A stretch of DNA of 64,000 nucleotides, taken from positions 2,311,639 to 2,375,638 of the forward strand of contig NZ_LT732526.1 in assembly GCF_900155545.1 (NCBI RefSeq). The letters are read 5' to 3'. The notes under the pieces were generated by a model, which was not told where the DNA came from, did not search any database, and saw only the letters and a list, made by a program, of their open reading frames with translations. The translations under genes and the position numbers were made by a program. The stretch comes from Clostridium sp. Marseille-P2415 (GTDB lineage Bacteria; Bacillota; Clostridia; Lachnospirales; Lachnospiraceae). This document shows positions 1 to 64,000 of the stretch, in pieces (position 1 is the first letter of the stretch; the number at the start of each line of letters is the position of its first letter).

Positions 1-582
1 CAAGCCGTGTCTTTTAGCAATCTCAATGACGCTGCTTTTATCGTAACAGCCGTAAATGTCTGCAATATGGATTTCTTCCGGAACAGGTTCTACATTCTGA
101 TTCAAACATTTGTTGATGGCTGACATATCATATTCTTTCAGGTATTCAGAGGATTTTTTTAAAAGTTCATAATACCCGGTAATGCCTCCGCAGTCTTCCG
201 GAATTACATCTCCTTTGAATTTAACGACCTGGGCGTAGTTCTCCTTATAATCTTCTATCACATCTTCTACCTGGATTACATGCTCCCAGTTATCACCAAA
301 ATCATATATATAGGTAAATTTTTTCGTACCGGATACCAGATTGTCAATGGTTTCATCCGTTAATATATATTGAAATTTCTGAGACCTGTCTTCTTCAGCC
401 GGTACTACCCGTACCCCTTCAGAACGGAATTCAAATTGATACAGGTGATCATCGGCCCAGCAAAATGCTGTCTGAATAATCTGGTGCAGTTTCTCAAAGG
501 TAATCCCTTCCGGCACCAGAATCCTTCTCCAAATCGGCGGCTTACTGCCTTTGATCGTGATTTTCAGTTGATATGCTCCCAT
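1..582 (-). CDS. PRiA4 ORF3-like (plasmid pRiA4b ORF-3 family) protein, partial
   Basis: The reading frame is open from the ATG at 580-582 to the window edge, giving 194 N-terminal residues with no stop; the C-terminus lies outside. It begins MGAYQLKITIKGSKPPIWRR and carries YDFGDNWEH near residue 95, the most recognisable motif of the PRiA4/ORF-3 fold (PF07929). The start follows an AGGAGG ribosome site at a spacing of about 8. Members of this family occur on plasmids, in IS1096-type elements and as ordinary chromosomal genes; their biochemical role is not established. The family call is firm and the function unknown. It is transcribed away from the hairpin-rich gap at 583-1325. Confidence 0.85.
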   Translation of the reverse strand, partial: MGAYQLKITIKGSKPPIWRRILVPEGITFEKLHQIIQTAFCWADDHLYQFEFRSEGVRVVPAEEDRSQKFQYILTDETIDNLVSGTKKFTYIYDFGDNWEHVIQVEDVIEDYKENYAQVVKFKGDVIPEDCGGITGYYELLKKSSEYLKEYDMSAINKCLNQNVEPVPEEIHIADIYGCYDKSSVIEIAKRHGL

Positions 583-1325
583 GAAAACGTCCTCCTGTCT
601 CGTATCTTTTGTATCCGTTCTTAAATTGCGGAATGATTTCTTATGTTTCTATTATAATAAGACGCACGTTACAATTTACCACATTTCCTCCTGTTCTGTC
701 CAGTCCATCCCGTTAATTTTTGCAAAGCAGGGGCTATTTTCTGTAATTATGACAGCTTTTTCAGTTTTAACTTCATTTCTTTGTCAAGCGGATATTCGCA
801 ATCCGCTTCGCTACTTGCTCACAGCGTGCCCCGCTCCACCGGGCATAACCGAATAGCAGCTATCGCTGCTTGTCAGGTGGAGCTTGTACTCCACCTGACA
901 CAAGCAAGTCCCCACCCACCACTTAATGCTCTTTGCATTTGAAGTAGGGGACTTACTTGATTCGGTTAAATTAATAGAGGACTGCCCTTCCCCCACAGAA
1001 GGCAATCCTCCGTCACGATCTGAAACCGTCACACTATTTCGTTTCTGCTGTCTGGCAACCCCATGCCAAAATCAAACACGCAAGGTACCCCTTTGCGCTT
1101 CTTACATGGACGATGATACCATCTATTCCCAACAAAGTCAATGATTTTAGTGTATTTTACCAAAAATATCCTTGCATTAAAGAATCATTACTGCAATTTT
1201 TCATACAGATCCGTTCAAAAGTCCCTTTCATACGTACATATTTCAATAAAACATATTTTCATGAAAATTGTGTATACTTTTCATATGAAAGAAATGCTGA
1301 TTATGAATGCGAGGAGAACATCACC
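583..1325. other. 743-bp intergenic gap without a credible gene
   Basis: Between the PRiA4-type gene and spoVAF. Short frames here lack ribosome sites and family resemblance. The middle (783-970) is a hairpin-rich element described separately. The part from 971 to 1325 lies upstream of spoVAF; the spoVAF frame stays open back to 1113, but the only good ribosome site precedes 1326. I could not identify a convincing sporulation-type promoter by eye. Confidence 0.6.
783..970. repeat. Hairpin-chain intergenic element (long form)
   Basis: A run of perfect or near-perfect hairpins: AAGCGGAT/ATCCGCTT (786-808); TGCCC/GGGCA (827-845); AGCAGC/GCTGCT (855-870); TGTCAGGTGGAG/CTCCACCTGACA (871-900); AAGTCCCC/GGGGACTT (906-954). 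The last three are enclosed by TAACCGAAT (846-854) pairing with ATTCGGTTA (960-968), which would make a multi-branched junction. Both ends of the element recur in a 46-bp copy at 3583-3628. It could be a non-autonomous mobile element, an IS200/IS605-type end, or a structured RNA gene; the sequence alone does not decide. Confidence 0.6.
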
Positions 1326-2735
1326 ATGGAATTTTCGAAAAAGCTATCGGATAACATGAATTATTTGAAAGACAGGCTGGATATTAATACGAATTTCGAT
1401 GTAGTATACCGTGTCATACATGTTGCCGGCCGGGAAGCCTGTCTTTACTTTATCGACGGCTTTACAAAGGATGAGGTATGGTTAAAAATTCTTCCAGGTT
1501 TCAATGCGATAAAAGAAGAGGATATGCCTCCTGATGCCCATACTTTTTCCAAAAAATACCTGCCCTACGGAGAAGTGGGTCTTGTTAAAAATGATGAGGA
1601 GATGATAACCCAGCTTTTAATGGGTGTATCCTGCCTGTTTATTGACGGCTATGACACCTGTCTGACCGTCGATTGCCGTACCTACCCCTCCAGAGGAGTG
1701 TCGGAACCGGAGAAGGACAAGGTTTTACGGGGCTCCAGGGATGGATTTGTGGAAACCCTGATCTTCAATACCGCCCTGATCCGCCGGAGAATACGGGATC
1801 CAAAACTCACGGTGGAAATCATGAACACCGGAGAAAGCTCCCATACCGACATTGCCATCTGCTATTTCAAGGGCCGGGTGGATGAAAAGCTTCTTGCCAT
1901 GGTCAAAGAACGCATTAACAAGCTGAAAGTGGATGCCCTGACCATGAACCAGGAAAGCCTTGCGGAATGCCTTTATCCCAATAAATGGTACAATCCGTTT
2001 CCAAAGTTTAAATATTCCGAACGTCCCGACACCGCCGCCGCCTCCATTCTGGAGGGAAACATCATTATTATGGTGGACAACTCTCCCTCTGCCATGATAC
2101 TGCCCTCTTCCGTGTTTGATATCATAGAAGAAGCCGATGACTATTATTTCCCCCCGATTACCGGAACCTACTTACGGCTTTCCCGTTTTATTATTTCGCT
2201 TCTGACCCTGTTTATGACCCCTTTATGGCTGCTGTTCATGCAGAACCCGGAAATGATCCCATCCTGGCTGCAGTTCATCCAGTTGTCCGAGGCGCCTAAG
2301 GTTCCCCTGCTCTTCCAGCTTCTGATTCTGGAATTTGCCATTGACGGACTCAGGCTTGCCGCAGTCAACACCCCAAGTATGCTGACTACGCCGCTCAGCG
2401 TGATCGCCGGTATCGTCCTGGGCGAATATTCCGTAAAATCCGGCTGGTTCAACAGCGAGACCATGCTCTATATGGCCTTTGTGACAATTGCAAATTACTC
2501 CCAATCAAGTTTTGAACTCGGTTATGCCTTTAAATTCATGCGGATGATCATGCTGATCACAACCGCCCTTTTCAACTTCTGGGGATTTATCGGCGGTGCA
2601 GTGCTCTCCCTGTGCGCCATTGTATTCAACAAGACCATCGCCGGAAAGAGTTATATTTACCCGTTGATCCCCTTCCACGTTTCAGAACTGAAAAAGCGTT
2701 TCTTCCGCGGAAGGCTTCCTCACAGGCAAAAGTAA
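1326..2735 (+). CDS. spoVAF: Spore germination protein, SpoVAF/GerA family
   Basis: Predicted 469-residue inner-spore-membrane protein of the GerA A-subunit family. GerA proteins take part in nutrient-triggered germination, and SpoVAF is associated with the SpoVA calcium-dipicolinate channel. The long soluble N-terminal half carries LTVDCRTYPSRGVSEPEKD and RGSRDGFVETLIFNTALIRR, the family core. From about residue 275 there are several hydrophobic segments (for example SLLTLFMTPLWLLF and LFNFWGFIGGAVLSLCAI), ending in a basic tail. I chose ATG 1326 over the earlier in-frame starts because GAGGAG lies 9 bases before it. The SpoVAF call rather than generic GerA rests on the motif wording; no other spoVA gene is nearby. 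Its 3' end overlaps the convergent PHP gene by 16 bases. Confidence 0.85.
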   Translation: MEFSKKLSDNMNYLKDRLDINTNFDVVYRVIHVAGREACLYFIDGFTKDEVWLKILPGFNAIKEEDMPPDAHTFSKKYLPYGEVGLVKNDEEMITQLLMGVSCLFIDGYDTCLTVDCRTYPSRGVSEPEKDKVLRGSRDGFVETLIFNTALIRRRIRDPKLTVEIMNTGESSHTDIAICYFKGRVDEKLLAMVKERINKLKVDALTMNQESLAECLYPNKWYNPFPKFKYSERPDTAAASILEGNIIIMVDNSPSAMILPSSVFDIIEEADDYYFPPITGTYLRLSRFIISLLTLFMTPLWLLFMQNPEMIPSWLQFIQLSEAPKVPLLFQLLILEFAIDGLRLAAVNTPSMLTTPLSVIAGIVLGEYSVKSGWFNSETMLYMAFVTIANYSQSSFELGYAFKFMRMIMLITTALFNFWGFIGGAVLSLCAIVFNKTIAGKSYIYPLIPFHVSELKKRFFRGRLPHRQK

Positions 2736-3571
2736 CCGGATAACAGATGTTTTAAACCTTCCGCCAGCTCTTCCGGCAGCTCCTCATCCCCCGGAAGAAC
2801 CGGCGGCTTCCTGTAAATACCGTGATAATCGCTGCCCCCTGTGACCATGAAACGTCTGCTCCCGGCCACAGCCAATAATTCTGCCCGGACATCCTCCGGG
2901 TTATCATGATGGTAAACTTCAAGGCCATCCAGACATTCTTCTCTTAAAAGGGCATCATAAAGCTGTCCGCTCTTTCTCTTTATTTTCCCAGGATGGGCCA
3001 AAACTGCTTTCCCCCCAGCCTTCTTTATCATAGCGCATACCTGATAAAAACTTCCATACGGGAAACGATCCTCTTCCTCATAGGGAGCTCCCTTTCCAAA
3101 ATAACGGGGCAGGCTCTCCATGATTTCCTCTTTCCTAAGGAGTCCATGGTCAGCCAGGACTCCCAGAAGCTTTGCCCGGTAAAGAGGCCCGCCTCCTGCC
3201 TTTTCGAAAAACTCTTTTTCTTCAATCTCTATTCCAGCCCGCTGCATCCTGCGGATCTGAAGACTGGACCGTTCATTCATCTGTTCCAGAAAACAGTTCG
3301 AATATTGAAGCAATCCCGGATTCTCCGGATCGATCCCATATCCCAGCACATGAAATTTCATTCCCTCCTCTGCCACCGTAAACTCTGCTGCCGGTATATA
3401 AGGAATGCGGTATTTTCTTGACGCTTCTTTTTCTTCTTCAAGGCCCAATATGGTATCATGGTCCGTTATGGCAGCTGCCGTAAGACCCTGTTCCTTTGCC
3501 AGGGAAAAAATCTGCATGATGGTTTCACTTCCGTCAGAAAAACAGGAATGCATATGAAAATCCGCTTTCAT
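2720..3571 (-). CDS. PHP-domain phosphoesterase (YciV/RNase AM-like)
   Basis: 283 residues. The N-terminus has FHMHSCFSDG (the HxH metal pair) and ITDHDT (the DHD motif), followed by YIPAAEFTV and a late HPGK and SDYHG, all in the usual order for a stand-alone PHP hydrolase with a trinuclear metal site. Relatives act as 3',5'-nucleotide phosphatases or 5'-3' exonucleases on short RNA. Substrate cannot be told from sequence. The ATG is preceded by GGAGG at 6 bases, and this ribosome site directly abuts the small hairpin repeat at 3583-3628, so that hairpin would lie in the mRNA leader. Confidence 0.85.
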   Translation of the reverse strand: MKADFHMHSCFSDGSETIMQIFSLAKEQGLTAAAITDHDTILGLEEEKEASRKYRIPYIPAAEFTVAEEGMKFHVLGYGIDPENPGLLQYSNCFLEQMNERSSLQIRRMQRAGIEIEEKEFFEKAGGGPLYRAKLLGVLADHGLLRKEEIMESLPRYFGKGAPYEEEDRFPYGSFYQVCAMIKKAGGKAVLAHPGKIKRKSGQLYDALLREECLDGLEVYHHDNPEDVRAELLAVAGSRRFMVTGGSDYHGIYRKPPVLPGDEELPEELAEGLKHLLSGYFCL

Positions 3572-3582
3572 AAAAGACCTCC

Positions 3583-3628
3583 GTCAAGCGGATATTCGCA
3601 ATCCGCTTCGCTGCCTGATTCGGTTAAA
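3583..3628. repeat. Short copy of the 783-970 element
   Basis: 46 bases: GTCAAGCGGATATTCGCA, ATCCGCTTCGCT, then TGATTCGGTTAAA. The left 30 bases and right 13 bases match the two ends of the 188-bp element at 783-970, without its internal hairpins. The AAGCGGAT/ATCCGCTT stem (3586-3608) is intact. It lies just before the ribosome site of the PHP gene. Confidence 0.75.
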
Positions 3629-3767
3629 CTCCCAAGTTCCAATGGCCCTATTATAAGCTTATCTTGTATAAAGGTCAATAAATTGCCCAATTTCTGGCAT
3701 AGGGCAAGGCAAAAAATAGACATTTCTTCCAATGTATGGTACAAAGTTTCATAAGAAATCCAATATC

Positions 3768-3796
3768 TTGAACTATTAATCCGCGCCGCATATACT
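3768..3796 (+). promoter_or_regulatory. sigma-A type promoter of the MurNAc operon
   Basis: TTGAAC (3768-3773), a 17-base spacer, then TATACT (3791-3796), about 26 bases before the murR start. MurR proteins commonly control their own operon, but I could not define an operator here. Confidence 0.65.
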
Positions 3797-3822
3797 AATA
3801 CCACAACAAAGGGGAAATGAAA

Positions 3823-4758
3823 ATGAAAAGTGTACTGGTTCGATTGCGAGAATACCAAAAAGAGATGAGCGTTGCAGAGGCCGGCGTTGTACGTTACCTG
3901 CTGGACACCCCGGAACAGGCGGTGAAGCTTTCGGTCCACGCTCTGGCGGAAAAAGGATTTTCCTCTTCTTCCACCGTTATCCGGCTATGCCATGAACTTG
4001 GCTTCTCCGGGTACAGGGAAATGAAAGCCGCCCTGATCTGCGAACTGGCCATCCGGCAGGAGAACACCAGGGAAAAAATGGGGGAAATCACGGAGAACGA
4101 TACTCTGGAACAGATCATCGACAAAATTACATATAAAAACATCGCATCCTTAGAAGATACCAGAAATTTAACCGATTTATCCGTCATGAAAAGCTGCGTT
4201 GACCGCTTGTGCCAGTGCCGCACCGTCTGCTTATTCGGAATCGGCTCATCCCTTCTGGTGGCCCGGGATGCCTACCTAAAATTCCTCCGGATCAACAAGC
4301 CCTGCATCTTAAATGATGACTGGCATTCCCAGCTTTTGCAGGCCCGTAACATGAGCCGGGATGATTTGGGACTGATGATCTCCTATTCCGGCAGGACCAT
4401 GGAAATGATCGAGTGCGCCAGGACCATGCAGCAGGTAGGGGCGAAATTCATCCTGATCACCCGTTTTGCCGTATCACCGCTTTCGGAAATGGCGGATTAT
4501 AACCTTTATGTGGCTGCCAATGAATCCACCTTTCGGAGCGGTGCCATGGGAAGCAGGATCAGCCAGTTAAACATCATTGATATTCTGTATACCGCATACG
4601 CCAACCGCAACAGCGAATATTCCCTTACCCAGTGGCGGAAAACACACATTTCCAAGAAAAATCCGTCGTATTTTGAACATTTCGACGAAGCGTATAATGA
4701 GGAGGAACTCAATCATGGTAGACTTAAGCAAGATGACAACAGAAAGCCGCAATCCTGA
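3823..4758 (+). CDS. murR: MurR/RpiR family transcriptional regulator
   Basis: 311 residues. N-terminal RpiR helix-turn-helix (about residues 1-75, with KGFSSSSTVIRLCHELGFSG) and C-terminal SIS sugar-phosphate-binding domain (about 125-260, with LFGIGSSLLVARDAY and ISYSGRTMEMIE). As first gene of a MurNAc operon it most likely senses MurNAc-6-phosphate. Two ATGs are possible. I use 3823 because the GGGG ribosome site ends only two bases before the ATG at 3817 but sits about 8 bases before 3823. The 3' end overlaps murQ by 44 bases in another frame. Confidence 0.85.
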   Translation: MKSVLVRLREYQKEMSVAEAGVVRYLLDTPEQAVKLSVHALAEKGFSSSSTVIRLCHELGFSGYREMKAALICELAIRQENTREKMGEITENDTLEQIIDKITYKNIASLEDTRNLTDLSVMKSCVDRLCQCRTVCLFGIGSSLLVARDAYLKFLRINKPCILNDDWHSQLLQARNMSRDDLGLMISYSGRTMEMIECARTMQQVGAKFILITRFAVSPLSEMADYNLYVAANESTFRSGAMGSRISQLNIIDILYTAYANRNSEYSLTQWRKTHISKKNPSYFEHFDEAYNEEELNHGRLKQDDNRKPQS

Positions 4759-5620
4759 TACCATGGATCTAGACACCATGACACCCTTAGAACTGGTGAC
4801 AGCCATGAACCGGGAAGACCGGAAGGTGGCGGAGGCAGTGGAAAAAGTCCTGCCCCAGACCGCCAAAGCGGTGGAATGGGTCTGTGAGGCATTTGAGGCC
4901 GGAGGCCGGCTCATCTACATGGGAGCCGGAACCAGCGGAAGGCTCGGTATCTTAGACAGTTCGGAATGCCCTCCCACCTTTGGGGTGGATCCGGGTATGG
5001 TCATCGGCCTGATCGCCGGAGGGGACGGGGCCATAAGGCAGGCCGTGGAAGGAGCCGAGGACTCTGAGACTCTTGGCGTCGAAGATTTAAAGGCCCTGTC
5101 CTTATCCCGGAAAGATGTGGTGGTGGGCATTGCTGCCAGCGGAAGGACGCCCTATGTATCGGCTGCCTTAGGCTATGCAAAAAGCATAGGCTGCCGGACC
5201 GTAGCCATAGCCTGCAATGAGGGAAGCCTCATCGGAAAATCTGCAGACTTGTCCATTGAACCGGTGGTGGGACCGGAAGTGCTGACCGGCAGCACCCGCT
5301 TAAAAGCCGGAACCGCACAGAAGATGATACTTAACATGATCAGCACCGGAGCCATGGTCGGCATCGGAAAAGCATATCAGAATCTGATGGTAGATGTGGT
5401 ACAGAGCAATGAGAAGCTGCGTACCCGGGCAGAAAACATCCTGATGGCTGCCGCTGAAATAGAACGGGATGAGGCCAGAAGGCTTTTAGACGAAGCAGGA
5501 GGAAGCGTGAAGCTGGCCATAGCCATGAAGCGAATGGGCGCAGAGCCAAAAGAAGCGGAAGCGAAATTAAAGGAATCCCGCGGGCATATCCGTGCATGTG
5601 TGAAAAGGACTCCTGAATAA
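4715..5620 (+). CDS. murQ: N-acetylmuramic acid 6-phosphate etherase
   Basis: 301 residues. MurQ removes the D-lactyl ether from MurNAc-6-phosphate, giving GlcNAc-6-phosphate and D-lactate in the cytoplasm. The SIS core is clear: YMGAGTSGRLGILDSSECPP near residue 70, then AGGDGAIRQAVEGAEDS, GIAASGRTPYV and GSTRLKAGTAQK. ATG 4715 is chosen because GAGGAGG lies just before it and MVDLSKMTTESRN is the typical MurQ N-terminus. Translation is probably coupled to murR, whose last 14 codons it overlaps. Confidence 0.95.
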   Translation: MVDLSKMTTESRNPDTMDLDTMTPLELVTAMNREDRKVAEAVEKVLPQTAKAVEWVCEAFEAGGRLIYMGAGTSGRLGILDSSECPPTFGVDPGMVIGLIAGGDGAIRQAVEGAEDSETLGVEDLKALSLSRKDVVVGIAASGRTPYVSAALGYAKSIGCRTVAIACNEGSLIGKSADLSIEPVVGPEVLTGSTRLKAGTAQKMILNMISTGAMVGIGKAYQNLMVDVVQSNEKLRTRAENILMAAAEIERDEARRLLDEAGGSVKLAIAMKRMGAEPKEAEAKLKESRGHIRACVKRTPE

Positions 5621-5658
5621 ACATAATGTAATTCATTTCAAATATGGAGGTGTCTATT

Positions 5659-7095
5659 ATGACAAATGAAGCATTGGTTCAAAAAATCCTGGAACTATCG
5701 GGAGGGAAAGAAAACGTGGCAGCCGCGGCCAGCTGCATGACACGCCTTCGCTTAAAGGTAAAGGACCCGGATCAGGTGCAGGCGGAGGAACTGAAAGGGC
5801 TTTCAGGAGTTCTTGGCCTGGTTTCAAACGGAATTGATGTACAGGTGGTGGTCGGACCCGGTAAAGCCAGAAAGCTCATGGATATCTGCATCGGTATGGG
5901 GATCCCAGGCGAGCCTGACGGCAAAGGGCTCTCCACCAATGTCTCCTGGCAGGAAAACAAAGAAGCGTTAAAGGCCGGCCAGAAAGGCAGCGGGCTAAAG
6001 AGCGGCATACGGGTCATCTCCGATATCTTTATTCCAATGATTCCGGCTATCATTGCAGCCGGATTATGCAACGGTGTGGCCAATATCATCGGCCAGGGCG
6101 TGGATGCGCAGATATTAGCAGGCAGCTTCTGGACCCTTCCCGTCACCATACTGAAGCTGTTCGGCGGCGCATTTCTCGGTTATTTTGCCATTTACACCGG
6201 TATTAATGCAGCAAAAAGCTTTGGAGCGACGCCTGCCCTGGGCGGCATGATCGGCTCCATGAGCATTATGTCACAGATAACGGACATTTCAAAACTCTTT
6301 GGTCTTTACAATGAGCAGATTCCAAACAGCTCTACACTGATAAGCGGCAAGGGCGGGATCATCGGCGTAATCGTCGGCGTCTGGGTGCTTTCCAAAGTGG
6401 AACGCTGGGTGCGCAGGCACGTTCCCGATGTCCTTGACATCATGCTGACCGGCTTTTTAAGCATTCTGATAACCGGAACCCTGTTTGTACTGGTACTGAT
6501 GCCGGCTGCCGGCTTTTTATCCGACGGTCTGGTCCGGGCTTTATCCCTCCTTGTAAATTCCACGAATCCGGTTGTCAGCGTTCTGTCCGGTTACATCATG
6601 TCAGCCGTGTTCCTTCCCCTGGTCCTTTTGGGACTGCATCATGGGCTGGTTCCCATTTATGCGGTCCAGCTGGAACAGATGGGCGGAGTCTCCTTATTCC
6701 CGGTCCTGGCTATGGCAGGTGCAGGGCAGGTGGGTGCGGCCATTGCCATCTATCTGAAAGCCAAACGAAGCGGAAACAAACGCTTAAAGAGCATCATCAT
6801 CGGTGCGCTGCCATCCGGATTTTTAGGCATCGGGGAACCCCTCATTTATGGGGTCACTCTTCCCCTCGGCAAGCCTTTCATAACTGCAGGATTAGGAGCC
6901 GGCTTCGGCGGCGCCTATGTGATGCTGATGCATGTAAAGAGCATTGCCTGGAGCCCTTCCGGCCTGTTAGCCATTCCGATCATGAGCAGCCCGGTTAACA
7001 TGCTCCATTATTTTCTGGGTCTGGTGATCGCATACATTGCCGGATTTATCATCACCGGCCTGTTTATTAAGGAGGACGAAGTTGCAAAAGCCTGA
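5659..7095 (+). CDS. murP: PTS MurNAc-type EIIBC component
   Basis: 478 residues. An N-terminal EIIB domain carries the phospho-acceptor Cys26 in SCMTRLRLKV; a long EIIC domain from about residue 105 has repeated membrane segments and the glucose-superfamily motif GFLGIGEPLIYGVTLP. There is no EIIA domain, so phosphate must come from a EIIA encoded elsewhere, as for E. coli MurP. Position between murQ and mupG supports MurNAc or a MurNAc disaccharide as substrate; sequence alone would also allow another sugar of the glucose superfamily. ATG 5659 follows GGAGGTG; the ATG 15 bases upstream overlaps that ribosome site. Confidence 0.85.
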   Translation: MTNEALVQKILELSGGKENVAAAASCMTRLRLKVKDPDQVQAEELKGLSGVLGLVSNGIDVQVVVGPGKARKLMDICIGMGIPGEPDGKGLSTNVSWQENKEALKAGQKGSGLKSGIRVISDIFIPMIPAIIAAGLCNGVANIIGQGVDAQILAGSFWTLPVTILKLFGGAFLGYFAIYTGINAAKSFGATPALGGMIGSMSIMSQITDISKLFGLYNEQIPNSSTLISGKGGIIGVIVGVWVLSKVERWVRRHVPDVLDIMLTGFLSILITGTLFVLVLMPAAGFLSDGLVRALSLLVNSTNPVVSVLSGYIMSAVFLPLVLLGLHHGLVPIYAVQLEQMGGVSLFPVLAMAGAGQVGAAIAIYLKAKRSGNKRLKSIIIGALPSGFLGIGEPLIYGVTLPLGKPFITAGLGAGFGGAYVMLMHVKSIAWSPSGLLAIPIMSSPVNMLHYFLGLVIAYIAGFIITGLFIKEDEVAKA

Positions 7096-8137
7096 ACGTT
7101 TTGGCCGTTCGGCCTATGTAAGCTGTTTTGATTCCATGAGGGAGAGCCTTTCCGGGCTCTCCCGGGGCCTTCTGTTCACATCCTTTCATATCAGTGAGGA
7201 ATTCGGGCCGGATTACAGTGAAAAAGCGCGGGAAATGTGCCGGTTCCTCTTAAAACAGGGATATGAGATCATTGGAGATGTATCCCCCAAAACCCTGGAA
7301 CAATTTGGTTCCCCGGATATCCTGTCATTTGCAAAGGAAATGGGTATCTCCATCCTGCGGCTGGATTACGGCTTTCCGGCTGATGAAATCAGAGCCATTG
7401 CAAAGCATATCCCCATCGCGGTCAATGCCAGCACAAAGGATCACCGGCTGGCCTGTGAAATCGCAGGCGAGGGAGGCAGTGTTTATGCCATCCACAATTT
7501 CTATCCCCGGCCGGAGACTGGCCTTGATGAACCCTTCTTCCAGTCCACGAACCAGAAGCTTCACGACGCAGGGGTACGGGTTCTGGCCTTTGTGCCGGGA
7601 GATGAAGCTCTGCGGGGCCCGGTTTTTTCCGGACTTCCCACCCTGGAAAAGCACCGGGGTCTGCCTCCCTACGTCTGCTACGCCGATTTATGCCGGCCGG
7701 AGAACAGGCTTTACGGGATACTCACCGGAGATCCCGGTCTCTCGGCCCCGCAGGCTGCCCTGATCGGGGAATACCTCCATACCGGTACTCTGAGCATTCC
7801 TGCGGTCCTTCATCCGGGTTTTGAAGGCTTCTTCGGATGTACCTTTACCATACGTCCTGACAGCCCCTCCTGGCTTGCCCGCCTTCAGGAAAGCCAGGAA
7901 TACAGTTCACCAGGAGAGGAAACAGTCCCTTGCAACTGCATTGCAAGGACAAAGGGATCCATTACCATGGACAACCGGCTCTACGGACGTTATTCCGGAG
8001 AGATCCAGCTGTTAAACAAAGACTTTCCGGCCGATGAACGGGTCAATGTCATCGGACACGTTCCGGCCGGATATGAACTTTTATTCGGCTGTCTGGAGCG
8101 GGGAGGTAAAATAAAGCTTACCCGGCCTTCCACTTGA
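7082..8137 (+). CDS. mupG: MupG-type 6-phospho-N-acetylmuramidase (DUF871)
   Basis: 351 residues with a DUF871 TIM-barrel N-terminus (FTSFHISEEFG, IGDVSPKTLEQFG, LRLDYGF, NASTKD, HNFYPRPETGLD) and a C-terminal cyclophilin-like domain. Characterised MupG splits intracellular MurNAc-6P-GlcNAc. I place the start at TTG 7082: AAGGAGG sits 6 bases upstream, whereas the ATG at 7037 lies deep inside murP and would add a tail unlike the family. It overlaps the murP end by 14 bases. Together with murP and murQ it completes a route from imported MurNAc disaccharide to GlcNAc-6P. Confidence 0.85.
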   Translation: MQKPERFGRSAYVSCFDSMRESLSGLSRGLLFTSFHISEEFGPDYSEKAREMCRFLLKQGYEIIGDVSPKTLEQFGSPDILSFAKEMGISILRLDYGFPADEIRAIAKHIPIAVNASTKDHRLACEIAGEGGSVYAIHNFYPRPETGLDEPFFQSTNQKLHDAGVRVLAFVPGDEALRGPVFSGLPTLEKHRGLPPYVCYADLCRPENRLYGILTGDPGLSAPQAALIGEYLHTGTLSIPAVLHPGFEGFFGCTFTIRPDSPSWLARLQESQEYSSPGEETVPCNCIARTKGSITMDNRLYGRYSGEIQLLNKDFPADERVNVIGHVPAGYELLFGCLERGGKIKLTRPST

Positions 8138-8181
8138 TTTCTTTCCTTCCCTATAATACAATAGAGGGCAAGGAGGATGCT

Positions 8182-8586
8182 ATGAAAATCGTTATTATTG
8201 ACGGGCAGGGCGGAAAAATGGGACAGTCCGTCATCGCCCAGCTGAAAAAATCCCATCCCGAGCTTCGGATCACTGCCATCGGGACCAACTCCATCGCTAC
8301 TTCCGCCATGCTGAAGGCAGGAGCTGACGCAGGTGCAACCGGCGAGAATCCCGTTATCGTGGCCAGCCGTGATGCCGATATCATCATCGGCCCCATTGGG
8401 ATCGTCATTGCCGACTCCCTGTTAGGAGAGATCACCCCTGTCATGGCAGAAGCCATTGGCAAAAGCCGTGCCTATAAGATCCTCATACCGGTGAATAAAT
8501 GCAATCATTATGTGGTAGGCTGTGAAAACCTGACCCTTTCGGAATCCATTGTCCTGGTAATCAAACAGGTGGAGAATCTTTTATGA
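8182..8586 (+). CDS. DUF3842 family protein
   Basis: 134 residues; MKIVIIDGQGGKMGQSVIAQL looks like a Rossmann-type nucleotide-binding start, followed by IGTNSIATSAMLKAGADAGA and a conserved PVNKCNHYVVG near the end. This is the small clostridial DUF3842 family, with no known function. It starts 44 bases after mupG behind AAGGAGG and is probably the last gene of the MurNAc operon, ending in the terminator at 8566-8604. A link to MurNAc metabolism is only positional. Confidence 0.8.
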   Translation: MKIVIIDGQGGKMGQSVIAQLKKSHPELRITAIGTNSIATSAMLKAGADAGATGENPVIVASRDADIIIGPIGIVIADSLLGEITPVMAEAIGKSRAYKILIPVNKCNHYVVGCENLTLSESIVLVIKQVENLL

Positions 8587-8604
8587 TCTCCACCTGTTTG
8601 TTTA
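8566..8604 (+). terminator. Rho-independent terminator of the MurNAc operon
   Basis: CAGGTGGAGA (8566-8575) pairs perfectly with TCTCCACCTG (8587-8596) around a loop that includes the DUF3842 stop codon, followed by TTTGTTTA. The stem begins inside the coding sequence. Confidence 0.8.
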
Positions 8605-8607
8605 TGA

Positions 8608-8783
8608 GGAAGTTCGATTCGCCTCCGGCTCACCGAACGGCTGATTTACTAAATTCAGGCTGCGCTCCGCTTGCATTCATTAAGGAAATAATACCAAGGA
8701 AGTTCGATTCGCCCTCCGGCTCATCGAACGGCTGATTTCCTAAACTCAGGCCGCGCTTCGCTTGCCTTCATTAAGGAAATCAT
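8608..8783. repeat. Two tandem 85-bp structured repeats (family 2)
   Basis: Copy A 8608-8690 and copy B 8698-8783, period 90. Shared order: GGAAGTTCGATTCG, a CCTCCGGCTC loop, CGAACGGCTGATTT, a variable middle CTCAGGC/TTCAGGC plus CGCT-rich patch, then TTCATTAAGGAAAT. TTCGAT/ATCGAA arms form an inner hairpin and CTGATTTCC can pair with the terminal GGAAATCA. A third, more diverged copy lies at 15762-15847. The pair fills the gap between the convergent DUF3842 gene and guaB. Confidence 0.8.
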
Positions 8784-8785
8784 GC

Positions 8786-10261
<1,476 letters not shown>

Positions 10262-10309
10262 TTATTCTTATTAATATTACTAATAAGCCTTTTCGCTTGT
10301 TAGTTACAT

Positions 10310-10338
10310 AGTTTAACAAATTTTACAGAGGTTGTCAA
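10310..10338 (-). promoter_or_regulatory. Promoter of guaB
   Basis: Read on the minus strand: TTGACA (10333-10338), 17 bases, TAAACT (10310-10315), about 70 bases before the guaB start. No guanine-type riboswitch fold was seen in the leader. Confidence 0.6.
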
Positions 10339-10411
10339 CGGACATTTTACCGATTTTTTCCGTCCTCCGTGGACACCCGGATACAGGTTTGCCATACCTC
10401 TCACACGTCTT

Positions 10412-11314
10412 CTACTTATCTTTATAATCCGGCACGTGCAAATCATGAATCCCGCAGATATAATCAATAAACAGCCCCGTCGCATGGTCCACTGCGGCAT
10501 TTTTCTTTGTAATGAGACAGACCTCCCAGGTAAAGGAGTCATCCGCAAACGTTACCGCGCAGGTATCGGGAATATTTTCGGAGATAAAGAGAACGCTGAC
10601 TCCGATTCCCTTGTTGCTGCCTGCCAGTTTCTGCACCAGAATCATCTCCATGGTCGTATGGTATATCTGAGGTCTGAATCCGGCTGCAATACAGCCTTTC
10701 ATAAAGTTGTGATACAGCTTAAAGTTTTCATTAACAATTATAAATTTCTGATCCTTAAGCTCAGAAAATTCAACCGCATCCTTTTGGCAGAGCGGGTTGG
10801 ACCGGTTGACAATCAGACACATCCGGTCCCGTTTTATCGTTTTATAATCAAAAAGGTCCGGGGCAACCGGGGCAATGGTAAATCCCACGGCTGCCTTTTC
10901 ACTTAACACGGCCTCTTCACATTCTTTATCCGGATATTCTTCTATTTTCAGTTGTATCCTGGGATGGTTTTTCTGAAATTCCGAGATCAGGTCAGGAGAC
11001 AATGCACTCATTACCCCAAAGGAAAACGCGGCCCGGACTTCTCCCTGTTCATTGTTTTTCATATTGTTCATGTCCTGCATGATCATATCAAACTCTTCCA
11101 GAACATGGCGGCTTTTCTTTTCAAGGTATTTTCCGTATTCGGTTAATGTAATTCCTGCATTGGTACGGTAAAACAGAGAAATTCCCAGTTCATTCTCTAA
11201 ATTTTTAATGGCTTTGCTAAGGGCCTGCTGGGTGACGAACAGCTTTCTGGCCGCCTTGGAAAAGCTGAGCTCCGTACAAATCTCTAAAAAAAACCGCAAT
11301 TGCTTGTTGTCCAT
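10412..11314 (-). CDS. LysR family transcriptional regulator
   Basis: 300 residues. N-terminal winged helix MDNKQLRFFLEICTELSFSKAARKLFVTQQALSK (standard LysR start, shown here in part), then a periplasmic-binding-protein-like effector domain from about residue 90. ATG 11314 is used because GGAGG lies upstream at normal distance; the longer frame would leave no ribosome site. It is divergent from the flavin oxidoreductase at 11504 with a 189-bp shared control region, the classic arrangement for a LysR regulator and its target. Confidence 0.9.
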   Translation of the reverse strand: MDNKQLRFFLEICTELSFSKAARKLFVTQQALSKAIKNLENELGISLFYRTNAGITLTEYGKYLEKKSRHVLEEFDMIMQDMNNMKNNEQGEVRAAFSFGVMSALSPDLISEFQKNHPRIQLKIEEYPDKECEEAVLSEKAAVGFTIAPVAPDLFDYKTIKRDRMCLIVNRSNPLCQKDAVEFSELKDQKFIIVNENFKLYHNFMKGCIAAGFRPQIYHTTMEMILVQKLAGSNKGIGVSVLFISENIPDTCAVTFADDSFTWEVCLITKKNAAVDHATGLFIDYICGIHDLHVPDYKDK

Positions 11315-11436
11315 GGCCTGCATCCTCCTTTCAAAAATACTTTTGATATTATTATAACAAAGCATATGGTAAATTTCCACTTTTTTCAGAAGTTATACCG
11401 CCCTCTTTTTGGGTTGTATGTACAAAAAATGGTTGT

Positions 11437-11466
11437 TTGCTTTTTGATTTCAACGTTGTTTATAAT
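11437..11466 (+). promoter_or_regulatory. Probable promoter of the flavin oxidoreductase gene
   Basis: TTGCTT (11437-11442), 18 bases, TATAAT (11461-11466), 38 bases before the ATG at 11504. It lies in the divergent region with the LysR gene; no clear T-N11-A palindrome could be chosen by eye. Confidence 0.5.
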
Positions 11467-11503
11467 CAATGTTAAGAAATTATCAATTAAGGAGGCTATT
11501 TCT

Positions 11504-13450
11504 ATGAAGAACTATCCACACGTATTTCAACCGCTCACGATCCGGGGCACCACCTTTAAAAACAGACTGCAGTATACGCCAATGGTCTGCTGTTTGTCAA
11601 CCTCTGACGGAGAAGTTACCAACGAGATGCTGCAGTTTGTAGGAACACAGGCGGAAACCGGAGTCGCTTACGTCACTCTTGGGGATACCCAGATTGATCA
11701 CGAAAGGGCCATGTGCTTTTATGGGGAGTTAAATGTTCTCCATGACAAATACATCACCGGCATGTCCCTGCTTCCGGAAGAGGTTCACCGCTACGGAGCC
11801 AAGCTCTCCATTGAGCTGGCCCACGCGGGCAGAGGCGGTGTCCCATCCATGAATGTAAAGCCCGGCTTCGCACCGTCTGACGTCCCCATTCCCGGCTGCA
11901 TGCAGGAGTTAAAGGTCATGGACCGGGCGGATATGGAATGGGTGATCAACCGTTTTGCCGAATGCGCTGCACGGGTAAAAAAGGCCGGCTTTGATATGAT
12001 CATGATTCACAGCGGGCACAACAATCTTCTTGGACAATTCCTTTCCCCGGAAAGCAACTTCCGGACCGATGAATATGGAGGAAGTCTGGAAAACCGCATG
12101 CGTTTCCCATTGGAAATTCTCCGCGCAGTCCGGCAGACGGCGGGAAAAGATATGGTGATCGAAATGCGGGTCAGCGGAGATGAAATGACCAGAAACGGCC
12201 TGCGCTTTCACGAATCCCTTGCCTATGTAAAAAGAGCTCAGGAATATATTGATATTGTGAATTTTTCCTGCGGAAATGTGTTTATGCCCGAAGGTGTGAA
12301 ATATTCGGTTCCCTTATATCTTCAGGAAAAAATGCAGAATGTAAAATTTGCCGAAGCGGCAAAAAAGGAATTGGACATCGCCGTTTCCGTCGTAGGGAAT
12401 ATCTTTACCCTGGAAGAGGCCGAGGAAATTATCTCCTCCGGAAAAGCCGATATTGTGGGCATGTGCCGTTCTTTCATGGCCGATCCTGAACTGATCCACA
12501 AATCTTTAGCCGGTAAAACAGAAGATATCCGCCCCTGCCTGCGCTGCATGGATGGATGCGGCCGGATTTTCCATGGACTTCCGGTCCGCTGCGCGGTTAA
12601 TCCTGTCAACGGAAGAGAATACCGTTATAAAACCATTCCGGAAGCCGGAGAGAAGAAAAAGGTCATGGTAATCGGCGGCGGTCCGGCAGGAATGACGGCA
12701 GCCCAGACCCTGGTCAAAAGGGGACACTCGGTTACCCTGTATGAGAAAACGGACCAACTTGGCGGCCTGCTCCATGACGGCGGTGCGGTAACCTTTAAGG
12801 ATCTGATGCGGGATTATACGAAATGGAGCATCCATACTACCATGAATTGCGGGGCAGCCATCAAACTTAATACCACGGTTGACATCAATCTGATTGAAAA
12901 AGAAAAACCGGACGCTGTCATAATTGCAACAGGATCCCGTTTTATTAAACCTGGCATCCCCGGAATTGAGGGCGAAAATGTAAAGATGCTGCGCAACGTG
13001 GAGAGAGAAAAAGAAGCCGTTGGGAAAAAAGTTGTTGTATGCGGCGGAGGCCTGTCCGGAGTGGAATGTGCAGTGTCCCTTGCAAGACAGGGAAAGGATG
13101 TAACCGTTATCGACATGATACCGGAGGAAGATTTCTGCAAGGATATGTTCTTCATCACCCGGATTGCTTTAATGGATGAAGTAAAGGAAAACGGCGTACA
13201 ATTATACGGAGACAGTAAAATTGTGCGATTTACAAATGAAGGCGTGGTAGTTCAGCTCAGAAACGGGAAAGAAAAAATCATTGCAGCCGATACCTGCATC
13301 ATCGCCATGGGACTTGCACCGGAAGATCATCTTGCAGCCGAAATCAGAGAGAAGCTATCCGTTCCGGCCTTTGTGGTAGGAGACTGCGGATGTGTGGGCA
13401 CGGTCCGAAGCGCAAACTTTGATGCATTTAATGTCGCTGTGGAGCTGTAG
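11504..13450 (+). CDS. NADH:flavin oxidoreductase, 2,4-dienoyl-CoA reductase/BaiH-like
   Basis: 648 residues. N-terminal old-yellow-enzyme barrel (FQPLTIRGTTFKNRLQYTPM, then HSGHNNLLGQFLSPESNFR), a four-cysteine [4Fe-4S] cluster CLRCMDGC...C near residues 344-360, then an FAD/NAD module with two dinucleotide motifs, VIGGGPAGMTAAQTL and VVCGGGLSGVECAVSLA. Domain order and length match clostridial enoate reductase, 2,4-dienoyl-CoA reductase and bile-acid BaiCD/BaiH enzymes, which reduce activated C=C bonds. No other bai or fatty-acid gene is adjacent, so the substrate is open. ATG 11504 follows AAGGAGG. Probably controlled by the divergent LysR regulator. Confidence 0.9.
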   Translation: MKNYPHVFQPLTIRGTTFKNRLQYTPMVCCLSTSDGEVTNEMLQFVGTQAETGVAYVTLGDTQIDHERAMCFYGELNVLHDKYITGMSLLPEEVHRYGAKLSIELAHAGRGGVPSMNVKPGFAPSDVPIPGCMQELKVMDRADMEWVINRFAECAARVKKAGFDMIMIHSGHNNLLGQFLSPESNFRTDEYGGSLENRMRFPLEILRAVRQTAGKDMVIEMRVSGDEMTRNGLRFHESLAYVKRAQEYIDIVNFSCGNVFMPEGVKYSVPLYLQEKMQNVKFAEAAKKELDIAVSVVGNIFTLEEAEEIISSGKADIVGMCRSFMADPELIHKSLAGKTEDIRPCLRCMDGCGRIFHGLPVRCAVNPVNGREYRYKTIPEAGEKKKVMVIGGGPAGMTAAQTLVKRGHSVTLYEKTDQLGGLLHDGGAVTFKDLMRDYTKWSIHTTMNCGAAIKLNTTVDINLIEKEKPDAVIIATGSRFIKPGIPGIEGENVKMLRNVEREKEAVGKKVVVCGGGLSGVECAVSLARQGKDVTVIDMIPEEDFCKDMFFITRIALMDEVKENGVQLYGDSKIVRFTNEGVVVQLRNGKEKIIAADTCIIAMGLAPEDHLAAEIREKLSVPAFVVGDCGCVGTVRSANFDAFNVAVEL

Positions 13451-13526
13451 GATAACCGCTGAGAAACGAACGGGAAGTCAAGAAGGCTGCTACACCAAGT
13501 AATTCTTCGAAGTCTTTTCGTCAGCA

Positions 13527-13570
13527 AAAAGGAGCCAGACAGTTTTATAACCGTCTGACTCCTTTTCTTT
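13527..13570. terminator. Bidirectional terminator
   Basis: AAAAGGAGCCAGACAG pairs with CCGTCTGACTCCTTTT (some G-U pairs), T-tracts on both strands. It separates the convergent oxidoreductase gene and the 13570-14079 gene. Confidence 0.8.
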
Positions 13571-14079
13571 TATACCTGCTGAACCACCTTACGCGGAGCT
13601 GTCATCTTCATACAATGAAGCAGCTTGTCGTTGGGCTCAAATAATATCTTGGTTGTCTCCGCACCGGACTGGCTGATCAGTGTATAGGTCTTTGCCCCCG
13701 GTACATGAGAAGAAAAATCCAGTATCTTCATGTTGCCTGTTTCGTGATCCCTGGCCTCTGTGGAATCGGTCGGGGCTACAATCTGTATCCCCTCCATAGA
13801 GCCTTCCCAGGCTTTCTTTCTCTTGCTTCTGCCGTAAATCCGGTCAATGGAAAGCGTATTGGTCACATACAGATATTCGAATTCCACTTCACTGTTGCGG
13901 AATACAAAGTATGTGGCAGCACCGGCGGCAAACAGGATGATCACTCCGAAGATTCCGAAAACCGGAGATATGGAAAGGAAAAATGCAATCACGCACAGGA
14001 TTCCCATCACGATTTTTAACAACATGGTATAGGCCGGAGACTTACGCTTCACAAGCCATTCTGCATACATTTCATTCAT
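13570..14079 (-). CDS. Small membrane protein, probably DUF6106 family
   Basis: 169 residues: a short basic N-terminus, two hydrophobic segments at about residues 19-38 and 42-60 (IVMGILCVIAFFLSIS, VIILFAAGAATYFVF), then a soluble beta-rich domain with DRIYGRSKRKKAWE and a C-terminal PNDKLLHCMKMTAPRKVVQ. It resembles a Lachnospiraceae family I recall as DUF6106; function unknown. It follows groEL by 28 bases on the same strand and may be read through from groESL, though no role in protein folding is implied. Confidence 0.7.
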   Translation of the reverse strand: MNEMYAEWLVKRKSPAYTMLLKIVMGILCVIAFFLSISPVFGIFGVIILFAAGAATYFVFRNSEVEFEYLYVTNTLSIDRIYGRSKRKKAWEGSMEGIQIVAPTDSTEARDHETGNMKILDFSSHVPGAKTYTLISQSGAETTKILFEPNDKLLHCMKMTAPRKVVQQV

Positions 14080-14107
14080 AGCGATACTGGATCCTTTCTT
14101 TTCAGGA

Positions 14108-15730
<1,623 letters not shown>

Positions 15731-15761
15731 TCATTCCTCCAGTTCTCTTCTAATAATTAAT

Positions 15762-15847
15762 GGGAAATTCGATTCGGCCCCGGGCCATCGAACGGCTGAT
15801 TTCCCGGATTCAGGCCGAACTCCGCCTGCTTTTATTAAGGAAATCAT
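15762..15847. repeat. Family-2 structured repeat inside the groES-groEL gap
   Basis: Third copy of the element seen at 8608-8783: GGGAAATTCGATTCGG, GGCCCCGGGCC core, ATCGAACGGCTGATTTCCC, then TTCAGGC and TTTATTAAGGAAATCAT. Here the outer arms GGGAAAT/ATTTCCC and the inner TTCGAT/ATCGAA give a nested stem with a GC-rich tip. It would be transcribed as part of the groESL mRNA. Confidence 0.8.
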
Positions 15848-15898
15848 ACCTGCGTATTATTTAAAAATTTCTGTTGTAATTTGGGTACCGCAGCTTAA

Positions 15899-16189
15899 TT
15901 ATCCAATCACTGCTAAAATATCATTCTGTTTCACGATAACAAACTTCTCATCGTCTTCCCCTGTTTCCACTTCTGTTCCTGAATATTTGGAGAAGATTAC
16001 CTTATCGCCCACTTTTACCTGCATGGAGACTTCCTTACCGTCTACCAGACCGCCAGGTCCTACTGCGATGACTTCTGCCTGCTGGGGCTTTTCTTTTGCC
16101 TGTCCCGGCAGAACAATACCGGACTTTGTTGTCTCCTCTGCAACCAATGGTTTTAACACAACTTTGTCAAATAATGGTACTAATTTCAT
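15899..16189 (-). CDS. groS: Co-chaperonin GroES
   Basis: 96 residues. Heptameric lid of the GroEL chamber. MKLVPLFDKVVLKPL at the start, the mobile loop around EETTKSGIVLPGQAKEKPQ, and KVGDKVIFSKYSGTEV towards the end. Start behind GAGGAGG. First gene of the groESL operon, under the CIRCE/sigma-A control region at 16268-16310. Confidence 0.97.
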   Translation of the reverse strand: MKLVPLFDKVVLKPLVAEETTKSGIVLPGQAKEKPQQAEVIAVGPGGLVDGKEVSMQVKVGDKVIFSKYSGTEVETGEDDEKFVIVKQNDILAVIG

Positions 16190-16267
16190 TGCAATTCCTC
16201 CTCTTAGCTTTCTGCTTCGTTCTTTCTTTTGGCCTTCCGAAAGAAGTTTTTTTTATTCACATACTAA

Positions 16268-16310
16268 GTTATATCACTCATTATTAGCACTGTCAATAGT
16301 TGAGTGCTAA
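16268..16310 (-). promoter_or_regulatory. groESL promoter with overlapping CIRCE operator
   Basis: On the minus strand TTGACA (16291-16296) and TATAAC (16268-16273) with a 17-base spacer. The HrcA operator TTAGCACTG-N9-GAGTGCTAA spans 16284-16310 and covers the -35 box; it differs from the consensus TTAGCACTC-N9-GAGTGCTAA by one base. HrcA repression is the known mode for this site. Confidence 0.9.
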
Positions 16311-16454
16311 CTTTATATTTTTTTTACAATTTTACCATATTTAAGCGTTTTTCCCCCTTTCTTACATAGTTTATAGAAATTTTCTTATTATATACCTTTA
16401 TTTTTTCGTTTGGAAGTATTACAATAGCTAAGAGAATGAAAGGAGTGTTTTCAT

Positions 16455-17111
16455 ATGGCAAAAAAAGGTAATGGTTTTGGGAAATTCGTGGCATTCGCCA
16501 CAATAGCCGGCGCTGTTGCCGCTGGCATCTCTTATTTTACGAAATACAAATCATTCCACAAAGAACTGGAAGAGAATTTCCATGATTTTGAGGATGACGG
16601 TAATGATGACATTTCCAAAATTGACAGCACGATGAACCGCAACTATGTTTCCTTACATGCCAATAAGGATGAATTTAAGACTGCGGCTTCCGATATGGCG
16701 GATGCAGCCAAGGATGCAGCAAATGCGGCTAAAAATCTGATGAAGGACGCAGCCAGTATTGTAACCGATACGGCAAAGGAGGCGGCTTCTGCCGTGGCGT
16801 ATACGGCAAAAGATATGTTTGACACCACGAAAGAGCAGGCAGATAATATTTTAGAAAATGAGGATATCACAGAGGATGGCGGTTTGGATTACGCTGCCGG
16901 GGCCGCAGACCATCTGGCGGAAAAAGCAGAAGATGCTGCGGAGGATGTGACTGACTTTATAAAAGAAACATCTGCCGATGTTGCCGGCGCCGCAAAAGAA
17001 GCGGCTGAGAATGTGGCTGATACCGCAAAGGAAGCCGCACAAAATGCCGGTAAGGCGATTAAGAATCTAGCCGATGAAACCACTACCATTGTGGAAGATG
17101 AACTGGAATAG
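16455..17111 (+). CDS. YtxH/LEA-like alanine-rich stress protein
   Basis: 218 residues. A short basic N-terminus and one hydrophobic stretch (FVAFATIAGAVAAGISYF, about residues 10-27) are followed by a long, very hydrophilic Ala/Lys/Asp/Glu helix with roughly 11-residue periodicity (DAAKDAANAAKNLMKDAA, TAKEAASAVAYTAKD, AGAAKEAAENVADTAKEAA). This combines a YtxH-like start with LEA-type repeats. Such proteins are linked to desiccation or general stress in other taxa; function here is inference. It lies divergently from groESL, ribosome site AAAGGAG, and ends at its own terminator. Confidence 0.8.
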   Translation: MAKKGNGFGKFVAFATIAGAVAAGISYFTKYKSFHKELEENFHDFEDDGNDDISKIDSTMNRNYVSLHANKDEFKTAASDMADAAKDAANAAKNLMKDAASIVTDTAKEAASAVAYTAKDMFDTTKEQADNILENEDITEDGGLDYAAGAADHLAEKAEDAAEDVTDFIKETSADVAGAAKEAAENVADTAKEAAQNAGKAIKNLADETTTIVEDELE

Positions 17112-17134
17112 CTGCTTATGGCAGAAAATCGGAT

Positions 17135-17172
17135 AAGCCGTTGTAAAGCGCTTTGCTTTACAGCGGCTTTTT
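17135..17172 (+). terminator. Terminator of the YtxH/LEA-like gene
   Basis: AAGCCGTTGTAAAGC pairs with GCTTTACAGCGGCTT (one G-U), then TTTT. Confidence 0.85.
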
Positions 17173-17186
17173 CGCTTTACAGGAAC

Positions 17187-17216
17187 AAAAGGCCATTGCA
17201 ATTCTCTGCAACAGCC
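17187..17216 (-). terminator. Terminator of the rhamnose operon
   Basis: On the minus strand GGCTGTTGCA pairs with TGCAATGGCC (two wobble pairs), followed by TTTTGTTCC, 14 bases past the rhaD stop. Confidence 0.7.
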
Positions 17217-17229
17217 CTTGGGTCATAAG

Positions 17230-18057
17230 TTATTTTTCATACAGGAATTTTTCCGGTAAAGTTACCTTAAAATCAACCGCTAAGTCACGGAAGTTCTGAG
17301 GCGTGATGGTCTGGAGCTTATCCGGACGGATGGAAAGAACCTTAACAAGAATTTCCGCAGACTTTTCCACCGTATGCATCAGGCCGAAGGTCAAGTCAAA
17401 ATCCTCTCCGGAGGCGAACAGGCCGTGATGAGCCCAGACAGCCACATCGTACTTCTTCATCAGCTCACTGGTCGCCACTGCGATATCACGTCCGCCCGGC
17501 ACCATCCAGCCAACGACACCCACGCCATCCGGGAAAACAACCGGGCATTCCGTAGCCATCTCCCATAATTCCCGTGTGAACACTTTATCCTCTAAGGGAA
17601 GAACAAAGGTAAGGGCGATCACATTGGCGGGATGGGCATGGTAAATCACCCTGTGCTTTCCGGCAGTAGCCTCTTTCTTTACCTCATGATTCATGAGATG
17701 GGATGGAAGCTCGCTGGTAGGGCGCCCGCCGTTTACCAGTCCCCAGCGGATCCTGTAATTTTCACCGTTTTCATCCACTTCAATGATGCAGGTATTGGCT
17801 GCCGGGTCCAGAATCACGTTGCGGAAATATTTCCCGCTGCCGGTCACCATAAAATACTCGCCTGCCAGTCCCTTCACGCTGGTGCCGATGGGCTGCCAGG
17901 GATTTTGATCCGTAAAGTCCTCTTTTACCGATTCCACCTCTTCCGGTTTGATGCGGTAGCTCAAATTGCCGCCGTTTCTCTCATGCCAGTTCTGATGGAA
18001 TCCATCGTCGCACATACGGATAAAGCCTTTTACAAATTCTGCATCTAAAATCTTCAT
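17230..18057 (-). CDS. rhaD: Rhamnulose-1-phosphate aldolase
   Basis: 275 residues. Class II aldolase that splits L-rhamnulose-1-phosphate into dihydroxyacetone phosphate and L-lactaldehyde. Seen: HERNGGNLSYR near the start, ITGSGKYFRN-type phosphate loop (MVTGSGKYFRNV), the zinc ligands in VIYHAHPANVIAL and VAVWAHHGLFASG. Length equals the E. coli enzyme. Last gene of rhaB-M-A-D, 13 bases after rhaA. Confidence 0.95.
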   Translation of the reverse strand: MKILDAEFVKGFIRMCDDGFHQNWHERNGGNLSYRIKPEEVESVKEDFTDQNPWQPIGTSVKGLAGEYFMVTGSGKYFRNVILDPAANTCIIEVDENGENYRIRWGLVNGGRPTSELPSHLMNHEVKKEATAGKHRVIYHAHPANVIALTFVLPLEDKVFTRELWEMATECPVVFPDGVGVVGWMVPGGRDIAVATSELMKKYDVAVWAHHGLFASGEDFDLTFGLMHTVEKSAEILVKVLSIRPDKLQTITPQNFRDLAVDFKVTLPEKFLYEK

Positions 18058-18070
18058 GTTCTTTTTCTCC

Positions 18071-19321
18071 TTATTTCCGGTTGATCAGCACTTCTTTTTC
18101 ATAGCTGCGTATCTCTTCAAACCAATCTTCTTTTGCAGGAACTCCGTTTATCTCGCAGAAATAGTTCCATACATCCCCAATGGGATACAGCTTAAGCTCT
18201 TCCTGAAGCATCATCTGTTCTGTGAAATTGCGTTCTTCCTGTAATTTTGCCAGCTTCCGGTCCGGAAGAAGAAGGGCATTTAACAGGGCTTTCTGCATGT
18301 TCCGCATTCCCACTACCCAGGCGCTTAAACGGTTGATGCTGGCATCAAAAAAGTCAAGAGCCAAAAGGACCCGGTCCGCCCCGCCCCGTATGATTTCTTT
18401 GGCAATCTCCTTTGTCTCATCATCGAATAATACCACATGATCACTGTCCCAGCGCACCGGCCTTGTCACATGAAGGGCAACCTTGTCAAAGAACAGAAGC
18501 ATGGAAGAAATCTTATCGGATACCACTTCCGTCGGATGGTAATGACCGCTGTCCAACAGACAAAGGATGTTATTCTTAGAAGCGTAATTCATATAGAATT
18601 CATGGGAGCCGACCGTACAGCTTTCCATGCCGATCCCAAATACCTTGGATTCTACGGCTACGAATACCTTGGTCCTATCGTAATCCATGGAAAGGATCTG
18701 GTCAAGGGAATCTTTTAACCGTGCCCTTGGCGACGTACGGTCTGCCGGAATATCCTTAAAGCCGTCGGGGATCCAGATGTTCATGGTACACGGTGTTCCC
18801 TGCTCCCGGGCAAAATACTCGGAAATGCGGATGCATGCCTTTACATGGTCGATCCAGAAGCTGCGGATTTCGGGGTCCTCGCTTGATAAAGTAGCATTCT
18901 CTGCCTTTGGATGGGAGAATAACGTAGGGTTAAAGTCGATGCCAATGCCTCTTTCCTTTGCAAATTCCACCCACTTTGTAAAATGCTTTGGCTCCAGCTT
19001 ATCCCGGTCTGCCCATTCCCCTTCTTCGAAAATGGCATAGCTGGCATGAAGGTTGATCCTGTGCTTTCCCGGAATCAGGCTTAAGGTCTTATCCATATCA
19101 TCCATCAGTTCCTTTGGATTTCTTGCACGGCCCGGATAATTACCGGTAGCCTGGATTCCGCCTGATAAAGCGCCGGCTCCGTCAAACCCGATCACATCAT
19201 CCCCCTGCCAGCAGTGCATGGAAATCGGAATGTTTTTCAGTGCCTCCACTGCCGCATCGGTATCAACGCCAATGGCCTTATATGCTTCTTTTGCTGCTTC
19301 ATATCTTTCCTTTATTGTCAT
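18071..19321 (-). CDS. rhaA: L-rhamnose isomerase
   Basis: 416 residues, the family's usual size. Converts L-rhamnose to L-rhamnulose. Seen: [14 protein letters not shown] near residue 33, [43 protein letters not shown] and [14 protein letters not shown], which hold the metal and substrate ligands. Ribosome site AAAAGGAG. Middle gene of the operon. Confidence 0.97.
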
Positions 19322-19351
19322 GGCTCTCTTCTCCTTTTATTTTAATTATGA

Positions 19352-19666
19352 TTAATCGAAATGAAATACAGGCTTTAAACCGACGGAAACAGGGCTGTTG
19401 TCCGGGTTGGTTTCCATAATATCCGCCATGAAATCCCACCATTTCCGGTTAATCGGCGTGTCTGCCGATTTCGCCCATTTTTCCTCGTCCTCAATCTCAA
19501 TGTAGCCGTAAAGTACATTGGTCTCTTCGTCTAAGAAAATGGAATAGTTATGCCCGCCGCATTCGTGGATCATGTCCTTCATTTCCGGCCAGAGCATGTT
19601 ATGCCTCTTTTCGTATTCCTCTGCCATTCCTTCATTTAAAAACATTTTAAATGATTTCCGTATCAT
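19352..19666 (-). CDS. rhaM: L-rhamnose mutarotase
   Basis: 104 residues. Interconverts alpha and beta anomers of L-rhamnose to feed the isomerase. The small ferredoxin-like fold shows EYEKRHNMLWPEMKDMIHECG (catalytic His in this stretch), YSIFLDEETNVLYGYIEIED and NRKWWDFMADIM. Lies between rhaB (18 bases) and rhaA (30 bases). Confidence 0.95.
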   Translation of the reverse strand: MIRKSFKMFLNEGMAEEYEKRHNMLWPEMKDMIHECGGHNYSIFLDEETNVLYGYIEIEDEEKWAKSADTPINRKWWDFMADIMETNPDNSPVSVGLKPVFHFD

Positions 19667-19684
19667 GTAAATCCCATCCTTTCA

Positions 19685-21124
19685 TTATGACTTATTCACC
19701 GGCTTATATTCCTTTATGGCAAAAGACCGGTAAACTGCTTCTCTCGCCGGTTTTAAACCGTCAAATTCTCCTGCTGCCAGCATCTGGGCCAGCAGATTTC
19801 CGATGGCTGTAGCTTCTCCCGGTCCGGCATAAACGGTCCGGCCCGTGCTGTCTGCCGTCAGCCGGTTCAAATATTCTGCATTGGAACCGCCTCCTACCAC
19901 ATGGATGGACGGATAGGTTTTTCCGGTAATGGCTTCCAGCTCCTTAACCGTGTCTCCATAACAGGCTGCAAGGCTGTTGTAAATGACCGCTGCAATCCGG
20001 CCTGCTGTTTCCGGTACTTCCTGCCCGGACTTCCGGCAGAAATCCTGTACCGCACCGGTCATGCTTTCCGGCGCAAGAAATACGCTGTCATTGCAGTCAA
20101 CGATGGATGCGATACGTTCTTCTGAAGCCATCTGGCAAAGCTCTGCAAAGGAGTAATTCTGTCCTGCTTTTGCAAGCTCCTTCTTTACGGACTGGATCAT
20201 CCACAGCCCCATGATATTTTTTAAATACCGGAAACGGTGATCATAACCGCCCTCATTGGTGAAATTCGCTTCCATGCTTTCCATGGAGCAATCCGCCTTA
20301 TGAAGCTCCGTTCCCATCAGGGACCAGGTTCCGGAGCTGATGTAAAGGATATCGCCCATGGATTCTTCCCCATCCGGAACCACGGGAACCGCCATGACGG
20401 CAGAACCGGTATCATGGGTTGCCGGAAGGACCACCCGGCAGGAAAATCCTACTTCCTCTTTTATTTCTTCTGTCAATTCCCCAACTGTTGTTCCCGGCAT
20501 GGAAAGTTCACCGAACAGCCTTTCAGGAAGGCCCAACAGCCGGATCAGTTCATAGTCCCAGCTTCCGGTTTCCGGATTCACCAGCTGCGTGGTCGTGGCA
20601 TTGGTGTATTCCTGCTTCTTTTCTCCGGTCAGCAGATAATGGAAATAGTCCGGGATCATCAGGAATGAGTCTGCTTTCTCAAAATATTCCGGATTCTTTT
20701 CCTTCACAGCCGTCAACTGGTAAATGGTGTTGAAAATCTGCTTCTGTATCCCGGTTCTTCCATATAAATCCTTCAGGGAAATGGTCTCGTATACTTTGTG
20801 ATCCATTCCCTTTGTCCTGTCATCCCGGTAGCCCACTGCATCCCCCAGCATCCGGTTGTCCTTATCCATAAGGACAAAATCCACAGCCCAGGTGTCAATC
20901 CCCATGCTGACCGGAAGCTTTCCAAGCTTTTTGCACTGCTTCATGCCCTCCTTGATCTCTGCAAATAAGGACTCCACATCCCAGCACAAATGCCCGTCTT
21001 TCCGCTTCATGCCATTGTCAAACCGGTAAATCTCCTGAAGGATCACCTTCCCTTCCCTAACGGTCCCAAGAATATGACGGCCGCTGGAGGCACCGATGTC
21101 TATGGCAAGATAATACTTTTCCAT
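19685..21124 (-). CDS. rhaB: Rhamnulokinase
   Basis: 479 residues, FGGY sugar kinase. Phosphorylates L-rhamnulose at O-1. Seen: AIDIGASSGRHILG at the N-terminus (ATP phosphate loop), GIDTWAVDFVLMD, PATHDTGSAVMAVP, ISSGTWSLMG and IHVVGGGSNAEYLNRLTAD. I start at ATG 21124 because it gives the standard N-terminus MEKYYLAIDIG behind GGGAG; a longer frame exists upstream. First gene of the operon; its leader contains three tandem palindromic units. No rhamnose transporter is present in the window. Confidence 0.93.
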   Translation of the reverse strand: MEKYYLAIDIGASSGRHILGTVREGKVILQEIYRFDNGMKRKDGHLCWDVESLFAEIKEGMKQCKKLGKLPVSMGIDTWAVDFVLMDKDNRMLGDAVGYRDDRTKGMDHKVYETISLKDLYGRTGIQKQIFNTIYQLTAVKEKNPEYFEKADSFLMIPDYFHYLLTGEKKQEYTNATTTQLVNPETGSWDYELIRLLGLPERLFGELSMPGTTVGELTEEIKEEVGFSCRVVLPATHDTGSAVMAVPVVPDGEESMGDILYISSGTWSLMGTELHKADCSMESMEANFTNEGGYDHRFRYLKNIMGLWMIQSVKKELAKAGQNYSFAELCQMASEERIASIVDCNDSVFLAPESMTGAVQDFCRKSGQEVPETAGRIAAVIYNSLAACYGDTVKELEAITGKTYPSIHVVGGGSNAEYLNRLTADSTGRTVYAGPGEATAIGNLLAQMLAAGEFDGLKPAREAVYRSFAIKEYKPVNKS

Positions 21125-21156
21125 ATAAACCACTCTCCCATTGCTTTCCTCATTAT

Positions 21157-21312
21157 TGCCCATGCTCTTTGGGCATAAAGGTATACCCGCAGGGTATTTC
21201 CTCGTTCCTGCCCATGTACCTTGGGCATAAAGGTATACCCGCAGGGTATTTCCTCATTTCTGCCCACGTACTTTGGGCATAAAGGTATACCCAAAGGGTA
21301 TTTCTTCTTTCT
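21157..21312. repeat. Three tandem 52-bp double-palindrome units upstream of rhaB
   Basis: Units start at 21157, 21209 and 21261. Each carries TGCCCA-N7-TGGGCA (unit-specific loop) followed by AAAGG and TATACCC-N3-GGGTAT, then a TTCCTC/TTCTTC linker. All three units match at most positions; differences concentrate in the loops. The 52-bp period is not a multiple of three and breaks any reading frame. They lie between two terminators and the rhaB start, so they either form a serial hairpin leader in rhaB mRNA or a tandem operator. Confidence 0.85.
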
Positions 21313-21333
21313 ATCATAATGGATTCCCTTATA

Positions 21334-21439
21334 AAAAATAAGGACGTTGTTTAATTAAAACTGCGTCCTTATTTGCATGGATTATAAGAAGAAGTCCCCC
21401 CGTAAAAAACCAGGTAAGCAATCTGCCACCTGGTTTTTT
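21334..21439 (-). terminator. Two successive terminators between the small coiled-coil gene and rhaB
   Basis: Site 1 (21404-21439): AAAAAACCAGGT pairs perfectly with ACCTGGTTTTTT, able to work in both directions. Site 2 (21334-21374): on the minus strand AAATAAGGACG pairs with CGTCCTTATTT, then T-rich. Site 2 may instead overlap rhaB control sequence, since CCTTAT/ATAAGG flanks its T-tract. Confidence 0.7.
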
Positions 21440-21503
21440 GACACCATTTTATTTATCCGCTGGTAAAACAACACGATCACATAGTCGCGGATATTTCCTT
21501 AAG

Positions 21504-21740
21504 CTACTGCTCTGCTTTTGTAGAGATAAGTAATTCTTTCAGATCCATGATGGACATCTCATGTTCATCCAATATTGATGATACTTCTTTAAATTCTTCC
21601 AGTTTTATTTTATCTTGTATCTCTTTTTCTTTTTCTCCTAAAGTAACAAGGCAATTCTTATTTTGTTGAATTGATTCCTGCACCTCTTTTAATTCTTCTT
21701 TCAGCTTTTCAAGTGGTGTTTTTCTTACTCCTCTTGGCAT
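21504..21740 (-). CDS. Small coiled-coil protein of unknown function
   Basis: 78 residues, charged, with heptad-like leucines (LEKLKEELKEVQESIQQ) and a basic start MPRGVRKTP. No signal peptide or membrane segment. The start follows AAAAGGAGAG. It lies between the AraC gene and rhaB and is followed by a strong terminator, so it is probably a separate or araC-linked transcript. I do not recognise the family; the basic head plus coiled coil would fit a small DNA-binding or adaptor protein, but that is speculation. Confidence 0.6.
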   Translation of the reverse strand: MPRGVRKTPLEKLKEELKEVQESIQQNKNCLVTLGEKEKEIQDKIKLEEFKEVSSILDEHEMSIMDLKELLISTKAEQ

Positions 21741-21932
21741 ATTGGTTCTCTCCTTTTCAGAAATATTTTATATCAACCATATATTACCAAGTATATGCAA
21801 AATTCATTCTGTTTATTACTTTTTAACTTAATTAATAAATAAAATCGAAAGCTTTATTTCAATCATAAATTAACCGGTTTTAAAAGTTTCGGAACCATTC
21901 AATTCACAATTTTATAAACCTGGTTTTACCCG

Positions 21933-22910
21933 TTATACTTCTTCCATTTCAAACTTTTTCTCCCTGTATTCTTTTGGTGACACTCCATAATAATTCCGAA
22001 AGATCCGATGAAAGTAACTGGTATTGTCATACCCCACTGCTATGGAAATATCCGTCACGGTAAGCCTGGTATTCAAGAGAAGAAACGATGCCTGATTTAA
22101 CCGCTTGATCTGTAAAAGCTCCTTATAAGTCCGTCCGGTCAGCCTTTTTATGGCCCGGCTCAGCCAGTAAATATTGTAATTAAGGAGAAGCGCAAGTTCG
22201 GTCAGTTCCCCATCCTTATAATTTTCATCAATAAATTTTAACACCTGAAAAATAAGCTTCTGTTCAAAGCTTTCTGAGGTATGGCTGATCTTATCTGTAT
22301 AATGCATGAGCTGCAGGAACAAAAGGCCCATGGTGATCTGATTAATGCTTCTTTTATTGGGCTGGTCATTGAGCAGGGTCCAGACCATATTTTCCACCAG
22401 ATTCTGTACCGGAAGCACATCTGCCACCTGAAAATGGAGGTAGCTGGCATAACGGGGATCACAGCAGAGACAGCCTACCAGGAAATCCCGGAGTAAATTT
22501 TCTTCCTCTCCCATCATCTCAAAAGCTGTGTCGAAAAATTCCGGCAGAATGATGAAGTTTACCGCAATATCATCCTCTCCGGCTGAAAGGATCTCCTGGG
22601 TTGCATGCTGGTTCAAAAACAGCAGCTCTCCGGTTTTTAAAACCACCTTTTCCCCATCAATAAAATGGGTGGTTTCCCCTTTGCACATATAGATCACTTC
22701 AATGTAATTATGCTTATGCTTTGGGAAATGAACAAACCTGGTATGAGGCCTTATGCGAATCATTTTTCCATGCTCCAGCATCTTTTTGCTGTCGATCACC
22801 AGCTCCTGTCCTTCGGTATATCTCTTCCGGTCGATCTCTGTCCGCCCGTTTAATATTTCCCGTTCCTCGTCCGTAATGACTCCCAGACGGTCTATCATTT
22901 CCTGATTCAC
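21933..22910 (-). CDS. AraC family regulator, probable rhamnose regulator
   Basis: 325 residues. N-terminal cupin-like sensor with IRPHTRFVHFPKHKHNYIEV (about residues 55-75) and GELLFLNQHATQEI, and two C-terminal helix-turn-helix motifs (LALLLNYNIYWLSRAIKRLTG, then TDISIAVGYDNTSYFHRIFR with GVSPKEYREK). The start is GTG 22910 behind GGAGG at 9 bases. A role as RhaS/RhaR-type activator of rhaBMAD is inferred from position only. 27 bases after the MORN-like gene. Confidence 0.88.
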   Translation of the reverse strand: MNQEMIDRLGVITDEEREILNGRTEIDRKRYTEGQELVIDSKKMLEHGKMIRIRPHTRFVHFPKHKHNYIEVIYMCKGETTHFIDGEKVVLKTGELLFLNQHATQEILSAGEDDIAVNFIILPEFFDTAFEMMGEEENLLRDFLVGCLCCDPRYASYLHFQVADVLPVQNLVENMVWTLLNDQPNKRSINQITMGLLFLQLMHYTDKISHTSESFEQKLIFQVLKFIDENYKDGELTELALLLNYNIYWLSRAIKRLTGRTYKELLQIKRLNQASFLLLNTRLTVTDISIAVGYDNTSYFHRIFRNYYGVSPKEYREKKFEMEEV

Positions 22911-22937
22911 CCGTTAAAGCCTCCTTATAAAAATCGT

Positions 22938-23870
22938 TCAGCCGCCCGCTTTCCATGCTTCATATACGATCAGGTTTTTCCACCGGTCCTCTCCCATGGC
23001 ACTTTCGCTTAAGGTATATGCATGGATGTCATCATCCTTTGCCATCAGCTTATAAATAACGGCTCCGGAGCTGTCCGTATCCCTGATCCACCTGTCATCC
23101 GGTACAATGACGCCATCTGCGACCTGAAACAGCCAGGATGTTGTCTCTCCTGCAGTATTGGTGCTGGTGTAGGTGATCTCCCCCTGCATCAGATCTTCTT
23201 TAAATGTCCCCTTCTTGGCATTTACCTTGGTGATATCCGACTTAACTCCGTCATAATAATTGTAGCCGCACTCTCCGTTCCCCGACATCTTTCCCTTTTC
23301 CCAGGTCCCCCAGGCATAATCATAACGTTTTCCCTCCTCCAGTTCAAGAACCTGAAGGGCCGTGCAATTCCCCTGGGGCACTCCCTGATCAAATTTTCCG
23401 TAGAAAACGGTGGAAGCTTTTGTAAATACCAGCCCATAGCCGGAAGATACTTCTGCCTTCATGGCCGTTCCATCGTACATGAGGGGAAATTCCCTCCATG
23501 GAACCTTATAACCGTTTAAAGTCCTGGCTGCCCCATCTAAGTCCCCCAGGCCGATCTGTTCTGTCAGCTGATTTAAGAAATCCTGATCCTCCGGCGTAAG
23601 GGATATCTCAGGAACCGGAGTCTCCTCAGAAACCTCCGGCAGTACAGTCCTGGCCGCCAGCATCCTGTCGCTTTCGGTCCTCTGACTTTCGGCCCCCTGG
23701 CTTTTGGTCTCCTGGCTTTTGGTTCCCTGGCTTTCGCTTATCCGGGCTGCTTTCCCATTTCTTATGGTCCCCGCAGCGCCTAATAAAAGCAGCAGAAGCG
23801 TTGTGAGTCCGATCGAGATCATGACACGGATTTTATCCTGCTTTCTGTTATCCATCCATTTTTTATTCAC
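22938..23870 (-). CDS. Membrane-anchored MORN-repeat-like protein
   Basis: 310 residues. One N-terminal membrane anchor (VMISIGLTTLLLLLLGAAG, about residues 17-35), then a low-complexity SQ/ET linker made of imperfect 5-residue repeats (KSQETKSQGAESQ), then a domain with MORN-like turns: FYGKFDQGVPQGNC, YAWGTWEKGKMSGNGECGY, KKGTFKEDLMQGEITY. The start is GTG 23870 with GAGGAGG upstream; it overlaps the MocR gene by 8 bases, so translation is likely coupled. Function unknown; extracellular location is inferred from the anchor. Confidence 0.7.
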   Translation of the reverse strand: MNKKWMDNRKQDKIRVMISIGLTTLLLLLLGAAGTIRNGKAARISESQGTKSQETKSQGAESQRTESDRMLAARTVLPEVSEETPVPEISLTPEDQDFLNQLTEQIGLGDLDGAARTLNGYKVPWREFPLMYDGTAMKAEVSSGYGLVFTKASTVFYGKFDQGVPQGNCTALQVLELEEGKRYDYAWGTWEKGKMSGNGECGYNYYDGVKSDITKVNAKKGTFKEDLMQGEITYTSTNTAGETTSWLFQVADGVIVPDDRWIRDTDSSGAVIYKLMAKDDDIHAYTLSESAMGEDRWKNLIVYEAWKAGG

Positions 23871-25314
23871 AAAACCCCTCCTCACCATCACTGATTGACC
23901 ATGCCTGCGCTAAGAGTGAAAGCCCTCTCTTTATGTCTTCTTCCGTAAGGCTTGCAAACCCCAGAACTACGGTTGGCGGATACGTATTGTGCTCTTCATG
24001 GATAAAATATCCTGACATACCGTAAACCTTGACCCCTGACTGGGCTGCTATCCTGATAAGAGCTTCCTCCGGCCTTCCCTTACGGTCCGTTAAAAGCAGA
24101 TGAAGCCCCGCATATTCCCCCCGGATTATGAACTGGCTTTCAAAGGGCTTAAGGCCTGCGATAAGTGCATCATGCTTTGCCTTATACACCGCTCTCATTC
24201 GGTTCAAATGCCGTTCGTAATGTCCCTCTGACATAAACTGATAAAGAATATTCTGGTCAATGCGGGACACCGTGGAGGCATAGAAATTTACCCGGTCCCG
24301 GTAAACAGTCAGAAGCGGCACAGGCAAAACCATATAGCTGACACGGATGGCCGGAGCTATGGATTTGGAAAAGGTTCCGCAGTAAATCACCCGTTCCCTT
24401 CCGTCCATTCCCTGCAGGGCGGGTATGGGCTTTCCTTTATAACGGAATTCACTGTCATAATCGTCTTCAATCAGATACCTCCCCTCTTTTTCATAAGCCC
24501 AGCCAAGAAGCTCCTGTCTCCGCTTCACCGGCATGACGATCCCGGTCGGATACTGATGGGAGGGCATTACATAGGCAATATCCGCTCCGCTTTTCTCCAG
24601 AAGGTCCACATCCATGCCTGATTTGTCCATGGCAACCGGCAATACCCGGTATTTCAGACTGTCAAAGACCCGGTATGCCTGCTTATAGGTGGGATTTTCC
24701 ATGGCAATGGACCGGTTGGTCCCCATTATTTGGGAAAGCAGCATCAAAAGATACTCGCTTCCTGCTCCTACGATGATCTGTTCTGCCGTGCAATTGACCC
24801 CGCGGGCAGAATGCAGGTAGGCACGGATTACCTCCCGAAGGCTGACTTCTCCCTGAGGATCCCCCGGCATGAACATTTCCCGTTTGTCATCCACAAGAGT
24901 ATTCTTTGAAATTTTTCTCCAGGTATTAAACGGAAAGGTATTTAAATCAATTCCTCTGGGAGAAAAATCCACAATCCAGTCCGGAGCATTTTCCTTTTCC
25001 TTTCCAAAGGAGTCATTCAGAAAGGCTGCCGTTTCTTTCCTTTTCTCCTGTCCGGTATGGACCAGGCCATCAATTCTGCATACATAATAGCCTTTACAGG
25101 GAACCGCCTCTATATACCCTTCCGAAAGCAGCTGATCATAGGCCATCTGAGTGGTGCTGCGGCTCACCTTCAAATGTTCCGCTAACAGCCTCGTCGACGG
25201 AAGGCGGGTAGGCGGCCTTAAGTTCCCCTTTTTTATCTCTTCTTTGATGTAGCTGTAAATCTGACTATAAAAGGGGGAACCCGGAAGGTTTTTTAAGGGT
25301 ATCATAAGTTCCAT
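23863..25314 (-). CDS. MocR/PdxR-type regulator (GntR helix-turn-helix plus aminotransferase fold)
   Basis: 483 residues. N-terminal GntR winged helix (RLPSTRLLAEHLKVSRSTTQMAYDQL, shown in full family order) and a C-terminal type-I aminotransferase-like domain with VGAGSEYLLMLLSQ, SHQYPTGIVM, EDDYDSEFR and CGTFSKSIAPAIR, where the Lys would bind pyridoxal phosphate. Such proteins control vitamin B6, GABA or amino-acid genes. Its target is not evident: no pdxST nearby. Start behind GGAGG. Coupled downstream to the MORN-like gene and possibly the AraC gene. Confidence 0.9.
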   Translation of the reverse strand: MELMIPLKNLPGSPFYSQIYSYIKEEIKKGNLRPPTRLPSTRLLAEHLKVSRSTTQMAYDQLLSEGYIEAVPCKGYYVCRIDGLVHTGQEKRKETAAFLNDSFGKEKENAPDWIVDFSPRGIDLNTFPFNTWRKISKNTLVDDKREMFMPGDPQGEVSLREVIRAYLHSARGVNCTAEQIIVGAGSEYLLMLLSQIMGTNRSIAMENPTYKQAYRVFDSLKYRVLPVAMDKSGMDVDLLEKSGADIAYVMPSHQYPTGIVMPVKRRQELLGWAYEKEGRYLIEDDYDSEFRYKGKPIPALQGMDGRERVIYCGTFSKSIAPAIRVSYMVLPVPLLTVYRDRVNFYASTVSRIDQNILYQFMSEGHYERHLNRMRAVYKAKHDALIAGLKPFESQFIIRGEYAGLHLLLTDRKGRPEEALIRIAAQSGVKVYGMSGYFIHEEHNTYPPTVVLGFASLTEEDIKRGLSLLAQAWSISDGEEGFCE

Positions 25315-25424
25315 GGATAAAAGGCCTCCTTTCTTTATCGGATATGAAGAAATGCCGCACGTCCTCTTCTCTCCCGGTCATGCAGCATTTCTTCTTTTGA
25401 CCGGCATCCTGAGCCCGGCAAAAG

Positions 25425-27098
25425 TTATTTTGTTATTTTAAAAGAACTCTTTAACGATACGATCCGGTTAAATACCAGATGGTCCGGCTTACTGTCCTTA
25501 CAGTCAATGCAGAAAAAGCCGTTTCTTACAAACTGGTAGCTGTCATAGGCTTTTGCACGAACAAAGCTTGGTTCCACATAGCAGTTCTTTAAGATCCTTA
25601 AGGAATTGGGATTTAAATTCAGGCTTCCGTCTTCATTGAGCTTTCCCTTTTCTTCATCCACAATGTTTTCATACAGGCGGCATTCCGCTTGAACTGCGGC
25701 GGAAGCAGCCACCCAGTGGATGGTTCCCTTTACCTTTCTTCCTTCAAAACCGGAGCCGCTCTTTGTCTCCGGATCATAGGTACAGTGAACCACGGTAACA
25801 TTGCCGTCCCCATCCTTTTCACAACCGGTACAGGTTACGAAATAGGCATTCATCAGGCGGACTTCATTCCCCGGGAAAAGACGGAAATATTTTTTAATGG
25901 GTTCCTCCATAAAGTCTTCCCGTTCAATATAAAGTTCTTTTCCAAAGGGAACCTTTCTTTCTCCTAATTCCGGATTTTCCAGATTGTTGGCAACATCCAG
26001 ATACTCTACGGTATCTTCCGGATAGTTATCGATAACCAGCTTTACCGGATCAAGAACCGCCATCATCCTCGGCCTCTTTAACTTCAAATCCTCACGGATG
26101 CAGTACTCCAGCATGGCATAATCCACGGAACTGTTGGCCTTGGATACACCTACCAGATCCACGAACATACGGAGGGATTCCGGCGTATAGCCTCTTCTTC
26201 TTAATGCCGCAATGGAGACCAGGCGGGGATCATCCCAGCCGTCTACAATGTGATCTTCCACCAGCTTTTTGATATAGCGTTTTCCTGTAACCACATTGGT
26301 AAGATACAGCTTTGCAAATTCGATCTGACGGGGCGGATTCTCAAATCCGCATTCTTTTACGACCCAGTCATACAGAGGTCTGTGATCTTCAAATTCCAGA
26401 GTACAGATGGAATGGGTGATGTGTTCAATGGCGTCTTCAATTGGGTGGGCAAAGTCATACATCGGGTAGATGCACCACATATCACCGGTGTTGTGATGGG
26501 TCATGCGGGCCACACGGTAGATGACCGGATCACGCATGTTGATGTTGGGAGAAGCCATATCGATCCTGGCGCGGAGAACCTTTTCCCCATCTTTGTACCT
26601 GCCTTCCCTCATCTCTTCAAACAGTCTTAAGTTCTCCTCCACGCTGCGGTTCCGGTATGGGCTTTCTTTTCCGGGAGTCTTAAAGTCCCCGCGGTATTCC
26701 TTTATCTCTTCCGCAGACAGATCACAGACAAATGCCTTCCCCTTTTTAATTAAGAAAACGGCGCATTCGTACATTTCCTTAAAATAATTGGATGCAAAGA
26801 AAAGGCGGTCCTCAAAATCAGCGCCCAGCCATTTCACATCTTCCATGATCGATTCCACGAACTCTGTTTTCTCTTTGGTCGGATTTGTATCGTCAAAACG
26901 GAGGTTGAACTTTCCACCATACTTCTGAGCCAGGCCATAGTTTAATAAAATGGATTTGGCATGTCCAATATGCAGATAGCCGTTAGGCTCCGGTGGAAAT
27001 CTGGTCTGTACGTGATCGTAAACACCTTCTGCAAGATCCTTATCTATCTCCTGTTCAATAAAGTTTTTAGAAACCACTTCTTCTTTGTTCTCTTCCAT
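25425..27098 (-). CDS. glnS: Glutaminyl-tRNA synthetase
   Basis: 557 residues. Class I synthetase charging tRNA-Gln. [18 protein letters not shown] holds the HIGH motif, then FDDTNP, and the C-terminal beta-barrel anticodon-binding part from about 340. The KMSKS position reads [12 protein letters not shown], lacking the usual MSKR, followed by the expected [21 protein letters not shown] believe this variant is shared by related clostridial enzymes. Ribosome site GGAGG at 7 bases. No T-box was found in the short leader. Confidence 0.93.
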
Positions 27099-27164
27099 CT
27101 CTCTTCCTCCATGTCAGTAATTCCAATAATACATAATCATATCATATTTCATTCATTTCGAAAA

Positions 27165-27216
27165 GGGGGAAAATAACAGCGGAAGTCCTGCCCTTTAAGG
27201 CCTGACCTCCGCCGTT
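27165..27216 (-). terminator. Terminator after the chemoreceptor gene
   Basis: On the minus strand AACGGCGGAGGTC pairs with GACTTCCGCTGTT using two G-U pairs, followed by ATTTTCCCCCTTTT. Confidence 0.7.
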
Positions 27217-27241
27217 ATTTTACGGTTCTTTCCTTTAAACG

Positions 27242-28933
27242 TTATGCTTCGCTATTATTAAACTGGAAGTCTGATACAAGCTGCTTTAACAGCTGTGCCT
27301 GGCCGGACAGTTCCTCACTGGAAGCCGCACTCTCTTCTGCTGTGGCAGCGCTGGACTGTACAACAGAGGAAATCTGGTCTATGCCTTCCCGGATCTGGTT
27401 GACGGAAGTTGCCTGAGCCTCGGAAGCTGCAGAAATCTGCTTTAACAGATCCGCGGATTTTTCAGAGGACTCTGCAATAAGATTTAAGGATTTGGCTGTC
27501 TCATTTGCAATATCTGTTCCTTCCTTTACCGATCTCATGGAGTTTTCGATCAGCTCTGTGGTATTCTGGGAGGCTTCCGAACTTTTTCCTGCCAGATTAC
27601 GGACCTCATCGGCTACAACTGCGAAGCCTTTTCCTGCTTCGCCTGCACGGGCTGCTTCAACAGCCGCATTTAATGCCAGTATGTTGGTCTGGAATGCAAT
27701 ATCTTCAATGGTCTTAATGATCTTTCCAATCTCACTGGAAGAATTGTTGATCTCATTCATGGCATCCAGCATGCGGCCCATGTTATTCTTTCCAATGACG
27801 ATCTCCTGAGAGGTCTGTGCCGCCTGGTTGCTTGCTGCCCTGGCATTCTCGGAGTTCTGGTCAATCTGGCTGCTGACTTCTGCGATGGAAGCTGCCAGCT
27901 GTTCGATGGAGCTTGCCTGCTCTACGGTGCCCTGGCTTAACTGCTGTGCTCCGGAGGATACATGGGAAGAACTTCCGGATACCTGCTCAGCGGATTCATT
28001 AATATGGGATAACGTATTGCCCAGACGGTCTGAAATTGTGTTCATGGAATTATGTATGGATTCAAATGCTCCAACGTATTTCACATCGGTGTGGATCCGG
28101 AAATCTCCTGCTTCCATTCTATTTAAATTATCCGTTACATCGTTGATCACGCTCTTTAAGTAATACTGCATCTGGCGGAAGCACTCAGCCAGATCGCCAA
28201 ATTCATTGCTGGCCTCAAAGTCGATATCTTCCTCCAGATTACCGGCTTCAATTCTCTTTGCAGCACCTAACAGAATATCAAGAGGTCTCATGATGATCTT
28301 AAGTACAATGGTTAAAAGAGCGATTGTTAAAATAAGCGCAATAGCGAATGTAATAAGCGTGATTACAGTAGCATTCGCTGCATTCTGAACCGACCGGTTG
28401 CGGAAGTTTAAGGCATTTCCGGAAGCTGCTCCGATGCTGTTATCAATCTTTGCGATAGCGGACTGCTCAAGTTCGGTATATTCAGCTGCCATCTCATTGG
28501 AAACCTTTTTGCCTGCATTCAGCGCAGTTACGATCTCATTTCCCTTATTTCCCCAAGCTTCAACGCTGTTTAAAATATCCATAAAGGTATCGCTCGTAGG
28601 CTGGTTCTTATCAACCTTATTGCTTTCGATATCTTTTAACTGCTGAAGTGCTCCGGTTAAATTGGCGTTCTGCTCCTCCGGCAGCGGATTTCCGAAAAGT
28701 ATCCAATCTCTGATGCCATCTCCGGTCTGTGCAATCTTACTCTTTACTTCCCAGAATCCCACCAGATTGGTATGAGGCATGTCATACAGCGTCTTTGTGT
28801 CATTTGCCATGGATTGTATGTTTTTTGTGCAAAAGATTCCCAAAAACAAAAACAGGAGCAGCTCAATGCCAAAACATATCACAAGTAAATTCTTAAGTTT
28901 AAAATCTCTTACACGCTTACGTAGCTTGATCAT
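27242..28933 (-). CDS. Methyl-accepting chemotaxis protein
   Basis: 563 residues. Membrane segment at about 15-36, a four-helix-bundle sensor outside, a second segment at about 190-215 ([19 protein letters not shown]), HAMP linker, and the long cytoplasmic coiled coil with the hairpin tip [20 protein letters not shown] and [17 protein letters not shown]. Ligand unknown. It signals to CheA/CheW, which are not in the window, as no flagellar gene is. The upstream sigma-D-like promoter would fit a motility regulon member. Confidence 0.95.
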
Positions 28934-28969
28934 AATAAAACCCTCCAGTTAAATATTTAATCTATTATA

Positions 28970-28996
28970 TTATCGAACTGGACGGTTACTTTTATA
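28970..28996 (-). promoter_or_regulatory. Possible sigma-D (motility) promoter of the chemoreceptor
   Basis: On the minus strand TATA, 15 bases, TTCGATAA, compared with the sigma-D consensus TAAA-N15-GCCGATAA (3 of 4 and 6 of 8 matches), about 37 bases before the start. Confidence 0.4.
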
Positions 28997-29028
28997 ATAC
29001 TTTCGTGCTAATTTTGTCGATTTGTGTA

Positions 29029-29304
29029 TTATTTTCTTGCAGATGCTCCCCAAATTGTCTGTTTTTCCTCGTATTGCCTGTTGATCCAATCCACGGCCTG
29101 CTCCCGTCCCTCCTCTGAAAACGGAAAAACTGCCTTGATTTTCTGCTCCTCCGGTGTTGCCTCATAGCAGTACGGCTCCGGGTAAACAAAGGCCTCAAGC
29201 CCCTCGTCTCCCTTTTTCACACGGTACCGCATCCCTTTCATGCTCCCGGTATAGATTTCTTTTTTAAAAAACTGTATCGGTACAAAGGTTTCTTTTTCAA
29301 GCAT
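29029..29304 (-). CDS. Conserved small hypothetical protein
   Basis: 91 residues, no membrane segment: MLEKETFVPIQFFKKEIYTG, then MRYRVKK and a YPEPYCYEATPEEQK stretch, ending with FPFSEEGREQAVDWINRQYEE. I recall similar proteins across Lachnospiraceae but no assigned function. Good ribosome site GAGGAGG. It starts 20 bases after the L,D-transpeptidase gene and is likely cotranscribed with it. Confidence 0.75.
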   Translation of the reverse strand: MLEKETFVPIQFFKKEIYTGSMKGMRYRVKKGDEGLEAFVYPEPYCYEATPEEQKIKAVFPFSEEGREQAVDWINRQYEEKQTIWGASARK

Positions 29305-29324
29305 CTTTTATTCCTCCTCCAACA

Positions 29325-31067
29325 CTAATTCATCACTCCGGGTCCGTTTTTCTTCTTTCCGGAGCGGTTGGAAACGCCTGGGCCGGCCTCTTTGTTTCCT
29401 GCAGAGGCTCCGCTTGTTGACGCCTCCGTCTGAGAGGTTCTGGACGGAGCTTCTGCCGTCTGCACGGTTGAGGCGGCAGCCGGCGTAGTTGTGGGCTGAG
29501 CGGCCGTTGTCGGCTGCGCGGCTGTTGTCGGCTGCGCGGCTGCTGTTGTCTGTGCAGCTGTCGTTGTCTGCTCTGCAGCTGCCTTCGTCTCCCCCGTCTT
29601 AGACGGAGTATTGGCGGCTGCCTTGGATTCCGTTCCAGGCAGGTGATAGCAGAGAACCGGTATCCCGGCCGCTATATTCTCAAAAATCGTCTTAGCCACA
29701 GCCGGCGGCAGATTGACACAGCCATGAGAGCCGTTGGTCTTATAGATGGTACCTCCGAAGGTGTTGCGCCATGAGGCATCGTGAAGGCCGATGTTTCCGT
29801 TAAAGGGCATCCAGTAAGAAACCGGAGTGCTGTAATTTTCCCCCTTTAAGGTCGCATTTCTCTGTTTATAGGTAAGGGAATATACTCCGGCAGGAGTGGA
29901 CCAGCCTTTGGACTCATTACCGGATACGAAATCCGATTCCACCACAAGTTTTCCGTCCTTATAAAAAAACAGATGCTGGGCGGTCAGATTGATCTCCATA
30001 TAGGTGCTGCCATAATCTGCGGCCCCATGGCTGGCGGCCTTTTGTTTGTAGACCGGTTCTCTCACCTGGCTTTGTCCCGAACGGATCAGCTGTGCCAGCT
30101 CATCCGCCTCTGCGCTCTGGTCAATTCTCCAGCCATAGCTGCCCCCGGTAATTCTGACCGTCTGCCCGTAAGAGGTATTTAAGCGCTTGGCGCTGGTGGA
30201 GGTATCGTACCGGGAAGCCAGCTCTTTCACATATGCTGTGACAGAAGAACTGTTCAAATACACCTTACCATCATCTCCGACTCCGATCCACTTGGATATG
30301 GTATCACCGTTTAATACCTTTTTTTCATCTCCAAAATTGTAGGTGATGGTAACATTGGCGTATTGATTCATGGTCTGCACCTGGCTGATAAGCCGGGGAT
30401 CATCGCTTGGAACTTCAGGCCGTACATAGGCTCCCAGTTCTTCCAGGGAAATCTCCGGTTTTAAGCTTAGAACCGCATCCGAAATCACGGTTTTCACCTT
30501 CTCCGGATCCAGCTGGTTTCCTTCCTTTGCCGCCACAATGCTGTAGCCCTGTCCCGGCACATAGCCGGATATGTATGCACTCTCCGGTTTTTCCGTAAGC
30601 TCTTCCTTCAAACAGGTCAGGCCGGAAACCGCCGCATCGAATTTATCCTGGTCAAATTGTATCATTGTATCTATTTCAAATGTCTGGGGCACTTTTAAAT
30701 GCCCGAACCATTTGTGAGGCTTCTGTTCTGCCAGAAGGGCTTCCAGGCTTCCGTCAAAAACGGCTTCCAGACCGATACCGCCTCCCCTGATTTCTTCTGT
30801 ACTTCCTCCCCGCTCCTTAATTGACAGAGAATAGCCTTCAATCCCGGAAGCAATGAGCTTCTTTACCTCCTCTACGGATTTCTTTGATGCATCCATTCCA
30901 TTGATCGTGGTGTTGGGAAAAAACACCCTCTCATACTGCCTGCCCGTCTGAAGATACACCAGGGCAGCAATCAGCGCCGCTGCAGCCACAGTTCCGCCTC
31001 CAATTGCTGCCCAGCCTCTTAATCCTAACGGCTTTTTTTTCCTGCTGCGCGGTTTCTTTTTTTCCAT
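29325..31067 (-). CDS. L,D-transpeptidase with Thr/Ala/Pro-rich C-terminal tail
   Basis: 580 residues. Basic N-terminus and membrane anchor (about 18-40), two PG_binding_4-type domains, then a YkuD catalytic domain ending with the active site SHGCVNLPP near residue 455. Forms 3-3 cross-links or anchors proteins in peptidoglycan outside the membrane. Unlike the paralogue at 32535, it carries about 100 extra residues: a repeated AAQPTT/TTAAQ linker and a basic end RSGKKKNGPGVMN. Such a linker could span the wall. Start preceded by a weak AGGTAGG. Confidence 0.9.
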   Translation of the reverse strand: MEKKKPRSRKKKPLGLRGWAAIGGGTVAAAALIAALVYLQTGRQYERVFFPNTTINGMDASKKSVEEVKKLIASGIEGYSLSIKERGGSTEEIRGGGIGLEAVFDGSLEALLAEQKPHKWFGHLKVPQTFEIDTMIQFDQDKFDAAVSGLTCLKEELTEKPESAYISGYVPGQGYSIVAAKEGNQLDPEKVKTVISDAVLSLKPEISLEELGAYVRPEVPSDDPRLISQVQTMNQYANVTITYNFGDEKKVLNGDTISKWIGVGDDGKVYLNSSSVTAYVKELASRYDTSTSAKRLNTSYGQTVRITGGSYGWRIDQSAEADELAQLIRSGQSQVREPVYKQKAASHGAADYGSTYMEINLTAQHLFFYKDGKLVVESDFVSGNESKGWSTPAGVYSLTYKQRNATLKGENYSTPVSYWMPFNGNIGLHDASWRNTFGGTIYKTNGSHGCVNLPPAVAKTIFENIAAGIPVLCYHLPGTESKAAANTPSKTGETKAAAEQTTTAAQTTAAAQPTTAAQPTTAAQPTTTPAAASTVQTAEAPSRTSQTEASTSGASAGNKEAGPGVSNRSGKKKNGPGVMN

Positions 31068-31284
31068 TTATTTCCTACCTCTTTACTAGCCTTTTCGTTC
31101 AGAAATTATTATACCTTATACCCGCGAAATATGTCTAAATTTTTATGGTATATTTTTTGACGTTTTTATTACGATTTGTCAAATCCAATTTTATTAGAAA
31201 GTTCTGAATTTTCTTATTAACAATTTCATAATGTCACCTCTGCATTCATAAGATAGGATAAAGAATGATACAGAAGGATTCTTC

Positions 31285-31806
31285 ATGGCAAGCTATTCCC
31301 CCATCTATGGAACGGTCAGTTCCGTTACGCCCTTACAGACCTCCGGTGACGACTCCAAATGTATGCAGCTCATTTCCATGGTGAGCCAGAGCCTGGGACA
31401 GGTCGATCTGGTTGTCACTCCCCAGACCTATGTCCTGGAACAGCATACCTTTCAAACCGGTGATCCGATCACCGCCATTTATGATACAAAGGCTCCTGTG
31501 CCGTTAATCTATCCGCCCCAGTTCACTGCGGTCATCCTTGCAGAAAATGACGATGGGTATCAGGTTGCTTTTGACTATTTTAATGAAGACCTGGTAAATG
31601 AAAACCAGACCCTTAAGCTGGATCTGTCAAATGAGGACAATACGGAGATTCTTCTTTCCAACGGCCAGACTTTTTTTTATCATCCCGGAGGCCATTATCT
31701 TTTTGTCCTGTACATGTTCACCACCCGCAGTATTCCGGCTGTAACTAACCCGGAGAAGATCATCGTTTTCTGTACGTCCAATGGCAGACCAAAAAGGAAT
31801 GAATAG
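31285..31806 (+). CDS. Conserved hypothetical protein
   Basis: 173 residues, soluble, beta-rich in appearance: MASYSPIYGTVSSVTPLQTS, MVSQSLGQVDLVVTPQTYVLE, TGDPITAIYDTKAPVPLIYPP and a C-terminal YMFTTRSIPAVTNPEKIIVF. The alternation suggests an OB- or S1-like barrel but I cannot assign a family. Ribosome site AGAAGGA. It stands alone, divergent from the L,D-transpeptidase gene across a 217-bp AT-rich gap, and ends in a strong terminator. Confidence 0.75.
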   Translation: MASYSPIYGTVSSVTPLQTSGDDSKCMQLISMVSQSLGQVDLVVTPQTYVLEQHTFQTGDPITAIYDTKAPVPLIYPPQFTAVILAENDDGYQVAFDYFNEDLVNENQTLKLDLSNEDNTEILLSNGQTFFYHPGGHYLFVLYMFTTRSIPAVTNPEKIIVFCTSNGRPKRNE

Positions 31807-31810
31807 ACAA

Positions 31811-31862
31811 AAAGGCTTCCGGGCTGCGGCGAATTCGATACCGCTTAAGCCCGGAAGCTTCT
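31811..31862. terminator. Bidirectional terminator
   Basis: GGCTTCCGGGCT pairs with AGCCCGGAAGCT, with an inner GCGG/CCGC stem, A- and T-tracts on the sides. Serves the 31285 gene and the convergent niaR. Confidence 0.8.
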
Positions 31863-31866
31863 GCTG

Positions 31867-32385
31867 CTATACCAGATAGCCTTTATTCCTCAGTTCCATT
31901 TCAATCCGGTCCAGATTTTTCCGGGAATCGGCTGCCACGGTATGGTAATGGCAGCTTCCGGTAAGGGCCTTTAACGGCTGGTCTTCGGAATGCTCAAGCA
32001 GGTTTACGAATTCCGCCGCATCCAGACGGTTGTTAATGATCAGATCCACGTTGATCTGCCCGTAAACCTCATGTTCAATGAACACGTTTAAAAGTCTCCC
32101 CCCATAGTCCACAATGGTCTGAAGCTCATCAAGGGTATCTTCTGTAGCGTGGCTGACCCGAAAGACCCTCACACAGACATGTTCCTGTTTCTCCGGCAGG
32201 CGGTGCAGAATGTACCCTTTGTTGGTGGACATGATTTCCTCATTTTCCGCCCGCAAAAGTGCCACATCCTGAACGACTGCCTGCCTGCTGACACCGACTC
32301 TCCGCGCCAGCTCTGCCCCGGATATGGGCAGCTCTTCCTGATTCAGTATTTCCATGATCTTTTTTCTGCGTCTTTTTCCATCCAC
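31867..32385 (-). CDS. niaR: NiaR-type transcriptional repressor (HTH plus 3H domain)
   Basis: 172 residues. N-terminal HTH_11 (EILNQEELPISGAELARRV, GVSRQAVVQDVALLRAE) and a C-terminal 3H domain with its histidines in FRVSHATED, VFIEHEVYGQI and GSCHYHTVA, which bind a metal and nicotinic acid in the characterised T. maritima protein. Represses NAD salvage/transport genes; none lie next to it. Start is GTG 32385; the ribosome site is weak (AGG at 11 bases). Confidence 0.88.
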   Translation of the reverse strand: MDGKRRRKKIMEILNQEELPISGAELARRVGVSRQAVVQDVALLRAENEEIMSTNKGYILHRLPEKQEHVCVRVFRVSHATEDTLDELQTIVDYGGRLLNVFIEHEVYGQINVDLIINNRLDAAEFVNLLEHSEDQPLKALTGSCHYHTVAADSRKNLDRIEMELRNKGYLV

Positions 32386-32449
32386 GTCTGTTATAACCTG
32401 CCTTTATCTTTGATATCTTCTGCTCCGATCCATGTTCTGAATTTAACAT

Positions 32450-32501
32450 AAAGAGGCTGTCTTGTCAATCCGGTGTCAGGTGACAAGGCAGCCTCTTTTT
32501 A
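32450..32501. terminator. Bidirectional terminator
   Basis: AAAGAGGCTGTCTTGTCA pairs with TGACAAGGCAGCCTCTTT, T-tract on either strand; lies after the second L,D-transpeptidase gene. Confidence 0.8.
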
Positions 32502-32534
32502 TACGGTTATGCAGACCGCTTAAAATCAGAAGAT

Positions 32535-33944
32535 TCAATAATGGCAAATGACCGGAATACCGGAATAAACCAGGCTGTACAGGGCTTTTGCCTTGTTCGG
32601 AGGCAAATTGACACAGCCATGGCTTCCGCCTGTCTGATAGATGGCTCCGCCGAACTTGCTCCTCCAGCTGGCATCATGGAAACCGATCCCTCCGTTAAAC
32701 GGCATCCAGTAATCCACATGGCTTTCATATTCATACGTGCCGTCTGCCTGTTTGGCTCCGCGAAGGACCCGGTCCGTCTGCTTATAGGACAGAGTGTAAA
32801 TGCCCTCCGGAGTTGTATAATTCTTGGACACATTTCCTGTCACGCAGGGGGAATCCCAGACCAGTGCGCCATCCTTGTACATGTAAACATGCTGGGCAGC
32901 CATATCTGCCTCTATATAGGTCCCTCCCCAGTCATTATTCCGGTCAGCAGCAGCCTGGGTATACTGAGGTTCCCTTGTCAGGGTTTGTCCGGCCCGTATC
33001 AGTTCTATAAGAGCCGCAGTCTCGCCCGCCTGGTTCAGCTGCCAGCCATAGGAGCCTGCGAGAGAAAGATCCCTCCCATCCGTCGTATGGAACACCCTTG
33101 CCCTTCCTGCGGTATCATATTTGTCTGCCAGGGATTTTATATAAGCCGCGGCTTTTTCTCCGTTTACGCCTATCACGCCTTCCGTCATACCCGTGATCCA
33201 GGAACAGATTTCTTCCCCGGTTAAGACTTCCGACTGATTCCCAAAGGTATAGGTGACCGCCATTTCCCTCACACGGTTTAAAGCGTCACACTGGGCTTTT
33301 AACCCGGCATCCTCTGAGGTAACGGTTATGGTATCATAACACCCGGCTTCCTCTAAATTCACTTCCGTAAGCTCACTGTTTAAGGCAGCCTTCACCACCT
33401 CTTCCAGCTTTCCAATGTTGACGCTGTTCCCCTGGACTTCCGGAATGATGGTAAACGGCACTCCCTGCTGCCAGGGCGATACATGGGCGTTTGCTGTCAC
33501 TGTAATACTACTGCCGCTTACACAGGTAAGGGATTTAAGCTTTGCCTCCAGCTGTCCGTTATCAAAGCTCACCGTACTCTTTAAGGTATGGGCATTGTCA
33601 GCCGCCGGTCCTGCCACGCGGCCGGTAGCATTCTGCTCAGCCAGAACCGCCTGAAGCCCGTCCGTGATAACGACCTGATAACCAATTTCCGAACCCTTGA
33701 TGACCTCTGTCACGCCTCCCTTTTCCTTAATGGAAAGATTATATTCCCTGCCATAAAAGCCTTCGATCTGTACCTTTGCTTCCTCAACTGTCATTCCTCC
33801 CACAAGAACACCGTTCACCTTGGTGCCGGGAACAAACTTTGAAGCATTATCTGCCAGTGCAACTGTCGTCCCGGCCAGCATAAAAGCCGCTGCCACAAGG
33901 ACGCTCTTTACCATCGTACCTGCATGATTTCTTTTACTGCTCAT
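32535..33944 (-). CDS. L,D-transpeptidase
   Basis: 469 residues. N-terminal export signal or anchor (VKSVLVAAAFMLAGTTVALA), two PG_binding_4-type domains (GTKVNGVLVGGMTVEEAKVQ, then YNLSIKEKG), and a C-terminal YkuD domain with SHGCVNLPP near residue 447. The catalytic domains of this protein and the one at 29325 are closely similar (shared HDASWR, FGG, SHGCVNLPP, GIPV), so they are paralogues 1.5 kb apart. This copy ends right after the catalytic domain (GIPVICHY). Confidence 0.92.
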   Translation of the reverse strand: MSSKRNHAGTMVKSVLVAAAFMLAGTTVALADNASKFVPGTKVNGVLVGGMTVEEAKVQIEGFYGREYNLSIKEKGGVTEVIKGSEIGYQVVITDGLQAVLAEQNATGRVAGPAADNAHTLKSTVSFDNGQLEAKLKSLTCVSGSSITVTANAHVSPWQQGVPFTIIPEVQGNSVNIGKLEEVVKAALNSELTEVNLEEAGCYDTITVTSEDAGLKAQCDALNRVREMAVTYTFGNQSEVLTGEEICSWITGMTEGVIGVNGEKAAAYIKSLADKYDTAGRARVFHTTDGRDLSLAGSYGWQLNQAGETAALIELIRAGQTLTREPQYTQAAADRNNDWGGTYIEADMAAQHVYMYKDGALVWDSPCVTGNVSKNYTTPEGIYTLSYKQTDRVLRGAKQADGTYEYESHVDYWMPFNGGIGFHDASWRSKFGGAIYQTGGSHGCVNLPPNKAKALYSLVYSGIPVICHY

Positions 33945-34042
33945 TCATTCCAAATCCTTTTCTTCATTTTATGGGAAATATTCCCACACCCTCCTAGGTT
34001 AACACGATTTTCGCGGAATAACAAGCAGAAAAATCATCGAAT

Positions 34043-34672
34043 TCAGTATCGGTATGTTCCTGATCGAACGGACCGGGTCACCTGGGCCCAATGCTTTAAC
34101 GCCAGGGCTCCGATCACCGGATCGTATATCACCCCCAGATTCCTCTTAATTTCCCCGTAACAGAACTCCATGGAATAGGCTTTCCGGTAACCCCGGTCCG
34201 ATGCCATGGCATCTATGGAATCGCAGATGGCTATGATCCTGGCTCCCAGAGGGATCTCTTCTCCCTTAAGCCCTTTTGGATATCCCTTTCCGTCGAAACG
34301 CTCATGGTGATACAGAACGATCTCCTTCAGCTCGTTTAAATGACGGGATTTGCTTAAAATATCGGCCCCTATCTGCGGATGCCTTTTCATAAACTCCCAT
34401 TCTTCTTTGGAGAGCTTTTCCGGCTTATTTAATACCGCATCCGGCACTCCGATCTTTCCGATATCGTGGAGGTGGGCGGCTATATGTATCTTTTCTATCT
34501 CATCTTTACTTAGCTCCAGAAACCCCGAAAGGGCCAGCGCCATATCGCTGACCCTTTGAGAATGCCCCGCTGTATAGGGGTCTTTGGCATCCAACGCGCT
34601 CACGATGCATTCGATGATCTCATGGTAATCAATGCCATTTTTGCTTAACTCAAATCCGGATCCTCTATTCAT
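34043..34672 (-). CDS. HD-GYP domain phosphohydrolase
   Basis: 209 residues. HD motif HLHDIGKIG and GYP motif YHHERFDGKGYPKGL, with AGHSQRVSDMAL before and AICDSIDAMASDRGYR after. HD-GYP enzymes usually hydrolyse cyclic di-GMP. There is no sensor or receiver domain attached. The ribosome site is poor. A palindrome GTTAGC-N4-GCTAAC sits 24 bases upstream, matching the feo operator, so this gene may belong to the metal regulon or be read from fur. Confidence 0.9.
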   Translation of the reverse strand: MNRGSGFELSKNGIDYHEIIECIVSALDAKDPYTAGHSQRVSDMALALSGFLELSKDEIEKIHIAAHLHDIGKIGVPDAVLNKPEKLSKEEWEFMKRHPQIGADILSKSRHLNELKEIVLYHHERFDGKGYPKGLKGEEIPLGARIIAICDSIDAMASDRGYRKAYSMEFCYGEIKRNLGVIYDPVIGALALKHWAQVTRSVRSGTYRY

Positions 34673-34695
34673 GGTTTATCATACTCATTTCGTTG

Positions 34696-34711
34696 GTTAG
34701 CAAATGCTAAC
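34696..34711 (-). promoter_or_regulatory. Candidate metalloregulator operator before the HD-GYP gene
   Basis: GTTAGCAAATGCTAAC, a 16-base palindrome of the form NTTAG-N6-CTAAC, same spacing as the site over the feo promoter (38238-38253). It lies in the 45-base gap between fur and the HD-GYP gene and is not followed by a T-tract, so it is unlikely to be a terminator. Confidence 0.5.
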
Positions 34712-34717
34712 TCCAAT

Positions 34718-35209
34718 TTAAAGGCAACCGGCGTTTTCGCATTCACATGGCTTCACTGTAATGGAGGTTATTTTCTGGTTATTCAGATATCCGCAGGCAG
34801 TAAGTCCGGCCCGGACAACCGAATTCCAGTTCTTAGCAGAAAGGTGATAGGTCGTCTCATCGTCCAAAACAACCGTACACGCATCCTCCATGGAACAGGT
34901 TTCCGAATATGCGATCTTATACATGTTCTTCCGGCTGATCGCGCCTATTTCTTCTAATACATTGACCATCCGGTAGACGGTAGCAGCGCCGATGCTGTCA
35001 TCAACTCTCGATGCTTTATAATAAATTTCCTTACAGCTGGAGCATTCATGTTCCAATATGATGTCCAGCAGCGTGAGGCGCTGTTTCGTGATCCTGCACC
35101 CCTTATCCTTCAGCCTTTCAATGATGAGTTCCTTCTGCATTTTTGACCTGTGATAGCTTCTGGAATCAGGTACTTTTCTTTTCTCATTGATGTTATTCTG
35201 CTTCTCCAC
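34718..35209 (-). CDS. Fur family transcriptional regulator
   Basis: 163 residues. Winged helix CRITKQRLTLLDIILEHE, ATVYRMVNVLEEIGAI fits the family recognition helix. The usual HHDH metal site is replaced by ACTVVLDDETTYHL; Cys residues are in HECSSCKE, ETCSMEDAC and the end CECENAGC. So the metal sites differ from classical Fur and could be thiolate-based. I start at GTG 35209, behind GGAGGT; the longer frame upstream is a shadow of the Cys-rich gene. Last clear member of the feo operon. Confidence 0.85.
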   Translation of the reverse strand: MEKQNNINEKRKVPDSRSYHRSKMQKELIIERLKDKGCRITKQRLTLLDIILEHECSSCKEIYYKASRVDDSIGAATVYRMVNVLEEIGAISRKNMYKIAYSETCSMEDACTVVLDDETTYHLSAKNWNSVVRAGLTACGYLNNQKITSITVKPCECENAGCL

Positions 35210-35273
35210 TTGCGCACCTCCATTTACGGGTATTTTTAAGGCCTGTAAACCATTCTTCTGCCGGCTGCCGCCC

Positions 35274-35414
35274 TTAGTGGCAGCAATGCCCTCCGCAATT
35301 TCCGCATTCTCCGCCGCACTGAATGGATTTTCCGTTCTTTTTGTCACGGATCATACTTTTGACTGCCAATGCCACCATACCGATGACAGCGATTAAAACA
35401 ACCAGTGTTCCCAT
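35274..35414 (-). CDS. FeoB-associated Cys-rich membrane protein
   Basis: 46 residues, too short for a usual ORF cut-off. MGTLVVLIAVIGMVALAVKS is a single membrane segment; MIRDKKNGKS follows; the tail CGGECGNCGGHCC has five cysteines and a His. Ribosome site GGAGG at 6 bases. This small protein family (PF12669) regularly sits next to feoB and is thought to assist ferrous-iron transport. It lies 64 bases after feoB and 64 before fur. Confidence 0.92.
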   Translation of the reverse strand: MGTLVVLIAVIGMVALAVKSMIRDKKNGKSIQCGGECGNCGGHCCH

Positions 35415-35478
35415 AGAGCACCTCCTTATATTTTGAGCCTGCACATTTCATGCAGGCTCTTATGATTTGTACCGCAGC

Positions 35479-37662
35479 CTATTTGGCGCCTGCTGCACTA
35501 CTCAAGCTGACTTTTGATGTTTTGCCTTCCTTTGAAGGCCTTACTAACAGATAGATAAATCCTGCGATCAGGGCAAATGCAACAATCGTAAAGATTCCAA
35601 AGGCACCTGTGGTCACCAAAGCGCCGATCTGGTAAACGCAGAGAGCTACTACATAAGCAAGAAGGGTCTGATATCCGATGGCAAACCAGAACCATTTTAT
35701 GTTATTCATCTCTCTCTTGATGGCGCCCATGGCTGCAAAGCACGGAGCACAAAGAAGATTGAATATCAGGAAGGAATAAGCCGCCAAAGGAGTCATGCTG
35801 CCCGCAAGCGTTCCCCAGATTTCAGATCCGTCTTCTGCAACTTCCGCAAAACCGAAAAGGATACCGAACGTACCTACTACGTTTTCTTTTGCTATCAGTC
35901 CGGTAATTGCCGCAACTGCGGATTTCCAGTCACCCCAGCCAAGAGGTGCGAAGATCCAGCTGATCGTGTTTCCGGCTGCCGCCAGTATGCTGTGATCAAG
36001 TTCCAGATCTTCTAACATTCTGAACTGGCCGTCTACCCAGCCGAAGAAGGAGGTAAACCAAACAAAAATAGTTGCCAGAAGAATGATGGTACCTGCTTTT
36101 TTGATAAAGGACCAGCCGCGTTCCCACATGCTTCTTAAAATATTTCCAACTGTCGGCATATGGTATGCCGGAAGCTCCATAACAAATGGAGCCGGGTCTC
36201 CTGCGAACATTTTCGTCTTCTTTAAAATAATGCCCGAGCAGACGATAGCTGCTATGCCTACAAAATAAGCGCTCGGAGCCACCCAGGATGCTCCGCCAAA
36301 CAACGCACCTGCAATCAAAGCGATGATCGGAAGCTTTGCCCCGCAGGGGATAAAGGTGGTTGTCATAATCGTCATCTTACGGTCACGGTCATTTTCAATG
36401 GTACGGGAAGCCATAACTCCAGGCACACCGCAGCCGCTTCCGATTAACATCGGGATGAAAGACTTACCGGAAAGACCAAACCGGCGGAAAATACGGTCCA
36501 TGATGAAAGCAACTCTCGCCATGTAGCCGCAGGCCTCTAAAAATGCCAGGAAAATGAAAAGCACCAACATCTGAGGCACGAAACCGAGAACAGCACCGAC
36601 ACCGGCTACGATTCCGTCGAGGATAAGGCCCTGGAGCCAGTCCGCGCAGTTTACGGCTGTTAAAATCCCCTCTACAACAACGGGCACACCGGGAACATTT
36701 AAGCCAAAGAAGCTGAAGCCTTCCCCGAATACACCGTCATTGGCCCAGTCCGTAGCCCAGGTTCCAACAGTTGTAACGGACACGTAATACACGATGTACA
36801 TGACCGCCGCGAATATGGGCAGGGCCAGGAAACGGTTTGTTACGATCCGGTCGATCTTATCCGATACGGTCAGTTTTTCCCTTTTGCTCCGCGTGAAGCA
36901 TTCATGAATGATGGAAGAGATGTATACGTAACGCTCGTTGGTAATGATGCTCTCCGTATCGTCATCCATTTCCTTTTCGATGCGGCTGATCTCTTCTGTC
37001 ACATCCGGTACATGCTTCATCTGGGTCTGGATCTTATTGTCCTTTTCCAAAAGCTTGATGGCAAAGAAGCGCTTCTGATCTTCCGGAATTTCATTCCCCA
37101 GCTTTTCTTCAATGGAATCCAAAACGCTTTCCACTTCCGGCGCGAATTTATGGACCGGAACCGCACTGTCCTTTTGATTTGCCAGGGCTACCGCCTTTTC
37201 CGCCGCCATCTGGATTCCGGTCCCCTTTAATGCGGAAATCTCTACCACCTGGCAGCCAAGCTTCTGGCTCAGTTTATCGGTATGTATCTTGTCTCCGTTT
37301 TTCTCAACGATGTCCATCATGTTAACCGCCATGATGACCGGGATGCCCAGTTCCATAAGCTGGGTGGACAAGTATAAGTTACGCTCGATATTGGTTCCAT
37401 CCACGATATTTAAAATCGCATCCGGCCGCTCTGTGATCAGATAATTTCTGGCTACCACTTCTTCCAGAGTATAGGGAGAAAGGGAATAAATACCGGGAAG
37501 GTCCATGATGATCACATCTTTATGGCCCTTCAGCTTTCCTTCTTTCTTCTCCACCGTTACGCCCGGCCAGTTCCCCACAAACTGATTGGATCCCGTAAGC
37601 GCATTAAACAGCGTTGTCTTTCCGCAGTTTGGATTACCTGCTAATGCAATCTTAATTGACAT
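35479..37662 (-). CDS. feoB: Ferrous iron transport protein B
   Basis: 727 residues. N-terminal G domain with GNPNCGKTTLFNALTG (P-loop), NWPGVTVEKKEG (switch I), DLPGIYSL (switch II), and NMMDI near 118; helical GDI region; then a multi-span membrane part with the paired Gate motifs (GSGCGVPGVMASR, CGAKLPIIALIAGALF, CAPCFAAMG). Imports Fe(II) in anaerobes. Two feoA genes precede it. The 73-base gap to feoA holds a candidate operator. Confidence 0.97.
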   Translation of the reverse strand: MSIKIALAGNPNCGKTTLFNALTGSNQFVGNWPGVTVEKKEGKLKGHKDVIIMDLPGIYSLSPYTLEEVVARNYLITERPDAILNIVDGTNIERNLYLSTQLMELGIPVIMAVNMMDIVEKNGDKIHTDKLSQKLGCQVVEISALKGTGIQMAAEKAVALANQKDSAVPVHKFAPEVESVLDSIEEKLGNEIPEDQKRFFAIKLLEKDNKIQTQMKHVPDVTEEISRIEKEMDDDTESIITNERYVYISSIIHECFTRSKREKLTVSDKIDRIVTNRFLALPIFAAVMYIVYYVSVTTVGTWATDWANDGVFGEGFSFFGLNVPGVPVVVEGILTAVNCADWLQGLILDGIVAGVGAVLGFVPQMLVLFIFLAFLEACGYMARVAFIMDRIFRRFGLSGKSFIPMLIGSGCGVPGVMASRTIENDRDRKMTIMTTTFIPCGAKLPIIALIAGALFGGASWVAPSAYFVGIAAIVCSGIILKKTKMFAGDPAPFVMELPAYHMPTVGNILRSMWERGWSFIKKAGTIILLATIFVWFTSFFGWVDGQFRMLEDLELDHSILAAAGNTISWIFAPLGWGDWKSAVAAITGLIAKENVVGTFGILFGFAEVAEDGSEIWGTLAGSMTPLAAYSFLIFNLLCAPCFAAMGAIKREMNNIKWFWFAIGYQTLLAYVVALCVYQIGALVTTGAFGIFTIVAFALIAGFIYLLVRPSKEGKTSKVSLSSAAGAK

Positions 37663-37703
37663 ACTCTACCTCTTTCTGCCTGTCAGCACTTGATTTGGTT
37701 GGT

Positions 37704-37719
37704 ATTAGTCATACCTAAC
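37704..37719 (-). promoter_or_regulatory. Candidate metalloregulator site before feoB
   Basis: ATTAGTCATACCTAAC matches NTTAG-N6-CTAAC; it is the weakest of the three sites (one arm base differs). A GGTAT/ATACC inverted repeat overlaps it. No convincing separate feoB promoter was found. Confidence 0.35.
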
Positions 37720-37735
37720 CCACTTGTAAAAAAAA

Positions 37736-37954
37736 TTACTCCACAATTATCATTTCCGCATCTGCTTTCCGCAGGGATAATTCATAACCTCTTACGGTAA
37801 CTTCAACCGGATCGCCAAGGGGGGCAACCTTTCTTACAAAAATGTCCACGCCTTTTGTGATTCCCATGTCCATGATCCGTCTCTTAACCGGACCCTCTCC
37901 GGTAAGCTTTGTTACCTTAACTGTCTTTCCGCATGGAATTTCTTTTAATGTCAT
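37736..37954 (-). CDS. feoA: FeoA family protein (second copy)
   Basis: 72 residues, SH3-like fold: VTKLTGEGPVKRRIMDMGIT, GVDIFVRKVAPLGDPVEVTVRGYELSLRK (two core FeoA strands) and a short end MIIVE. FeoA is a small cytosolic partner of FeoB. 16 bases after the first feoA copy; the two are clearly diverged, not a recent duplication. Confidence 0.93.
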   Translation of the reverse strand: MTLKEIPCGKTVKVTKLTGEGPVKRRIMDMGITKGVDIFVRKVAPLGDPVEVTVRGYELSLRKADAEMIIVE

Positions 37955-37970
37955 TGTCTTTTCTCCTTTT

Positions 37971-38186
37971 CTATCCTACCATGATTTTATTGGCCATATC
38001 TTTCCCAATAGCCACTCTGGAATCTTTTACATTAACAATCATATTCCCGCCCATTTCGGAAACAACGGTTACGATCCCTCCGGTCACAAAGCCAAGGTTT
38101 TCTAAAAAACGTCTTGTTTCTTCCTTGCCCCCTACCTTGCGGATCACATTTGGCTCGCCTGCTTTCACCATAGTCAAAGGCATCAT
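37971..38186 (-). CDS. feoA: FeoA family protein (first copy)
   Basis: 71 residues: MPLTMVKAGEPNVIRKVGG, RRFLENLGFVTGGIVTVVSEMGGNMIV and KDSRVAIGKDMANKIMV. The VAIGKDMANKI end is typical of clostridial FeoA copies. First gene of feoA-feoA-feoB-Cys-rich-fur, under the promoter at 38208-38269. The ribosome site is weak (AAGAAG). Confidence 0.92.
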   Translation of the reverse strand: MMPLTMVKAGEPNVIRKVGGKEETRRFLENLGFVTGGIVTVVSEMGGNMIVNVKDSRVAIGKDMANKIMVG

Positions 38187-38207
38187 TCGTCATCTTCTTT
38201 CTTTTAT

Positions 38208-38269
38208 ATTATTGATAATCATTCCCATTTCCTGAAAGTTAGTATATTCTAACTTTGGTAAGTTGTCAA
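38208..38269 (-). promoter_or_regulatory. feo promoter with DtxR-like operator and a Fur-box-like site
   Basis: On the minus strand TTGACA (38264-38269), 17 bases, TATACT (38241-38246). A perfect palindrome AAAGTTAG-N6-CTAACTTT (38235-38256) covers the -10 box, well placed for repression by the divergent DtxR-type protein. Downstream, ATTATTGATAATCATTCCC (38208-38226) matches 14 of 19 bases of the Fur consensus. Confidence 0.75.
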
Positions 38270-38306
38270 GTTTTTTATTGATATTTTTTATCATTATGAT
38301 TTTTAT

Positions 38307-38335
38307 TTGATGTTCCTTCCCCTATATGATATACT
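38307..38335 (+). promoter_or_regulatory. Promoter of the DtxR-type regulator gene
   Basis: TTGATG (38307-38312), 17 bases, TATACT (38330-38335), 33 bases before the ATG. Confidence 0.6.
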
Positions 38336-38368
38336 ATTCCTACCATTTAAAATGAGGTGACGATTACC

Positions 38369-38728
38369 ATGCATACGAATGAATCATCGGAAAATTACCT
38401 GGAAACCATACTGGTCTTAAGCAGGACCCTGCCTGTGGTGCGGTCTGTGGATGTGGCCGAGGAGCTTGGCTTTAAAAAATCCAGTGTCAGCGTAGCCATG
38501 AAGAATCTTCGGGAGAGAAACCATATTACGGTTACGAAAGAAGGGTACATTTATTTAACCGAATCGGGAAAGGACATTGCCGAGATGATCTACGAACGGC
38601 ATGAACTGCTTTCCGGATGGCTCGTTAAGCTTGGCGTCAGCAGAGAAACAGCCGATGAGGATGCCTGCAAAATCGAACATGTGATCAGCAGGGAAAGCTT
38701 TGAGGCCATAAAAGAACACATTAAATAA
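38369..38728 (+). CDS. DtxR/MntR family metal-dependent regulator
   Basis: 119 residues. SSENYLETILVLSRTL, then the helix-turn-helix VDVAEELGFKKSSVSVAMKNL and wing, and the short dimerisation/metal helices (ERHELLSGWLVKLGVS, CKIEHVISRESFEAI). It lacks the SH3-like third domain of DtxR and is shorter than MntR. Divergent from feoA, it most likely represses feo through the palindrome at 38235-38256. ATG 38369 is chosen over GTG 38357, which overlaps the ribosome site GAGGTGA. Confidence 0.9.
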   Translation: MHTNESSENYLETILVLSRTLPVVRSVDVAEELGFKKSSVSVAMKNLRERNHITVTKEGYIYLTESGKDIAEMIYERHELLSGWLVKLGVSRETADEDACKIEHVISRESFEAIKEHIK

Positions 38729-38731
38729 GCA

Positions 38732-38782
38732 AAAGAAAGCCATACCATACCGGGAACCTCCCCGCATGGCATGGCTTTCTTT
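38732..38782. terminator. Bidirectional terminator
   Basis: AAAGAAAGCCA and TGGCTTTCTTT arms plus an inner CCAT/ATGG pairing, between the convergent dtxR-type gene and the M13 peptidase gene. Confidence 0.8.
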
Positions 38783-38790
38783 GACCGCTT

Positions 38791-40851
38791 CTACCAGATT
38801 TTTACGCGCTTCTCCTGTGCTGTGTACATGGCATCCCCTTCCTTTATCTCCGGATAAGCCTTATAAAAGGCATCGGTCGCGCTGAGAACTGCATTGACCC
38901 TCACCCTGGCCGGAGAGTGGACATCTGTATTCAGTCTCTGGATCATGCTCTCCGGCGTATATTTGGACGCCCATATGGTGGCATATTGCACGAACAGAAG
39001 CTTCAGATCGTCCACATCATCTCCCACGATAGATGTGATGCAGTTCATGGAACCCAGATCCGCAATATTCTCATTCAGGGTCTGAGCGCCGTTTACCCGG
39101 CGTCCCTCATAGCCTTCCTGGCCGTTATAGTAAGCCACCACCTGATCCGCCAGCTTTTTGAATTTTGCCCTGTCCTCATCGGTCCACCACACGTGATAAT
39201 TTCCATTCTCATCATAAAGGGAACCGGAAGAATCAAAGGCATGGCTCACTTCATGGGCAATGACCATTCCAATGCCTCCTAAATTGGCGGCAAAATCTGC
39301 TTCCGAGTCATAGAAAGGTGCCTGGAGGAGGGCTGCCGGGAAAACGATCTCGTTTCCGGTGGGGTTGTAGTAGGCATTGACCGTCTGAGGTGTCATCCCC
39401 CATTCTGATTTATCCACCGGTTTTCGCACTTTATCCCTGTCCACCCTGTTTTTGGCCTTTAACAGGGAAATGGTATTATCAATGAAGCTCCCCCCGCTCT
39501 CCGCCGGTAAGACAGATGCCTGTGCATAATCATCCGGCCATTTGTCAGGGTATCCGATTTTTAAGGTCATGCTGTCCAGTTTTTTAACTGCAGCTGCCTT
39601 TGTTTCTTCCCCCATCCAGTCAAGCCCCATGATCTGTTTTTTGTAAGCTCCCAGGATCTGATGGACCATATCCTCGATAGCGAGTTTATCTCCCTCTGTG
39701 AAGCACTTCTCCACATAAAGCCTGCCGAACTCAAAGCCAAGTATGTCCTGAGTCATCTCACTGGCCATCTTTTCATCTGTTTTTTTCTCTTTGATGCCTT
39801 TCTGCACATTGTACCAATCCAGATAGCTGTCCCTGATTTCAGGCGTCAGATAGGGGCCAAAATCATTGATCAGGCAGAAAATGGAGTAGTTCTTAAGAAG
39901 GGGGAGATGATCCTCAGTCAGATACCGGCTGATTTTTTTCATCTGGCCTTCCTGGGTCACCACATAGAAGGGAACCCCGGTAAGTCCGGCTGCTTCAAAG
40001 AAACCGTCAATATCCTCATTGGGGAACAGGCTCTTTATTTCCTCGGCGGAATAAGGATTGTAAATGACATCCGGATTGCTCTGGTCGCTAAGAGGAAGGG
40101 CGCTTGCTGCAAGTTCCTTCTGAAGCCCCAGGATACCGGAAGCCGCCTGTGCAGCCTCTTCCTGATCCAGGCCCGCGGATTCCATGATTTTTCCAATGTA
40201 GGCTTGGTATTGACTGAGCAGGGCAGCCTGAGTCTCATCTTCCAGAGTTTCCTTACCCGGCCCCAAATCAGCCCCATCCACATATAACGCATACCGGCTG
40301 GAATCGCTCATATCTTCTAACCACTGGGCTGTGATGATGCTTCCATGCCCCAGATCCGAATAAAGCTTTCCGACGCTCTCTAAATACTCTTTTATACCGG
40401 ACGCGTTTCTTATTTCATCGATATAGGGCTGCAGCGCTCCAAGCCCGGCATTTCTCCGCCCCTCCATATCCATGGCTGTCAGATACATATCTGCAATCTT
40501 CTGCTCCAGGGAGCCCGGCGCCGACTTCTGCCGGTTTTCCACCGCTTCCTGCAGCACTTCATGAAGAACCTCGTAGGCCTCCTTATCCAATTTGTAAAAA
40601 TAACTCCAGCTGTTGGAATCCTCAGGGATCTTCGTCTCCTCCAGGATATACCGGTTTACAAATCCATAATAATCATCTTCCAGACGGACCTTACTCCCTT
40701 CTTCCGGTACCCCGCTCCCCGCTTCTCCCTGTACATTGACCGGCTGGGCTGCCGTCTGTTCCGGCTGGGGCTCCGGTTTTTTCCCGCATCCCGTCAGCAC
40801 AAAAAACAGAAACAGCAGGACTGCCGGCAGGAAGCAGATTTTTTTATTCAT
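38791..40851 (-). CDS. M13 (neprilysin/PepO-like) zinc metallopeptidase, lipoprotein
   Basis: 686 residues. Lipoprotein signal MNKKICFLPAVLLFLFFVL ending in LTGC, so the enzyme is anchored outside the membrane. Zinc motif AHEVSHAFD (HExxH) and NENIADLG (third ligand Glu) in the C-terminal third, plus NAYYNP. The family cuts small peptides. ATG 40851 is used because it starts the lipoprotein signal and follows AAGGGGG; longer frames add an unlikely charged head. Separate from the rpsA operon upstream. Confidence 0.93.
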   Translation of the reverse strand: MNKKICFLPAVLLFLFFVLTGCGKKPEPQPEQTAAQPVNVQGEAGSGVPEEGSKVRLEDDYYGFVNRYILEETKIPEDSNSWSYFYKLDKEAYEVLHEVLQEAVENRQKSAPGSLEQKIADMYLTAMDMEGRRNAGLGALQPYIDEIRNASGIKEYLESVGKLYSDLGHGSIITAQWLEDMSDSSRYALYVDGADLGPGKETLEDETQAALLSQYQAYIGKIMESAGLDQEEAAQAASGILGLQKELAASALPLSDQSNPDVIYNPYSAEEIKSLFPNEDIDGFFEAAGLTGVPFYVVTQEGQMKKISRYLTEDHLPLLKNYSIFCLINDFGPYLTPEIRDSYLDWYNVQKGIKEKKTDEKMASEMTQDILGFEFGRLYVEKCFTEGDKLAIEDMVHQILGAYKKQIMGLDWMGEETKAAAVKKLDSMTLKIGYPDKWPDDYAQASVLPAESGGSFIDNTISLLKAKNRVDRDKVRKPVDKSEWGMTPQTVNAYYNPTGNEIVFPAALLQAPFYDSEADFAANLGGIGMVIAHEVSHAFDSSGSLYDENGNYHVWWTDEDRAKFKKLADQVVAYYNGQEGYEGRRVNGAQTLNENIADLGSMNCITSIVGDDVDDLKLLFVQYATIWASKYTPESMIQRLNTDVHSPARVRVNAVLSATDAFYKAYPEIKEGDAMYTAQEKRVKIW

Positions 40852-40950
40852 AACGTTCCCCCTTTCTTTATTGCTCATGCACTTTTGCTTCAATCGCAAA
40901 AAAGGAAGCGGATCTCTCCACTTCCTCATTCGTTCTATCTCTTATTATGC

Positions 40951-42051
40951 TTAAACTTCGTCAGAATATACCGATGTTTCCTCTGCAGGAGCCTCATCCT
41001 GTGACTGAAGCGCCTTTATGCTTAAGCTGATCTTCTTTTCTTCTTCGTTGAAATCAACGACCTTAGCTTCGATTTCCTGCCCGATGGTTAAAACATCCGC
41101 AGGCTTATCAACATGCTCTTTGGAAATCTGGGATACGTGAAGCAGTGCATCCACACCTGGCTCAAGCTCAACGAATGCGCCGAAGTCGGTCATACGTGCA
41201 ACTCTTCCGTTAACTACGTTACCTGCTGCATACTTCACAGAAGCGTCCTTCCACGGATTTGTCTCCGGGAACTTTAAGCTAAGGGCAATCTTATCCCCGT
41301 TAATATCCTTGATCAGAACCTTTACCTTCTCGCCGGCCTTAAAAGCCTTCTTCGGGCTTTCCACTCTGCCCCAGCTCATCTCGGAAATATGAAGCAGACC
41401 ATCTGCGCCGCCAAGATCAATGAATGCACCGAAATCGGTTACATTCTTGATGGTGCCTTCTACGACATCACCTGCATGGATCTTATCGAATAATTCTTTC
41501 TGCAGCTCGGCTCTCTTAGCAACCATGATCTGCTTTCTGTCGCCGATGATCCTTCTTCTCCTCGGGTTGAATTCTGTTATAATGAATTCGATCTCCTTAT
41601 CCGCATACTTGGACAAATCCTTCTCATAAGTATCGGATACCAGGCTTGCAGGAATGAATACCCTTGCTCCCTCTACAACCACACTTAAACCACCGTCAAG
41701 TACCTGCGCAACTTTTGCGGTAAGCACCTCGTGGTTTTCAAATGCTTCTTCCAATCTTTTATTGCCTCTGTCCGCTGCCAGCCTCTTGTAGGACAAAGCA
41801 ACCTGGCCTTCGCCATCGTTTACCTTGATGACTTTGGCTTCCATCTCTTCTCCAACCTGTACAACGGTTGTAAGATCTAAATTCTGGTCATCCGTGTACT
41901 CGCTACGCGGAATGATGCCGTCTGACTTGTAACCTATATTCAAGACTATTTCATCTTCTTTTACGTCGATGACTTTACCAGTGACGATCTCTCCTGTACG
42001 TATGGTTTTTAATGATTCTTCTAACATTTGTTCAAAACTTAACTCTGACAT
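40951..42051 (-). CDS. rpsA: Ribosomal protein S1-like protein (four S1 domains)
   Basis: 366 residues with four S1 RNA-binding repeats: GEIVTGKVIDVKEDEIVLNIGYKSDG, EVLTAKVAQVLDGGLSVVVEG, GDVVEGTIKNVTDFGAFIDLG and NVVNGRVARMTDFGAFVELE (each given in part). Shorter than the six-domain proteobacterial S1. Its start lies inside the ispH end; the ribosome site GAGGAGGT is also within ispH, so translation is coupled. In several clostridia the two are fused; here a stop and frame change separate them. Confidence 0.93.
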   Translation of the reverse strand: MSELSFEQMLEESLKTIRTGEIVTGKVIDVKEDEIVLNIGYKSDGIIPRSEYTDDQNLDLTTVVQVGEEMEAKVIKVNDGEGQVALSYKRLAADRGNKRLEEAFENHEVLTAKVAQVLDGGLSVVVEGARVFIPASLVSDTYEKDLSKYADKEIEFIITEFNPRRRRIIGDRKQIMVAKRAELQKELFDKIHAGDVVEGTIKNVTDFGAFIDLGGADGLLHISEMSWGRVESPKKAFKAGEKVKVLIKDINGDKIALSLKFPETNPWKDASVKYAAGNVVNGRVARMTDFGAFVELEPGVDALLHVSQISKEHVDKPADVLTIGQEIEAKVVDFNEEEKKISLSIKALQSQDEAPAEETSVYSDEV

Positions 42052-42883
42052 TAGTATGAACCTCCTCGATAATATGATTCGGGGTTGAAGCCCCGGCTGT
42101 AATACCTACGCTGCGCACAGAATTTACACAATCAGGATCTAAATCACCTAGTGTCTGGATATAGTAAGTATTCTTACATTCCCTTCGGCATATCTCGTAC
42201 AGCTTCTGGGTATTCGAACTGCTTTTTCCGCCAATGACAATCATGGCATCCACTTCTGAAGCTATCCGCTTTGCTTCCACCTGTCTTTCCTGTGTTGCAT
42301 TGCAAATCGTATTTAAAACAAGTATATCATACCGCGTTTCCGAAATTTTTTCAACTAAATCTTGAAATTTCTTGTAATTAAATGTCGTCTGTGATACAAT
42401 ACACAGTCTTTCTCCTTCTGTTAGAGATAAAGTTTCCACTTGTTCGGGTGTTTCCACCACTAAAGTATTAGCATTTCCCCAGCCTTTAATACCTTCTACC
42501 TCCGGATGCTTTTCATTTCCAATGATGATCAGCCGCCTTCCGGCCTCATTCTGCTCCCTGGCGATCTGATGGATTTTTTTTACAAAAGGACAGGTGGCAT
42601 CCACGATCTCGATCCCGTTTTCTTCCATGATGTCATAAACGCGTTTACCGACTCCATGAGACCTTATGACAACCACTGCATCCTTTATTCCCATAAGCTC
42701 TTCTTCGGATTCAATGACCTTTACTCCCTTTTCCTCCAGATCCCGTACCACTTCCTCGTTATGGATGATGGGGCCGTAGGTATAGATAGGCTTGTCGTTT
42801 CTCTTAAGCTGCTCATAGACCTGTTCCACCGCCCGCTTTACTCCAAAGCAGAACCCGGCGGATTTTGCAACAATCACTTCCAT
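42032..42883 (-). CDS. ispH: 4-hydroxy-3-methylbut-2-enyl diphosphate reductase
   Basis: 283 residues. Last step of the MEP isoprenoid pathway, a [4Fe-4S] enzyme. Three cluster cysteines in AKSAGFCFGVKRAVEQ (Cys12), VDATCPFVKK (about 96) and LNTICNATQERQ (about 193); TYGPIIHNEEVV and the SSSNTQKL loop bind substrate. Ends VRVKF, 20 bases into rpsA. 3 bases after cmk. Confidence 0.97.
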   Translation of the reverse strand: MEVIVAKSAGFCFGVKRAVEQVYEQLKRNDKPIYTYGPIIHNEEVVRDLEEKGVKVIESEEELMGIKDAVVVIRSHGVGKRVYDIMEENGIEIVDATCPFVKKIHQIAREQNEAGRRLIIIGNEKHPEVEGIKGWGNANTLVVETPEQVETLSLTEGERLCIVSQTTFNYKKFQDLVEKISETRYDILVLNTICNATQERQVEAKRIASEVDAMIVIGGKSSSNTQKLYEICRRECKNTYYIQTLGDLDPDCVNSVRSVGITAGASTPNHIIEEVHTNVRVKF

Positions 42884-42886
42884 ACG

Positions 42887-43573
42887 CTATCTCCTTTCTT
42901 CCTTTTTCTTTTCATCAAACAGCTCCATGATCCGGCTTATGACCTCCGGAACAGTCATATAGGAGGAATCAAGCAGAACTGCATCCTCCGCCTGCTTAAG
43001 GGGGGAATTCTCCCGGTTCATATCCCGGTGATCCCGCCGGATGATATCCTTTTCAATGTCCTCCAGGCTGCATTCCACTCCTTTAGCCGTAAGCTCCCGG
43101 TACCGCCGTTTTGCACGTACCCGGCTGCCGGCCGTTAAATATATTTTCAAATCGGCTTCCGGCAGCACGCAGGTCCCGATATCCCGTCCATCCATGATGA
43201 CATTTTCTTTGGAAGCCAGTTCCTTCTGAAGCTCTACCAGCTTTTTACGGACCGGTAAGTAGACCGAGGTTGCAGAAGCCATGGCGCTGACCTCCTCAGT
43301 ACGGATGTAAGGGGATACGTTCTCTCCGTTTAAAATCACCTGCTGGAGGCCATCCTCGTAAGTAATGGTCACATTCACTTCTCCGGCTGCCCGGGAAATG
43401 GCTGCCTCATCGTGGGCCGGGATCCCGTTTCTTAAAAAATACAGTGCCATGGCGCGGTACATGGCTCCCGTATCCACATAGACGAAGTGAAGCTTCTCCG
43501 CAACAGACTTAGCGATGGTGCTCTTTCCTGCTCCGGCCGGGCCGTCGATTGCTATATTATAAACCTTTGTCAT
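42887..43573 (-). CDS. cmk: Cytidylate kinase
   Basis: 228 residues. Phosphorylates CMP and dCMP. P-loop IAIDGPAGAGKSTIAKSVA, then YVDTGAMYRAMAL and MDGRDIGTCVLPEADLK, and the lid RRDHRDMNRENSPLKQA. ATG 43573 follows GGAGAGGAG; it overlaps the end of the HI0933-family gene by 17 bases. Confidence 0.97.
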   Translation of the reverse strand: MTKVYNIAIDGPAGAGKSTIAKSVAEKLHFVYVDTGAMYRAMALYFLRNGIPAHDEAAISRAAGEVNVTITYEDGLQQVILNGENVSPYIRTEEVSAMASATSVYLPVRKKLVELQKELASKENVIMDGRDIGTCVLPEADLKIYLTAGSRVRAKRRYRELTAKGVECSLEDIEKDIIRRDHRDMNRENSPLKQAEDAVLLDSSYMTVPEVISRIMELFDEKKKEERR

Positions 43574-44825
43574 CTTTTGTTTTCTCCTCTCCGGCAGCAC
43601 TTCCGGCCGCCCATCCGGTGGACCAGGCGATCTGCAGATTAAAGCCTCCGGTCACCGCATCAAGATCCAGCACTTCCCCTGCAAAATAGAGCCGGTCAAG
43701 AAGCCTTGATTCCATGGTGGACGGGTTTATCTCCTTTAAGTCAACGCCTCCCTGGGTGATGATGGCCTCGGAAAACCCGCGAAGCCCCGTTAAGGTCAGG
43801 GGAAAGCCTTTCGTAGCCCGGATGATCCGCTGCCGCTCTTCTCTGGTGATCTCATTGACCTTTTTCTCCGGTGATATGCCGCTTATATCCACCATGACCG
43901 GTACCAGCTTGGAAGGATAGAGGCTGTTTAAGGAATTCTTGAACTGTTTGTTTATGGCCGCTTCAAAATCCCGCAGGAGCCTGGCATCAAGCTGTTCCTC
44001 CGAAAGGGCCGGCTTTAGATCAATGGAAAGGATCAGGGGCCCTTTTTTCAGCTCTTTCGCCGCATAGCTGCTGGCACTTAAAAGGACCGGTCCGCTGACC
44101 CCGTAATGGGTAAACAGCATCTCCCCGAATTCCTTATAAACAACCTTTTTCCCCTTCATGACTGTGGCTTCCACATTGCGGAGAGACAGCCCCTGAAGCT
44201 CCTTTACCACCGGTTCCTCTACCACAAAGGGCACCAGGGCAGGAGAAAGAGCCGTTACCTTATGGCCGGCTTCCTTTGCCAGTTCATAGCCGTCTCCGGT
44301 GGAGCCGGTTGCCTGGTAGGACATCCCTCCGCAGGCAACGATCACGGAATCTCCATATACCCTGGATTTTTGTCCCCCGCCTTTTAAGACCAGGCCGGTC
44401 AGAAGGCCATCCTCTATCAAAAGCTTTTCCACTTCCGAACGGTAGTGGATGGAAACCCCCAGTTCCAAAAGCCTCCGGGTAAGAGCCCTGATCACATCCG
44501 ATGATTTATCCGATAGCGGAAAAACCCGGTTGCCGCGCTCCGTCTTTAAGGGGCAGCCAAGTTTTTCCAAAAGGTCCATCATATCAAAATTGGTAAAGCC
44601 GTAAAAGCTGCTGTAAAGAAATTTGGCATTGGTCACCACGTTTCCGAACAGCTCCTCCGTATCACAGGCATTGGTCACATTGCAGCGGCCCTTTCCCGTG
44701 ATATAGACCTTTTTCCCAAGTTTTTCATTTTTCTCAAAAATGTGGACGGTACTGCCCTTCATGGCTGCTGCTATTCCAGCCAGCATCCCTGCAGCGCCAC
44801 CGCCCACGATCAAAACCGTATTCAT
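43557..44825 (-). CDS. HI0933/BaiN-family NAD(P)/FAD-dependent oxidoreductase
   Basis: 422 residues. FAD motif VLIVGGGAAGMLAGIAAAMKG, GKKVYITGKGRCNVTNAC, a central inserted domain, and the C-terminal FAD motif LDAVTGGFNLQIAWSTGWAAG. The HI0933 family is flavin-dependent; BaiN of the group has been linked to bile-acid reduction, but in most clostridia the gene sits with cmk and ispH as here, which suggests a general role. Substrate unknown. Confidence 0.9.
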   Translation of the reverse strand: MNTVLIVGGGAAGMLAGIAAAMKGSTVHIFEKNEKLGKKVYITGKGRCNVTNACDTEELFGNVVTNAKFLYSSFYGFTNFDMMDLLEKLGCPLKTERGNRVFPLSDKSSDVIRALTRRLLELGVSIHYRSEVEKLLIEDGLLTGLVLKGGGQKSRVYGDSVIVACGGMSYQATGSTGDGYELAKEAGHKVTALSPALVPFVVEEPVVKELQGLSLRNVEATVMKGKKVVYKEFGEMLFTHYGVSGPVLLSASSYAAKELKKGPLILSIDLKPALSEEQLDARLLRDFEAAINKQFKNSLNSLYPSKLVPVMVDISGISPEKKVNEITREERQRIIRATKGFPLTLTGLRGFSEAIITQGGVDLKEINPSTMESRLLDRLYFAGEVLDLDAVTGGFNLQIAWSTGWAAGSAAGEEKTKDDKGL

Positions 44826-44916
44826 GCCCGTTTCCTCTTTCCTGCCCGCTTCTCAGGGCATAATGGTATCCCTGTCCTTTCCTACTTTACACGAAAAAGA
44901 ATGAAAATACAAGCGG

Positions 44917-46416
44917 TCATGAATTTTTCTTCCTTTCTTTCACCTTCGCCTCCAGGGCTTCTACCACAGTCTTTAACACCCTGACTCTTGCATAATACTT
45001 GCAGTTCCCTTCTACGACCACCCAGGGCGCATAGGTTGTGGAAGTTCGGACCAGCATTTCATTGACCGCAGACTCGTACTGGTCCCATTTCTCCCGGTTC
45101 CTCCAGTCCTCTTCCGTGATCTTCCACCGCTTTGCCGGATTTTCCTGGCGTTCCTTAAAGCGGCGTTCCTGCTCGTCCTTGTCGATGTGAAGCCAGAACT
45201 TCAAAACCACAGCCCCTGCATTCGCCATGTGGGCTTCCATCTCATTGATTTCCTGATAGGCCTGCTTCCATTCATTCTCACTGCAAAAGCCTTCGATCCG
45301 CTCCACTAAGACACGGCCGTACCAGGTCCGGTCAAAGATGGCGATATGACCTGCCTTTGGGACATGGTTCCAGAAACGCCACAGGTAATGATGGACCCTT
45401 TCCATGTCATTGGGCGCTGCGGTCGGATACACCTTATAGCCTCTGGGATCCAAGTGGCTGGTGAGCCGCCTGATGGCTCCGCCCTTTCCGGCCGCATCCC
45501 AGCCCTCAAACCCCAGAACCACAGGGATCCTCAAGCGGTAAATCCGGCTGTGCAGGAACTTTAATTCCTCCTGCAGCCGGTCGATTTCCTTCTTATATGC
45601 TTCCTTTGTCATGGTCCTGGTCAAATCCACACCGGACAGAACGCCGCTTTTAAATTTTTCGGAGCGGACCGGGACTTCTTTTTCCTTTCTCTCTCCCCGA
45701 AGCTGCCTCTGTCTTAAGGCATCCTCCAAACAGTCCGCCACATGGGTCATGATCTTGGCCGAGGCAAAGTCCTTGTCCGTGGCTTCAATGATGGTCCAGG
45801 GTGCACAGTCTATATCGGTCTTTTCAAGCATCTCCTCGCAGATGCCCAGAAACCGGTCATATTCCCCATTCCTGCGCCAGTCATCCTTTGTCACCCTCCA
45901 GCTTGTCTCTTTGGAACTTTGAAGCGTTTTGAAGCGTTTCTTTTGTTCTTCCCTGGAAATGCAGAGAAACAGCTTTATGATGACCATGCCATCATCCGTA
46001 AGCTGCCGTTCAAAGGATTCGATATCATGAAATGCACCGGGAAGGGCTATATCCGGAATCCTGCCGTCGAACCGTTCCATCGTCACCTGCCGGTACCAGC
46101 TCCGGTCAAAGAGGGCGATTCTTCCATGGGCCGGAAGCTTGGTCCAGAAGCGCCATAAAAACGGACGCATCTGTTCCTCCTCCGTTGATTTATCATTGGC
46201 ATACACATCAAAGCCCCTGGGGTCAAGAGCCTGGATCAGACGGTTGATCTGGGTCCCTTTCCCCGAGGCCCCCATGCCCTCGAACACGATCATGACAGGA
46301 ATTCCGGCGTCCTTGCATTCCCGCTGCAAAAACCCCAGTTTTTCACTCTGTTCCTTTCTTGTTTTTTTGTAGGTTTCCTTGTCTATCCTTTTTGATAAAT
46401 CAATCTTTTCCAGCAT
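44917..46416 (-). CDS. pap: Two-domain PPK2 polyphosphate:AMP phosphotransferase
   Basis: 499 residues with two PPK2 domains in tandem. Each has a P-loop and lid: N-terminal VFEGMGASGKGTQINRL, RFWTKLPAHGRIALFDRSWY; C-terminal GFEGWDAAGKGGAIRRL, WRFWNHVPKAGHIAIFDRTWY. The domain count matches class II PPK2 enzymes that phosphorylate AMP with polyphosphate. The N-terminal domain has Met-Gly where the canonical GWDAAGKG has Trp-Asp, so its activity may be weaker; the C-terminal domain is canonical. ATG 46416 follows GGAGG. 31 bases after the aldo/keto reductase gene. Confidence 0.88.
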   Translation of the reverse strand: MLEKIDLSKRIDKETYKKTRKEQSEKLGFLQRECKDAGIPVMIVFEGMGASGKGTQINRLIQALDPRGFDVYANDKSTEEEQMRPFLWRFWTKLPAHGRIALFDRSWYRQVTMERFDGRIPDIALPGAFHDIESFERQLTDDGMVIIKLFLCISREEQKKRFKTLQSSKETSWRVTKDDWRRNGEYDRFLGICEEMLEKTDIDCAPWTIIEATDKDFASAKIMTHVADCLEDALRQRQLRGERKEKEVPVRSEKFKSGVLSGVDLTRTMTKEAYKKEIDRLQEELKFLHSRIYRLRIPVVLGFEGWDAAGKGGAIRRLTSHLDPRGYKVYPTAAPNDMERVHHYLWRFWNHVPKAGHIAIFDRTWYGRVLVERIEGFCSENEWKQAYQEINEMEAHMANAGAVVLKFWLHIDKDEQERRFKERQENPAKRWKITEEDWRNREKWDQYESAVNEMLVRTSTTYAPWVVVEGNCKYYARVRVLKTVVEALEAKVKERKKNS

Positions 46417-46447
46417 AAACCGTCCTCCTTTCCCGAAACAGTTAAGC

Positions 46448-47563
46448 TTAAAGCTTTGCAAACACCTCTGCCACCTCCGGCATGACCTGGCTGATCTTTA
46501 TCATCTGCGGACACTCTTTTTCACAATGACGGCATGCCCTGCATCCTTCCGCCCGTATGGACATGGCCTCATACCCGGCCTTTGCTTCTTTTTCCCGGTG
46601 GGCGGCGGTCATGTTGTAAAGGGAGAAAATTTCCGGTATCTCAAGGCCAAACGGACACGGAATGCAATAGCGGCAGCCGGTGCAGCCAACCAAAGCCATG
46701 GAATCAAATACTTCCTTTGCCTTCTTATAAACCTGCTTCTCCTCTTCTGTTACCATTCCAATATAACTGCGGTCTGCAAATAAAAGATTTTCCTCCAACT
46801 GCTTTTCGTCGCTCATACCGCTTAAAAGCAGGCTCACTTCCGGCTGGTCCCACAGGAAATCAAGGGCATATTCCACGGCCGTCTTATCCTCCGGGAATAC
46901 CTTTTTTACATGATCCGCCGGATTGGCCAGCTTACCGCCGAGAAGCGGTTCCATGATCACCACTCCAAGGCCCTTTGAAGCCGCTGCTTTCAGTCCCTTT
47001 TCTCCTGCCTGATGCGCAAGATCCACGTAGTTATATTGAATCTGGCAGAAATCCCATCCATCATAATATTCTAGGATATCCTGAAACACATCATATGAAT
47101 CATGGAAGGAAAAACCAAGATATTTTATTTTCCCTTCCTCCCTGGCTTTTTCCATTCGTTTTACAAGATCGAACTTCTTGACCTTTTCTTCAAAACGCTC
47201 CCGGCTTAAAGCGTGAAGCAGGTAAAAATCAATATGGTCTGTCTGGAGCTTCTCCAGCTGTTCCTTTAAAATTTCATCAAAATCTTCCGGCTTTTCAAGC
47301 TTCCATACCGGACATTTGGTAGCTAAATAAGTTTTCTCCCGGTAACCATCCTTTAAAGCTTCCCCTACGATCCGCTCGCTTTCTCCCTGATGATACGGAT
47401 ATGCCGTATCGATGTAGTTCACCCCTTCATCGATGGCATGGCGGATCATGGCTGCCGCCCGTTTTCCATCCACATCGTTTTCATGAAGAACCGGCAGCCT
47501 CATGGCTCCAAACCCGAGAGCCGACACTTTTAATCCTGTTTTACCAAAATCACGATACTGCAT
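46448..47563 (-). CDS. Ferredoxin-fused aldo/keto reductase
   Basis: 371 residues. N-terminal AKR barrel (MQYRDFGKTGLKVSALGFG, DTAYPYHQGESE with catalytic Asp/Tyr, LLHAL, GFSFHDS) and a C-terminal ferredoxin-like part with two cysteine sets, CTGCRYCIPCPFG and CRACRHCEKECPQM, likely two [4Fe-4S] clusters. The family is common in anaerobes; substrates are largely unknown. ATG 47563 after a GAGG site; the long upstream in-frame extension runs through the direct repeats at 47613-47771 and is not coding. Confidence 0.9.
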   Translation of the reverse strand: MQYRDFGKTGLKVSALGFGAMRLPVLHENDVDGKRAAAMIRHAIDEGVNYIDTAYPYHQGESERIVGEALKDGYREKTYLATKCPVWKLEKPEDFDEILKEQLEKLQTDHIDFYLLHALSRERFEEKVKKFDLVKRMEKAREEGKIKYLGFSFHDSYDVFQDILEYYDGWDFCQIQYNYVDLAHQAGEKGLKAAASKGLGVVIMEPLLGGKLANPADHVKKVFPEDKTAVEYALDFLWDQPEVSLLLSGMSDEKQLEENLLFADRSYIGMVTEEEKQVYKKAKEVFDSMALVGCTGCRYCIPCPFGLEIPEIFSLYNMTAAHREKEAKAGYEAMSIRAEGCRACRHCEKECPQMIKISQVMPEVAEVFAKL

Positions 47564-47612
47564 AGTTTTCCTCCGCATGATATTTTTTACGGCCATTTTA
47601 CCGGCCGGCAGA

Positions 47613-47771
47613 TGAAAGCAAATACTCACTTCGTTCGTACTTGCTTTCCTTCCCATAAGTATCAGAAGCAAAAACTGCTCCTGATAATACTCCAGAACTT
47701 CGTTCTGTCGTTGACTTATGAGGTGAAAGCAAATACTCACTTCGTTCGTGCTTGCTTTCCTTCCCATAAGT
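47613..47771. repeat. Pair of 48-bp direct repeats with internal hairpins
   Basis: Copies at 47613-47660 and 47724-47771, identical but for one base: TGAAAGCAAATACTCACTTC, GTTCGTRCTTGCTTTCC, TTCCCATAAGT. Each has GAAAGCAAA/TTGCTTTC arms. The 63 bases between hold ATCAG/CTGAT and AGAAC/GTTCT stems, and CATAAGT pairs with the ACTTATG before copy 2. The repeats fill most of the 305-bp gap 47564-47868, together with the lysC terminator. Confidence 0.85.
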
Positions 47772-47816
47772 CACATTGTATCACATTTCGTTCCTGTTCC
47801 AAAGTTTTTTTTGGAT

Positions 47817-47861
47817 GAAAAAAGGAAAAACAGGATGCCAGGCATCCGCCCTTCATCCTGT
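47817..47861 (-). terminator. Terminator of lysC
   Basis: On the minus strand ACAGGATG pairs with CATCCTGT, followed by TTTTTCCTTTTTTC. An alternative inner GGATGC/GCATCC stem exists. Confidence 0.75.
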
Positions 47862-47868
47862 CTTCCTG

Positions 47869-49188
47869 TTAAACCTCAGTCATGATAAATATATCATAAA
47901 TAGCCTTGATCGCTTCTTCAAAATCTGCATTCTTCACGCCAATGATGATGTTCAGTTCACTGGATCCCTGGTCGATCATCTTTACATTGACCCTGGAATG
48001 GGCCAGAGCGGAGAAGATCCTTCCGGCTGTCCCCCTGGTGGCCTTCATTCCCCGTCCTACCACCGCGATCAGGGCTAAGTCCGATTCCATTTCCACAAAA
48101 TCAGGCTCTACCGCCCTGTGGATGCCTGCAATGACGGACTGCTCATACTCTTCAAATTCAGACTGGTGGACAAATACGGTCATGGTATCAATTCCGGACG
48201 GCATGTGCTCAAAGGATATGCCGTACTTTTCAAATACTTCCAGCACCTTTCTGCCAAAACCGACCTCAGCGTTCATCATGGCCTTTTCAATGTTGATGGA
48301 ACAGAAGCCTTTCTTTCCTGCAATTCCCGTAATGGTGTAATGGGGCTTGCGGCAGGTGCTTTCCACGATCAGGGTCCCTTTGTCCTCCGGCTTATTGGTG
48401 TTGCGGATGTTGATGGGGATCCCCTCTTTCCTTACCGGAAAGATGGCATCCTCATGAAGGACACTGGCACCCATATAGGCGAGTTCTCTTAACTCCCGGT
48501 ATGTAATGGTCTCGATGACCTCTGGATTCTTGATGATCCTGGGGTCAGCCACCAGAAAACCGGAAACATCGGTCCAGTTTTCGTACATGTCCGCATGAAT
48601 GGCCTTTGCCACAATGGAGCCTGTCACATCGGAGCCGCCTCTGGAAAAGGTCTTGATGGTTCCGTCATGCCTGGATCCGTAAAAGCCGGGAATGACCGCA
48701 TTTTCCACATGCTCCAGACGTTCGCCAAGCTCCTGATCGGTGAGCTCTGCCTCAAAGCTGCCGTCTGCATCAAAGAAAATCACGGAAGCCGCATCAATGA
48801 ATTCATAGCCTAAATATTCTGCCATGATCATGCCATTTAAGTATTCTCCCCTGGAAGCTGCATAATCACGCCCTGCCTTCTTAAGGAAGTTCTCTTCAAT
48901 GGCTGCAAACTCATGGTCCAGATTCAAATTCAGGCCAAGCCCGTCAATGATTTCCATATAACGTTCTTCAATCTTCTCTAAAATCTTTTTGTAGCTTTTT
49001 CCGTCTGATGCTGCGTCATAACACTGGTATAACAGATCTGTGACCTTTTCATCCTTGTCGTTTCGTTTCCCCGGCGCGGATGGAACCACAAACCGTCTGC
49101 TCTTATCCGCGCGGATGATATCTCCCACCTTTTTAAACTGCTTTGCGCTGGCTAAAGAGCTTCCTCCGAATTTCACAACTTTTTTCAT
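47869..49188 (-). CDS. lysC: Aspartate kinase
   Basis: 439 residues. First step of the aspartate family of amino acids. Kinase part: MKKVVKFGGSSLASAKQFKK, YLNGMIMAEYLG, FYGSRHDGTIKTFSRGGSDVTGS; two C-terminal ACT domains from about residue 300 (ITGIAGKKGFCSINIEKAMMN; ALIAVVGRGMK). It is the class with a long insertion after the N-terminus. Feedback-controlled by lysine or threonine in relatives. No lysine riboswitch fits into the 111-base leader. Confidence 0.95.
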   Translation of the reverse strand: MKKVVKFGGSSLASAKQFKKVGDIIRADKSRRFVVPSAPGKRNDKDEKVTDLLYQCYDAASDGKSYKKILEKIEERYMEIIDGLGLNLNLDHEFAAIEENFLKKAGRDYAASRGEYLNGMIMAEYLGYEFIDAASVIFFDADGSFEAELTDQELGERLEHVENAVIPGFYGSRHDGTIKTFSRGGSDVTGSIVAKAIHADMYENWTDVSGFLVADPRIIKNPEVIETITYRELRELAYMGASVLHEDAIFPVRKEGIPINIRNTNKPEDKGTLIVESTCRKPHYTITGIAGKKGFCSINIEKAMMNAEVGFGRKVLEVFEKYGISFEHMPSGIDTMTVFVHQSEFEEYEQSVIAGIHRAVEPDFVEMESDLALIAVVGRGMKATRGTAGRIFSALAHSRVNVKMIDQGSSELNIIIGVKNADFEEAIKAIYDIFIMTEV

Positions 49189-49236
49189 AGCGTCTTTCTC
49201 CTCTGATACAGGTTATTATCTACACATTTAACGGAA

Positions 49237-49309
49237 ATAATATCCTAATTGCCATCAGCTGTCAAGTATTTTTCAAGGAGTATGCATAATTTTCCATTTT
49301 TATGCATAA
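49237..49309 (-). promoter_or_regulatory. lysC promoter and adjacent inverted repeat
   Basis: On the minus strand TTGACA (49260-49265), 17 bases, TATTAT (49237-49242). Just upstream, TATGCATAA and TTATGCATA arms (49281-49309) form an 11-spaced palindrome that overlaps the stop codon of the arginase-fold gene; it looks like an operator or activator site. Confidence 0.65.
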
Positions 49310-50055
49310 AATCGCTTTTCAAGCAGCATGTTTAAAATCTTCCCATTGGCCAGGCTGTTCTTTTTATCCGACTCTTCCACACGCAGAGGACCGCCGCTTA
49401 TGCTGTTATATTCCCCGCAAACGTCCACAGCAAGGACCGGCGCTTCCCCGTTTATCGCATTCCATACCATATGAAGCTGCTTGAGGGTCATGGTCCCCTG
49501 ATCCCAGTCCGTGGTCAGCTCATCCGGTGAGAACGCATCTTTATCAATGGATAAATACACAGGCTCATGGAGCTGCCCGGCAAAATCGGAAAGCCAGCCT
49601 TCCCCGGAAATATCCGTTTCCGCATACACAGTCACCCTGTTTTGGTACCTCTCCTCAATGGTCCCTGCCAGTTCATCGGAAACACCAAGCATAATCACAT
49701 TCTGAAGGCATTCCTGATCCTCGAGGGACTGCCTGATCCAGCTGCCGCAGGAAAGCATCCCCTCAAACCGGGGCGGTATCATATCCGTGTGGTGGTCAAG
49801 CACCACCAGACTGTATGGTTCCTGCTGTTTTTTCATCAGTGCATAGCTTAAATAGTGAAAATTTCCGCCGTCAATAAACCGGATGCCTCCGTCCACTTCC
49901 TTTGCCCGGTCTTCGATCACCTGTAAGGCTTCCTCATCACAAAAGCCGTGAACCCCGGAAAGGTCCGTGCAGTCGATCCATTCATGAGGAATCTCCCTGT
50001 AAAAATCCTGTCTTCTGTAAACATCGGAAAAATTAAATATGGTTACCGGCTTCAT
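49300..50055 (-). CDS. Arginase/agmatinase/formiminoglutamase-fold hydrolase
   Basis: 251 residues. Metal-site motifs FIDGGNFHYLS (about 61-70), VVLDHHTDM (87-92), YLSIDKDAFSPD (about 168-178) and a late VDVCGEYN fit the ureohydrolase fold with two Mn(II). It is short for the family and has a diverged N-terminus, so whether it acts on agmatine, arginine, formiminoglutamate or another guanidino compound cannot be said. ATG 50055 follows GGAGG. 20 bases after the DUF523 gene. Confidence 0.8.
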   Translation of the reverse strand: MKPVTIFNFSDVYRRQDFYREIPHEWIDCTDLSGVHGFCDEEALQVIEDRAKEVDGGIRFIDGGNFHYLSYALMKKQQEPYSLVVLDHHTDMIPPRFEGMLSCGSWIRQSLEDQECLQNVIMLGVSDELAGTIEERYQNRVTVYAETDISGEGWLSDFAGQLHEPVYLSIDKDAFSPDELTTDWDQGTMTLKQLHMVWNAINGEAPVLAVDVCGEYNSISGGPLRVEESDKKNSLANGKILNMLLEKRFYA

Positions 50056-50075
50056 TTTACCTCCAATGCCTGTTG

Positions 50076-50552
50076 TTAAGGTGTTACTGTTTCCATCACT
50101 TTGCTTTCTCCTGTCACGGTGATTCCGTTTTCCTCCAAAAGCATTGCGGTCACACCGCTTCCGGGAATCTTTTTCCCTGAAAACGTACCATCGTAAATGA
50201 TCCCATGGCCGCATGACGGACTGCGCTCTTTTAAAATGGCCCGCTTGCAGCCGTAGAGCCTGGCAATTTTCAAAGTTTCTTCGGCGCCGCGCATAAAACA
50301 GGCTGTTACATCCTTTCCCGCCTGATTGACCACACGGATTTTTTCCTGACCGTCTTCTTCATTCTGAGCCAGCCTTTCCGCCGGCTCTCTGGGCGTTTCT
50401 AAGCCTCCTAACTGCTCCGGACAGACCGGTATTAAGTTATAAGTCTCCATAAGCCCAAGCACGTCTTCATTTCTGCCGTTCCTGCCGTCATAGCGGCAGT
50501 TGACTCCCAGAAGACATGCGCTTACCAGAATGTTTTCTCTTTTCCCGCTCAC
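50076..50552 (-). CDS. DUF523 (YbbK-like) protein
   Basis: 158 residues: ILVSACLLGVNCRYDGRNG at the N-terminus, VCPEQLGGLETPREPAE, GAEETLKIARLYGCKRAILKERSPSCG and GSGVTAMLLEENGI. These are the conserved Cys-containing blocks of DUF523, function unknown. The start is GTG 50552 behind GGAGG. It probably shares a transcript with the arginase-fold gene and lies beyond the clpP terminator. Confidence 0.85.
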   Translation of the reverse strand: MSGKRENILVSACLLGVNCRYDGRNGRNEDVLGLMETYNLIPVCPEQLGGLETPREPAERLAQNEEDGQEKIRVVNQAGKDVTACFMRGAEETLKIARLYGCKRAILKERSPSCGHGIIYDGTFSGKKIPGSGVTAMLLEENGITVTGESKVMETVTP

Positions 50553-50589
50553 GTTCCCGCCTCCTTCCATAATTCCTACTGTACCAAAA

Positions 50590-50629
50590 AATGGAAAGGG
50601 GTTCAATCCCTTTTTCCGGATTGAACCCC
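50590..50629 (-). terminator. Terminator of the araC-clpP pair
   Basis: GGGGTTCAATCC (50598-50609) pairs perfectly with GGATTGAACCCC (50618-50629); T-rich on the minus-strand side, 12 bases after the ClpP stop. Confidence 0.85.
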
Positions 50630-50640
50630 AAAAAGCCGTA

Positions 50641-51228
50641 TCAGTTCCTGTGTTCCATGATTTCATCAATGATTCCGTAGGCCTTTGCCTCTGCTGCTGT
50701 CATAAAATGGTCACGGTCCGTATCCCGGTCAATTTCCTCCGTGGTACGGCCGGTATTCTCCGCCATGATCCGGTTTAAACGCAATTTATCCTTTTGCAGC
50801 TTCTCCGAAAAAATCGAGATATCAACAGCCTTGCCGCCAATGCTCTGAACCCCGGGCTGGTGTATCATGATCTCTGCGTTTGGAAGGGCAAACCGCTTCC
50901 CCCTGGATCCGCCGGCGAGAAGGAATGCTCCGAAGCTCGCTGCCACACCGATGCAGATAGTAGATACATCACAGCGGATGTACTGCATTGTATCGTAAAT
51001 GGCAAGCCCTGCCGTTATGGAACCTCCCGGACTGTTGATATAAAAAGAGATATCCTTTGACGGTTCTTCGGATTCCAGGAATAAAAGCTGTGCCACGATC
51101 AGCTTGGCGGATTCGTCGTTCACCTCATCTCCCAGGAAAATAATCCGTTCCTTCAAAAGGCGGGAAAAAAGGTCATAGCTGCGCTCGCCTGCCGCAGTCT
51201 GTTCGATGACATAAGGTACAAAGCTCAT
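50641..51228 (-). CDS. clpP: ClpP-family serine protease, probable second copy
   Basis: 195 residues. Catalytic triad by alignment with B. subtilis ClpP: Ser98 in GVAASFGAF, His123 in MIHQPG, Asp173 in [27 protein letters not shown] is standard. The region after His123 ([20 protein letters not shown]) differs from the housekeeping GGAQGQATDI type, and Phe replaces Met after the Ser. It is not followed by clpX but preceded by an AraC-type gene whose stop overlaps its start (ATGA). I therefore see it as an accessory ClpP paralogue; the housekeeping copy should be elsewhere. Confidence 0.88.
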
Positions 51229-51626
51229 GCCGCACACCTCCACAATCCGGCCTGTTTCTGCACGATCTCCCTGGCCCTTAATTCTTTGTGAATCCCTGCT
51301 TTTCTGTATGTATGGGGCGTACACCCATAAGCCTGTTTAAATGCCAGCGTGAAAGCCTGCTGGGACTGGTAAGCTGCCTCCCACGCAATGTCTGCAATGG
51401 AAGCCTTCTCCTGCACCAGTTTCCTTGCCGCCTCAGTCAGCCTGCGTTCTCTTACGTACCGATGAAGGGTACAGCCCGTCACTTCGGAAAATACCCGGTT
51501 CAAATGAAATTTGGAATAGCCGGCATTATCCGCAATTTTCTCCAGGTCCAGTCCTTCCTCCAAAGACAACCGGGCTTCCACATAGCCGATCACTTCCTCA
51601 ACGATTTTTTTCTTATCTTCCATCAT
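51225..51626 (-). CDS. Stand-alone AraC-type DNA-binding protein
   Basis: 133 residues with two AraC helix-turn-helix motifs and no sensor domain: [24 protein letters not shown], then [24 protein letters not shown] (each truncated here) and GCTPHTYRK. Resembles the SoxS/MarA/Rob DNA-binding half. Its stop overlaps the clpP start by 4 bases, giving translational coupling. ATG 51626 (second ATG at 51623 equally possible) follows GGAGG. A small activator controlled by proteolysis would be consistent with SoxS/MarA biology but is inference. Confidence 0.87.
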
Positions 51627-51749
51627 TCTATCCTCCATGATCTGTTGTCATTATAACAGCTTTCCGGCATGCTGTCTTAATAAAAAATGCTATGTTCTTC
51701 ATTGCCGGCGGTTTTTTAGAAAAATTCCGGAAAATTGTTATAAAGGCAT

Positions 51750-51779
51750 TTGAAAACAAAGCTGACGGTATGGTATACT
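51750..51779 (+). promoter_or_regulatory. Probable promoter of the xdhC unit
   Basis: TTGAAA (51750-51755), 18 bases, TATACT (51774-51779). About 110 bases before xdhC; the leader holds the small frame at 51821. Confidence 0.5.
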
Positions 51780-51820
51780 TGTTAATTATAAATATTTACA
51801 GACCAGGGGGCAATAATAGG

Positions 51821-51913
51821 ATGGGCGGATACGGCTGCTTCGGACTTGGGAAAATACCGATGAATTACCATACAGAACAGGATAGGATCGATGATTATGA
51901 TGAAATTTTATGA
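51821..51913 (+). CDS. Possible 30-residue leader ORF overlapping xdhC
   Basis: ATG 51821 opens MGGYGCFGLGKIPMNYHTEQ and continues to a stop at 51911-51913, 22 bases inside xdhC in another frame. GGGGG lies 10 bases upstream. The overlap with the xdhC start would couple translation. Evidence is only the frame, the position and a modest ribosome site; it may equally be chance. Confidence 0.3.
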   Translation: MGGYGCFGLGKIPMNYHTEQDRIDDYDEIL

Positions 51914-52922
51914 AGAGCTGAAGCAGGCGGATAAGGATAAAAATCTGATCAGCCTGTCAATAATAGAAGGGCCCGGTTCCGGGTCAAAGGCTCTCTGGTG
52001 CAGCGGCAAGTTTCTTTATAAGCAGGGAAATGAGAATGCATTTGATGTTTTCTCAGAGTCTTTAATAAATATAGACAAAACCCAGATCATAAAATCAGGG
52101 GACAGCCGCTTGTTCTGTGAATTCGTAACAAGCGAGAAGCATATTGTTGTATGCGGTGCCGGGCATATTTCTATCCCCATAATCAAAATAGGCAAAATGC
52201 TGGGCTTTCATATTACGGTGATCGATGACAGAATGTCTTTTACCAATACTGCAAAAAAAGAGGGGGCAGATACGGTCCTGTGCAAACCTTTTAAAGAGGC
52301 CTTAGGTGAAATACAGGGAAGTGCAGATCATTACTTTATTATTGTTACCAGAGGACATCGGTTTGACCAGGAGTGCCTGTATCATATAATAAATAAGAAA
52401 AATGCTTACATCGGCATGATCGGGAGCCGGTCAAGAGTAAGGATCGTAAAGGAATTTCTGCAAAGCCGGGGCATAAGCAAAGGCCTGCTTGATCAGGTCT
52501 GTACGCCCATCGGATTAAAGATCAATGCCCAGACGCCGGAAGAAATTGCCGTAGCAATTATGGCGGAGATCATTCAGATCAAAAACGAAGGCAAAAGCGG
52601 TTTTGGATATCCGAAGGAAATCATGGACGGACTTACTTCTGCGGAATTATCAAAGATGCCGAAGGCACTCGTTACCATCGTTTCAAGAAAAGGCTCCGCA
52701 CCGCGGGATGCCGGTACGAAAATGCTTGTGATGCTGGATGGGAGCAGCATCGGAACCATTGGAGGAGGCTGTGTGGAATCCGAGGTATGCGGCATTGCAA
52801 GAGAGGTTGCGAGAGATAGAAAGCCGGTATTAAAGAAAGTTGATATGACTCCGGACACCGCAGAAGACGAGGGCATGGTATGCGGAGGAACGGTAGAGGT
52901 TTATATTGAGCCCGTTCTATAG
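51891..52922 (+). CDS. xdhC: XdhC/CoxI family maturation factor, reversed domain order
   Basis: 343 residues. An N-terminal cap, then a Rossmann domain (EKHIVVCGAGHISIPIIKI near residue 85, VTRGHRFDQECL, YIGMIGSRSR), then a C-terminal CoxI-type domain (VSRKGSAPRDAGTKMLVM, GTIGGGCVESEV, GMVCGGTVEVYIE). In classical XdhC the CoxI domain comes first. XdhC helps load sulfurated Mo cofactor into xanthine-dehydrogenase-type enzymes; none are in the window. Start choice among ATGs at 51891, 51897 and 51900 is uncertain. Confidence 0.88.
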   Translation: MIMMKFYEELKQADKDKNLISLSIIEGPGSGSKALWCSGKFLYKQGNENAFDVFSESLINIDKTQIIKSGDSRLFCEFVTSEKHIVVCGAGHISIPIIKIGKMLGFHITVIDDRMSFTNTAKKEGADTVLCKPFKEALGEIQGSADHYFIIVTRGHRFDQECLYHIINKKNAYIGMIGSRSRVRIVKEFLQSRGISKGLLDQVCTPIGLKINAQTPEEIAVAIMAEIIQIKNEGKSGFGYPKEIMDGLTSAELSKMPKALVTIVSRKGSAPRDAGTKMLVMLDGSSIGTIGGGCVESEVCGIAREVARDRKPVLKKVDMTPDTAEDEGMVCGGTVEVYIEPVL

Positions 52923-52972
52923 ACCGGTCATGTTCTCGCTTTTAATCCCTACTGATTTTATAGAAAAAGACA

Positions 52973-53001
52973 ATGACATTTTCCGGAAAATATAGTATAC
53001 T
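52973..53001 (+). promoter_or_regulatory. fprA promoter with palindromic spacer
   Basis: ATGACA (52973-52978), 17 bases, TATACT (52996-53001). The spacer contains TTTTCCGGAAAA, a perfect palindrome, at 52979-52990, a possible repressor site. Confidence 0.5.
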
Positions 53002-53041
53002 CCAATAGAGGGATTAGAACGAAAGAAAGGAAGGCTGCATC

Positions 53042-54244
53042 ATGTACTGTGTAAAAAATATTAAAGACGACTTGTTCTGGGTTGGCGGAAGTGACCGCCG
53101 TCTCGCTCTGTTCGAAAACGCTTACCCGATTCCAAAAGGAATTTCCTATAACTCGTACGTCCTGTTAGATGAGAAAACCGTACTTTTTGATACCGTTGAC
53201 CGCGCTATCACCGGACAGTTTCTGGAAAATGTGGAAGCAGTTCTCGGAGGACGGAATCTGGATTACATCATCGTCAACCATATGGAACCGGACCATTGTG
53301 CCACGTTAGGCGAGATCGTCCGAAGATATCCGGATATCAGGGTGATCTGCAATGCCAAGACAATACCGATCATCAACCAGTTTTACGAATTCGGCGTTGA
53401 TTCCAGAGCCGTCATCGTAAAAGAGGGGGACACCTTCTGCTCAGGGAAACATACCTTTACTTTTTTCATGGCCCCTATGGTTCACTGGCCGGAAGTCATG
53501 GTTACCTATGATAATGCGGACAAAATTCTGTTTTCCGCCGATGCATTCGGAACCTTCGGTGCCATGAACGGAAACCTGTTCGCCGATGAAGTCAACTTTG
53601 AACGTGACTGGCTTGATGAGGCCAGAAGATACTATTCCAACATCGTAGGCAAATACGGTCCGTCTGCCCAGACGCTTTTAAAGAAGGTCACTGCTCTGGA
53701 TATTCAGATCCTCTGCCCTCTTCACGGGCCTGTATGGCGTTCCGATATCGGCTGGTATATAGATAAGTATTTAACCTGGAGCAGCTATGCGCCGGAAGAA
53801 AAGGCTGTCGTGATCGCTTACGGCTCCATTTACGGCAATACGGAAAATGCGGCCAACATCCTGGCATGCCGCCTGGCAGAAAGAGGAATCCGCAATATTG
53901 CCATGTACGATGTTTCCGTGACCCATCCATCCGTCATTATTTCAGAAGCGTTCCGCTGCAGCCATCTGGTATTTGCTTCCGCCACCTATAACGGAGGAAT
54001 TTTCAGCAACATGGAACACCTGCTCCTGGACATGAAAGCCCATAATGTGCAGAACCGCACCGTTGCCCTTATGGAAAACGGTTCCTGGGGCATCATGGCC
54101 GGTAAAAAAATGACGGAAATCCTTTCAGATATGAAAAATATGACCATACTGGATCCGGTCGTTACGGTCAAGTCCTCCGTGAAAGAGGATCAGCTGGCCG
54201 AAATCGGAGCTTTGGCGAATGCCATTGCAGAATCCTTAAAGTAA
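53042..54244 (+). CDS. fprA: FprA-type flavodiiron protein
   Basis: 400 residues. Metallo-beta-lactamase domain with the diiron ligands in NHMEPDHCATL (about 79-89) and FMAPMVHWPEVM, and the later CPLHGP; C-terminal flavodoxin domain with VIAYGSIYGNTENAA. No rubredoxin domain. Reduces O2 to water or NO to N2O in strict anaerobes, giving oxygen tolerance. Good AAGGAAGG ribosome site, single-gene transcript ending in a strong terminator. Confidence 0.95.
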   Translation: MYCVKNIKDDLFWVGGSDRRLALFENAYPIPKGISYNSYVLLDEKTVLFDTVDRAITGQFLENVEAVLGGRNLDYIIVNHMEPDHCATLGEIVRRYPDIRVICNAKTIPIINQFYEFGVDSRAVIVKEGDTFCSGKHTFTFFMAPMVHWPEVMVTYDNADKILFSADAFGTFGAMNGNLFADEVNFERDWLDEARRYYSNIVGKYGPSAQTLLKKVTALDIQILCPLHGPVWRSDIGWYIDKYLTWSSYAPEEKAVVIAYGSIYGNTENAANILACRLAERGIRNIAMYDVSVTHPSVIISEAFRCSHLVFASATYNGGIFSNMEHLLLDMKAHNVQNRTVALMENGSWGIMAGKKMTEILSDMKNMTILDPVVTVKSSVKEDQLAEIGALANAIAESLK

Positions 54245-54253
54245 TTCCATAAG

Positions 54254-54303
54254 AATCCCCCGGTTGTTTGACATTTCCTGCAGTCAAACCAACGGGGGAT
54301 TTC
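54254..54303. terminator. Bidirectional terminator between fprA and def
   Basis: AATCCCCCGGTTGTTTGAC pairs with GTCAAACCAACGGGGGATT apart from one bulge, in the gap of the two convergent genes. Confidence 0.85.
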
Positions 54304-54317
54304 GCCACTCCCTGATT

Positions 54318-54767
54318 TTAAAGCCACTCCGTTACCTTGTCCGTAAAACAGATCCCATCCAGATGATCAATTTCATGACAAAAGCACTTTGCCATCTCAT
54401 CAGTCCCTGTCAGGGTGATTGTCTCCCCATTTTCATTCAGCGCTTCCACGACCACGGTCCTGGGACGTTTCAGTTTTCCCACCTTATCCGGAAAGCTTAA
54501 ACAGCCTTCTATCACTTCCTGCTCACCTTCCGCCTGCCTGATGACCGGATTTACCAGCTTGATCAAGCCGGTGCCCATGTCAATCACCACCAGACGTTTT
54601 AAGATTCCCAGCTGATTTGCGGCAACGGCCGCTCCATTGGGGGTATTAGAAAGGGTTTCTGCCATGTCGTCGAGAATTTCCCGGATCCGGTCGTCTACCG
54701 CTTTTATTTCCTTGCATTTCTTTCTCAGTATTTCATCGCCTTCATATCGCATGTTCAGAATTGCCAA
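54318..54767 (-). CDS. def: Peptide deformylase
   Basis: 149 residues. Removes the N-formyl group from new proteins. Motif 1 GAAVAANQLG (consensus GxGxAAxQxG, with a changed start), motif 2 EGCLSFP (Cys89), motif 3 CHEIDHLDG (His131, His135) bind Fe(II). It stands alone, without fmt, so it may be a second copy; the length fits type 1B/short Firmicute forms. Confidence 0.92.
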   Translation of the reverse strand: MAILNMRYEGDEILRKKCKEIKAVDDRIREILDDMAETLSNTPNGAAVAANQLGILKRLVVIDMGTGLIKLVNPVIRQAEGEQEVIEGCLSFPDKVGKLKRPRTVVVEALNENGETITLTGTDEMAKCFCHEIDHLDGICFTDKVTEWL

Positions 54768-54980
54768 TGTGTTTCCTCCATAATCATATTACTCTTCTTT
54801 TCCCTTTATTTTAACAGGCCTTTTATAACTGTGCAATCTGAACATTACTTTTTACTACAAATTTTGCATATACATTACTTTTAAAGATCCGGTTCTTAGC
54901 CATTTGTACAGGAATCTGCTCTTAAGGAGAAAACGTTGCAATATAAAATATCTATATTCTATTATTTGCTATCATCTACA

Positions 54981-55331
54981 CTACAGTTGCTCTTCCAATA
55001 GCCAGTCAAGAACATTTTTCTTTTGAATCCCTTCATAATCAGCAGTACCGAATACCTCATCCAGTGTCAACAAGTATTTAGGATAATTATCATTTATTCT
55101 ACGAAACGGTGCCAGCTCCCTTTTCAGCGTTTCTTCCTCCAGCGTCGTTGCCGATACCTGGTAATAGCTCGTACTGTCCGTTCCGCTGGCTACGAAATCC
55201 ACCTCACTGCCATCATCAAGCTGCCCCACAGAAACCTCATATCCGCGTCGGAGCAATTCAAGATAGACGATATTCTCAAGAATGTGGCCGATATTTTTCT
55301 GGGGGCGCTTTTGGGGAACAATATCAAAAGG
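54981..55331 (-). pseudogene. C-terminal remnant of an AAA ATPase with DUF4143 domain
   Basis: Open for 116 codons after a TAG at 55332-55334. The translation from GHILENIVYLELLRRGYEVS through DGSEVDFVA, YYQVSATTLEEETLKRELAP and YPKYLLTLDE to NVLDWLL matches the end of the AAA/DUF4143 family, which is normally about 400 residues with an N-terminal P-loop. The ATPase part is missing; only an unrelated terminator-bearing stretch lies upstream. The 213 bases between this remnant and def show nothing I can name. Confidence 0.75.
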
Positions 55332-55424
55332 CTACGGGATATGGATACTTCCATACCGGCTTTTAAAAATTTCCTTGCTGGTTCTGCTAATACTCTTTCC
55401 GCTGCTGTATTGGAGAACAAAGAT

Positions 55425-55480
55425 GAAAAAAGCGGCGGTTTTGAAGAATATACAATTCAAAGCCACCGCCTGCCTTTTTT
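55425..55480 (-). terminator. Terminator of the GH3 gene
   Basis: GCGGCGGTTTTGAA pairs with TTCAAAGCCACCGCCTGC (one small bulge), flanked by AAAAAA and TTTTTT. It lies about 50 bases past the bglX stop and explains the symmetric stretch inside an otherwise long plus-strand frame. Confidence 0.75.
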
Positions 55481-55532
55481 AAGTGAGTTTACAGAAGGTA
55501 ATTACACCATTCATGTTCCTCTCATCAACCAT

Positions 55533-57782
55533 CTACTGTAATACAAACTCCGCCCGGTTCTCCGTATCACTGCTGTCCCCGATCCAGACAAAAAATTTCC
55601 CTTTTTCACTTTTAAATTTCCCGTCTATGGTATAAAACTTAAGCATTTCCTCCTTAATCTCAAACTCCGCTCTTCGTTCCTCACCCGGTTTTAAGGTCAC
55701 CTTTAAAAATCCTTTCAGTTCCTTCACCGGACGCACCACGCTGGCAGCCACATCCCGTATGTAAAGCTGTAAAACAGCCGTGCCTTCCATGTTCCCCACA
55801 TTCTTTACCTGAACAGAAGCCTTTAAATTTCCGCCTTCCTGACTCATGACGCCACTGCTTAGAGAAACCGGAGAAATCTCAAATTCCGTATAGCTCAAAC
55901 CATATCCGAAGGGGTAGAGCGGCTCATTGGGAATATCCAGATAACGGGATTTATAAAAGATTCTGTCCTCCTTCCCGGAGCACGGTCTGCCGGTTGCATA
56001 CTGGTTATAGTGAACTGGTGTCTGTCCGGTACAGTAAGGAAAGCTCATGGGTAATTTTCCGGATGGATTATACAGCCCTGTCAGAACATCCATGATGGCA
56101 TGCCCTCCCTCCGTTCCGGGCATCCACACCTCCAGAACTGCCGCAGCCTTTTCTGAAACCTCCCGTAAATCCAGAGGTCTTCCGCTGAATACGACGGCTG
56201 CAACACGGCCATTGACTTCACATACCTTCCGAAACAGCTTCATCTGAACTTCAGGAACCGTTATATCAGCGCGGCTTGCGGCTTCCCCGCTCTGCAGCCG
56301 GTGTTCTCCCATGCAGAACACCACTGCATCAGCCTCTCCTGCTGCTTTAAGAGCATGCTCCTCCATCTCTCTTTTGCTGTTCGTTTCAAAGTCCGTTTTT
56401 TCCAGGCTGTTGCAGGGAATATCAATGCCGTTACGGTTTAAATTCTCTCCGCCATCCAGGATTCCGCTTCCCTGACAGAATACAACGTTACATCCAGGCA
56501 GTATTTCCTCCGCCGCCTGGCGGACAGTCACGGCATCCTCTGCCCTTCCCGCAATGGCCCAGGCGCTGTGCAGCTCACTGTTATCCACATAGGGACCGAT
56601 AAACGCGATCTTCATTGCAGGATCTAACGGCAATATTGCTTTCCCGGTCTTTCCATCTTTTTTATTTTTTAACAATACAAACGATTCTCTGGCTGCTTTT
56701 CTTGCAAGTTTTCGGTGCTCATCACAGAGAATCACTTCTTTTTCCCTGGCTGCATCCGCATCTTTATAAGGATTTTCAAACAGCCCAAGCTTATTCTTTA
56801 AACGCAGAACCCTCATGACCGCCTCATCTACCAGCCGTTCTCCCACTTCTCCCTGTTCCACCAGTTTCATTAAATATCCACAGTAAATACCTGTTACCAT
56901 GTCGATATCCACACCGGCTTCCATAGCTTTTCCGGCCGCTTCCTTTTCATCCTCGCAGAAGCCGTGGGCAATCATCTCTTCAATGGCTGCCCAGTCAGAA
57001 ATCAGCACACCGTCAAAGCCCATTTCTTCTCTTAAAACTTCCCTAATCAGCCACTGATTTCCGGAAGATGGTATCCCATTTAATGTATTAAAAGAAGTCA
57101 TGACCAGCTCGCTGCCTGCATCAATTCCCGACTGATAGGCCGGAAGGTAGAATTCCCGGAGCGTATGCTCTGAAAGCTCTACATTGTTATACTCCCTTCC
57201 TGCTGTCGGCGCCCCGTAACCGGCAAAATGCTTTACGCAAGCTGCCATACGGTCCTTATCCCCTGCATGAGAGCCCTGGAATCCCCGAACCATGGCCGCG
57301 GTCAGAGTACTGTTTAAATAAGGATCTTCTCCCGTTGACTCCATGACACGTCCCCACCTTGCATCCCGTACCAGATCTGCCATAGGGGCAAAGGTTACAT
57401 GTACCCCGCTGACTGCAGACTCCCTGGCGGCAGCCTGTGCACATGCCTCTACGATTTCCGGGTCAAAGGCAGCCCCCTGAGCCAGAGGCATCGGAAAGAC
57501 AGTCCGGAGGCCGTGAATGACATCCAGCATAAATAAAAGCGGTATATGATGAGGCTGGTTCCTCATGTATTGATCCTGAATGGAACGGATCGTTTCTGCT
57601 CCATAAATCCCAAGAACACTTCCTGCCTGTGAGATCTGTTTTTCAGTAAAAGGACTGCCGTCCAGCCCCCCGGTCACTGCCGCGGATTTTTCATAATAGC
57701 TTCCCGGAAGCTGCAGCAGCTGATTAATCTTTTCCTCCAATGTCATATCATTCAATAGTTCTTGTAGCTTTTCCTCTGTCAT
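55533..57782 (-). CDS. bglX: Glycoside hydrolase family 3 beta-glucosidase
   Basis: 749 residues, no signal peptide, so probably cytoplasmic. GH3 N-terminal barrel with RWGRVMESTGEDPYL, CVKHFAGYGAP and the nucleophile Asp in VLISDWAAIEE; GH3 C-terminal domain (FVLLKNKKDG, VFSGRPLDLREV) and a fibronectin-like C-terminus (PLYPFGYGLSYTEF, VKNVGNMEGTAVLQLYIRD). Cleaves beta-linked gluco-oligosaccharides in relatives; exact specificity open. Ribosome site AAGGAG. Not part of the pxp operon by orientation alone: it is on the same strand, 126 bases after pxpA. Confidence 0.93.
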   Translation of the reverse strand: MTEEKLQELLNDMTLEEKINQLLQLPGSYYEKSAAVTGGLDGSPFTEKQISQAGSVLGIYGAETIRSIQDQYMRNQPHHIPLLFMLDVIHGLRTVFPMPLAQGAAFDPEIVEACAQAAARESAVSGVHVTFAPMADLVRDARWGRVMESTGEDPYLNSTLTAAMVRGFQGSHAGDKDRMAACVKHFAGYGAPTAGREYNNVELSEHTLREFYLPAYQSGIDAGSELVMTSFNTLNGIPSSGNQWLIREVLREEMGFDGVLISDWAAIEEMIAHGFCEDEKEAAGKAMEAGVDIDMVTGIYCGYLMKLVEQGEVGERLVDEAVMRVLRLKNKLGLFENPYKDADAAREKEVILCDEHRKLARKAARESFVLLKNKKDGKTGKAILPLDPAMKIAFIGPYVDNSELHSAWAIAGRAEDAVTVRQAAEEILPGCNVVFCQGSGILDGGENLNRNGIDIPCNSLEKTDFETNSKREMEEHALKAAGEADAVVFCMGEHRLQSGEAASRADITVPEVQMKLFRKVCEVNGRVAAVVFSGRPLDLREVSEKAAAVLEVWMPGTEGGHAIMDVLTGLYNPSGKLPMSFPYCTGQTPVHYNQYATGRPCSGKEDRIFYKSRYLDIPNEPLYPFGYGLSYTEFEISPVSLSSGVMSQEGGNLKASVQVKNVGNMEGTAVLQLYIRDVAASVVRPVKELKGFLKVTLKPGEERRAEFEIKEEMLKFYTIDGKFKSEKGKFFVWIGDSSDTENRAEFVLQ

Positions 57783-57908
57783 GGTATACTCCTTCCCAAC
57801 CTTTTTCTCTTATTATCCCAGATTTCTTCTGTAGAAACAAGCGGTTAATACTATTTTTTTCCATGGCAAATTTAAAAAGCTGGTTCTTACACGGCGCAAT
57901 AAAAGATA

Positions 57909-58664
57909 TCAGAACGCCTTCAGCCCGATCCCGGCATTCTCTAAGCTTTCCCGTATTTTCTTCACAAATTCCAATGCTCTTTTCCCATCCCCATGAACGC
58001 ATACGGAATCAGCCTCAATGGAAATATCACTTCCGTCTATGGCTTCTACCTTCCCTTCCCGCGCCATGCGGATCACCCGGCTGACCGCCAGGTCTTCGTC
58101 TTCTATGACAGCCCCTTTCTGGCTGCGGGGGACCAGGGTCCCGTCCCTTTGGTACGCCCGGTCTGCAAAAACTTCGCTGGCACAGGAAATCCCCAGTTCC
58201 TTTGCTGCCCGGAGCATCTCACTGCCGCTTAAAGCCAGGAGGACCATGCTTTCATCCACCTCTTTGATTGCCTGGCAGATGGCCTTTGCAAGTTTATAAT
58301 CCTTCGCAGCCATGTTGTATAGGGCCCCATGGGGTTTTACGTGGCAAAGCCTGACTCCTGCCCCGTCGCAAAACGCTTTCAGGGCCCCGATCTGATACAT
58401 GACACCGGCCTTTGCCTCCTCTGGAGAAAGACTCATATTCCGCCTCCCAAATCCCGCCAGATCCGGAAATCCCGGATGGGCACCGGCCCGCACTCCATGC
58501 TCCCGGCACAGGGCTACGGTTTTTTCCATGACCAGAGGATCCCCTGCATGGAAGCCGCAGGCAATATTCGCTGACGTAACAAACGGAAGGACTTCGTTAT
58601 CCATTCCGATCTTATAGACCCCGAAGCTTTCTCCCAGATCACAGTTTAAATCAATGGCTGGCAT
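57909..58664 (-). CDS. pxpA: 5-oxoprolinase subunit PxpA
   Basis: 251 residues, LamB/YcsF family: [60 protein letters not shown] and [17 protein letters not shown]. With PxpB and PxpC it forms the ATP-dependent bacterial 5-oxoprolinase that opens 5-oxo-L-proline to L-glutamate. ATG 58664 follows AGGAG; the GTG 6 bases earlier overlaps that site. Last gene of the operon. Confidence 0.95.
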
Positions 58665-58695
58665 GAACACCGCTCCTTTCCTCTCTTTTACTCCG

Positions 58696-59505
58696 TTAAT
58701 ACTTTAATTCCGCATTTTTGATATCCGTAATAAACATATGGCCCGGAGCATGGGTAATGACAAAGGAAGGCCTGCTGTTCATGACTGCGGCCTGGGGCGT
58801 AACGCCGCAGGGCCAGAATACAGGTACCTCTCCCTCCCTTATGGTCACCGGATCTCCGTAATCAGGCTTTTCGATGTGACGGATCCCAATGGCTTCCGGA
58901 TAGCCGATCTGCACCGGAGCACCATGTACCCTCGGCATGGCAGCAGTGATGGCTGCGGCCGCCGGTACCTGCCTGTGGGGAATCGGCCGCATGCTGACCA
59001 CCATATTTCCGGAAAATATTCCGGCAGATGCGCAGGGAATCTTTGTATTGTACATGGGAACATTGACCCCTTCCTCAATCTGCCTCACCGGTATCCCAGC
59101 CTCTAAAAGCTCTGTTTCAAAGGAAAAGCTGCATCCGATCAGAAAGCTTACAAGTTTTCGTCCGGTTTTCTGGTAATCATCAAAAATCTCTGATACATCC
59201 GTATATTCTCCGGTACAGATTCCGTTTTCATATATCCGGTACCTGGGAATATCCCTTAGGATATCACTGCCCTCTGCGGTCAGGGGAAATGTCCTGCTGC
59301 CCGCATCCGACACCTCCAGAAGGGGACAGGCCCTGGGATTTCTCTGGCAGAATAAAAGAAAATCCAAGGCGAGTTCCTGGGGAAGAACCACCAGATTTCC
59401 CTGTGCGTAGCCGCCGCACATACCTGTCGTAGGACCGTACAGGATCCCTTCCCTGATCAGCTGCCTTACCTCTTTCGGTTTTCGATCCATGTATTCCATG
59501 CTCAT
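58696..59505 (-). CDS. YcsI/DUF1445 family protein, D-glutamate cyclase-like N-domain
   Basis: 269 residues: [73 protein letters not shown] and the C-terminal [15 protein letters not shown]. This is PF07286; the same domain forms the N-terminal half of mammalian D-glutamate cyclase DGLUCY, which makes 5-oxo-D-proline from D-glutamate. It lies in the pxp operon as in B. subtilis. Its start overlaps the pxpC stop (ATGA). The partner C-domain is encoded separately at 61253-62326. Confidence 0.88.
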
Positions 59506-60554
59506 ACTCTTTTCCTTCTTTCCTGACAACCGTGAAAAACCTGTTTCAGCCGTTCCTGAAACTCCCTGAGTTTTTTTTCTTCCTTTCGGGCGGCTGCAAC
59601 TGCCTCTTTCGGAGTCACATACTGAAACGTCACCCAGTCCCCTGGCCTTAACTGGGCCAGAGCTGGAATATCCGTACTGATTACCGTAGCAATTTTGGCA
59701 TATCCGCCTGCAGTCTGGTGATCTGCCATTAAGACCATGGGAAGCCCGGAGGCCGATACCTGAACGGAGCCTTCTACAATTCCGTCGGAAATAATGTCTG
59801 CCCCCTTTTTCATTTCAATAGCCGGACCTTCCAGCCTGCACGCCATCCGGTCACAATCCCTGCTCAGGCGGTAAGGGGCTCTGACAAAGGTCTTAAGCCC
59901 GCTTTCCGTAAATGCCTCATCCTGAGGTCCGGCAACTGCACGAAGCAGTATAAACCTTTCATTGCCGTAATAACGGCAGGGATTCCCGGGCAGGCGGAGC
60001 CACGGCTCATTCACATCTATGGAGAGATCCGGCTCTCTTCCCTTAAGCATTTCTTTCAAATGCCTGGCCTGTTCCGGCGTTTTGCCATTTTCCAGAACAT
60101 CTCCTGCACGCAGCGGCCTCCCGCCGAATCCTCCCATCCGGCATTTTAAATTGGTGGAACGGCTTCCCATGACAACAGGAACCGATATGCCGCCGTATAC
60201 TGCCATGTAGGTCCGCAGGCCCCAGACCGCAAATCCCAGTGTCAGAATGTCTCCGGCTTCTGCCAGAATGGGGCTGTACATGGGAACCGGATGTCCGTTC
60301 AGTGCCGGACTCATATCCGCACCTGTAAGGGCGAGGATCTCGTCGGAGGTAAAACGGATTTCTCCGCCGTTTAAGGTAAACTCCACCACTGCCGCCTGCT
60401 CCGGTTCTTCTAAATTTCCAGCCAGCAGATTGGCAAGTCTCATGGAGTATTTGTCACAGGCTCCGCTTTCCTGAAACCCCTGGTTTAAATATCCGCTTCT
60501 TCCCTTGTCCTGCACGGTGGACAGGGCCCCCGGCAATAGGATCTCAAATGCCAT
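59502..60554 (-). CDS. pxpC: 5-oxoprolinase subunit PxpC
   Basis: 350 residues, biotin-dependent carboxyltransferase-like family (KipA/YbgK): LLPGALSTVQDKGRSGY, GACDKYSMRLANLLAGN, YGGISVPVVMGSRSTNLKC, FRVS-like late PYRLSRDCDRMACRLEG and GLPMVLMADHQTAGGYAKIA. Works with PxpB. ATG 60554 follows GAGGTGA, which includes the pxpB stop codon, so translation is coupled. Confidence 0.95.
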   Translation of the reverse strand: MAFEILLPGALSTVQDKGRSGYLNQGFQESGACDKYSMRLANLLAGNLEEPEQAAVVEFTLNGGEIRFTSDEILALTGADMSPALNGHPVPMYSPILAEAGDILTLGFAVWGLRTYMAVYGGISVPVVMGSRSTNLKCRMGGFGGRPLRAGDVLENGKTPEQARHLKEMLKGREPDLSIDVNEPWLRLPGNPCRYYGNERFILLRAVAGPQDEAFTESGLKTFVRAPYRLSRDCDRMACRLEGPAIEMKKGADIISDGIVEGSVQVSASGLPMVLMADHQTAGGYAKIATVISTDIPALAQLRPGDWVTFQYVTPKEAVAAARKEEKKLREFQERLKQVFHGCQERRKRV

Positions 60555-60559
60555 ATCCG

Positions 60560-61249
60560 TCACCTCATTTCCTGTTCCCGGCTGATTTTATCAAAATCCG
60601 TCCGGCTGATGGGTACAAAACGGATGGAATCTCCGGCCTCATAAAGCGGTTTTCCCTCATGCTCGGGCTGAAAAAGCCGGTATGGAGTGCGCCCGATGAG
60701 CTGCCATCCGCCGGGGGATTCCATGGGATAGATGCCGGTCTGTTCGCCGCCGATTCCCACGGACCCTGCTGGAATCCCGGTCCTGGGCGTTTGGAGCCGG
60801 GGTGTAAAAATACGCGCATCCATTCCTCCCAGATAAGGAAACCCGGGAAGAAATCCCAGCATATAAATACGGTAGTCCCTGCCGCAATGAAGCTTGATCA
60901 CTTCTTCTTCCTTCATTCCGGCATGCTCTGCCACAAAGGACAGATCCGGCCCGAAGCTTCCTCCGTAACAGACCGGAATTTGCACAAGCTTCCCGGCTGA
61001 TTTTCCCCCTTCCTCCAAAGCTTCAGTCAGGCTTAACATGGCCTGGGACACAGTGTCAAAATCGGTTTTCAAAGGGTCATAACAGACCAGAATGGAACAA
61101 AAGGCGGGTACTGTCTCCAGAATTCCTTCCATATAAAATTCTTTTATTTTTTTATTCAATTCCATGACCTTCCGGTTGGTAGTCTCGCTGATGGAATCTC
61201 CCAGCTCCACCAGAACGGCACGGTCTCCAACCGCCTTTATTTTTACCAT
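60560..61249 (-). CDS. pxpB: 5-oxoprolinase subunit PxpB
   Basis: 229 residues, allophanate hydrolase subunit 1-like (KipI/YbgJ): AVGDRAVLVELGDSIS at the N-terminus, PVCYGGSFGPDLSFVAEHAGM, YMLGFLPGFPYLGGMD, PRTGIPAGSVGIGGEQTGIYP and ESPGGWQLIGRTPYRLF. Pairs with PxpC. 3 bases after the upstream cyclase-domain gene. Confidence 0.95.
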   Translation of the reverse strand: MVKIKAVGDRAVLVELGDSISETTNRKVMELNKKIKEFYMEGILETVPAFCSILVCYDPLKTDFDTVSQAMLSLTEALEEGGKSAGKLVQIPVCYGGSFGPDLSFVAEHAGMKEEEVIKLHCGRDYRIYMLGFLPGFPYLGGMDARIFTPRLQTPRTGIPAGSVGIGGEQTGIYPMESPGGWQLIGRTPYRLFQPEHEGKPLYEAGDSIRFVPISRTDFDKISREQEMR

Positions 61250-61252
61250 GCC

Positions 61253-62326
61253 TTATCCCCTTTCCGCAAAAAATCCCTTTTTAAGCACCGGTCCGAACCA
61301 GTGGTCGGAATTGCGGGAATAGCGGACCGCATAGTCGGTACACTGGCGCATCAGGCTTACAATTCCGGTATTCATCCGGATGTTAAAGCCGTCAATACCG
61401 GGAAGTAGGGAGCCGGTCATATCGATCAGTCCGCTTCGGGATGCCACCCGCATGACCTCTTCCTCCATCTCCTCCCGGTGAAGGATCTCCATATCCCGCT
61501 TTAAATAGGCCAATGCGGCCATGAGTCCATAACATCCCCAGTCCGAGCAGGTGGCCGTGATCACGTGATCAGCCCCGCTGGCCGCCAGAATTCCGCCTCC
61601 GCAGCCGCATATGCATTCTTCCGGAGCCGTAAAGGGTACGTATTTTTTAATGTGCCCGGCTATGGCCCCCATGCCGATCTCATTTCCCAAATCACCGATG
61701 GCAATGTTGAGAATTCCTCTTAAGCGAAGCATTTCCCACAGAACATCGGTCTTTGCTTCCAGTTCGGACACATCCTTTCCTGCTGCATTGTGGTAAACGC
61801 CCCTCTCATTGGCACCGGGGGCCTCCACTGAGATGACTGCGGAGGGAACTGCTTCCTTTAACAGCCATTCCGCTTCCATCTGCGCCCGGGCCGGATTCTT
61901 CGTAAAGGCCAGAACTCCCATGCTAAGGGGCAGCTCCCGGACCGTCTGCAAATCCTCATATACGTGCAGGCCCACGACACCGGCGCATTTCCTGACGGCT
62001 TCCATACAGTCCTCCGGACAGATGATGACCGGTTTCGCACCAAAGGCCATGACAAGGGAACGGGCCAAAAGCATAGAGCTTACCATACCATCCATCTCAG
62101 GTTCTTTATGAGGCAGAAGCACAAATCCGGTCAGGATGAAAACAAGGTCATTTTCCCGGACCGTTTCGCACAGCTTCCCGGCCGCCCTCATAGTCAGAGG
62201 TTCTCCCATTTTTTTACGGCTTCCGGCATACAGAATCCGGCATACGCCATACCCCCTGGGATCAAGATTCATTAAGGCGTCCAGATTTTCTCCTACATTC
62301 CTTTTTTCCAGTTCAGCTCTCTCCAT
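61253..62326 (-). CDS. D-glutamate cyclase-like C-domain protein (DUF4392)
   Basis: 357 residues. LTGFVLLPHKEPEMDGMVS, SVEAPGANERGVYHNAAGKD, AIGDLGNEIGMGAI and CSDWGCYGLMAALA match the GLUCM domain (PF14336, formerly DUF4392) that forms the C-terminal half of mammalian DGLUCY. The N-terminal half (YcsI) is a separate gene three places downstream. GDLGNEIGMG looks like the metal or phosphate-binding centre. ATG 62326 follows AGGAG. It starts 8 bases after the dat stop. Confidence 0.85.
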   Translation of the reverse strand: MERAELEKRNVGENLDALMNLDPRGYGVCRILYAGSRKKMGEPLTMRAAGKLCETVRENDLVFILTGFVLLPHKEPEMDGMVSSMLLARSLVMAFGAKPVIICPEDCMEAVRKCAGVVGLHVYEDLQTVRELPLSMGVLAFTKNPARAQMEAEWLLKEAVPSAVISVEAPGANERGVYHNAAGKDVSELEAKTDVLWEMLRLRGILNIAIGDLGNEIGMGAIAGHIKKYVPFTAPEECICGCGGGILAASGADHVITATCSDWGCYGLMAALAYLKRDMEILHREEMEEEVMRVASRSGLIDMTGSLLPGIDGFNIRMNTGIVSLMRQCTDYAVRYSRNSDHWFGPVLKKGFFAERG

Positions 62327-62334
62327 ACTCACTC

Positions 62335-63192
62335 CTAATCAAATATGCTCTTCTTTCCCGTATACGCCAGATATTCCTCAATTACCGCATTCTGGATCCG
62401 CTTTAATGTCGAGGTGTCTCTGCCTCCCACCGGTTTTCCATCCACCTGCCCGGCGTAAAGGAAGAAGTTGGAAGAAGAGGTCACCAGGATTTCATCCGCG
62501 TCCATTAACTCGGAAAGGGTAAACGGCCGCTCCAGAACCGGAACGCCGAGCCTGTAACAGGCGGCTATCATATGGGTCTTTGAGATGCCGCGCAGGATCA
62601 GATTGTCATTGGGATGGGAAAGAAATATACCGTTCTTTAATATAGAAATATTGCTGTGAGCGCACTCCGTCACCACATCTCCCCGGTGAAGTACGGTCTC
62701 ATCCGCCCCAAGCCTTGCCGCTTCCTGGGAAGCCATGACCGACGGAAGCAGATTTAAGGTCTTGATATTGCAGTGCAGGAACCGGGTATCCTCTCTGGTT
62801 ATTAACTTGACCGGCACCTCCGGGTCCCGCAGTTTATTGGGCCGTATCATGACCCATAGCTTTCCCATCATATCCTCACAGTAAATGTGGTTTCTGGCCG
62901 CTGCCCCTCTTGTCACCTGCCAGTAGACAAAATGGGTTTCTCCCTCTACCCTGGAGAGAAGCTCTGTCAAAAGCTCTCCCAGTTTTTCTTTTTCCATGGG
63001 AATCTTAATGTCCAGAGCCCTTGCACTGGAATAAAAACGGTCCAGATGATCCTTCAGTAAGTAAACCCTGTGATTGCCTCCTACGGTTGCATCATAGACA
63101 CCGTCTCCAAAAAAATGTACCCGGTCGTTAAAAGGAACCGTCAGTTCCTCAGGCGTTCCGATCTTTCCGTCATAATAAGCAAGTTCTTTCAT
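62335..63192 (-). CDS. dat: D-amino-acid transaminase-like class IV aminotransferase
   Basis: 285 residues, fold type IV pyridoxal-phosphate enzyme. N-terminal YYDGKIGTPEELTVPFNDR and FGDGVYDATVGG are characteristic of D-alanine aminotransferase; KTLNLLPSVMASQEA contains the cofactor Lys (NxKTLN), followed by GADETVLHRGDVVTECAHSN and RGISKTHMI. Reaction expected: D-amino acid plus 2-oxoglutarate to 2-oxo acid plus D-glutamate. Branched-chain transaminase or ADC lyase are less likely by motif. 12 bases after livF, GGAGG ribosome site. Confidence 0.85.
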   Translation of the reverse strand: MKELAYYDGKIGTPEELTVPFNDRVHFFGDGVYDATVGGNHRVYLLKDHLDRFYSSARALDIKIPMEKEKLGELLTELLSRVEGETHFVYWQVTRGAAARNHIYCEDMMGKLWVMIRPNKLRDPEVPVKLITREDTRFLHCNIKTLNLLPSVMASQEAARLGADETVLHRGDVVTECAHSNISILKNGIFLSHPNDNLILRGISKTHMIAACYRLGVPVLERPFTLSELMDADEILVTSSSNFFLYAGQVDGKPVGGRDTSTLKRIQNAVIEEYLAYTGKKSIFD

Positions 63193-63204
63193 ACGTTTAG
63201 CCTC

Positions 63205-63903
63205 CTATTGTCCCAGATATGCCTTTTTTACCCTGGCATCCTTTAACAGCTCCCCTGCATCTCCCTGAATGGTGATCTTCCCCGTTTCCATGACATAGGC
63301 CCGGTTGGAAATGGATAAGGCCATTCTGGCGTTCTGTTCCACCAGAAGAATGGTGATGCCCTTTTTATTGACCTCCCTGATAATGGAAAAGATCTCCTTA
63401 ACCAGCAGAGGAGAAAGGCCCATGGATGGTTCATCCATAAGGATCATTCTGGGCTTTGCCATCAGGGCCCGGCCTACGGCAAGCATTTGCTGTTCTCCCC
63501 CGGATAAGGTCCCGGCAAGCTGCCTGCGCCTCTCCTTTAACCGGGTAAACCGTTCAAACACATCGTCCATGCTGGCTTCCATGTCTTTTCCGTCGGTAAA
63601 GGCTCCCATTTCCAGATTTTCCTCTACGGTCATCTGGGGGAAAATGTGCCTGCCCTCCGGCACATGAGCCAGCTTAAGGGTGATGATCCTGCTGGGCTCT
63701 GTCTTTCTCAAATCCGTCCCGTCGAAACGAATCTCTCCGTCATCCGCTTTTTTAAGCCCGGAAATGGTCCGGAGTATGGTGGTTTTTCCCGCTCCATTGG
63801 CTCCGATGAGGGAGACGATCTCCCCATGGTGTACCTCCATGGAAACATTGTGTATGGCTTCTATGGCGCCATAGGACACTGCCAGATTTTTGACCTCAAG
63901 CAT
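63205..63903 (-). CDS. livF: Branched-chain-type amino acid ABC transporter ATPase LivF
   Basis: 232 residues. Walker A LIGANGAGKTTILRT, LAHVPEGRHIFPQMTVEENL (LivF-specific), signature LSGGEQQMLAVGRALMAKP, Walker B MILMDEPSMGLSP and the switch His in LLVEQNARMAL. Energises a HAAT-family importer. ATG 63903 is used since it gives the standard start MLEVKNLAVSYG behind GGAGGTGGAGGAGG; it overlaps livG by 8 bases. Whether the substrate is a branched-chain, D- or other amino acid is unknown. Confidence 0.93.
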   Translation of the reverse strand: MLEVKNLAVSYGAIEAIHNVSMEVHHGEIVSLIGANGAGKTTILRTISGLKKADDGEIRFDGTDLRKTEPSRIITLKLAHVPEGRHIFPQMTVEENLEMGAFTDGKDMEASMDDVFERFTRLKERRRQLAGTLSGGEQQMLAVGRALMAKPRMILMDEPSMGLSPLLVKEIFSIIREVNKKGITILLVEQNARMALSISNRAYVMETGKITIQGDAGELLKDARVKKAYLGQ

Positions 63904-64000
63904 CCTCCTCCACCTCCTCTTTTCCCAAATACGCCTCGATAACCTTCTGGTCATTGGCGATCTCCTCCGGCGTCCCGGAGCAGATCGTGGTACCGAAATC
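63896..64000 (-). CDS. livG: Branched-chain-type ABC transporter ATPase LivG, C-terminal end only
   Basis: 34 C-terminal residues before a TGA at 63896-63898: DFGTTICSGTPEEIANDQKV then IEAYLGKEE, the usual LivG ending (P-E-E-I-x-x-D-x-x-V-I-x-A-Y-L-G). The rest lies outside the window. It shows that a full Liv cassette probably precedes the transaminase/cyclase/oxoprolinase genes. Confidence 0.85.
   Translation of the reverse strand, partial: DFGTTICSGTPEEIANDQKVIEAYLGKEEVEEDA

Follow-up and report, generated by a model that had tools for sequence, protein, structure and literature searches.

The locus analysed here raises the question of how an operon that appears to handle D-amino acids could feed an enzyme known for an L-configured substrate. 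The literature covered describes 5-oxoprolinase as an L-form enzyme of salvage or nutrition and D-glutamate cyclase as mammalian, and assigns no onward use to the 5-oxo-D-proline that the latter makes. In the window, that is, the whole stretch of 64,000 nucleotides that was analysed, genes of both families lie in the order livF-dat-GLUCM-pxpB-pxpC-ycsI-pxpA on a single (minus) strand. Profile searches confirmed the order, strand and families given in an earlier sequence-only reading of this DNA.

57909..58670, minus strand: pxpA, 5-oxoprolinase subunit A (LamB/YcsF); PF03746 362.7 bits; NF003814 385.4 bits, above cut-off
58696..59505, minus strand: ycsI (PF07286 'D-Glu_cyclase', DUF1445), candidate 5-oxoproline racemase; PF07286 231.8 bits
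59502..60554, minus strand: pxpC, 5-oxoprolinase subunit C; PF02626 285.2 bits; TIGR00724 above cut-off
60560..61249, minus strand: pxpB, 5-oxoprolinase subunit B; PF02682 262.1 bits; TIGR00370 above cut-off
61253..62332, minus strand: GLUCM, stand-alone DUF4392 protein, predicted metal-dependent D-glutamate cyclase; PF14336 283.6 bits
62335..63192, minus strand: dat-like fold-IV D-amino-acid transaminase; PF01063
63205..63954 (likely start near 63903), minus strand: livF, Liv-type importer ABC ATPase; PF00005; LivF is the best NCBIfam model, with a score below its cut-off
63896..64000, minus strand: 3' end of livG, which runs on beyond the window (L002:7535-8335)

The genes are tightly packed, as had been claimed (gaps of no more than about 31 bases). 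The ycsI ATG start overlaps the pxpC stop as ATGA, the pxpB stop codon lies inside the ribosome-binding region of pxpC, and the largest intergenic gap is 25 bases, or 31 if pxpA uses its first ATG. ycsI and GLUCM do not form a single polypeptide of the DGLUCY type; they are separate genes with pxpB and pxpC between them, both scoring above the cut-offs of their families. Rfam searches gave no hits to known RNA families in the operon region (L002).

Only the final ~105 bases of livG fall inside the window, and the remaining importer genes were located beyond it. livM, livH (both PF02653) and a binding-protein gene span L002:10810-14097, the last at L002:12853-14097 (PF13458), which settles whether a Liv substrate-binding gene lies just outside the window. 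By family assignment, the Liv-type ABC importer set is complete, with a binding protein, two permeases and two ATPases. The livG-livF-dat segment is present twice in the assembly as 2471 identical bases with a single N exactly at the junction, and contig C8 holds another perfect repeat, of 2707 bases, likewise with one N at its junction. Because of these junctions both repeats are probably assembly artefacts, and a genuine livG-livF-dat duplication was rejected on this ground.

At the protein level, the best PDB matches of Dat are Bacillus D-amino acid aminotransferase (DAAT) structures, and Y33, R100, H102, K144 and E176 correspond to DAAT residues; the arginine, histidine, lysine and glutamate (K144, R100 and H102 included) are conserved in 49/49 sequences. 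K144 matches the PLP lysine. Against the DAAT equivalog model TIGR01121, Dat scored 211.2 bits, below the cut-off of 277.45. R100 and H102 correspond to Arg98 and His100, which form the carboxylate trap in DAAT (PMC8105722). GLUCM is the sole PF14336 match in the genome and keeps the six metal ligands of TON_0340 as E79, D81, E170, D214, E218 and D314, an acidic site conserved in 68/68 sequences. A two-cysteine racemase function for GLUCM itself was rejected, no cysteine of the window protein being conserved in more than 52/68 sequences. PxpA, PxpB and PxpC are encoded together (PF03746, PF02682, PF02626), with PxpA and PxpB models above cut-off; PxpC clears the wider TIGR00724 domain model but stays under the equivalog NF045499 (236 bits, cut-off 500).

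YcsI has relatives in the PDB (2pif, 3db9). Its family matches are limited to PF07286 and NF003969, a 'putative hydro-lyase' model, and profile searches did not place it in any known racemase family. In an 80-sequence comparison C133 was found in 80/80, C68 and C241 in 79/80, and H202, R149, R181 and E234 each in 80/80. Conserved cysteines by themselves do not make a racemase, which counts against inversion by YcsI.

We propose, with a probability of roughly 0.4, that this is a D-amino-acid catabolic operon in which Dat, GLUCM, inversion by YcsI and PxpABC would act in turn to give L-glutamate. D-amino acids or small fragments of the cell wall may enter through the Liv-type importer. Dat would then transaminate 2-oxoglutarate to D-glutamate at the expense of a D-amino acid, D-alanine being the likeliest donor. 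With its Mn-type metal site, GLUCM would then cyclise D-glutamate to 5-oxo-D-proline, in the favoured direction of the equilibrium (Keq [Glu]/[5-OP] about 0.035; PMC13274462). YcsI would convert 5-oxo-D-proline to 5-oxo-L-proline, probably via two conserved cysteines, at a ring position that should deprotonate more easily than in free glutamate. PxpABC would finally open the L-lactam to L-glutamate with ATP, and this step would make the D-to-L conversion irreversible. We infer the activities of all the operon enzymes, and the substrate, and the YcsI step is the boldest among them. That YcsI/DUF1445 is a 5-oxoproline racemase, representing a separate racemase family, with the operon acting as an ATP-driven D-to-L glutamate converter via the lactam, is suggested only tentatively, at odds clearly below even. 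It is nevertheless our preferred answer to the stereochemical gap that the sequence-only reading had pointed out, PxpABC being known for the L-form, and that gap is real. Proline racemase was rejected as the missing step, as the genome has just a fragment with an internal stop. Against the proposal, the genome keeps glutamate-racemase-family genes elsewhere, and these may offer a simpler way from the D to the L form. A literature search, with most subscription papers outside its scope, found no 5-oxoproline or pyroglutamate racemase, 5-oxo-D-prolinase or D-pyroglutamate, and no study of a bacterial cyclase operon was seen among the titles and abstract openings mentioning D-glutamate cyclase.

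The operon arrangement was found in many genomes, far above chance expectation, which excludes a gene order unique to this strain. The named loci are a non-random set, the 50 best matches to this GLUCM subfamily among the best 80 loci; they may include near-identical genomes, and two of them (L080, L092) duplicate family-sample contigs (L029, L032). Among these best-matching loci, dat precedes GLUCM in 38/45 and is missing next to it in 7/45, and all five partners of the dat-GLUCM-pxpBC-ycsI-pxpA set are present in 27 of the 35 with sufficient flank, Clostridium and Spirochaetota included. The expected conservation of the neighbourhood in relatives was thus borne out. Alanine racemase adjoins GLUCM in 15/35 best-matching loci, at L115 and L118 without pxp, and Lrp regulators occur at 6/50. 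Na:alanine symporters were found at five loci (L036, L046, L068, L085, L086) and a meso-diaminopimelate dehydrogenase gene at L032. The cluster probably converts D-amino acids, for example those of the cell wall, to L-glutamate in gut and other anaerobic bacteria.

Across the two genome samples, YcsI always occurs with a 5-oxoprolinase gene: PxpB is present in 28/28 YcsI genomes of the family sample and PxpA in 42/42 of the phylum sample. A PF14336 match is absent from 8/28 and 24/42 of them (three of the 24, G335, G349 and G473, being partial YcsI matches); three family-sample matches (L026-L028) and one phylum-sample genome (G537) were excluded as below the PF14336 cut-off. The operon contingency used 26 of the 29 family-sample ycsI genes. 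It left out L063 (contig end, GLUCM fragment), L064 (ycsI away from pxp) and L069 (the second ycsI of G072, a genome lacking GLUCM; this gene has dat but no pxp gene in its vicinity). L033, at a contig end and with an incomplete ycsI or none, lies outside it as well, and L068 was scored GLUCM-positive by hand (L047/L068 cluster), though a 9-kb limit scores it negative. On this basis dat is present in 12/13 ycsI-pxp clusters with GLUCM versus 0/13 without (p 2.7e-6), and an NRAMP/PxpT-type gene in 0/13 versus 10/13 (p 1.1e-4). Since YcsI is always found with 5-oxoprolinase, while dat tracks GLUCM and NRAMP its absence, YcsI-PxpABC looks like a core whose supply comes either from Dat with GLUCM or from import. 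In C. glutamicum the NRAMP-family PxpT is needed for growth on 5-oxo-L-proline (PMC13274462), so in clusters without such a gene 5-oxoproline may be produced internally. Whichever GLUCM subfamily a cluster carries, its YcsI belongs to a single 58-row clade (support 89/99) of the YcsI tree. At least one exchange of GLUCM, with the other genes retained, must therefore have occurred, and one suffices to explain the trees. GLUCM is not beside ycsI, pxp or dat in 9/24 GLUCM-bearing family genomes, and a divergent GLUCM lies elsewhere in 7/13 genomes whose cluster has none; both findings count against the proposed pathway, as do L069 and the 7/45 loci with no dat next to GLUCM.

The sequence-only reading had proposed the same route from D-amino acid through D-glutamate and 5-oxoproline to glutamate, with YcsI and GLUCM as one split cyclase and the D-to-L change left to PxpABC or something else. 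The gene set fits the route and its neighbourhood is conserved; the split cyclase was not supported in the form proposed and is an unlikely alternative. In its favour, DGLUCY carries the two domains as a fusion, the co-occurrence of YcsI with GLUCM far exceeds chance expectation (YcsI is present in 20/24 family and 18/27 phylum genomes bearing GLUCM), and a listing of gut homologues gives 0 full and 6 split ones for human GLUCM (PMC11580864). Five genomes carry an isolated ycsI-GLUCM pair away from pxpABC, ordered as the mammalian DGLUCY domains; these pairs also fit a joint cyclase and count against our pathway. Moreover, mammalian DGLUCY, with both domains, yields 5-oxo-D-proline, which humans excrete (PMC5339696), and a racemising YcsI domain should prevent this output. 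Against the split cyclase stand the YcsI genomes without PF14336, always with 5-oxoprolinase, and the occurrence of GLUCM without YcsI in 9/27 phylum genomes and in 4/24 of the family sample, where contig ends cut two of the four. In addition, the mouse paper (PMC5339696) describes conservation of DUF1445 as confined to vertebrates, whereas invertebrates too have DUF4392.

Reverse use of racemic 5-oxoproline would need only known reactions and no 5-oxoproline racemase: PxpABC would open the L form, GLUCM the D form to D-glutamate, and Dat would pass its amino group to pyruvate, with alanine racemase giving L-alanine. Alanine racemase and alanine symporters do lie near some loci, but uncoupled ring opening is uphill at the Keq given above (PMC13274462), the NRAMP/PxpT-type gene is missing from the GLUCM clusters, and YcsI is left unexplained; we consider this improbable. 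It is slightly harder still to credit that GLUCM is not a cyclase here, being for instance a phosphatase as proposed for TON_0340, and that the operon serves another small molecule. TON_0340 has a low Mn-dependent phosphatase activity (PMC5132392). At L139 a distant GLUCM gene has UbiD and Amdase neighbours and at L125 another lies next to a gene for a PLP enzyme, so the family may not be uniform. The Dat and 5-oxoprolinase neighbours nevertheless indicate glutamate and its lactam, and D-glutamate cyclase activity has been measured for the mouse homologue (PMC5339696). Least probable of all is a PxpABC that takes 5-oxo-D-proline, as this would return D-glutamate and, with GLUCM, make an ATP-wasting cycle. 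GLUCM clusters have no distinct PxpABC lineage in a 64-row tree in which several deeper forks are weak: GLUCM-less L059, L061, L062 and L065 fall among GLUCM clusters, and L085, L086 and L088, all Clostridium clusters, share a branch with L175, an NRAMP cluster (support 1.0).

The operon connects 5-oxoprolinase with D-glutamate cyclase in anaerobic bacteria and suggests a dedicated route for cell-wall D-alanine and D-glutamate. As the DGLUCY domains are genetically separated here, each can be assayed alone, and the function of DUF1445 becomes directly testable. If true, racemisation by YcsI would assign a function to the N-terminal half of mammalian DGLUCY as well as to a protein that accompanies PxpABC in many bacteria.

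Among known systems, DGLUCY (9030617O03Rik, EC 4.2.1.48; mouse, human) shares DUF1445 (YcsI) and DUF4392 (GLUCM) and the presumed substrate D-glutamate; here the two are separate genes amid a transaminase and 5-oxoprolinase, and YcsI also occurs without GLUCM. The B. subtilis operon (ycsFGI-kipIAR) and the C. glutamicum pxpTABC operon share pxpABC with the locus, and B. subtilis also ycsI. They differ in including an NRAMP-family transporter, YcsG/PxpT (PMC10448178 and PMC13274462); the B. subtilis control has YcsI and no PF14336 match, and none of the 13 family-sample clusters lacking GLUCM had a dat. The DUF4392 protein TON_0340 of Thermococcus onnurineus (PDB 4fc5, 5gl4) has the six metal ligands that are all kept in GLUCM. 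It is a stand-alone protein of an archaeon, is reported to be probably a phosphatase that depends on Mn, and has a gap at the position of the CxCxC insert of this GLUCM subfamily. Bacillus D-amino acid aminotransferase (PDB 3daa), the top PDB match of Dat, has the same PLP lysine and Arg/His carboxylate trap, although the window Dat falls under its equivalog cut-off. Finally, cofactor-independent two-cysteine racemases would resemble YcsI in mode of action only, if two of C133, C68 and C241 face one site.

The gene order proposed by the sequence-only reading (livG-livF-dat-GLUCM-pxpB-pxpC-ycsI-pxpA) was borne out, with every gene on the minus strand and the junctions formed by overlaps or short gaps. 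The Liv substrate-binding gene whose presence just outside the window it had proposed to check is also there: in the genome beyond the window, the importer is completed by livG, livM, livH and a PF13458 binding protein, and further on lie genes of CRISPR-associated appearance. In the assembly (G000), livG-livF-dat is found twice as a perfect tandem repeat of 2471 bases (L002:5970-8440 and 8442-10912, contig C9), with a single N exactly where the two copies meet. Since a second perfect tandem repeat, of 2707 bases on contig C8 (L187:4205-6911 and 6913-9619), also has one N at its junction, both are probably contig-overlap artefacts.

PF14336 was detected above cut-off in 24/299 genomes of the family sample and 27/249 of the phylum sample. 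GLUCM lies inside a ycsI-pxp cluster in 13 of the 24 family-sample genomes and adjoins neither ycsI, pxp nor dat in nine; contig ends interrupt two of the 24 loci (L030 and L033). The expected conserved co-occurrence in relatives was confirmed among the 50 best-matching named loci, those of the window's GLUCM subfamily (at least 47% identity): dat is directly upstream of GLUCM in 38/45, pxpB, pxpC and ycsI are each near it in 33/37 and pxpA in 32/37, and all five partners are present in 27/35. As the named loci were limited to the 80 best matches and include near-identical genomes, these figures count loci, not independent events. The hosts of the 50 include Lachnospiraceae, Clostridium tyrobutyricum, Oscillospiraceae, Christensenellaceae, Spirochaetota and Schwartzia, the last without an adjacent dat. 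None of the five partners was found beside GLUCM in the 30 more distant loci (31-40% identity) among the best 80. A distant GLUCM on a Pseudohalocynthiibacter plasmid is flanked by UbiD and Amdase genes (L139:8569-11649), the latter also matching Asp/Glu racemase weakly, and this setting suggests further roles for the GLUCM family. The splitting of GLUCM has already been noticed, since one table row of PMC11580864 gives zero full and six split homologues of human GLUCM in gut bacteria; no published description of the operon or of a 5-oxoproline racemase was found in the literature searched.

Two kinds of ycsI-pxp cluster occur in the family sample. The 13 with GLUCM have dat in 12 and an NRAMP gene in none, and the 13 without GLUCM have dat in none and NRAMP in 10 (Fisher p of 2.7e-6 for dat and 1.1e-4 for NRAMP versus GLUCM, for clusters that share ancestry). 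Counted among the 12 is L046, where dat is nearby on the opposite strand; the L047/L068 cluster, whose GLUCM lies past the 9-kb limit of the cluster count, was placed among the 13 from a separate locus reading. The Pfam family was confirmed for two of the NRAMP examples, the others being called with a profile built from these loci. Where the cluster lacks GLUCM, seven of the 13 genomes encode a divergent GLUCM elsewhere (L052-L058). C. glutamicum requires its NRAMP-family PxpT to use 5-oxo-L-proline (PMC13274462), and, although the B. subtilis member YcsG is a Mn importer (PMC10448178), this role and the two cluster groups make it seem that the PxpABC-YcsI core is supplied either by import or by Dat and GLUCM.

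In the GLUCM clusters, 5-oxoproline would be supplied by Dat and GLUCM, inverted by YcsI and opened by PxpABC. Dat shares with Bacillus DAAT both the PLP lysine and the Arg/His pair that traps the carboxylate (PMC8105722), with R, H, K and E conserved in 49/49 and Y in 48/49; its score lies under the curated DAAT cut-off. For the mouse protein with both domains, PMC5339696 reports 5-oxo-D-proline as product and no glutamate racemase activity. The Keq ([Glu]/[5-oxoproline]) is about 0.035, as reported for the L form (PMC13274462). By mirror symmetry it is the same for the D form, and cyclisation therefore needs no energy, while ring opening does. Deprotonation at the alpha carbon should also be easier for the lactam than for free glutamate. 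Glutamate-racemase-family genes in the window's genome, however, count against the proposed route.

If PxpABC is L-specific, 5-oxoproline must be inverted, and YcsI is, by sequence, the candidate for this step among the conserved genes. C133, H202, R149, R181 and E234 are conserved in 80/80 YcsI sequences, C68 and C241 in 79/80. PxpB is present in all 28 YcsI genomes of the family sample (60 genomes have PxpB above cut-off) and PxpA in 42/42 of the phylum sample (78 have PxpA), where partial matches are included for YcsI in three genomes (G335, G349 and G473) and for PxpA in two (G465 and G513). GLUCM is absent from 8/28 and 24/42 of these YcsI genomes, respectively. A YcsI step between the GLUCM product and the PxpABC substrate would fit. 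The same company is also compatible with a physical association of YcsI and GLUCM: the two co-occur strongly (20 observed vs 2.2 expected in the family sample, 18 vs 4.6 in the phylum sample), and in five phylum genomes, whose examined pxp loci carry no ycsI, ycsI adjoins GLUCM in the domain order of mammalian DGLUCY. At L115 and L118, GLUCM is beside alanine racemase, without adjacent pxp and without YcsI anywhere in the genome. The PxpABC tree, built with FastTree from 64 rows and weak at several forks, argues against a PxpABC specialised for the D form in these operons: in it, the Clostridium clusters group, with support 1.0, with L175, an NRAMP cluster from a different family. Inversion by YcsI has its own counter-evidence, as humans excrete 5-oxo-D-proline though DGLUCY has a YcsI domain (PMC5339696). 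Moreover, G072, a genome without GLUCM, has a second ycsI near dat on the other strand with no pxp nearby (L069:6402-9628), an arrangement that fits none of the proposed readings.

In the YcsI tree (80 sequences), one 58-row clade (89/99, below the tool's star threshold) unites clusters of both GLUCM kinds, the second only 25-28% identical to the window's GLUCM. Because clusters with such dissimilar GLUCMs share this clade, GLUCM was apparently exchanged while the remaining genes stayed. The divergent GLUCM has two positions in the YcsI tree, yet only one is forced by well-supported branches, and its clusters form one clade in the PxpABC tree. Four clusters with NRAMP and without GLUCM inside the 58-row clade (L059, L061, L062 and L065) are consistent with dat and GLUCM having been lost together, but L182, of the same subgroup, retains dat. 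At L059, L065 and L070, genes resembling those for biotin carboxylase and a small carrier protein are interspersed with, or adjacent to, pxpBC, ycsI and pxpA.

Judging by the neighbours of GLUCM, the putative substrates are alanine and D-amino acids from the cell wall: alanine racemase is near it in 15/35 of the best-matching named loci (Pfam-confirmed at L085, called by similarity elsewhere), regulators of the Lrp type in 6/50 (L088 Pfam-confirmed) and Na:alanine symporters at five loci (L036 Pfam-confirmed), and L032 has meso-diaminopimelate dehydrogenase and no dat. A cytidylate-kinase-like gene (PF13189) lies between livF and dat at several loci (L029:6912-7556, L034:9925-10593 and others). 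It is present in 10/50 best-matching named loci, or 8/30 of those with at least 8 kb upstream, and at some family-sample loci, and is absent from the window. Beside the cluster at L046, L049, L068, L113 and L114 are genes for formate-tetrahydrofolate ligase, a FolD-like protein, serine dehydratase or an AmtB-PII fusion, a setting that resembles gene clusters for the fermentation of amino acids.

GLUCM itself was compared with TON_0340 (PMC5132392), whose six metal ligands are kept in 68/68 sequences; no family-wide conserved cysteine was found among the 68. The window's subfamily carries a CxCxC insert (residues 240-244; gene at window 61253-62332), aligned in 51-52 of the 68 sequences. This insert, a possible extra metal site, falls in a gap in both the second GLUCM subfamily and TON_0340.
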